Shown here: positions 1 to 22,264 of the stretch, one piece after another | Position numbering within the stretch: the first letter of the stretch is position 1 | Layout of the letters: each line of letters starts with the position of its first letter | From: a virus | DNA length: 22,264 nt | Direction: 5' to 3' (one strand) | Virus record (IMG/VR): IMGVR_UViG_3300009159_000359 | Coordinates: 1-22,264 of that record | Program-made: the position numbers and the translations under genes | Notes under the pieces: model-generated | Database searches by the model: none | Told to the model about the DNA's origin: nothing | What the model saw: only the letters and a program-made list of their open reading frames with translations

Positions 1-98
1 GCGCGGGCTTCGCGCTTTTCAAGACGGGTCAGCGCCCGATCTCCTGCCTTAATTCTGCGGCTAACTCTGCTTTCTAGAAACTGTTCGATGTTCTGCAT
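1..98 (-). CDS. Hypothetical protein, N-terminal part, cut by window edge
   Basis: A minus-strand reading frame starts at an ATG at 98-96 and stays open for 32 codons to the window edge, so the C-terminus is missing. A GGGAG ribosome binding site lies about 7 nt upstream of the ATG, which is strong support for a short fragment. The visible peptide begins MQNIEQFLESRVSRR and is rich in Arg, Lys and Glu, consistent with a charged helix. It sits 36 nt downstream of the 111-residue gene on the same strand, so both are probably in one leftward operon. No family is recognised. Confidence 0.55.
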   Translation of the reverse strand, partial: MQNIEQFLESRVSRRIKAGDRALTRLEKREAR

Positions 99-134
99 TT
101 TGTATCTCCCGTTGGCTGCTTTCGCACCAGTTAG

Positions 135-470
135 TTAGTAAATTGATCGACCAATTACTTTGTTAATATCGTATCCAGCTTCTTCAGCTCGCGTTCCAGC
201 ACAATTTTTTGCTGATGCGTACATTAATTTCCAGTACGCTGATGACTCATAAACTGCCTGCTCTGCGTTTTCGCTGTCAACACATGCGTCTGTGATGTAA
301 CTTGTGACATCTGTGTCTGTTGCGCAGACAACAGCCCAAGCCGCTTCAATCTCAGCAAGCAAAGCCCAATAAGCCGCTTTTGCTACTGCTTTAGCTGCGT
401 CTTCTACGCGCTCTGCAGCGTCTTGTGCAGCCCACTCAAGTAGCATTGCTTTAAATTCTAAGTCTGTCAT
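135..470 (-). CDS. Hypothetical small Ala-rich protein (111 aa)
   Basis: The frame is complete, with an ATG preceded by GGAG at a spacing of 6 nt (477-480 on the plus coordinates), so the start is well supported. The first 50 residues are Ala/Glu-rich and strongly helical in character (many AAK, AEA and AAW patterns). The second half is more mixed, with two Cys and several Tyr. There is no signal peptide or convincing membrane segment. It is the first gene of a leftward pair, read away from the structural operon, and lies just downstream of a TATACT -10 candidate. Small alanine-rich helical proteins of this kind are common in phage early regions, but I do not recognise the family and assign no function. 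Confidence 0.6.
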   Translation of the reverse strand: MTDLEFKAMLLEWAAQDAAERVEDAAKAVAKAAYWALLAEIEAAWAVVCATDTDVTSYITDACVDSENAEQAVYESSAYWKLMYASAKNCAGTRAEEAGYDINKVIGRSIY

Positions 471-506
471 GTCTGTCTCCGGCCTAGGCTGAATTGCTTC
501 GGTGTG

Positions 507-512
507 AGTATA
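507..512 (-). promoter_or_regulatory. Candidate -10 box (TATACT) for the leftward genes
   Basis: On the minus strand TATACT lies 36 nt upstream of the start codon of the 111-residue gene. A TTGCAA hexamer is present 20 nt further upstream (533-538), which is longer than the usual spacing, so the -35 assignment is weak. The same hexamer recurs in the correct orientation in three other gaps of the window, which is the main reason for listing it. Confidence 0.35.
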
Positions 513-540
513 TTGATTCAGTTAGAATCATATTGCAACA

Positions 541-570
541 CTTATTTTCTCTTATTTTCAATTATTTTTT
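541..570. repeat. AT-rich 10-bp near-tandem repeats (three units)
   Basis: Three consecutive 10-mers read CTTATTTTCT, CTTATTTTCA and ATTATTTTTT. Only a few positions in the 30 nt are G or C, in an otherwise GC-rich genome. Such a block could be an unwinding element, a binding site or an A/T-rich promoter upstream element. Its proximity to the 9-bp repeats at 621-647 makes an origin-like or regulatory role possible but unproven. Confidence 0.5.
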
Positions 571-620
571 AACGGGGTGTTTTAGGGGTCTTGTGACAGT
601 TTTCAGGTACGGGCTAGCAG

Positions 621-647
621 AAGGCGGTAAAGGCGGTAAAGGGGGTA
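621..647. repeat. Three 9-bp tandem repeats (iteron-like)
   Basis: AAGGCGGTA occurs twice in tandem, followed by AAGGGGGTA, which differs by one base. The array lies in the divergent intergenic region between the AT-rich repeats and the minus-strand terminator. Short tandem arrays of this size can bind an initiator or a repressor. No protein in this window is an obvious partner. Confidence 0.6.
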
Positions 648-656
648 ATTTCAGGC

Positions 657-692
657 AAAAAAAAGCCCCTAGGCTTGGGGGCTTCGGGGCTT
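657..692 (-). terminator. Rho-independent terminator, leftward transcription
   Basis: On the minus strand AAGCCCC (684-678) pairs perfectly with GGGGCTT (669-663) around an 8-nt loop. The stem is followed at once by a run of T (complement of eight A at 657-664). A second copy of the left arm at 692-686 offers an alternative, longer-loop stem. The T run is present only for leftward transcription. No credible minus-strand protein gene lies upstream of it (that is, to its right), so it may end a noncoding transcript or block read-through into the leftward gene pair. Confidence 0.65.
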
Positions 693-693
693 G

Positions 694-718
694 CATTACG
701 CACGGGAGTGACGTAATG
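694..718 (+). promoter_or_regulatory. Inverted repeat enclosing a ribosome binding site and start codon
   Basis: CATTACG (694-700) and CGTAATG (712-718) are perfect inverted repeats separated by 11 nt. The GGGAG at 704-708 falls in the loop, and the ATG of the 35-residue ORF is the last part of the right arm. As RNA this would hold the start codon in a stem. As DNA it could be an operator. Confidence 0.4.
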
Positions 719-823
719 TGTGTGCGTCGGAGGGTTGTTCAAGCCCTAGGAGCCGATACCAAACAGCAAGTAAAGATCGACTCTGACCAACTGGTCGCGA
801 TTCTATCAACAACTCTGCAGTAA
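716..823 (+). CDS. Possible small protein (35 aa)
   Basis: An ATG at 716 is preceded by GGGAG at a spacing of 7 nt, one of the best ribosome binding sites in the region, and opens a 35-codon frame to a TAA at 821-823. The N-terminus is basic (MCVRRR) and the C-terminal half reads like ordinary protein (QQVKIDSDQLVAILSTTLQ). It lies between the minus-strand terminator and the hairpin-rich stretch. The start codon and Shine-Dalgarno sequence are inside an inverted repeat, so translation could be controlled. It could equally be a chance frame in a noncoding transcript. No family is recognised. Confidence 0.3.
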   Translation: MCVRRRVVQALGADTKQQVKIDSDQLVAILSTTLQ

Positions 824-1256
824 GACAACCTTCTGGTCGTCCGGTATCGTCCAACCTAGCCCCGACCCGGTGTGTAGCTAATCACTGACCGGTCAACTCA
901 TGTCCGCCGATACCGACAGTCACATGTCCGGCGTAACGGGACGCCAACGCAGGGCTGACCTGCCGATGCCGACCAAGGCTAAATTGGGAAGCCAACCAGA
1001 GGCTAACACTGGGATAGCAAAACGTGCTCAGGTACTGAGGAGCGACTGTCTGGCAGGATTGCATGTCCTGTCGGAGCAAACCGGGTAAGTGGACACCTCA
1101 GGGCAACTTGAGGAGGGTAGGGAGCTGGCCAGCTGTCAGGATGACGAATGGTTTCCGGAAATAGGTGCGTTTTGGATTTTGTGCTGGTGTACTACACTAC
1201 ACTATACATCACTAGAGGTAGAGCAGGGCAGGTGTCCCTGAAGCTCCTCAAAGACC
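824..1256. ncRNA. Hairpin-dense region, candidate structured noncoding RNA
   Basis: No convincing protein gene is present for over 400 nt, but self-complementary elements are crowded together. They include 867-871 with 888-892, GGCGT/ACGCC at 930-945, GCAGG/CCTGC at 949-963, CTCAG/CTGAG at 1027-1039, a 10-bp stem at 1049-1058 with 1066-1075 around a 7-nt loop, and palindromes at 886-895, 1123-1134 and 1152-1161. Two longer-range 8-bp pairings (1091-1098 with 1230-1237; 1108-1115 with 1244-1251) interleave as a pseudoknot would. Strand evidence conflicts: two G-U pairs in the 10-bp stem favour the plus strand, while the terminator at 657-692 favours the minus strand. A packaging site or operator cluster is an alternative. 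Confidence 0.3.
1179..1208 (+). promoter_or_regulatory. Weak promoter candidate upstream of the structural operon
   Basis: TTGTGC (1179-1184) and TATACA (1203-1208) are separated by 18 nt and lie about 50-80 nt before the first rightward gene. The -35 match is poor (three of six). It is listed because the large plus-strand operon should start somewhere in this region. Confidence 0.22.
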
Positions 1257-1260
1257 GACT

Positions 1261-1908
1261 GTGGAGACAAAATTGAGCTTCGTCTGCCCGTTACCGCCGA
1301 TCAAAGTTTACGTCAGGGCTGAGTACCTGTACGACCACCAGAAGGGCCACGGAGGCTTGGTCGAGGGCGTATGGTGCTGCGTCAAGTCGGTCAGGGGCGA
1401 GGCGTTCCGGTTTGAGACCTATCTACCTGAATTTGCAGCACTTTATGACAAGTTGCCCATTTCAGCGTTTGTGTGGAAGGCGTGTGAAAAACCGCTAGAG
1501 CTAGACATTTTGCAGATCTGGGACGCGCTGACGTACCACGTTGAGGTGATCGACAAACCGTTGCTGAAAGGGCTGAGGTGTGAGTTCTACGGCAAGGACG
1601 GAAACCGCTACGCTGGGGAGTACATGTTCACGCTCGATGGTGCTAATCCTGATCCACGGGTTCCAGACTTTGGGTTCTCTGAAACGCCCGACGAGCACAA
1701 GAGCTACAACCTCTTAAAATTGGACAATGGTCAATTTGCGCTCCAGCCTAACAACCGAATCCAACTGTTCGACAATGCCTTGGCACACCGAGATCTCAAG
1801 ACCCCAGACTTTAGGGTCTGTACCCGTAAATACAGCGTGGAAGATAAGGCCAAGTGGAGGCTAGGAAGCACTACAACCGTGGGCTACGACGATGCCAAAG
1901 ATCTATAA
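1261..1908 (+). CDS. Conserved-looking phage protein of unknown function (215 aa)
   Basis: This is the first sizeable rightward gene and lies directly before the packaging genes. The frame opens at 1222 with no ATG near its beginning. GTG at 1261 has no visible ribosome binding site, whereas TTG at 1273 has GGAG six nt upstream, so translation may really begin at 1273 (a protein starting at Ser-Phe-Val). The sequence looks like a soluble mixed beta protein, with a distinctive N-terminal stretch LPPIKVYVRAEYLYDH, a WDALTYHVEV strand and many aromatic residues. There is no signal peptide or membrane segment. From memory, similar proteins occur next to terminase genes in uncultured environmental phages, but I cannot name a family or function. 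Confidence 0.75.
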   Translation: METKLSFVCPLPPIKVYVRAEYLYDHQKGHGGLVEGVWCCVKSVRGEAFRFETYLPEFAALYDKLPISAFVWKACEKPLELDILQIWDALTYHVEVIDKPLLKGLRCEFYGKDGNRYAGEYMFTLDGANPDPRVPDFGFSETPDEHKSYNLLKLDNGQFALQPNNRIQLFDNALAHRDLKTPDFRVCTRKYSVEDKAKWRLGSTTTVGYDDAKDL

Positions 1909-1923
1909 TTTCAGGGACCAATC

Positions 1924-2115
1924 ATGAGATGCGGACGCTGCGAGCACTTCAGACGAGACGGGTCGGACAACACACTAAAAACAGGACGGTGCGCAGCGCC
2001 AATGCCTGGCGCAGTCAACACAACGAAACTCTACGTTATCAGCGCTAGGTCGGAGCTGGACTGTCCCGTGTTCAAGCTGCCAACAAAATTGCTCCTGTCG
2101 GTGCTAAACAGTTGA
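1924..2115 (+). CDS. Small Cys-rich protein, possible zinc-binding (63 aa)
   Basis: The ATG is preceded by AGGGA at a spacing of 6 nt and lies only 15 nt after the previous stop. The N-terminus carries a CxxC pair (MRCGRCEHF, Cys3 and Cys6) with later Cys residues in a GRCAAP motif and near residue 47, a pattern that suits a small zinc ribbon or knuckle. The C-terminal part is hydrophobic but short. Small proteins with this CxxC-HF...GRC arrangement are seen in phage genomes. The role is unknown, and metal binding is inferred only from cysteine spacing. Confidence 0.6.
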   Translation: MRCGRCEHFRRDGSDNTLKTGRCAAPMPGAVNTTKLYVISARSELDCPVFKLPTKLLLSVLNS

Positions 2116-2278
2116 CAGATCAACCGTCTATGCAACACAATCCATCATCTCGCGTTAAGAGCGTCGCTTCCCCCTAGTTGTCGACGTGAGCTTAACGCCA
2201 GTGAGTCGACCCCCCGCTAACCCGGCTGGGTCGGCGCCCTACTACCACAGCAGCCAAACGTGGGCTGACAGGAATCCA
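2116..2278. other. Gap before terS, no gene assigned
   Basis: These 163 nt contain the inverted repeat at 2152-2198 and an in-frame extension of terS from a GTG at 2186 that lacks a ribosome binding site. TerS recognition (pac) sites in related phages often lie in or near terS, so this is the place to look for one. Confidence 0.4.
2152..2198 (+). promoter_or_regulatory. Large hairpin before terS, candidate pac or control element
   Basis: GCGTTAAG (2152-2159) pairs perfectly with CTTAACGC (2191-2198). Nested inside, CGTCG (2162-2166) pairs with CGACG (2182-2186), extendable by a G-U pair. The combined 13-14 bp of pairing around a pyrimidine-rich loop is too good to ignore. Possible roles are a TerS-binding packaging site, an operator or an RNA hairpin controlling terS translation. 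Confidence 0.45.
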
Positions 2279-2953
2279 ATGGCAAGCAGCACTACCACAA
2301 AGGCTAGGGCAGAGAAGGCCGCAGAGAAAGCCGCCGCAGCACTAGCATCCAACACCGTCGCACTCAAAAACCACCTCGCCCACAGGGCAATCGCTGGCCT
2401 CCCAAGACCCGAAGAGCGCCTCTTCGACCGTGAGTTAGTGAGCGCTCACATCTGTACCGAGATCAGGTCAGGACGGTCACTGAACGACATCTGCAAAAAC
2501 GACGTTGGAATGCCTACCATTCAGACCTACAAGTCTTGGATTCAGGCGGATCCAGACGGAGTGGGCACTCACTACGCACTGGCTCGGCAGCACGGTTATT
2601 CCCACATGGCAGACGATATTCTGGTGCTCGCAGACAAGACGCACGAGTGGGTCACGGTGCACGCGCTGAACGTCAACGGTGAGCCGGCGTACGACTCGGA
2701 CGGCAACCCGATACTAAAACAAGAATTGATGAGCCTGAACTCAGACGTCGTGGCCCACAAGAGGCTGCAGGTCGACACGCGTAAGTGGCTATTGAGCAAG
2801 GTCCTGCCGAAGATCTACGGAGACAAGATCGTCCAAGAGCACATTGGCGCTAACGGCGGACCGATCGCCTTGGCCGCGGTAGACATGAAGAACCTGACGG
2901 ACGAAGAGCTGGAGAGCATGAACCTGATGCTGACGAAGGCTGGGGCTGGTTGA
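2279..2953 (+). CDS. terS: Terminase small subunit
   Basis: TerS binds phage DNA at the packaging site, oligomerises as a ring and delivers the DNA to TerL. The 224-residue protein has a basic Ala/Lys-rich N-terminus, then a helix-turn-helix-like stretch (SLNDICKNDVGMPTIQTYKSW) of the kind found in Sf6 gp1-like small terminases. A helical oligomerisation region follows (YALARQHGYSHMADDILVLAD), then the C-terminal WLLSKVLPKIYGDKI motif typical of that family. I chose ATG 2279 because AGGA lies 5 nt upstream. The in-frame GTG at 2186 has no such site and overlaps a hairpin. The stop overlaps the TTG start of TerL. Assignment rests on recalled family motifs and the adjacent TerL. Confidence 0.82.
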   Translation: MASSTTTKARAEKAAEKAAAALASNTVALKNHLAHRAIAGLPRPEERLFDRELVSAHICTEIRSGRSLNDICKNDVGMPTIQTYKSWIQADPDGVGTHYALARQHGYSHMADDILVLADKTHEWVTVHALNVNGEPAYDSDGNPILKQELMSLNSDVVAHKRLQVDTRKWLLSKVLPKIYGDKIVQEHIGANGGPIALAAVDMKNLTDEELESMNLMLTKAGAG

Positions 2954-4512
2954 GCACAGCTGCGGCGGTGCACGGGCTGGTAAAGCGCGAGATAGAGCGC
3001 AGGAAGGCCTCCGCGTCGCTGTACGAGTTCGTGAAGCAAAGCTGGCATGTGGTAGAGCCCGGCATACCGTTCATCAAGAGCTGGCACATTGAACAAATTT
3101 GTGAGCATTTAGAAGCGATTACGTCTGGCGACATACGTAAGTTGCTGATCAATATTCCCCCCAGACACAGTAAGTCCACCATCGTCTCGGTTATGTGGCC
3201 TATCTGGGAGTGGTTAACCGACCCGTCACAGAAGTTCTTGTGTGCGAGTTACTCCGGCAATCTGAGCATCAGGGACAACCTGAAGGCTAGGCGCCTGATC
3301 CAGTCCCCTTGGTACCAAGACCGGTGGGGGCACATGTTTGAGCTGGCGGGTGACCAGAACGCCAAGGCAAGGTTCGAGAACTCTGCGACAGGGTACCGGC
3401 TGGCCACGTCGGTCGGTGGTACTGCAACCGGTGAGGGTGGCTCGAGATTGATCTTGGACGACCCGCACGGGGCTCAGGACGCACAGTCTGACACGATGCG
3501 TGAGTCTGCACTGGAATGGTTCGACATGGTGTGGAGCACGCGGCTCAACAACCCGAAGAAGGACGCGATGGTCACGGTCATGCAACGACTGCACGAGCGC
3601 GACATCAGCGGCCATATCTTGGAAGACATTGGCGGCTGGGAGCACATCTGTATTCCGGCGGAATGGGACGGCAAGCGGCGGAAGACCGTACTCGGACCCT
3701 ACGACCCTAGGACGGTGAAGGGCGAACTGATCTGCCCTGAGAGGTTCGGGGAGGCGGAGATCACCCAGCTCAAGCAGCTCTTGGGCGCGTACGGCACGGC
3801 TGGCCAGCTGCAGCAGGACCCTACCCCGAGCGAGGGCGGCATACTCAAGACGTCTTTCTTTGCCATGTGGCCGCACGGTTCAGCGCTGCCTACATTTGAA
3901 TACATCTTGCAATCTTACGACTGCGCATTTACAGAGAAGACCACTGGCGATCCCACTGCGTGTACTGTGTGGGCAATGTTTACCCATAAGGGTCAGCGTA
4001 ACGCGATGCTGATCGACGCCTGGGACGAGCACCTAAGCTACCCAGATCTGCGTACTAGGGCCATCAAAGAATGGACCACAGAGTACGGCGGCATGACCAA
4101 AGACTCGCCCTTCTCGCGTGCACGCCGTCCTGACAGGGTACTGGTCGAAGCTAAGGCCAGCGGTCAGTCTCTGCTGCAAGACCTGCGGCTGGCCAAGGTC
4201 CCTGCGGTCGGGTACAACCCTGGCAATGCCGACAAGGTCTCTCGTGCCCATCAGACGGCGCCAACGCTAGAGCTCGGACTGATCTGGATACCTGAGTCGA
4301 AGAAGAACCCCGGTCAGCACGTAAGCTGGGCCGCAAGCTTTCTCAAGCAGGTCGGCAAGTTCCCCGTCGCAGAGCACGACGACTACGTGGACACGTTCAC
4401 GCAGGCGATCATCTACCTGAAGAACGACGGGTGGTTCGAGCTACCGAAAGCCAAGGACATTGACTATCCAAAAATTGACGACAAGCCACGCATAAACCCC
4501 TATGCCGCGTGA
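2950..4512 (+). CDS. terL: Terminase large subunit (packaging ATPase and nuclease)
   Basis: TerL is the ATP-driven motor that pumps DNA into the prohead and cuts it. The 520-residue length is normal. The N-terminal ATPase carries a variant Walker A (NIPPRHSKST, Lys75) and a Walker B strand ending in acidic residues (RLILDDPHG, Asp170-Asp171). A coupling motif is near 208-216 (VTVMQRLHE). The C-terminal RNase H-like nuclease shows spaced acids Asp324 (QSYDCAFTE), Glu400 (VLVEAKASG) and Asp477/478/481 (HDDYVDTF). The start is a TTG overlapping the terS stop (TTGA), implying translational coupling. A GGGG sits 4 nt upstream. No ATG alternative lies near the N-terminus. All key motifs appear intact. 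Confidence 0.95.
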   Translation: MSTAAAVHGLVKREIERRKASASLYEFVKQSWHVVEPGIPFIKSWHIEQICEHLEAITSGDIRKLLINIPPRHSKSTIVSVMWPIWEWLTDPSQKFLCASYSGNLSIRDNLKARRLIQSPWYQDRWGHMFELAGDQNAKARFENSATGYRLATSVGGTATGEGGSRLILDDPHGAQDAQSDTMRESALEWFDMVWSTRLNNPKKDAMVTVMQRLHERDISGHILEDIGGWEHICIPAEWDGKRRKTVLGPYDPRTVKGELICPERFGEAEITQLKQLLGAYGTAGQLQQDPTPSEGGILKTSFFAMWPHGSALPTFEYILQSYDCAFTEKTTGDPTACTVWAMFTHKGQRNAMLIDAWDEHLSYPDLRTRAIKEWTTEYGGMTKDSPFSRARRPDRVLVEAKASGQSLLQDLRLAKVPAVGYNPGNADKVSRAHQTAPTLELGLIWIPESKKNPGQHVSWAASFLKQVGKFPVAEHDDYVDTFTQAIIYLKNDGWFELPKAKDIDYPKIDDKPRINPYAA

Positions 4513-4519
4513 GCAATAG

Positions 4520-4528
4520 TGCTATACT
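4520..4528 (+). promoter_or_regulatory. Candidate extended -10 promoter (TGCTATACT)
   Basis: The 49-nt gap after terL holds TG-C-TATACT, an extended -10 motif that can work without a good -35 (none is seen at the right distance). It is followed by TTCAGCATCG, which closely matches the sequence after the TATACT box near 18110. The start codon of the next gene is about 33 nt downstream. Confidence 0.4.
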
Positions 4529-4553
4529 TTCAGCATCGACAGCAGATCGAGAT

Positions 4554-4563
4554 ATGCCGGCAT
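4554..4563. repeat. Perfect 10-bp palindrome over the start of the giant gene
   Basis: ATGCCGGCAT is a perfect palindrome whose right end includes the first two bases of the start codon at 4562. It could be a protein-binding site, or simply a chance result of two ATG triplets around GCCGGC. Confidence 0.3.
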
Positions 4564-7500
4564 GCCTAATAAACCAGTGGACAAAGACACGCTGCCGCTC
4601 AATCAGCCTCGTCGCACGCCTAGCCATCCGACGAAGTCTCACGTTGTGAAGACCAAGGTCGATGGTAAAGAGAAGATCATCCGGTTCGGTGAACAAGGCG
4701 CCAGCACTGCGGGCAAGCCCAAGGCTGGAGAGTCTGACAAGATGAAGGCCAAGCGTGCCTCGTTCAAGTCACGCCATGCAAAGAACATTGCCAAGGGACC
4801 AAGCAGCGCCGCCTACTGGGCCAACAAGGTCAAGTGGGCTGAGGGCGGCACAGTCGAATCAACAAGCGGGCTGCAAGACCTGCTGGACAAGTACGCTGAA
4901 GGCGCCGTCAAGTCTACGCGCACGGTAACCGACGCATTAGCGAACCTTACCCCGATGGGCGACATGTCCCGTGAAGCTGCACGCGCAGCAACCCTAGTCT
5001 ACCCTAAAGAAACCGAACTTGGCGGCGAAGCTGACGCGTTGCGGCACATGCTGTTCCAGTCTGAGCTGTCGGACAAGTACGGCGAGCTGCCCGCGTACAT
5101 GGTCGGTCTGGCGAACGAGTATCTCAGGGGCGGACTACAATCCCCAGCAGAAAGACGGATGGACCTCGATAACGATATGTTAGGCAGGGCGTTCGGTCGG
5201 ACGGTGTCAGACCCTGACGAGCGCATGCGCATGATGATGGACCTTATCGACATGGGCGGCGCGACCACGTTAGAAGACAGCGAGCTGGGCTACGCACGCG
5301 GCGGGCCGGTTCCTGGCTTTGGCAGGGGAGGCAACTGGGCCGAGATTGCCGCGAAGGCACGCCTAGGCGTTAAGACAGCGGCTGAAGAGCTGCTTGATCT
5401 CTCACAAGAAGCCAAGTCGGCAAGAGCAGTAGAGCAAGGGTTCACGGACAGGTTGTGGCACTCAAGCAATGAAGTATTTGCTGGATCGCCACAAGCTAAA
5501 GAAGCCATTGAATATAATATTCCCATTCGACGTGAATTTAAAAACGTTTTTGGGGGCACCTATTTTTCACCAGAAAGCGATTTAACAGGAGAAATTTTTG
5601 GTAAAGGAACTTTTGGTGGACCAGCAGAATATTTGATAAAAAAGGGAAATAACTTTGACGCTCATCATCCGAGTATGGGCGAAGAACAGAAAAAACAATT
5701 AAAAGATATACTTAATTCAGTGTTAGACACTGATGATATTGAAGGAGCAGCCGCAAGACTTGATATACCGTTAGAAGATGTTGATAGCTTTGATCTTTTT
5801 ACAGATGGTGAATTTTATCAAGCATTTGGTAGAGATGCACAAGACAAAGTCATGAATGCTTTTTCTAAGAGAGGCTATGATTCAGTAACATTCCCTGACA
5901 ATTTGGCTTCTGGCGACATGACACGTTCAACTGTTGTTTTTAATCCATCTCACATTCGATCGCCCGATGCTGACTTCGACCCCTCCAAGCTAGACTCTTC
6001 GGATCTAGGACACGCCAAGGGTGGCTCCGTGCCTGGCTTTGGCAGGGGAGGTATCAATCCAAAAGAGCTTGCAGCAAAGGTATCCGGTACGCTCAAAGAG
6101 GCACAAGACCTGCTTGGCATAACGCCTGAAGCACAAGCGGCTTGGCGTGCGTCTCGCACAGGGAGCAAACGGACCCGCGTACCAGAAGTGAAAAGCGCAG
6201 CAAACAGCTTGCGCTTAGGCGACATATCGACCGACGAGTATCAGGCAATAGTACGGCAATTCATGCCGATCAAACCGTTGGGGGCGGTTCAAAACGTGCC
6301 TACATTCGAGAACATTGCGCTATCGCTTAGCAAAGACCCAAATAAATCAGCGGGCATTGTTGGTGTTAATGTCGACATCCCAGACGGAACCAGAATCGCC
6401 TCAAGGCTTGACATACCAGCATACCAGAACTATGACACATGGGTGGTCTCCCTTCACGACGGGACCAAGAAAGGCGGCAACGCTGTGGGCTACGGGCAGA
6501 CGGCGGTATTGAACAATGTAAATTTTGAGTCTAGCGCGAAGGGTGCGCTAAACATAGCCTCTGAAGCTCTGAAGCCTAGCGGTGAGAAATACGATAAGAG
6601 CACGATTGCTAGAATGTATGGCGATTGGGCAAACCATTCAGCCGAGGACGTGCAGAGGGCGGCGACAAGCATACTGGAAGACGGCGATCCAGATTGGGTC
6701 GAGATCGGCATGAACCCAGACCGTCACAGCTATTTCTATCGCAAGTCAGACGGGGCACCGGTTGGCTCTGCAGAGCAGGTAATACAAATAGGACCGCTAG
6801 TGTTAGCAAAGAAAGTCAAAACGATTGCGATAGATGACCCTGCGCACTTAGTAGAGACGCCCAATGGTCCTCGTCATTACGCCCGTGGCGGCATTAATCC
6901 GAAAGCTTTGGCCAAAGAATTAAAAGGCGGTGAGGTCATGGGCTACGCTGAGGGAGGCCTAGCAGAGCTCGCGGACAAGTACAGCAAGGACTACTACCAG
7001 TTTCCTTTTGACGACCACGACGAGCACTACCTGAAGTTTGCAGGCGGCGGAGATCTAGCCAAAATCTTGAGGGAGTGGCTCAAGGACCACCCTGAAAAAG
7101 GACTGGCAGATTTGAAGACTCGTCAACCCGCTATAGAACACTACCAAGGCATACTAGCAGACCCAACGCTTGCAAACAGACGCATTGGCACAGGCACACA
7201 TGAAGCAGGTAGCCCTTTATATTATGACATGGCTCAACAAGAATTGAACGCACTCAAGCCAGACATAGCCCTTAACAATTTTGTTGATGGTGCACTCAAC
7301 AAGTACATTAAGCGCGACTACGGCACCGACTGGGATCCATTGACCACGCTTACGCCAGACGAAAGACACGTCCCCGAGGGCGTGAACAATGTTGCTCGTC
7401 AAGGCGAGCCCACTCTAAGATCAAGAAACTGGCCACCGATCAGGTTTGGCTCTGAAGCTGGCACTAAAAAGATAATAGATGGGCTGCGGTCAACGACACG

Positions 7501-10465
7501 CGATTTGATTCATTCCCCAACAGCGGGATATAGAACTACTGGACTACGCATCGACGACGTGTACAAGGCAAATCCGTGGCTCACAGGAAAACCAAGAGAC
7601 ATGGAATTGTTTTATGATTTTAATCCACACTATGGCGCATTTCCTCACTTGATAAATACGCTACGCAGAACTATTACGCCAGACTCTGGCCTGCCTAATG
7701 AGCTGCGTCTCAACCCTGAGTCATTGCAACGTATGTCCGTGCTGCAGGCGTCAAAACTTGTGGGCAAGGTCAATCAGTGGGACAAGGCACAGGCACAAGC
7801 GGCCAGTCAGAGGCTGATGTTAAACCCGTTCAAGGAGTACGACTCTGGATACAAGTGGGTCAAGCTGCCAAACGCTAGAGAGCCGGAGGGACTAAAGTCG
7901 GTTATGGACTTAGGCTGCAAGGGGGGCTGGTGCACGCAGCAAGAGGACCAAGCGAAAGGCTATAGCAATTACGCAAGAGGAGACCATCTGTATGCGCTGC
8001 TAGACCCCGAAGGAAGACCGCACGCGCAAGTTTCCACTTTTGAGGGAGACCCGCACGATTGGGAAAGAAATAAAAATATAACGTCAATGCAGCCACTCGC
8101 TAACGATTTTGACAGCCAGTATGTTTCTGACTGGATGAAAAAAGATCCAAATTACAAGAATCAGATCAAGGGCTACATGCAAGACTTTGCGGGGTCCAAT
8201 GACTGGACACATAATGGGGCTGTTGATGGCATGGACGCGATAGACATGATACCGACAAATGATTGGGAGAAATATTTTAAACTCAACCACATGAAATATG
8301 AGCCCCTACGGGGATCGTTGAACTATGATCCTGCAAATGTTGGTGGGTCAGACGCTGTGTATCTTGAGGCTGTGCGTCGGGCAAGACAAAACGCTAGCCA
8401 GAGAGAAGAAAAAATCCCCGCGTATATGACTGTTCGCCAATCCAAAAACATGATCCAACAATTTATGCCAAGGCTTGACGAACGTGAACGTATAAACGCT
8501 CAAGTTGAGCGATTGTTCCAAAAACCTCCAGTAGAGGGCTACGCCGAAGGAGGCCGTGCCATGAAAGACTTAAAAGACGAACCGGCGCCAGACATTTACG
8601 ACTCCCAGAAGCGCAGCAAGACCGGTATTGATGTTCTGGACAACATGCTAGACCCGTTCTATGCGATGAGGGCTGGGATAGACGCTCAGGTATTGCCAGA
8701 AGAGGTCCAATGGACAGACGACGAGGGTAACATGCACAGCTACACTGCGCCCGGCATAGCCAACAGCGCTCTGGGTTTAGCAAGCTACGCCCAACTCTTT
8801 GGCGGTCCCGAGTATCCAATGGCAGACGCGGGGTCAGACGCGTACGACACAGGCTTGCAGCGTGCTCTTGATCACTATGCTCTTCCCGTACGCAACGACA
8901 TGGGGTTTGTGAACAAGACTGGTCTGACTCTAGGCGAAATGCTTGGACAGATACCGCTGGTCCCGCTGTCCGCGGCTAACAAGGTCCGCCAAGGCGCACA
9001 AGTTTTAGGGGGCGCAATGCCTTTCATTAAAAAAACGCTTATGGCTATCCCTGAGTATCTGGGTCCAACCATTGAGCCGACAGCGTTAAATTATGCGATT
9101 GGCACAGCGGGCGGAATGGCGTTCCCGCCTGCGATGGAAGGATTGATGAGAATGTACGAAAAGTACAGCCCTGAGCTTGAGTATGAAGTGCCTGACACTG
9201 ACATGCGCGGATTGCTTGACGACATAGGCAATCCAATAGACCGTGAGTCAGACAAAAGGGTGGCCCAGTGGGTCGCTGAGCAGCGCGGTCCTTCAGACGA
9301 GCGGGCTAGGATAGCGGACAACGTCAGGCGCAGCATGATGACGCCAGGCTTTGGCAAAGGCGGTTTCAACCCTAAAGAGCTTGCAGAGAAGCTAGCGAAA
9401 GAAGCGGCTGAAGATGTGCCTAAAAACCTATATACCGCTGCCGACCGCGCAAATGCGGGACGCAAAGCAGCTCAGCTAATTAGTTCGCAAGAGCCGGTCA
9501 AAGCATCAGAGGCTTTGGGGCAACTGATGGAGCGTGGGTTCAAAAACACTACGACCACGGTAGCTGACCGCACCCGTGTGGGCGGTGGCAACATAGGCGG
9601 CGCAAATTTCCCAGCTATTAGCGAAGTAGATCCAGGTTATGAGGATATAGTCTGGGGGGTGATGGATAAAGGTACAGGAAGTCGCTTGACTAACCTGACC
9701 ACGCCAGAGACAGCATGGACAACAATGCTCGGCTCTGGAACCCAGCTTAAAACCAACCCAATTGTATTTGACAAGCTCATGCGTGGCTTCTTGGGTTCCA
9801 TGAAGCAGGGCAACTTGTCTGACGACTTAGCCTCAAAAATAAACCACAACCTTGCGTTAGTATTTGGAGAAGGTGCAGACATCAGAGATCCGATGATTTG
9901 GCAGCTAGCAGATACGTTTGATAAGCGTTCGGTATTGGCCAACCTAATGATGGGTAAAGGCATGCCGAAAAGCAAAGGAGGCATTCCACTTGGGGGGGAA
10001 CTACGCGGCGGTGCTATCTTCAACCCAAGTGAAATCTTGATCAGAGAGACAGAACCTACGTTGATGCATCCTTTGTATGGTGGCAACGTGCCAACTTATG
10101 CTGCTGGTCCACGTACGTTCAGTTTGGACGGGACGGCCGAGTACCGCCCAGACCTACATCCAGGCTTTCCAACATTGTTACACGGGGAAGACTTGGGCTT
10201 TAATATGATCCCCACGCCGACTGAGGTTTACCTACCAGATTGGCACCGTGCTTTCAAAGCGGCCAACCCAGACCGCAAGGGTCCGGGCTACTACGACCTT
10301 GCGCTGGGCGTAGAAGGTGAGGGATTACCAAGCCAAGCCTTAACGGAAAAGTACATCCGTCATTTGATCCGCGAAGGATACAGCCACGGCGGCAACGTAG
10401 AAATGCAAGACCTGCAGGACATGTTAGACAAATATAATCAGGACACACGAGTAAATTATGGCTAA
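4562..10465 (+). CDS. Giant modular polyvalent-like protein (1967 aa)
   Basis: One uninterrupted frame fills the interval between terL and the portal; GAGA lies 9 nt before the ATG. Modules, by residue: 1-95 basic Lys-rich phage segment; about 100-240 with ADALRHMLF and MDLDNDMLGRAFG motifs resembling DUF6973-type domains; about 297-480 ADP-ribosyltransferase-like (LWHSS His300, GGTYFSP Tyr334, VVFNPSHI 458-465); about 500-770 an unnamed conserved-looking module (TWVVSLHDGT); about 830-1320 including a PcfJ-like stretch (MDLGCKGGWCTQ 1115-1125, LYALLDPEGRPHAQV); about 1335-1595 an Ala/Gly-rich region; 1600-1940 another unnamed module. Gly-rich boundaries (YARGG, GYAEGG, PGFGRGG) separate them. 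A short LxDxLDKY-like motif recurs at about 104-111, 802-807 and 1951-1958. Polyvalent proteins are known to be injected with DNA; that role here is inference. Confidence 0.85.
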   Translation: MPNKPVDKDTLPLNQPRRTPSHPTKSHVVKTKVDGKEKIIRFGEQGASTAGKPKAGESDKMKAKRASFKSRHAKNIAKGPSSAAYWANKVKWAEGGTVESTSGLQDLLDKYAEGAVKSTRTVTDALANLTPMGDMSREAARAATLVYPKETELGGEADALRHMLFQSELSDKYGELPAYMVGLANEYLRGGLQSPAERRMDLDNDMLGRAFGRTVSDPDERMRMMMDLIDMGGATTLEDSELGYARGGPVPGFGRGGNWAEIAAKARLGVKTAAEELLDLSQEAKSARAVEQGFTDRLWHSSNEVFAGSPQAKEAIEYNIPIRREFKNVFGGTYFSPESDLTGEIFGKGTFGGPAEYLIKKGNNFDAHHPSMGEEQKKQLKDILNSVLDTDDIEGAAARLDIPLEDVDSFDLFTDGEFYQAFGRDAQDKVMNAFSKRGYDSVTFPDNLASGDMTRSTVVFNPSHIRSPDADFDPSKLDSSDLGHAKGGSVPGFGRGGINPKELAAKVSGTLKEAQDLLGITPEAQAAWRASRTGSKRTRVPEVKSAANSLRLGDISTDEYQAIVRQFMPIKPLGAVQNVPTFENIALSLSKDPNKSAGIVGVNVDIPDGTRIASRLDIPAYQNYDTWVVSLHDGTKKGGNAVGYGQTAVLNNVNFESSAKGALNIASEALKPSGEKYDKSTIARMYGDWANHSAEDVQRAATSILEDGDPDWVEIGMNPDRHSYFYRKSDGAPVGSAEQVIQIGPLVLAKKVKTIAIDDPAHLVETPNGPRHYARGGINPKALAKELKGGEVMGYAEGGLAELADKYSKDYYQFPFDDHDEHYLKFAGGGDLAKILREWLKDHPEKGLADLKTRQPAIEHYQGILADPTLANRRIGTGTHEAGSPLYYDMAQQELNALKPDIALNNFVDGALNKYIKRDYGTDWDPLTTLTPDERHVPEGVNNVARQGEPTLRSRNWPPIRFGSEAGTKKIIDGLRSTTRDLIHSPTAGYRTTGLRIDDVYKANPWLTGKPRDMELFYDFNPHYGAFPHLINTLRRTITPDSGLPNELRLNPESLQRMSVLQASKLVGKVNQWDKAQAQAASQRLMLNPFKEYDSGYKWVKLPNAREPEGLKSVMDLGCKGGWCTQQEDQAKGYSNYARGDHLYALLDPEGRPHAQVSTFEGDPHDWERNKNITSMQPLANDFDSQYVSDWMKKDPNYKNQIKGYMQDFAGSNDWTHNGAVDGMDAIDMIPTNDWEKYFKLNHMKYEPLRGSLNYDPANVGGSDAVYLEAVRRARQNASQREEKIPAYMTVRQSKNMIQQFMPRLDERERINAQVERLFQKPPVEGYAEGGRAMKDLKDEPAPDIYDSQKRSKTGIDVLDNMLDPFYAMRAGIDAQVLPEEVQWTDDEGNMHSYTAPGIANSALGLASYAQLFGGPEYPMADAGSDAYDTGLQRALDHYALPVRNDMGFVNKTGLTLGEMLGQIPLVPLSAANKVRQGAQVLGGAMPFIKKTLMAIPEYLGPTIEPTALNYAIGTAGGMAFPPAMEGLMRMYEKYSPELEYEVPDTDMRGLLDDIGNPIDRESDKRVAQWVAEQRGPSDERARIADNVRRSMMTPGFGKGGFNPKELAEKLAKEAAEDVPKNLYTAADRANAGRKAAQLISSQEPVKASEALGQLMERGFKNTTTTVADRTRVGGGNIGGANFPAISEVDPGYEDIVWGVMDKGTGSRLTNLTTPETAWTTMLGSGTQLKTNPIVFDKLMRGFLGSMKQGNLSDDLASKINHNLALVFGEGADIRDPMIWQLADTFDKRSVLANLMMGKGMPKSKGGIPLGGELRGGAIFNPSEILIRETEPTLMHPLYGGNVPTYAAGPRTFSLDGTAEYRPDLHPGFPTLLHGEDLGFNMIPTPTEVYLPDWHRAFKAANPDRKGPGYYDLALGVEGEGLPSQALTEKYIRHLIREGYSHGGNVEMQDLQDMLDKYNQDTRVNYG
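5312..5331 (+). repeat. 20-bp direct repeat, left copy, flanking the ART-like module
   Basis: This 20-mer, encoding most of PGFGRGG, is identical to the copy at 6032-6051. The two copies are 720 bp (240 codons) apart, so recombination between them would keep the frame. A diverged third copy lies at 9344-9363. Confidence 0.9.
5450..6001 (+). other. AT-rich cassette encoding an ADP-ribosyltransferase-like domain
   Basis: This part of the giant gene differs in composition from its surroundings. My hand count for 5521-5940 is 155 G+C in 420 bases (about 37%), against 37 of 60 at 5041-5100 and 44 of 60 at 5281-5340. Codons favour A/T in third positions. The encoded segment has the His...Tyr...VVFNP arrangement of phage ART-like modules. 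It lies between the two 20-bp direct repeats and looks like an acquired cassette. Confidence 0.6.
6032..6051 (+). repeat. 20-bp direct repeat, right copy
   Basis: Identical to 5312-5331. The similarity to the diverged copy at 9344 continues downstream into codons for the shared motif NPKELA. Confidence 0.9.
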
Positions 10466-13031
10466 GTCTAAAGACGAAGAATTCTTGAAGAAAGAAGAGT
10501 TGGACTCTGAGGGTGAGACTGTAGAGGTCTCTGAAGACGAGGCTGGCGTTACCGACACCGAAGACGGTGGTGCTATGGTTGCGCTCGAAGAAAAGGAAAA
10601 CAAGCACGGCGAGCATAGCGTGCTAGAGCACTTCGCCAATATCGTTGACGAGGTTGACCAGTCAATGCTCAAAGAGTCTGTCACCGACTTATTGGAAAAG
10701 ATCGAGCGTGACAAGGAAGCGCGTGAGAAGCGCGACAAACAGTACGAGGAAGGCTTGCGACGTACAGGCTTGGGCGACGATGCCCCAGGCGGTGCCCAGT
10801 TCACAGGCGCCAACAAGGTCGTCCACCCGATGCTTGTCGAGGCGTGCGTAGACTTTTCTGCGCGGTTTATGAAAGAGATATTTCCGCCTAATGGTCCGGT
10901 CAAGAGCAAAGTAAACGGCGAGCAAGAGAAGAGCAAGCTAGAGAAGGCGCAACGAAAAGCCGACTTTATGAACTGGCAGATCACCGAGCAGATGACCGAG
11001 TTCAGGGGCGAGCTTGAGCAGTTGAGCACGCAGCTGCCGTTGGGTGGTGGTCAGTACATGAAGCTGATGTGGGACGCACAGCGCCGTAGGCCCAACGCTG
11101 AGTTTGTGCCCATTGACGATATTTATTTGCCGTTCGCTGCGACGAACTTCTACACCGCAGAACGTAAGACGCACGTCCAGTACATCACCAAGATGGAGTA
11201 CAACAAGCGCATCAAGACTGGCATGTACATCGACGTTGACCTTGGCGCTCCAGACGACCCAGAGTACAGCAAGGCGTCACAAGCCAACGACAAGATTGAG
11301 GGACGCAAAGACCTGAGCTACAACGAGGACGGTCTGCGTACCATGTTCGAGATATATACCTACTTTGATTTTGGTGATGGGGTAGAGCCGTACATCATCA
11401 CGATAGACAAGTCGACCAGTAAAGCGTTGGGCCTGTACCGTAACTGGGAGCCAGAGGACACGCAGAAGAAAGAGCTGGACTGGGTCGTAGAGTTCCCGTT
11501 TGTGCCTTGGCGTGGCGCCTACCCGATCGGTCTTACCCACATGATCGGTGGTTTGAGCGGTGCGGCTACTGGCGCGTTACGTGCCCTGCTTGACTCTGCC
11601 CACATCCAAAACATCCCTACCATGCTCAAGCTGAAAGGCGGGCCTGGCGGACAAACCCTGAACCTACAGCCGACCGAGATTGCGGAGATAGAGGGCGGTG
11701 CTTTGGTCGACGACATACGCAAGATAGCGATGCCGATACCGTTCAACCAGCCAAGCCCTGTCTTGTTTCAATTGCTTGGATTTTTAGTTGAGGCAGGCAA
11801 GGGCGTGGTGCAGACCTCGTTTGAGAGGCTGAGCGATCAGAGTGTTAACCAACCGGTAGGGACAACGCTGGCCCTCATTGAGCAGGGCATGGTCGTGTTC
11901 AGCAGTATTCATTCGCGCCTGCACAGTTCGATGGCGAAATGTTTGAAGGTAATCCACCGCATCAACTCTGCCTACCTTACTGAGGAAGACATAGAGGCGT
12001 GCGATGCTGGTCTTGAGATTGAGCCGTCAGACTTTGACGGTCCTATGGACGTCATCCCAGTCAGCGATCCTTCTATATTCAGCGAGACGCAGCGCTTTGC
12101 ACAGATCCAAGCGATCATTCAAAGGGCAGCGGTCGCGCCGCAATTGTACGACGCAAGGAAGGTCGAGGAGATGTTCCTGCGCGTAATGAAGATACCTGGC
12201 GACGAAGTATTGGTGTCGCTGCCTGGGACTGACGACATGGACCCGGTCAGCGAGAACGTCGCGGCGGCTATGGGGCGTCCTGTGTTTGTGTTGCCGGCGC
12301 AAGACCACATGGCACACATGATGGTACACATACCGTTCCTGCAGTCTCCCTTGTTTGGGTCAAACCCTGCAATAGCAAAGACCTACCTTTACCCGATGGC
12401 CACACACTTGCGTGATCACCTGTTGAACTATTATTTGGTAGAGGCCCACACCGCGATCAGCATGGCACAGAGCCAGAGTCTCATAGAGAAAGAGGCCCAA
12501 GCGCAGGTGAATGTTGTGCTACAGGTACAGCAGTTCATTGAAAGCCAGCTAGGGTCGTTTGGTCAGCAGTTAGCGCAGATTGATCAGTCAGCCCAGCAGT
12601 TCGCTCCACAGGCGCCCGTGCAGCAAGACAGCAGCCTACAGATTGCGCAGATGAACTCACAATTGCAGGGCCAAGCGTTGCAACAAAGAGCGGCACAAGA
12701 TCAGGCACGTACACAGATGGATCAGGCTAAGATGCAGCAGCAGTCGCAGATAGAGCAGACCAAGATCCAGCAGAAGGCACAGTTTGATCAGGCACGGCTA
12801 CAGTTAGACCAAGCTAAAATGCAGTTAGATCAGGCAGCCATTAGCATGGACGCGCAGATCGCGCAGGCACGACTGAGCGCAGACGCCCAGCGTACTATGG
12901 CAGAGCTAGAGTCACGCGAGCGCATGAACTCTGCCGACAACGACACCGCCAAGCTACTTGCAGCGGCAGAGATCGCGTCGGGAGAGAAAGTAAGTTTTAG
13001 CACAGGCACAGGCATTAACCCCAACCCATGA
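10458..13031 (+). CDS. Portal protein, P22-like
   Basis: The portal is the dodecameric ring at one capsid vertex through which TerL pumps DNA and to which the tail binds. The 857-residue protein has an acidic N-terminal extension (1-60), a conserved-looking core (FTGANKVVHPMLVEACVDFSARFMKEIF; WVVEFPFVPWRGAYPIGLTH; SDQSVNQPVGTTLALIEQGM), then a long Gln-rich helical C-terminus from about residue 675 to 815. That tail shows units of 7 and 11 residues (QMDQAKM, QQKAQFDQARL, QLDQAKM), as expected of a coiled coil and comparable to the P22 portal barrel. It overlaps the giant gene by 8 nt and has no strong ribosome binding site of its own, so coupling is likely. It is longer than the 725-residue P22 portal. 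Confidence 0.9.
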   Translation: MAKSKDEEFLKKEELDSEGETVEVSEDEAGVTDTEDGGAMVALEEKENKHGEHSVLEHFANIVDEVDQSMLKESVTDLLEKIERDKEAREKRDKQYEEGLRRTGLGDDAPGGAQFTGANKVVHPMLVEACVDFSARFMKEIFPPNGPVKSKVNGEQEKSKLEKAQRKADFMNWQITEQMTEFRGELEQLSTQLPLGGGQYMKLMWDAQRRRPNAEFVPIDDIYLPFAATNFYTAERKTHVQYITKMEYNKRIKTGMYIDVDLGAPDDPEYSKASQANDKIEGRKDLSYNEDGLRTMFEIYTYFDFGDGVEPYIITIDKSTSKALGLYRNWEPEDTQKKELDWVVEFPFVPWRGAYPIGLTHMIGGLSGAATGALRALLDSAHIQNIPTMLKLKGGPGGQTLNLQPTEIAEIEGGALVDDIRKIAMPIPFNQPSPVLFQLLGFLVEAGKGVVQTSFERLSDQSVNQPVGTTLALIEQGMVVFSSIHSRLHSSMAKCLKVIHRINSAYLTEEDIEACDAGLEIEPSDFDGPMDVIPVSDPSIFSETQRFAQIQAIIQRAAVAPQLYDARKVEEMFLRVMKIPGDEVLVSLPGTDDMDPVSENVAAAMGRPVFVLPAQDHMAHMMVHIPFLQSPLFGSNPAIAKTYLYPMATHLRDHLLNYYLVEAHTAISMAQSQSLIEKEAQAQVNVVLQVQQFIESQLGSFGQQLAQIDQSAQQFAPQAPVQQDSSLQIAQMNSQLQGQALQQRAAQDQARTQMDQAKMQQQSQIEQTKIQQKAQFDQARLQLDQAKMQLDQAAISMDAQIAQARLSADAQRTMAELESRERMNSADNDTAKLLAAAEIASGEKVSFSTGTGINPNP

Positions 13032-13041
13032 GGATACACCG

Positions 13042-13179
13042 ATGAAAGACAAACCAAAGACTGGCACCGTTTCAATGAAAGGCGGCGACGTTAAACAGAA
13101 GCATCGTATGGCGGCTGGCGAGAAAGTCACCGGTCAGACGTTGCCATCAGCGCCTAAGTCTCCTAAGACACCTGCGTGA
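13042..13179 (+). CDS. Small basic protein (45 aa)
   Basis: A 45-codon frame starts at an ATG with AGGAT about 7 nt upstream, just 10 nt after the portal stop. Its stop overlaps the GTG of the next gene (GTGA). The product is short, Lys-rich and probably disordered (KPKTGTVSMKGGDVKQKHR, then SAPKSPKTPA). Operon-like spacing on both sides argues that it is real. Function unknown; a minor virion or DNA-associated peptide is possible. Confidence 0.6.
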   Translation: MKDKPKTGTVSMKGGDVKQKHRMAAGEKVTGQTLPSAPKSPKTPA

Positions 13180-13373
13180 ACTTAGAGACCAAGCTACTGA
13201 ATAAGCTCAAGGCTGAGCAGCAGAGTTTTGCTGTAGAGGCTTTGACGCGACCCCAGACACGCGATACGTTTGAGTACGGGTATCGTGTTGGAATGTTTGC
13301 GGGCTACGAAGCCGCAATAAACGTACTATTAAAACTCATAGACGAGGAACAACATGGCGACAATGACATATGA
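13176..13373 (+). CDS. Small conserved-looking phage protein (65 aa)
   Basis: The GTG start overlaps the preceding stop by 4 nt, suggesting translational coupling, and the 3' end overlaps the co-chaperonin gene by 20 nt. The protein is mostly helical in character: a charged N-terminal helix (ETKLLNKLKAEQQSFAVEAL), an aromatic turn (FEYGYRVGMFAGYEA) and a second helix (INVLLKLIDEE). Small two-helix proteins in this position, between portal and head genes, occur in many environmental phages. I know no assigned role. Confidence 0.7.
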   Translation: MNLETKLLNKLKAEQQSFAVEALTRPQTRDTFEYGYRVGMFAGYEAAINVLLKLIDEEQHGDNDI

Positions 13374-13767
13374 GGACGCACTTGCAGAGGCTTTTCCCGC
13401 TGTAGAAGCAGGGATCCAGCCTTTCGGTAGCCGCGTTCTGATCCAGATAAGGACAGCTAAAAAGAAATCCACAGGGGGTATTATCTTAGACCTTGGCACG
13501 CAAGACACCGAGAAGTGGAACACACAGGTCGGTAAGGTTGTGCAGGTCGGACCATTAGCCTTTAAGAACCGCAATGACATGACCACATGGCCGGAAGGCG
13601 AGTGGTGTGCTGCGGGTCAATTTGTTCGGGTACCTAAATACGGCGGAGACCGTTGGGAATCTAGAATTCCTGACACAGACTCTACCGCAATGTTCGTAAT
13701 CTTTAACGACCTTGATATTATTGGGCGAGTCCTTGGCGACCCATTAGCTATCAAGGCATTCATCTGA
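13354..13767 (+). CDS. GroES-like co-chaperonin
   Basis: GroES-type proteins cap the GroEL folding chamber, and some phages encode their own version to fold capsid protein. The 137-residue protein follows the GroES plan: an N-terminal strand GIQPFGSRVLIQI (about 19-31), the mobile-loop position KKKSTGGIIL (37-46), VGKVVQVGPLAF (about 60-71) matching the GEVLAVG strand of GroES, FVRVPKYGGDRWE (about 91-103) for the roof region, and the terminal DLDIIGRVLG matching ESDILA. It is longer than bacterial GroES (about 97 residues) because of N-terminal, central and C-terminal additions. GAGGA lies before the ATG. Its place just before the scaffold and capsid genes fits a role in capsid folding with host GroEL. 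Confidence 0.75.
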   Translation: MATMTYEDALAEAFPAVEAGIQPFGSRVLIQIRTAKKKSTGGIILDLGTQDTEKWNTQVGKVVQVGPLAFKNRNDMTTWPEGEWCAAGQFVRVPKYGGDRWESRIPDTDSTAMFVIFNDLDIIGRVLGDPLAIKAFI

Positions 13768-13782
13768 AAAAGGAGATGACGC

Positions 13783-14709
13783 ATGGCTAATACAATAAAA
13801 GAGACAGACGACGACAAGGACGAAATAGTAATTGTTGAAGACAAAAGTAAGATGCCGGTTGTAGAAGAAGATCAAGAAGATGACCGGTTAGCCTCGGCCG
13901 CAGAAGAAGAAAGCGCTGTAGATGAAAAAGAGCGAGAGGCCATCAGAGAGCGCCGCCGCAAAGAAAAAGCAGACCGTAAAGATCGCAGAGACGTAGCGAT
14001 CAAGAGGGACAAGACCGAGCTAGACTTCCTGCGTGGACGCAACGACGATCTTGAGCGCAGGCTGACGGCCCAAGAGCAGAGGGCGTACGCGGGCGACATA
14101 AGCGCGTTGGACAACAGTATTGCTCAGGCTAGGCATCAGGCTGACCTAGCAGAGAAGGTTATCGCTAAGGCGGTAAATGCTGGTGTTGGCGAAGACGTGA
14201 CAAGGGCGATGCGATACAGAGACGAGGCACAGTCCCGTCTGCAACAACTTTCGTACGCCAAGCAACAGGCAGTCCCTCCCGCCCAGCCATCGACAATTGA
14301 TGACAGGACTATGCGTCACGCTCAAGAGTTCATCAAAGAAAATCCTTGGTACGACTCACAGGGCAGAGACGAAGACTCGTCTATTGTGATTGCGATTGAC
14401 CAAGCGATGAGCAGAGACGGTTACAACCCCCAGACTGAAGAGTATTGGACAGAGCTGCGTAAACGTGCGGCACGGCGCTTGCCTGAGAAGTTTGACGGCA
14501 AATCTGAAGACCGAGAAGAGCGCGTAGCGAGAGGCGGTCCTGCGGTAGGGTCAGGCAGAGAGCACGCCCCAGCATCGACACGCAAAGAGGTCTACATCAG
14601 CCCAGAGCGTAAGCAGGCACTGGTAGAGGCTGGCGTGTGGGACGACCCGGTGTTACGCATGAAGTACGTCAAGCGATACGCTGAGTACGACAAAACTAAC
14701 AGGGTCTAA
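13783..14709 (+). CDS. Probable scaffolding protein
   Basis: Scaffold proteins fill the prohead during coat assembly and then leave. The 308-residue protein has a very acidic N-terminus, a highly charged Arg/Glu/Lys helical stretch (about 45-100, likely coiled coil), a central helical region with Gln/Ala, a conserved-looking segment (AQEFIKENPWYD, then SSIVIAIDQAM and TEEYWTELRKRAARRLP) and a short charged C-terminus (DPVLRMKYVKRYAEYDK). Charge, coiled coil and position between portal and coat match scaffolds of P22-like phages. It has a strong AAGGAG ribosome binding site. The call is by position and character, not by a catalytic motif. Confidence 0.65.
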   Translation: MANTIKETDDDKDEIVIVEDKSKMPVVEEDQEDDRLASAAEEESAVDEKEREAIRERRRKEKADRKDRRDVAIKRDKTELDFLRGRNDDLERRLTAQEQRAYAGDISALDNSIAQARHQADLAEKVIAKAVNAGVGEDVTRAMRYRDEAQSRLQQLSYAKQQAVPPAQPSTIDDRTMRHAQEFIKENPWYDSQGRDEDSSIVIAIDQAMSRDGYNPQTEEYWTELRKRAARRLPEKFDGKSEDREERVARGGPAVGSGREHAPASTRKEVYISPERKQALVEAGVWDDPVLRMKYVKRYAEYDKTNRV

Positions 14710-14725
14710 AAAACAGTTGAAGTAT

Positions 14726-14754
14726 TTGCATTTATCTGCTTGCAACTCTATACT
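14726..14754 (+). promoter_or_regulatory. Candidate promoter in the scaffold-to-capsid gap
   Basis: TTGCAT (14726-14731), a 17-nt spacer and TATACT (14749-14754) form the best-spaced promoter in the window, in a 74-nt gap and about 30 nt before the next start codon. An internal promoter here would boost expression of the capsid genes. Confidence 0.45.
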
Positions 14755-14783
14755 AATTCTAATCGCTGAAAAGGAGCGACGTT

Positions 14784-15314
14784 ATGACAGACGAAAGATT
14801 AAAGAAATCCGCTGGAGACAAACGCGACAGCCGTACGATGACAGATCGTGCAGTTACACAGAACCGCGAAGTAACCGAAGACGAGCGGGTTGAAATGTTC
14901 CGTCAACAGTTTTTTCAGTCCAGTTTACCGGACTTACCAAAACTTCCCGGCTGGCATGCGTGCTGGCTGACCACGACTAACCCTCGTGATTCGATCCATA
15001 TGCGGATCCGGTTAGGCTACGAGCCTATCAAGCCTGAGGATGTTCCAGGCTGGGAATACGCAACCCTTAAGACGGGTGATTGGGCTGGACTTATCGGGGT
15101 GAACGAGATGCTTGCTTTTAAGCTGCCAATGTCTCTGTACCAGAAGTACATGAAGGAAGCTCACCACGACGCTCCTTTGAGAGAAGAAGAGAAACTTACC
15201 GATACGGCTGAGTTTCTTGAGCAGCAAGCACGAGTGTCTAAGTCGCGGATTGACATGGGAGATGGTAACAAGGAAATCGGACAAAACCGGGAAGCTCGTT
15301 TCGATCTTTCCTGA
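14784..15314 (+). CDS. Hypothetical head-region protein (176 aa)
   Basis: The ATG is preceded by GGAG at 8 nt and follows a promoter candidate. The N-terminus is charged and probably disordered (residues 1-35). A compact, aromatic-rich core follows (LPGWHACWLTTTNPRDSIHMR, then LGYEPIKPEDVPGWEY), and the C-terminus is helical and charged (LREEEKLTDTAEFLEQQARVSKSRIDMGDG). It sits between the scaffold and the decoration-like gene, so it is probably involved in head assembly. I recall similar proteins at this place in uncultured phages, without a known function. No enzyme motif is visible. Confidence 0.7.
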   Translation: MTDERLKKSAGDKRDSRTMTDRAVTQNREVTEDERVEMFRQQFFQSSLPDLPKLPGWHACWLTTTNPRDSIHMRIRLGYEPIKPEDVPGWEYATLKTGDWAGLIGVNEMLAFKLPMSLYQKYMKEAHHDAPLREEEKLTDTAEFLEQQARVSKSRIDMGDGNKEIGQNREARFDLS

Positions 15315-15346
15315 CCGAATCTTTCAATCAACCATTAGGAGTCACT

Positions 15347-15946
15347 ATGTCTACGACTAGCGCACCATATGGTTTTCGGCCTTCGTTCCACAACAGTGGA
15401 CAAATTCGTCCGAAAGCCTACACGATTGCCACAGGTTACGCTGCGACAATCTTTTCTGGAGATCCCGTTAAGCTAGTAAGCACCGGGACCATTCAACTCG
15501 GCTCATCTGACGGTACACGTACCGGCACTACAGATGGCATTACTTTACTGGGTATCTTTGCTGGCGTTGAGTACAACGACGCAAGTGGCAAGCCTACCAT
15601 TTCACCCTTTTGGCCCGCGTCCACCACAGGCACAGAAATTGTTGCGTATGTGTACGACGACCCAGAAACTTTGTACGACGTACAGTACGCAAACCCAGGA
15701 ACACCAGGCACCACATCAGTACAGGTTGATGTTGGGGCACAGGCTGACTGGCGTGTGGCTTCCCCTGGCGGTTCTACCTCCACCGGTATCAGCAGCACGT
15801 ACCTAACCGCGCTTGTAGCTACTTCTGGTCAATTCCAGATCACTGGCTCTGCGTACCTTGTCACCGACTCTTTAACTGATGCCTATGTAAGCATGACCGT
15901 TCGCTTGAACGAAGCTGCCTACAAAGCACCTGTTAACGCCATTTAA
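15347..15946 (+). CDS. Putative capsid decoration or minor structural protein
   Basis: The 199-residue protein starts at an ATG with GGAG 5-6 nt upstream and immediately precedes the major capsid gene. It is rich in Thr, Ser, Gly and Ala and looks all-beta: repeated short strands such as YTIATGYAATIFSGDPVKLV, TLLGIFAGVEYND, TGTEIVAYVYDDPETLYDVQ and YVSMTVRLNEAAY. The opening SAPYGFRPSFHNSG is typical of a family of phage structural proteins that I remember next to coat genes. Decoration or stabilisation of the capsid is inferred from position and fold character. Confidence 0.65.
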   Translation: MSTTSAPYGFRPSFHNSGQIRPKAYTIATGYAATIFSGDPVKLVSTGTIQLGSSDGTRTGTTDGITLLGIFAGVEYNDASGKPTISPFWPASTTGTEIVAYVYDDPETLYDVQYANPGTPGTTSVQVDVGAQADWRVASPGGSTSTGISSTYLTALVATSGQFQITGSAYLVTDSLTDAYVSMTVRLNEAAYKAPVNAI

Positions 15947-15960
15947 GGGGGGACTGAATC

Positions 15961-16875
15961 ATGGCTACTCCAATGAGAAGTACGGACTTCAGATCCATAG
16001 TTGAGCCAATCCTCAACGAAGTATTTGATGGCGTTTATAACCAACGTGCAGACGAGTGGAAACAAGTCTTCACAGAACAGAAAGGCATCCCACGCAACTA
16101 TCATGAAGAACCCGTTCTTTATGGTTTTGGTGCGGCGCCTGAGTTGCCCGACGGTATGGCTGTAAGCTACCAGTCTGGCGGCGTGTTGTTCCTACAACGT
16201 TACCTCTACAAAGTATACGGTCTGGCGTTCAGCTTGACCAAAGTGCTTGTAGAAGACGGCGATCATATCCGTATCGGTCAGACCTACTCCAAACACTTGG
16301 CGCAGTCTTTGATCGAAACGAAAGAAACGTTGTCGGCTAACGTATTGAACCGTGCGTTTAACAGTGCGTATGTTGGTGGTGACGGCGTATCGCTGATCAG
16401 CACTGCGCATCCGATTGTTAGCGGCACGTTCAGCAATCAGTTGAGCACAGCTGCCAACTTGTCACAAACATCACTTGAGCAGATCCTCATCCAGATCCGC
16501 AACGCTGTTGACAACAACGGCAAGCGTATCCGTTTGACGCCTACTCAGATTGTGGCAGGCCCAAGCAACGTGTTCCAAGCTGAAGTATTGCTGAAGTCTG
16601 TTCTGCGTACCGGCACTGCCGATAACGACATCAACCCTGTTAAGAGCATGGGTCTGTTGGCTAAAGGTCAGGCTAATCTGTCACGTATCACCTCGTCCAC
16701 CGCTTGGTGGGTACAGACTGATGCGCCAGAAGGCATGAAGCTGTTAATGCGTCGTGGTCTTGAGAAGTCTATGGAAGGTGATTTTGAAACCGACTCCATG
16801 CGCTACAAGGCAACCGAGCGTTACACTGTGGGCTGGACTGACCCGCGTGGTCTTTTCGGAACCGCTGGTGTTTAA
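15961..16875 (+). CDS. Major capsid protein
   Basis: This 304-residue protein would form the icosahedral shell. It follows the scaffold and decoration-like genes, has a long purine-rich GGGGGG ribosome binding site and is followed directly by a strong terminator, as expected for the most highly expressed head gene. The N-terminal helix (SIVEPILNEVFDGVYNQRAD), the central long helix (HIRIGQTYSKHLAQSLIETK), the segment IRNAVDNNGKRIRLTPTQIV and the C-terminal loop region (SVLRTGTADNDINPVKSMGL) match the general layout of HK97-fold coats from environmental phages. There is no clear N-terminal protease-processed delta domain, consistent with use of a separate scaffold. Confidence 0.85.
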   Translation: MATPMRSTDFRSIVEPILNEVFDGVYNQRADEWKQVFTEQKGIPRNYHEEPVLYGFGAAPELPDGMAVSYQSGGVLFLQRYLYKVYGLAFSLTKVLVEDGDHIRIGQTYSKHLAQSLIETKETLSANVLNRAFNSAYVGGDGVSLISTAHPIVSGTFSNQLSTAANLSQTSLEQILIQIRNAVDNNGKRIRLTPTQIVAGPSNVFQAEVLLKSVLRTGTADNDINPVKSMGLLAKGQANLSRITSSTAWWVQTDAPEGMKLLMRRGLEKSMEGDFETDSMRYKATERYTVGWTDPRGLFGTAGV

Positions 16876-16880
16876 GTAAT

Positions 16881-16915
16881 AAAGAGAGGGGGGTTTCGGC
16901 TCCCCTCTTTGTTTT
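16881..16915 (+). terminator. Rho-independent terminator after the capsid gene
   Basis: AAAGAG plus a G run (16881-16893) pairs with CTCCCCTCTTT (16900-16910), with one bulged A, and is followed by GTTTT. It lies 5 nt after the capsid stop codon, so it would end or attenuate the head operon before the downstream virion genes. Confidence 0.8.
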
Positions 16916-16928
16916 ACCGGGATAACCC

Positions 16929-16971
16929 GTGTATCTGACAGCCCCGGCTGACGTCATGCAGACAGATACGC
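16929..16971 (+). promoter_or_regulatory. Stem-loop leader before the small virion genes
   Basis: GTGTATCTG (16929-16937) pairs with CAGATACGC (16963-16971) over 9 bp with one G-U pair. A small inner hairpin CAGC/GCTG lies at 16939-16950. It ends 25 nt before the next start codon. It may stabilise a processed mRNA or mark a control site; I see no good promoter in this gap. Confidence 0.4.
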
Positions 16972-16996
16972 ACAACTCGCATGAGAGGAGATTCAC

Positions 16997-17482
16997 ATGG
17001 CTTCAACTACTTTTTCCGGCCCAGTAACGTCCACAAATGGCTTTATTGGTGCCCTCACTGGTAATGTAACAGGTAATGTAACAGGTAATGTAACAGGCAA
17101 CATTGCAGGCTCAGGCACCATCACCCATGCCACAACATCCGCAATTAACGCTACAGCAACGGCAACCGCCGCGCAGGTAGCAACCGGCTACATCACTTCT
17201 ACTTCAGCCTCAGCTACTGCCATCACTCTGCCTACAGGCACGTTGTTGGGCGCAGCTCTTGGTGCAGCTAAAGGTACAATTTTTGACCTTTACATAGACA
17301 ACACTGCCGGTGCTAGTACCGTGACCATTGTTGTTGCGGTAAACGGTATCTTGTCCACCGCAGCCGCAGACACTCCAGGTAGCTTTGGTGACCTGACTAT
17401 TGCCGCTGGTGTAACTGGCTTGGCTCGCTACACAATCATGTTTTCGAGCGCAACTGCGTACGTGTTCACACGCACTGCTTAA
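16997..17482 (+). CDS. Small Gly/Thr/Ala-rich virion protein (161 aa)
   Basis: The ATG has AGAGGAG 6 nt upstream. The protein opens with STTFSGPVTSTNGFIGAL, then repeats GNVT three times (residues about 22-33, from 12-bp DNA repeats), then a low-complexity Ala/Thr stretch and a beta-rich C-terminal half (GTIFDLYIDNTAGASTVTIVV, then RYTIMFSSATAYVFTRT). This N-terminal repeat plus beta C-terminus is typical of small surface or head-fibre proteins of environmental phages. It follows the capsid gene but is separated from it by a terminator. The exact place in the virion is unknown. Confidence 0.65.
   Translation: MASTTFSGPVTSTNGFIGALTGNVTGNVTGNVTGNIAGSGTITHATTSAINATATATAAQVATGYITSTSASATAITLPTGTLLGAALGAAKGTIFDLYIDNTAGASTVTIVVAVNGILSTAAADTPGSFGDLTIAAGVTGLARYTIMFSSATAYVFTRTA
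17060..17107 (+). repeat. 12-bp tandem repeat inside the 161-aa gene
   Basis: GGTAATGTAACA is present three times without change (17060-17095), followed by a diverged fourth unit. Each unit encodes GNVT. Copy number could vary by slippage without breaking the frame. Confidence 0.9.
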
Positions 17483-17494
17483 TAGGAGGTTCTT

Positions 17495-17905
17495 ATGGCA
17501 GACGCGGTAACGACTCAAGTTATTCTTGACGGTGAACGTGATTTCATCGGCAAATACACCAACATATCAGACGGCACAGGCGAGAGCGCGGTCGTTAAGA
17601 TCGACGTGTCTACGCTTGCGGTAAATGGGTTTGGTCGTGCCTGTAACGGGGTCAAGATCAACCGTATATGGGCTAACACCCACGGCATGGAAGTTAAAAT
17701 GTTGTGGGACGCAACGACGGATGTTTTTGCGTGGATGATTCCTCAGAACGTGTCGTACAAGATGGACTTTAGTATGTTCGGCGGAATCCCAAACAATGCA
17801 GGTGCGGGCGTTAACGGTAACCTATTGTTTACAACCGCAGACGCAAGCTCAGGCGACATGTATACGATTGTGCTTGAATGCACAAAAACCTATGCAAGCG
17901 CGTGA
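17495..17905 (+). CDS. Virion structural protein of unknown role (136 aa)
   Basis: The ATG has a full AGGAGG ribosome binding site 5 nt upstream, 12 nt after the previous stop. The protein appears beta-rich, with conserved-looking stretches ISDGTGESAVVKIDVSTL, GVKINRIWANTHGMEVKMLW, MDFSMFGGIPNNAGAG and a terminal YTIVLECTKTY. Proteins of this pattern are, as I recall, annotated as virion structural proteins in marine and freshwater phages. Their place is between coat and head-tail adaptor, so a head or neck component is likely. No enzymatic motif is visible. Confidence 0.7.
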   Translation: MADAVTTQVILDGERDFIGKYTNISDGTGESAVVKIDVSTLAVNGFGRACNGVKINRIWANTHGMEVKMLWDATTDVFAWMIPQNVSYKMDFSMFGGIPNNAGAGVNGNLLFTTADASSGDMYTIVLECTKTYASA

Positions 17906-17911
17906 TAATTT

Positions 17912-18085
17912 ATGAGCAAGACATATAAAATTGTTAAAGAGTTTTCGTTTCCTACGTCGCAAGGGTTTACTGGCTCTGCTGGTAAACAGTCCGTCAGTGC
18001 TTACGCTGTGGGTGGGAAGGTAGCCACCCCTTGCGCTTGTGGCGGTTATACCATGCGATCGAAGGGCGGAAAGTCTAAGAAGTAG
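17912..18085 (+). CDS. Small Gly-rich protein with CAC motif (57 aa)
   Basis: An ATG at 17912, 6 nt after the previous stop, opens a 57-codon frame ending in TAG at 18083-18085. No clear Shine-Dalgarno site is seen, so it may depend on coupling. The sequence has a mixed N-terminus (KTYKIVKEFSFPTSQG), the motif AYAVGGKVATPCACGG and a basic tail (RSKGGKSKK). The YAVGGK motif recalls the YAxGG boundaries of the giant protein. The close Cys pair could bind a metal. The role is unknown; reading-frame length, operon spacing and protein-like content support it. Confidence 0.55.
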   Translation: MSKTYKIVKEFSFPTSQGFTGSAGKQSVSAYAVGGKVATPCACGGYTMRSKGGKSKK

Positions 18086-18086
18086 C

Positions 18087-18115
18087 GTGTCATGTTTTAT
18101 TATTTGAATTATACT
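18087..18115 (+). promoter_or_regulatory. Candidate promoter before the head-tail adaptor gene
   Basis: GTGTCA (18087-18092), 17 nt, then TATACT (18110-18115) lie in an 85-nt gap about 55 nt before the adaptor start. The sequence after the -10 (TCAGGCATCG) nearly matches that after the 4523 box. A small hairpin (TGCTG/CAGCA, 18131-18143) follows in the leader. Confidence 0.45.
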
Positions 18116-18170
18116 TCAGGCATCGGGGAATGCTGCACCAGCACCCAGCTGACTATTATCTAGGGTTAGT

Positions 18171-19151
18171 ATGGCATATTCTGGTAGCGTGGGTGAGGTT
18201 ACATTCAACGCACTGAAGGTGGTTGACCACGCCTTCAGACGCTGTCGTTTGCCTGCCCAGGCCATCACATCAGAAATGCACAGCTACGCGCTAGACTCTC
18301 TAGCGTTTCTTATTTCCGAACTCGCAAACATCAAAACACCTAGCTGGTGCATTGAGAGGATAATCCTTCCGATGTACGAAAATCAGCCTATAGTGACGCT
18401 TCCTATTGGAACGATTGATGTATTAAACCTCAACTATCGTGTGTTGCAGGAGCTGACTGGGACCACGGTCACAACGTCAACCTCTTACACCGTTAGCTTC
18501 TCTTCAGCGACCACCGTAAACACCATTGGCATAAAATGGTCTGCCGCGTCTGTTCCGGTAACGTTTCAGGTAAGCACGAACGGCACGACGTGGACCACGG
18601 TCGGGACCTCTACAGACATTGTCAGTTCTGGCGAGATAACGTGGACCGACATATCGGGGGCCTTGTCATACGCTTACTTCCGTATTACCTCAATAGCGAC
18701 GCTGTCATACACCAGCATAACGCTTGGCAATATGCCGCAAGAGATCCCGCTTGGCCAGCTCAACCGAGACGGCTACGTCAATCAGAGCAATCAGGTATTT
18801 CCAGGCCGTCCTGCCAGTTACTACTACCAGCGTGACCTGCCGGAGCCTATCGTAAGGATATGGCCAGCCCCTTTCTCCGCCGCTGAGCAGGCACAGCTGA
18901 TACTTTGGCGCCACAGACAGATCATGGACACGAACAACCTGCAGCAAGAGATTGAGGTCCCCCAGCGATGGCTAGAGGCTATCGTCAACGGGCTAGCTGC
19001 AAGGGTCGCTCTAGAGACCCCTGCTGTTGATATTAGTTTGATCCCGATGCTCGACCAGCGGGCTGCTGTGAGCGTACAGAGGGCTTGGGACGGGGACAAC
19101 GACGGCTCGCCGATACAGATTAACCCTGGCATAGGATGCTACACAGCATGA
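18171..19151 (+). CDS. Head-tail adaptor, P22 gp4-like, with inserted beta domain
   Basis: Adaptor proteins of the P22 gp4 type bind under the portal ring, stabilise packaged DNA and receive the tail. The 326-residue protein has a helical N-terminus typical of such adaptors (ALKVVDHAFRRCRLPAQAIT, then YALDSLAFLISELANIKTPS), a downstream segment with PASYYYQRDLPEPIVRIWPAP, and a helical C-terminus (QRWLEAIVNGLAARVALETP). Between them, residues about 96-186 form a Thr/Ser-rich beta insert (SFSSATTVNTIGIKWSA, FQVSTNGTTWTTVG, SYAYFRITS) resembling a discoidin (F5/8 type C) fold, which often binds carbohydrate. AGGG lies before the ATG. The gp4 assignment is by pattern and position. Confidence 0.72.
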   Translation: MAYSGSVGEVTFNALKVVDHAFRRCRLPAQAITSEMHSYALDSLAFLISELANIKTPSWCIERIILPMYENQPIVTLPIGTIDVLNLNYRVLQELTGTTVTTSTSYTVSFSSATTVNTIGIKWSAASVPVTFQVSTNGTTWTTVGTSTDIVSSGEITWTDISGALSYAYFRITSIATLSYTSITLGNMPQEIPLGQLNRDGYVNQSNQVFPGRPASYYYQRDLPEPIVRIWPAPFSAAEQAQLILWRHRQIMDTNNLQQEIEVPQRWLEAIVNGLAARVALETPAVDISLIPMLDQRAAVSVQRAWDGDNDGSPIQINPGIGCYTA

Positions 19152-19450
19152 GCGCATTCTTAGACCCAAGCGGACAACCGACATATGGCATTGCTATATG
19201 CGGACGTTGCTCGCGTAAGATGTTTTTGTCTGACTTGTCGCCCGACCCGAACTACCCAGGGCTGATGGTTTGCCGTGAAGACCGAGACCAGTACGACCCT
19301 TACAGGTTGGCGCCACGCGGTCCAGACCAGATTATCTTGCCATTTGTTCGTCCTGACTTGCCCGTTAACACGCACCCTTCTGGTCTTATCCAAGAAGCCG
19401 GCGACGAATTTATTATCACCGAAGACGGTGATAGTTACTTGGAGATTTAA
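19148..19450 (+). CDS. Small protein with a CxxC motif, possible zinc ribbon (100 aa)
   Basis: I chose ATG 19148 because it overlaps the adaptor stop (ATGA), implying coupling. An in-frame ATG at 19136 would add four residues but overlaps the upstream gene more. The N-terminal half has CGRCSRKM (CxxC) and a later MVCREDRDQYDPYRLAPRG, suggesting a small metal-binding or structural domain. The C-terminal half is Pro- and acid-rich (PFVRPDLPV, then DEFIITEDGDSYLEI). Proteins of this type follow gp4-like adaptors in other environmental phages as far as I recall, with unknown function. Confidence 0.65.
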   Translation: MSAFLDPSGQPTYGIAICGRCSRKMFLSDLSPDPNYPGLMVCREDRDQYDPYRLAPRGPDQIILPFVRPDLPVNTHPSGLIQEAGDEFIITEDGDSYLEI

Positions 19451-19453
19451 GGG

Positions 19454-21373
19454 ATGTCTAACGTACCAAGTAATCTAATACCAACACGAATAACGCAGCT
19501 TCCTGTGGCCCCTGTTGCCGACGAAGACTCGTTGATGGTGGTCGTGTACGAGGGCAACACGTACCAGATCCGCGTGGGTGATTTGCTGGCCGTTTCTGGT
19601 GTTCCTACTAACCGTCAGGTAATCGCCGGCACGGGCTTGACTGGCGGTGGCCAGCTGACCTCGAACGTGACGCTGAGTGTTGCTAACGGCGGCATTGGCA
19701 CTACACAACTTGCGTCTTCTGGTGTAACGCCTGGCGCTTACGGCACAGCGACCGACATCCCTGTTTTCACGGTTGACGCTACCGGACGCGTAATGTCGGC
19801 GACCACTGTCCCTGCGACCACGTCTGGGTATGTGCCAGTGGCCACGCAAGTCATTGCCGGTACAGGATTAAACGGTGGCGGTCCGCTAAACGCTAACGTC
19901 ACACTGAACGCAAATCTTTCTAATTCGTTGCCATTAGTCGGCGATAATTCTGGTGCTTCTGGCACTTCTACCAATATTGCACGGGCTGACCACCAGCATC
20001 CAGCTATAGACCTGACGTTGGACGATCAAGTCGACGGACTATTGCCGCTTAATCATGGCGGCACAGCACGCAGCATGGTGATGGCGCCTGGGGCAATTAT
20101 TTGGTCTGGATCTGACGGGCTGTATGTAGGTCCAGTGGGCGGCTCAGGGCAAGTGTTAGTGTCTGGCGGAACTGCGGCACCGACGTGGGGCTCTGCGCTG
20201 CTCGTTGTTGATCAGGCGGCAAATGTTGTTTATGCAGGCCCAACCGCTGGACCTGTTGCGCCAACTGCGTTCAGGGCATTAGTCAATGCAGACCTTCCGG
20301 CTTCTGGCGTAACCGCTAACACGTACGGTTCTGCCCTTGCAATTCCTGTTGTTACGGTTAACGCAAAGGGCGTCATTACAAGCGTGACTACGGCTGCTAT
20401 TACTGGCGGATTGGCGTACCAAGGCTCTTGGAATGCCTCTACCAACACCCCAACACTAACGTCTAGCGTTGGCACTAACGGTTACTATTACATTGTGTCC
20501 GTCTCTGGATCTACCAATCTAAACGGCATTACCGATTGGCTTGTAGGCGACTGGGCTATATTCAACGGCACCGTTTGGCAGAAGATCGACCAGACTAACT
20601 TAGTGTCTAGCGTAAACGGCCAGACAGGCGTGGTGAGCATTGCCTACGCAGATTTGGCCGGCGCGATACCTACTTGGAACCAAGACACGACCGGCACGGC
20701 GGCTAAAACCAACGCATTAAACTCCGCCACTACGGTGGTTAACGTATCGTCTTCTCCAGCGCCTACGGTTGGACAGATGCTGACGGCGACTAGTGGCACG
20801 GCGGCGACGTGGCAAACTCCTGCCGCTGGCGGCGTCACCAGCGTTGCCCAGACCTTTACCGGCGGTATTATCTCAGTGGCTGGTTCGCCGATTACTACGA
20901 CCGGCACCTTGGCCCTTACCGTTGCAGGAACGTCCGGCGGTGTTCCCTATTTTAGTTCTGCGTCTACTTGGGCTACCTCGGCGGCATTGACCCAGTATGC
21001 GTTAGTGCTAGGCGGTGGTGCAGGCGCGGCGCCTGTCGTTGTAGGCAGCACTGGCACGACTACTACGGTTCTTCATGGTAATGCTGTAGGCGCCCCAACG
21101 TTTGGGTCAGTGTCTCTGACGGCAGACGTGTCCGGCTCGCTTCCGCTTGCCAATGGCGGCACTGCTGGAACAACAGCCGCTACTGCAAGGACAAACCTAG
21201 TCGCGGCCAAGTCAGGCACTAACAGTGACATCACTGAGCTGTACGCGCTTAACGGCACTTCTGGTGGGGTGGCATATCAAAACGTGTCAAATCAACTGAT
21301 AATGGGTTCGGCACTGACATTTAACGGCACGGTGTTAACAGTCCCTGGCGGCATAACCGGCGGCACATTTTAG
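19454..21373 (+). CDS. Tail-fibre-like protein with repeats (639 aa)
   Basis: The protein is dominated by Gly, Thr, Ser, Ala and Val, as in trimeric phage fibres. The N-terminal 50 residues (RITQLPVAPVADEDSLMVVV) are the likely virion-binding part. Repeats follow: QVIAGTGLxGGGxLxxNVTL at 55-74 and 132-151, and a SGVT...YG...IPV..TV motif at 89-118 and 284-313. Residues 321-383 form an aromatic-rich module (AYQGSWNAST, then GDWAIFNGTVWQKID) that may bind glycans. The C-terminus has VTSVA...SVAGSPITTTGTLALT (461-489), shared with the next gene, and LPLANGGTAGTT. GGAG lies 9 nt before the ATG. No C-terminal chaperone domain is visible. Confidence 0.75.
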   Translation: MSNVPSNLIPTRITQLPVAPVADEDSLMVVVYEGNTYQIRVGDLLAVSGVPTNRQVIAGTGLTGGGQLTSNVTLSVANGGIGTTQLASSGVTPGAYGTATDIPVFTVDATGRVMSATTVPATTSGYVPVATQVIAGTGLNGGGPLNANVTLNANLSNSLPLVGDNSGASGTSTNIARADHQHPAIDLTLDDQVDGLLPLNHGGTARSMVMAPGAIIWSGSDGLYVGPVGGSGQVLVSGGTAAPTWGSALLVVDQAANVVYAGPTAGPVAPTAFRALVNADLPASGVTANTYGSALAIPVVTVNAKGVITSVTTAAITGGLAYQGSWNASTNTPTLTSSVGTNGYYYIVSVSGSTNLNGITDWLVGDWAIFNGTVWQKIDQTNLVSSVNGQTGVVSIAYADLAGAIPTWNQDTTGTAAKTNALNSATTVVNVSSSPAPTVGQMLTATSGTAATWQTPAAGGVTSVAQTFTGGIISVAGSPITTTGTLALTVAGTSGGVPYFSSASTWATSAALTQYALVLGGGAGAAPVVVGSTGTTTTVLHGNAVGAPTFGSVSLTADVSGSLPLANGGTAGTTAATARTNLVAAKSGTNSDITELYALNGTSGGVAYQNVSNQLIMGSALTFNGTVLTVPGGITGGTF

Positions 21374-21382
21374 GATACTTAT

Positions 21383-21877
21383 ATGGCACAATCAGGCTAC
21401 ACACCGATCATTACATATTACAGCACCACTGCTGCGGCTGTCCCATTAGCGGCAAACCTTGCGCCTGGTGAGCTATCCCTAAACATCAGTGACATGAAGC
21501 TGTATTGCGAGAACGCGGCGGGTGCGGTTACCCTGCTAGCATCAGCGGCCGGCGCAAGCGGCACAGTCACTAGCGTAGCAGCTACAGTCCCTAGCATTTT
21601 TAGTATTGCAGGTAGCCCGATCACATCATCCGGCACGCTCGCGATGACCTATTCCGGTACTGCACTTCCTGTAGCTAATGGAGGCACGGGCGCTACTACG
21701 CTAACAGCCAACTATGTCCTGCTTGGTAACGGCACTAGCGCACCACAAATGATTGCACCGAGTAGCTCTGGTAATGTATTAACGAGTAACGGGACGACTT
21801 GGGCTAGTACAGCGCCAACATCAAGTGGGGCGACTAAAGGACAGGCTATCGCATTTTCAATCGTATTCGGACTCTAG
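21383..21877 (+). CDS. Short tail-fibre-like protein (164 aa)
   Basis: The ATG has AGGA 7 nt upstream and follows the large fibre gene by 9 nt. The N-terminal 50 residues (PIITYYSTTAAAVPLAANLAPGELSLNISDMKLYC) look like a recurrent fibre start module. Residues 60-107 repeat the fibre motif TSVA...SIAGSPITSSGTLAMT and LPVANGGTGATT found in the larger protein. A NVLTSNGTTWAST segment follows and the protein ends in a hydrophobic KGQAIAFSIVFGL. It may be a second fibre or a tip subunit assembled with the larger protein. Confidence 0.7.
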   Translation: MAQSGYTPIITYYSTTAAAVPLAANLAPGELSLNISDMKLYCENAAGAVTLLASAAGASGTVTSVAATVPSIFSIAGSPITSSGTLAMTYSGTALPVANGGTGATTLTANYVLLGNGTSAPQMIAPSSSGNVLTSNGTTWASTAPTSSGATKGQAIAFSIVFGL

Positions 21878-21886
21878 GAGAGTATT

Positions 21887-22264
21887 GTGGCAAATCCAAA
21901 TATAGTCAACGTAACAAGTATTCTAGGTACGACAACGTACTACACCCCATCTGGCACGTCTGCGGTAGTCTTACTGCCTAACGCTGCCTCAAGTGGCTTG
22001 GTCTTTAAGATCAACCAGATAGTGGCTGCCAACGTCAACGGCTCTAGTGCTGTTAACGCTACGGTGAGTCTCTACAGTAACGGTGCGGTGGCTCAGGGTT
22101 CAGCACCCTCTGGCGGTACGGCTTACCCCATCATCTCTACCTTGTCAGTACCGGCAAATGCGTCTGTGATAGCGGTAGACAAGACGACTGCGATCTACTT
22201 GATGGAAGGCACGTCAATCACGATCACGTCTGGTACTGCGAGTGGCATTACCTACAGCATAAGC
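21887..22264 (+). CDS. Virion structural protein, N-terminal part, cut by window edge
   Basis: A GTG at 21887 with AGGAG 6 nt upstream opens a frame that stays open for 126 codons to the window edge, so the C-terminus is not seen. The protein is beta-rich with Thr, Ser, Val and Asn: it begins MANPNIVNVTSILGTTTYY, continues GLVFKINQIVAANVNGSSA and includes TLSVPANASVIAVDKTTAIY. I recall similar small structural proteins near fibre genes in cyanophages and other aquatic phages. Role unknown, probably a tail or fibre accessory protein. Confidence 0.7.
   Translation, partial: MANPNIVNVTSILGTTTYYTPSGTSAVVLLPNAASSGLVFKINQIVAANVNGSSAVNATVSLYSNGAVAQGSAPSGGTAYPIISTLSVPANASVIAVDKTTAIYLMEGTSITITSGTASGITYSIS

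What the first reader, a model, noticed from the sequence alone, without database searches (positions are those of the whole stretch)
4562..10465. Giant modular protein between TerL and portal, possible injected effector string
A single 1967-codon frame occupies over a quarter of the window in a position where other P22-like phages have little or nothing. It contains at least five distinct-looking modules: a DUF6973-like, an ART-like and a PcfJ-like one, and unnamed ones. They are joined by Gly-rich boundaries. Polyvalent proteins of phages and conjugative elements are known to carry such mixed modules and to enter the cell with DNA. A giant version built into the packaging cluster could be the phage's anti-defence or takeover cargo.
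Basis: partly seen in the sequence, partly recalled or inferred. Interest (0 to 1): 0.78.

Follow-up and report, generated by a model that had tools for sequence, protein, structure and literature searches.

The report
Swappable cargo protein beside portal gene
A large group of aquatic phages keeps a giant protein gene between two DNA-packaging genes and builds it from interchangeable modules joined by a recurring short peptide motif; some relatives carry known anti-defence enzymes, so it may be a weapon carried into the host with the phage DNA, though that has not been shown.

Summary
In detail: window 4562-10465 is one 1967-codon frame between TerL and a portal gene. It has seven or eight modules. 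DUF6973 passes Pfam's cut-off. The ART-like and PcfJ-like modules are supported mainly through relatives. M4 is a confidently modelled globular domain without a PDB fold match; M7 is conserved but unidentified. The 'Gly-rich boundaries' are a specific peptide, [YF]-A-x-G-G-x-V: 330 copies in 185 module-bearing proteins against 14 expected, nearly all outside modules, with free synonymous variation. In a large phage group the TerL-portal interval is a cargo slot, empty in some members and filled by 0.6-2.2 kaa mosaics in most sampled ones. Modules exchange independently of the phage backbone: M7 is 76% identical where portal and TerL are about 30%. Slot relatives carry ART-PolyVal, PcfJ, ParB, Zeta-toxin and GDSL domains, and one an AcrIF11 anti-CRISPR ART domain above NCBI's cut-off. 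In 80 of 92 cases the cargo gene overlaps or lies within 20 nt of the portal gene. Best reading: a polyvalent protein made with the head, probably packaged and delivered with DNA as anti-defence or takeover cargo. Packaging, injection and catalysis are inferred. It is a new variant of a known kind.

The parts
4562..10465 (+). 1967-aa modular cargo protein (P0001)
   Evidence: open frame; TerL-portal position; dN/dS 0.49 against L003
4583..4837 (+). M1: basic N-terminal module, phrog_7595; a stand-alone small protein in many marine phages
   Evidence: PHROG E 1.9e-34; tblastn hits in SIO1, P12053L, KBS-S-2A, CRP-1
4835..4849 (+). joint motif WAEGG
   Evidence: motif scan
4943..5218 (+). M2: DUF6973 domain
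   Evidence: Pfam 28.8 bits, cut-off 27
5291..5332 (+). double joint motif YARGGPVPGFGRGG
   Evidence: motif scan; DNA repeats D1/D2
5450..5971 (+). M3: ADP-ribosyltransferase-like module (polyvalent ART type), H300, Y334, D440
   Evidence: profile of relatives without the window, i-E 0.0045, c-E 1.5e-6; alignment A11 with invariant H, G, D; residue numbers
6011..6052 (+). double joint motif HAKGGSVPGFGRGG
   Evidence: motif scan
6092..6877 (+). M4: globular module of unknown function, remote similarity to mycobacteriophage L5 gp82
   Evidence: AF2 pLDDT about 95; no PDB match; BFVD matches to PcfJ, ART-PolyVal, lysozyme and Zeta-toxin phage proteins and to stand-alone actinophage proteins; Pfam L5_gp82 E 0.02, sub-threshold
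6878..6961 (+). joint motifs YARGG and YAEGG
   Evidence: motif scan; an extra ART-like module lies exactly here in L003
7037..7051 (+). joint motif FAGGG
   Evidence: motif scan
7052..7399 (+). M5a: module preceding the PcfJ-like module
   Evidence: profile hits in relatives
7400..8536 (+). M5: PcfJ-like module (variant GWCTQ in place of HCVG)
   Evidence: homology to L009, which hits Pfam PcfJ
8540..8554 (+). joint motif YAEGG
   Evidence: motif scan
8555..9349 (+). M6: module shared with L009 and L188
9350..9364 (+). joint motif FGKGG
   Evidence: motif scan
9404..10375 (+). M7: highly conserved module of unknown function
   Evidence: about 60 IMG/VR loci; AF2 pLDDT 68 and no PDB match
10379..10462 (+). 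C-terminal joint motif and putative helix GYSHGGNVEMQDLQDMLDKY
   Evidence: motif scan; alignment with L008 and L009 C-termini
2950..4512 (+). terminase large subunit (left border of the slot)
   Evidence: phrog_38 E 4e-89
10458..13031 (+). portal protein (right border; start overlaps the cargo stop by 8 nt)
   Evidence: phrog_1216 E 4e-14; homology to head-to-tail connecting proteins

Best explanation
The gene encodes a polyvalent cargo protein kept in a dedicated cargo slot between TerL and portal. The slot's content is assembled by horizontal exchange of modules: a basic N-terminal module, DUF6973, ART, an L5-gp82-like domain, PcfJ-like and others. The joints carry a conserved peptide, [YF]AxGGxV. 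Coupled to portal synthesis, the protein is most likely made during head assembly, packaged, and delivered with the DNA, where the modules blunt host defence or start host takeover. Shown here: the architecture, the slot, module exchange, the motif, and anti-defence-type domains in slot relatives. Inferred: virion packaging, injection, catalysis, and that the motif or M1 is the packaging or docking signal.
For: Slot: in loci chosen only by the portal the interval is empty or nearly so in RW, CRP-902, Pag-Yong1, QDWS535 and L024, and holds 600-2207 aa of cargo in about 17 others. 80 of 92 cargo genes end within 20 nt of, or overlap, the portal gene. Mosaic: orders M7-M4, M5-M7, M7-M5, M1-M5, M1-M5-M7-M3 and M5-M6 among 65 distinct multi-module ORFs; L003 has an extra ART-like module exactly at a joint; dS between window and L003 ranges from 0.013 (M3) to 0.30 (M4) in one gene; M7 is 76% identical where portal and TerL are 30-32%, M5 is 26% where portal is 74%. 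Motif: 330 against 14 expected in 185 slot ORFs, 37 against 19 in 868 other ORFs, 305 of 330 outside modules, 192 distinct DNA 15-mers. Domains in slot relatives: ART-PolyVal 10/32, PcfJ 10/32, GDSL, Zeta toxin, ParB, GNAT+M15+ART and InPase, AcrIF11 family at 78.4 bits (cut-off 50) in L257. M4's structural neighbours are phage proteins named for PcfJ, ART-PolyVal, lysozyme and Zeta-toxin domains. Literature: up to 35% of polyvalent proteins are phage-encoded and likely to be packaged (PMC5512222); AcrIF11 ADP-ribosylates Cas8f N250 (PMC13131331).
Against: There is no virion proteomics for any member. The slot is dispensable in some phages. Late-operon position alone does not prove packaging. 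The window's own ART and PcfJ modules are below the Pfam thresholds and no known anti-defence domain was found in P0001 itself. M7 and M4 have no function assigned. A chain of 1967 residues leaving through a short-tail portal must be unfolded or cleaved, and no protease was identified in the window.
Confidence: 0.6

Rival explanations
1. Ejection or internal virion protein (like T7 gp14-16 or P22 gp7/16/20): the giant protein mainly forms or assists the genome-delivery conduit, and the enzyme-like modules are secondary.
For: Podoviruses usually carry large internal proteins (general knowledge); the gene sits in the head operon and is tightly coupled to portal; M7 is strongly conserved across divergent phages.
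Against: Content is not conserved: relatives lack the gene altogether, modules are swapped and reordered, there is no strongly hydrophobic segment (maximum 19-residue mean hydropathy 1.07), and the recognised domains are largely enzymatic.
Confidence: 0.15
2. Non-virion late protein: made late as an accessory or assembly protein that acts in the infected cell (for example superinfection exclusion or late host modification) and never packaged.
For: No direct evidence of packaging; M1 occurs as a stand-alone gene outside the core structural genes in CRP-1 and P12053L.
Against: Nearly constant position and tight coupling to portal across very different cargoes; domain repertoire matches polyvalent proteins predicted to be packaged (PMC5512222).
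Confidence: 0.2
3. Polyprotein: the chain is cut at the [YF]AxGG joints into separate effector proteins before or after packaging. This could also be combined with the best explanation.
For: The motif marks module borders and C-termini; phage P1 DdrB is processed before packaging (PMC5512222).
Against: No maturation protease identified among the window's head genes; no peptidase domain found in P0001. The motif also occurs close to C-termini, where cleavage would release little.
Confidence: 0.1
4. The joint motif is an inert flexible linker or a DNA recombination site inherited with the modules, rather than a functional peptide. This concerns the motif only and is compatible with the cargo reading.
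For: Similar linkers inside the gene form DNA repeats of 74-81% identity and modules change at joints.
Against: Strong residue preferences beyond Gly (Y/F about 15-fold, V at +6 12.7-fold) with 192 different coding 15-mers point to selection on the peptide.
Confidence: 0.25

Closest known systems
Polyvalent proteins of phages and conjugative elements (Iyer et al. 2017, PMC5512222)
   Same: Many disparate domains in one chain (ART-like here; ART-PolyVal, PcfJ, ParB, GNAT, InPase, Zeta in slot relatives), encoded beside virion genes of portal-terminase phages.
   Different: Fixed TerL-portal cargo slot with module exchange traced between close phages, and a recurrent [YF]AxGGxV joint motif; the words 'glycine' and 'linker' do not occur in that paper's main text.
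AcrIF11 anti-CRISPR ADP-ribosyltransferase
   Same: Slot protein of relative L257 (aa 370-505) passes the NCBI equivalog cut-off.
   Different: Classic AcrIF11 is a small stand-alone protein (14.5 kDa, PMC13131331); here it is embedded in a 2042-aa head-operon protein. Not found in the window protein.
Phage P1 DarA/DdrB packaged antirestriction-locus proteins
   Same: Large multidomain proteins of a defence-related operon, reported as processed and packaged into the head (as cited in PMC5512222).
   Different: No relation found in the searches made; packaging not shown here.
MuF-domain head proteins with C-terminal effector domains
   Same: Head-gene neighbourhood with fused effectors.
   Different: No MuF domain found.

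Membership tests
Polyvalent proteins | two or more domains of disparate type in one polypeptide | tested here: met
   DUF6973, ART-like, PcfJ-like, M4, M6, M7 and M1 in one chain
Polyvalent proteins | carries domains from the polyvalent set (ART-PolyVal, ParB, InPase, GNAT ...) | tested here: inconclusive
   relatives in the same slot: yes, above cut-off; P0001's own ART module only through relatives
Polyvalent proteins | encoded among virion genes of a portal-terminase phage | tested here: met
   TerL-portal slot
Polyvalent proteins | enters the host with the DNA | not testable with these tools
   needs virion proteomics or an injection assay
ART-PolyVal (PF18760) | profile match above Pfam cut-off | tested here: not met
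   P0001: no match at E<=1; L003's extra module 20.2 bits, cut-off 31.2
Polyvalent-type ADP-ribosyltransferase | conserved H / Y / D catalytic pattern | tested here: inconclusive
   H300, Y334 and D440 present in M3; H and D invariant in A11; that D440 is the catalytic D is inferred; no confident fold model for M3
PcfJ (PF14284) | profile match above Pfam cut-off | tested here: not met
   P0001: no match; homologous L009 and L053 match
DUF6973 (PF22322) | profile match above Pfam cut-off | tested here: met
   28.8 bits, cut-off 27
AcrIF11 (NF052490) | profile match above equivalog cut-off | tested here: not met
   P0001: none at E<=0.1; relative L257 met, 78.4 bits, cut-off 50
Tape-measure or fibre protein | one continuous repetitive or elongated fold | tested here: not met
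   compact alpha/beta M4 at pLDDT about 95; mosaic histories

The most novel reading that the evidence does not exclude
[YF]AxGGxV is a cargo tag: it docks any module that carries it to the portal or procapsid, so that this phage group has a plug-in system for loading interchangeable anti-defence enzymes, including anti-CRISPR ARTs, into the head for delivery with the first DNA.
Probability: 0.3. Interest if true: 0.85.

Novelty: new variant of a known kind. Interest (0 to 1): 0.64.

Why it matters
Polyvalent proteins were predicted from scattered domain architectures. Here is a locus of fixed position in a large aquatic phage group (portal relatives in Pelagibacter, Roseobacter and Caulobacter phages) where cargo can be found by position even when its sequence is unknown, as with M4 and M7. 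A slot relative carries an AcrIF11-type domain, so 'is anti-CRISPR delivered pre-made with the DNA?' becomes testable. If the joint motif is a packaging tag, it would also give a general handle for studying how proteins are loaded into these phage heads.

Tried and rejected
Mixed-module alignments for structure prediction failed because MAFFT stacked ART and PcfJ rows onto M4, so only M4 (with M3) and M7 were modelled. M3 came out at low confidence and gives no fold evidence; M7 reached pLDDT 68 and no PDB match. Sequence searches of PDB with M4, M5 and M7 profiles found nothing meaningful. P0001 had no PADLOC or NCBIfam hits. The full-text search for four motif strings held 28 papers; the 15 listed were unrelated by title. 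The Sulfitobacter phiGT1 virion proteomics paper was looked at by keyword and concerns another podovirus lineage. The polyprotein reading is disfavoured for lack of a protease. Module shuffling as a pure DNA-site effect is disfavoured by synonymous diversity at the motif. Bias noted: loci found with module queries over-represent filled slots, so slot occupancy is quoted from portal-selected loci.
Full report
OBSERVATION. The frame 4562-10465 (+) is open for 1967 codons. PHROG matches identify the neighbours: small terminase 2186-2953, TerL 2950-4512, portal 10458-13031, GroES 13354-13767, and a capsid-type protein 15961-16875. The portal ATG lies inside the last codons of the frame (8-nt overlap). 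The same protein is in another IMG/VR contig (99.95% aa), and a 2207-aa version in L003. dN/dS between window and L003 is 0.49 for the whole protein and 0.05 for portal: a real but fast-changing gene.

MODULES. M1 (aa 8-92) is phrog_7595, a stand-alone small gene in SIO1, P12053L, KBS-S-2A, CRP-1 and others. M2 is DUF6973, just above Pfam's cut-off. M3 (297-470) is ADP-ribosyltransferase-like: a profile built from other slot proteins, without the window or L003's M3, finds it at i-E 0.0045, and it keeps the H and G-x-D that are invariant in the set. The published polyvalent ART pattern is H-Y-D (PMC5512222). M4 (511-772) has no Pfam assignment (L5 gp82 at E 0.02, below cut-off). Its AF2 model is confident (most 10-residue blocks about 90-98) and has no PDB fold match, but it matches predicted giant phage proteins named for PcfJ, LT_GEWL, ART-PolyVal, lysozyme and Zeta-toxin domains, and small stand-alone actinophage proteins. 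M5 (947-1325) is homologous to L009's PcfJ domain. M6 is shared with few relatives. M7 (1615-1938) is conserved in about 60 contigs and has no known fold or family here.

THE SLOT. In phages found only through the portal, the TerL-portal interval is empty or nearly so in Caulobacter RW (a tRNA-Val), CRP-902, Pag-Yong1, QDWS535 and L024. It holds small genes in HTVC023P and MW202675, and large proteins in DSL-LC04 (PcfJ-like, 825 aa), MW202545 (GP88-containing), HTVC027P, 023Pt_psg01 and many IMG/VR contigs. MW202675 carries its polyvalent set (GNAT+M15+ART-PolyVal; InPase) directly behind portal instead. Among 194 distinct module-bearing ORFs, 118 have this portal type downstream within four genes and 98 have TerL upstream. 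80 of 92 measurable cargo genes end within 20 nt of, or overlap, the portal gene. Contigs found by module queries are biased towards filled slots.

MODULE EXCHANGE. 65 distinct multi-module ORFs show orders such as M7-M4, M5-M7, M7-M5, M1-M5, M1-M5-M7-M3 and M5-M6. Between window and L003 the synonymous divergence per module runs from 0.013 (M3) and 0.022 (M7) to 0.28 (M1) and 0.30 (M4), and L003 has an additional ART-like module at a joint. M7 is 76% identical in phages whose portal and TerL are 30-32% identical to the window's; M4 reaches 66% where portal is 30%; M5 is only 26% where portal is 74%. The loci were gathered by module similarity and modules differ in constraint, so the exact percentages are not rates, but the lack of agreement with the backbone is plain: modules and backbone have separate histories.

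THE JOINT MOTIF. [FYWH]AxGG occurs 330 times in 185 slot ORFs (203 kaa; shuffles 14.0, maximum 27) and 37 times in 868 other ORFs (334 kaa; shuffles 18.8). Many of the latter are other slot proteins or virion-region proteins, judging from the list. 305 of 330 lie outside recognised modules. Context preferences: G at -1 (4x), Y/F at 0 (15x), E at +2 (5x), S at +5 (6x), V at +6 (12.7x). The 330 copies are encoded by 192 different 15-mers, so the peptide rather than the DNA is conserved. Copies sit between modules and near C-termini, often followed by a short putative helix. I found no description of it; the polyvalent-protein paper's main text contains neither 'glycine' nor 'linker', and the full-text search for motif strings listed unrelated papers. 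The searched library is open-access only.

FUNCTION. Slot relatives carry ART-PolyVal (10 of 32 scanned), PcfJ (10), GDSL (2), Zeta toxin (1), ParB (1) and DUF7178 (2). The strongest functional clue is in L257 (2042 aa, same slot, sharing M5a-M5-M6): an AcrIF11-family ART domain, 78.4 bits against an equivalog cut-off of 50. AcrIF11 ADP-ribosylates Cas8f N250 (PMC13131331). That does not show that the window's own ART is an anti-CRISPR; P0001 has no such hit. The most economical reading is a polyvalent cargo protein, made with the portal, probably packaged and delivered with the DNA. Packaging, injection and catalysis are inferences; the rivals are an ejection protein, an unpackaged late protein, and a polyprotein cut at the joints.

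VERDICT. New relative to the known kind are the fixed optional cargo slot, the independently exchanging modules, and the joint motif.

Noticed in passing
window 17912-18085; L012 13803-14180; L016 16005-16415; L048 18808-20157: Small basic or repetitive proteins behind the capsid gene carry the same [YF]AxGG motif (AYAVGGKV; KGYAKGGKRMMKSKGYAKGGKK; five copies in a 449-aa protein): possible partners or co-packaged proteins.
   Followed up: partly
window 1261-1908: 215-aa protein matching phrog_3704, annotated 'ferredoxin', at E 2.4e-85, upstream of the terminase genes.
   Followed up: no
L055 14238-21735 (MW202675): Relative with three polyvalent-type genes behind portal instead of before it: GNAT+M15+ART-PolyVal, an 847-aa unknown, and an InPase protein.
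   Followed up: partly
L011 3761-7681, L016 2707-6939: Slot proteins with dockerin-like 'ADLNDDG' motifs (Pfam Dockerin_1 E about 1e-4, just below cut-off).
   Followed up: no
L280 1376-2386: The genome-collection scan gave only one M7 relative, in a MAG contig labelled Armatimonadetes: probably a phage contig binned with it; the module looks phage-specific.
   Followed up: no
L188 1-6853: 2284-aa partial slot protein with three separate ART-like modules plus M2-, PcfJ-like, M6 and M7 modules, the richest architecture seen.
   Followed up: no

Follow-up and report, generated by a model that had tools for sequence, protein, structure and literature searches.

Polyvalent proteins of phages and conjugative elements are, according to the main text of the paper that treats them, large multidomain proteins pieced together from solo domains, which in phages belong mostly to the portal-terminase class (Iyer et al., 2017; PMC5512222). 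The same text assigns to them one or several copies of ADP-ribosyltransferase (ART) domains of the H-Y-D class and predicts that the proteins are packaged and injected (Iyer et al., 2017). The window analysed here, which is a whole virus record of 22,264 bases, encodes a giant protein that resembles them in carrying DUF6973 and phrog_7595 modules and in having relatives whose homologous modules are PcfJ and ART-PolyVal. As in the phage polyvalent proteins, it is encoded among virion genes, with the terminase large subunit on one side and the portal on the other. Delivery together with the DNA, as predicted for polyvalent proteins, may by analogy extend to this protein, the precedent (PDB 9k3a) being at the level of fold only. 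There are also differences. An embedded metallopeptidase (zincin-like; common, but not universal) is a theme of the published account (Iyer et al., 2017), whereas a motif scan found no HExxH in the window's giant protein. The main text of that account does not contain the word 'linker', nor did we find in it a description of the repeated genome-specific Gly-Gly linkers, the empty and filled sites or the joint change of linker type reported below. Among the literature titles and beginnings of abstracts surveyed, we recognised no paper that treats repeated linkers in polyvalent proteins.

Lambdoid phages possess boundary or linking sequences, which are short and conserved, lie at module borders and favour exchange. 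The linkers described here are likewise short border sequences, but the lambdoid ones lie between genes, whereas those of the present family lie inside one gene and are bound to its reading frame. In polymorphic toxins, cassette exchange changes the C-terminal toxin. The modules of the giant gene differ in this respect, since they change at various positions along the chain. The recombination of effector cassettes into the main locus of polymorphic toxins is mentioned in the text on polyvalent proteins (Iyer et al., 2017). Finally, the ejection-core protein of Cyanophage A4 (PDB 9k3a, judged by its title) resembles the present protein in having an ART-like domain inside a giant chain; gp27 of Anabaena phage A-4L (KF356198) differs in that one ART-like domain was recognised and the linker motif has only 1 match.

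Organisation of the giant gene and its 20-bp repeat

The preliminary description drew attention to a perfect 20-bp direct repeat that frames an AT-rich, ART-like cassette. The repeat itself is exactly as claimed: CCTGGCTTTGGCAGGGGAGG occurs at 5312-5331 and 6032-6051, the two copies being identical, 720 bp apart and in frame with the giant ORF at 4562-10465, with an identity that extends 0 bases further on either side. Both copies are parts of Gly-Gly linkers that lie at module boundaries, as set out in the following list of features.

2950-4512, + strand: terminase large subunit (neighbouring gene)
4562-10465, + strand: giant modular ORF, 1967 aa, between the terminase large subunit and portal genes
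4562-4837, + strand: N-terminal module, residues 1-92, with a phrog_7595 match (residues 8-92)
4838-4906, + strand: linker 0, AEGGTVESTSGLQDLLDKYAEGA, similar to the C-terminal tail at 10379 (direct repeat)
4943-5218, + strand: DUF6973 module, residues 128-219 (28.8 bits against a cut-off of 27)
5291-5341, + strand: linker a, YARGGPVPGFGRGGNWA, which holds repeat copy 1
5312-5331, + strand: 20-bp repeat copy 1, encoding PGFGRGG, an exact match to copy 2
5408-5962, + strand: ADP-ribosyltransferase-like module, residues 283-467, with an AT-rich core at 5475-5955
6011-6085, + strand: linker b, HAKGGSVPGFGRGGINPKELAAKVS, which holds repeat copy 2; core from 6042
6032-6051, + strand: 20-bp repeat copy 2, encoding PGFGRGG, an exact match to copy 1
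6053-6877, + strand: module 3, with a Phage_L5_gp82 match under the Pfam cut-off
6878-6976, + strand: linker c, YARGGINPKALAKELKGGEVMGYAEGG and following, with the GGEVMGYAEGG part at 6926
7052-8536, + strand: PcfJ-like module; homologues in two relatives (L009, L025) pass the Pfam PcfJ cut-off
8540-8578, + strand: linker d, YAEGGRAMKDLKD
9344-9406, + strand: linker e, PGFGKGGFNPKELAEKLAKEA, a third, diverged repeat copy
9374-10411, + strand: C-terminal conserved module with parts of the adjoining linkers; N-terminal, internal or C-terminal in relatives
10379-10465, + strand: C-terminal Gly-Gly tail, YSHGGNVEMQDLQDMLDKYNQDTRVNYG, and stop
10458-13031, + strand: portal protein (neighbouring gene)

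We read the giant ORF, with a probability of about 0.6 that is shared with the module exchange at linkers discussed below, as a polyvalent-type phage protein consisting of a chain of ART-like, DUF6973, PcfJ-like and other modules. In Synechococcus phage S-CBS2 the phrog_7595 module stands alone as a protein, the gene of which stops directly after the residue aligned to W92, just before the point at which the AEGG linker starts in the window. Module 3 is shared with phages CRP-9, CRP-207 and MW202701, residing in Roseobacter phage CRP-9 in a protein of 1395 aa. The window's copy of the PcfJ-like module gave no Pfam match. The model of the C-terminal module (pLDDT 70.8) gave 3 matches with Z of at least 2 among 36 chains, the best (Z 5.8) being to YTH domains, a likeness that we dismissed as meaningless. 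Elsewhere in the window, an ORF matching the phage co-chaperonin GroES family (13354-13767; phrog_3188, E 7.8e-10) lies just downstream of the portal gene, an ORF with a strong phage ferredoxin match (1261-1908; phrog_3704, E 2.4e-85) lies upstream of the terminase genes, and a tandem 12-nt repeat, ACAGGTAATGTA with variants, occupies 17045-17104. Three relatives (L021, L022 and L024) have related portals, directly upstream of which the neighbouring ORF has 491-526 aa, is not giant and is a putative terminase.

Since the repeat is short, it could in principle be due to chance or to faulty assembly. However, the two copies are the 2 sites in the window that lie within 3 mismatches of the 20-bp sequence, compared with 0 in 100 shuffles, and when the codons of the giant ORF were shuffled synonymously the two 20-mers became identical in 0 of 1000 trials, with any exact repeat of at least 20 nt arising in 2 of the same 1000; peptide constraint alone is therefore insufficient to give the perfect repeat. 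Both copies recur in another assembly of this virus (L002; 99.94% identity over 18,462 nt; copies in L048, on the same contig), which counts against an assembly artefact, and we consider either origin highly improbable. The likeness between the linkers also goes beyond the 20 bp: the two 50-nt stretches that finish with a copy of the repeat are 74% alike, and the third, diverged copy lies at 9343-9394 (81% over 52 nt).

The base composition follows the repeat less closely than had been proposed. The G+C content counted by hand for 5521-5940 (155 of 420 bases, 36.9%) is exact, and the figure of 60-70% given for the flanks agrees with the 240 bp upstream (5072-5311; 61.3%) but not with the 240 bp downstream (6052-6291; 54.2%). 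The AT-rich block spans 5475-5955 (36.6% G+C) and is separated from the repeats by stretches of 55.9% (5332-5474, 143 bases) and 60.5% (5956-6031, 76 bases), so that composition does not change at the repeats and the two sets of borders do not coincide. The AT-rich tract thus does lie inside the repeats, but it corresponds to the ART core rather than to the whole repeat-bounded segment. In G+C content the window's ART module is 13.9 points under the rest of its ORF; the ART modules of the family differ from their own ORFs by a mean of only -4.6 points (n=25), and 8 of the 25 lie above, so we rejected AT-richness as a family trait of these modules.

The ADP-ribosyltransferase-like module between the repeats

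The suggestion that the module between the repeats is ART-like holds up, in that the H-Y-D residues, a weak profile score and the list of fold matches make it a divergent ADP-ribosyltransferase candidate. In an alignment of 18 rows, comprising the window's module and 17 others that are mostly modules of relatives, the H of LWHSS, the Y of GTYFS and the D of GYDS provide the H-Y-D residues, most relatives having Y or F in the Y column. The structural model places these three residues within, or at the edges of, the predicted strands 55-60, 92-95 and 200-206; the main text on polyvalent proteins places the H of the Tox-ART-HYD2 or H-Y-D class in strand 1, the Y in strand 2 and the D in strand 5 (Iyer et al., 2017). 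When modules of relatives were tested against ART-PolyVal (PF18760), 7 out of 7 passed the cut-off; the Pfam search gave no PF18760 match for the window's module, and the second ART module of the nearest relative, L003, scored 20.2 bits in the whole protein, under the cut-off of 31.2. A profile built without the rows of the window and L003 scored the window's module at 14.1 bits, compared with at most 4.0 in 200 shuffles, with filters off (with filters on, only L003 was listed), while the score of 4e-27 obtained with an iterated ART profile is partly circular, as that profile had taken the module in. Pfam and PHROG searches with the window's ART module returned nothing useful, and nor did PDB sequence searches with the ART module, the giant proteins or the ART alignment. 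By sequence, the ART assignment of the window's module is weak, and we refer to it as a candidate.

The model of the module has a pLDDT of 63, with residues 1-16 and 244-259 under 50, and a Foldseek search with it against the PDB gave no match at E <= 0.001. With VIA-align the best match is chain C of 8qnl, NatT (Z 7.7, under 8; 133 aligned residues, rmsd 4.2). The 50 matches listed are mostly proteins that we take, in part by title, to be ADP-ribosyltransferases. They include chain B of 9k3a (Z 7.6, residues 1419-1610), an entry titled Cyanophage A4 pre-ejectosome; gp27 of phage A-4L carries LYHGT at position 1424, the chain and this gene product being joined by residue number and motif only. 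ART activity of the module is a prediction.

Gain and loss of modules among relatives

Relatives were gathered by scanning with the 20-bp motif, with the giant protein and separately with its PcfJ-like and C-terminal modules, and with the portal; together with three phage records this gave a set of 186 loci, several of which share a contig. Their ORFs of at least 300 aa that match a module of the window's protein number 149, or 104 after removal of redundancy. Cutting these at the linker motif yielded 314 segments of at least 90 aa in 84 families; among the families with more than two members, 20 out of 22 occur in more than one neighbourhood, and the 104 ORFs display 73 distinct module architectures, a number somewhat inflated by ORFs cut at contig ends.

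The nearest relative, L003, has a portal that is 99% identical to that of the window and a giant protein of 2207 residues. The ART cassette is kept in L003, with 98% protein identity and, measured in steps of 60 nt, 97-100% DNA identity. At linker b both genomes agree as far as CCTGG in the second repeat copy, after which one base differs, four agree and the remainder of the repeat diverges; L003 has another type of core and 24 extra nt there, next to DNA that is near identical. Beyond linker b they agree again for ~100 nt and are then 61-85% identical through module 3, past which L003 is 708 nt longer because of an additional ART module just 5′ of the GGEVMGYAEGG part of linker c. Linker e lies 3.3 kb downstream, and there the two genomes differ in an 18-nt patch and at one more base; the DNA 3′ of the patch is identical, while on its 5′ side the aligned stretch has 4 differing sites. 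In L003 the cores of linkers e, b and c share one type; the three linkers are GRGGINP-like in the window and ASAGSVA-like in L003. Over the 11 residues that follow PGF, the genomes agree with each other at 4/11 in linker b and 4/11 in linker e, compared with 9/11 (window) and 8/11 (L003) between linkers b and e of a single genome. A replaced block adjoins or includes linkers b and c, which leaves linker e as the one clearly separate change.

Of the breakpoints that the preliminary description expected within the repeats, the comparison of the window with L003 shows one, which falls in the 3′ copy, but L003 retains the cassette. A search of IMG/VR with the 20-bp motif, degenerate at 3 positions, found it in this virus (two copies), in L003 (one copy) and in L047, where we take the match to be due to chance as none of the six ORFs listed at the site resembles a giant protein; this virus alone showed the perfect 20-bp identity. 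Neither this search nor the set of relatives contained a form without the cassette at 5312-6051. Since L003 keeps the cassette and the motif was found only in these three, no deletion form is known, and exchange of this particular cassette was not observed.

Across the family, we identified 23 events of module gain or loss between related ORFs, in which 21 of the 46 edges are no more than 10 residues away from a linker (13% expected); this list replaced a broader one of alignment ends, which mixed divergence with rearrangement. After five events had been dropped by hand as duplicates (L155-L160, L147-L153, L083-L151, L142-L146 and L142-L147), 19 of the 36 edges of the remaining 18 events lie within 10 residues of a linker, compared with 5.3 expected, a number reached in 0 of 2000 circular-shift permutations, and the other 17 edges lie more than 10 residues from any linker. 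The junction sequences reveal clear in-frame gain or loss of a module in L130/L129, L145/L142, L091/L090 and L147/L146, and inspection by eye identifies the linker of L142 as a hybrid of those on either side of the module that L145 has in addition.

The longest exact match between edge stretches is only 6-11 nt in the seven junctions compared, and a perfect repeat is therefore not the general substrate. For the same reason repeat-driven homologous recombination is not demonstrated, as selection alone could give similar in-frame survivors: illegitimate joins might arise anywhere, with only those in flexible linkers yielding proteins that fold, so that the DNA repeats would be passive reflections of peptide constraint. 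The short matches fit this explanation, as do the survival of none but working fusions and the low model confidence at the ends of the ART module, where the linkers lie. On the other hand, it does not account for the 20-bp identity, which synonymous shuffling failed to restore, nor for codon sharing above expectation (see below), nor for a linker that is single in one genome and found on both sides of an insert in another; we regard it as possible, although distinctly less probable than recombination between linkers.

The last of these observations comes from a pair of empty and filled sites, L190 and L176, which is the strongest case of exchange. The two are 92% and 91% identical on the two sides of the site, the matches overlapping by 54 nt in L190, and in place of the single linker of L190 there are in L176 two similar copies with a spacing of 1983 nt (661 codons). 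The insert in L176 contains two ART modules recognised by profile and a third, of the R-type and ART-like, recognised by eye. The copies around it share 14 identical residues, the codons of which agree at only 8 of 14, a figure that slightly weakens the case for recombination between linkers and slightly strengthens that for selection alone. Together with the position of edges at linkers, this pair supports recombination that swaps whole domains for the gene family, but the proposal is not supported for the exact cassette at 5312-6051.

Linker signatures and a proposed route of module exchange

Linkers of one genome resemble each other more than they resemble those of other genomes. Among the 188 linker pairs within genomes, of which L176 and L003 supply 84, 17.0% score at least 50 (29 cluster representatives), compared with 1.7% of 7712 between-genome pairs and 0.06% of random windows. 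At the DNA level, identical linker peptides share 377 of 639 codons (59%, compared with 37% expected), a figure dominated by L176 (146/195) and falling without it to 231/444 (52%, ~38% expected), while duplicated peptides outside linkers share 623/1347 (46%, 37% expected). The 104 ORFs contain 42 exact repeats of at least 16 nt, all of them in frame, and in 10 of these both copies lie in linker windows; L176 and a module duplicated in L083, L104 and L074 account for many of the 42. The giant ORFs of L083 and L104 each have several exact shared pieces 2154 nt apart, suggesting a duplicated module.

Of the 96 complete giants, 90 have Gly-Gly within 55 residues of the C-terminus, compared with 39% of random windows. 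Such tails are also found in other settings: some giants have doubled C-terminal tails (e.g. L069, L087 and L101), such as YAEGGSVSYDPTRIEEIMNSI...YAEGGSVSAYDSGRVDAIVNQFM, which might be a sorting signal; the adjacent ORFs at 1296-2993 and 2996-5017 of L124 each terminate in a Gly-Gly tail, as though the modules had been retained as individual genes; and a reading frame at 18002-18089 of the window ends in AYAVGGKVATPCACGGYTMRSKGGKSKK, a Gly-Gly tail outside the giant gene. A scan of other ORFs for linker tags returned mostly noise. The frequency of the tails, the tendency of linker types to be genome-specific and the joint change of three linkers to another type in L003 relative to the window would all fit an explanation in which the linker is mainly a functional peptide, a virion-sorting signal or processing site that matches a phage-specific partner, so that selection keeps the linkers of a genome alike, with recombination as a by-product. 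As HExxH was detected by motif scan in only 7 of the 104 giants, always in the context GHEGRHR, and not in that of the window, no peptidase is evident in the protein itself. We consider this explanation unlikely.

We favour recombination at linkers as the probable route of module exchange in this polyvalent-type protein. The protein would enter the virion and reach the cell along with the DNA, as predicted by analogy. Its modules are separated by the Gly-Gly linkers which, being alike within a genome and partly so at the DNA level, we propose to act as in-frame couplings. Recombination from linker to linker, within one genome or between co-infecting phages, would then insert, remove or replace whole modules in frame, most plausibly through homologous or annealing-type recombination. 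Phage recombinases reportedly tolerate diverged homology. The 20-bp repeat would represent two couplings around one ART module that have a recent common origin or share a conversion tract. In a more speculative extension, to which we give little credence at present, the linkers would be a genome-specific adaptor read by a phage-specific partner (such as the portal or a protease), the couplings of a genome would be converted to one type and a captured module would be domesticated by the local linker, making the gene a self-standardising cassette array within one ORF.

The location of linkers at module borders, the pair of empty and filled sites and the joint differences in linker type together offer a concrete route by which effector arsenals could be assembled, and phages may use such arsenals against bacterial defences. 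Cutting giant phage genes at their linkers would also offer a way to find new effector modules.
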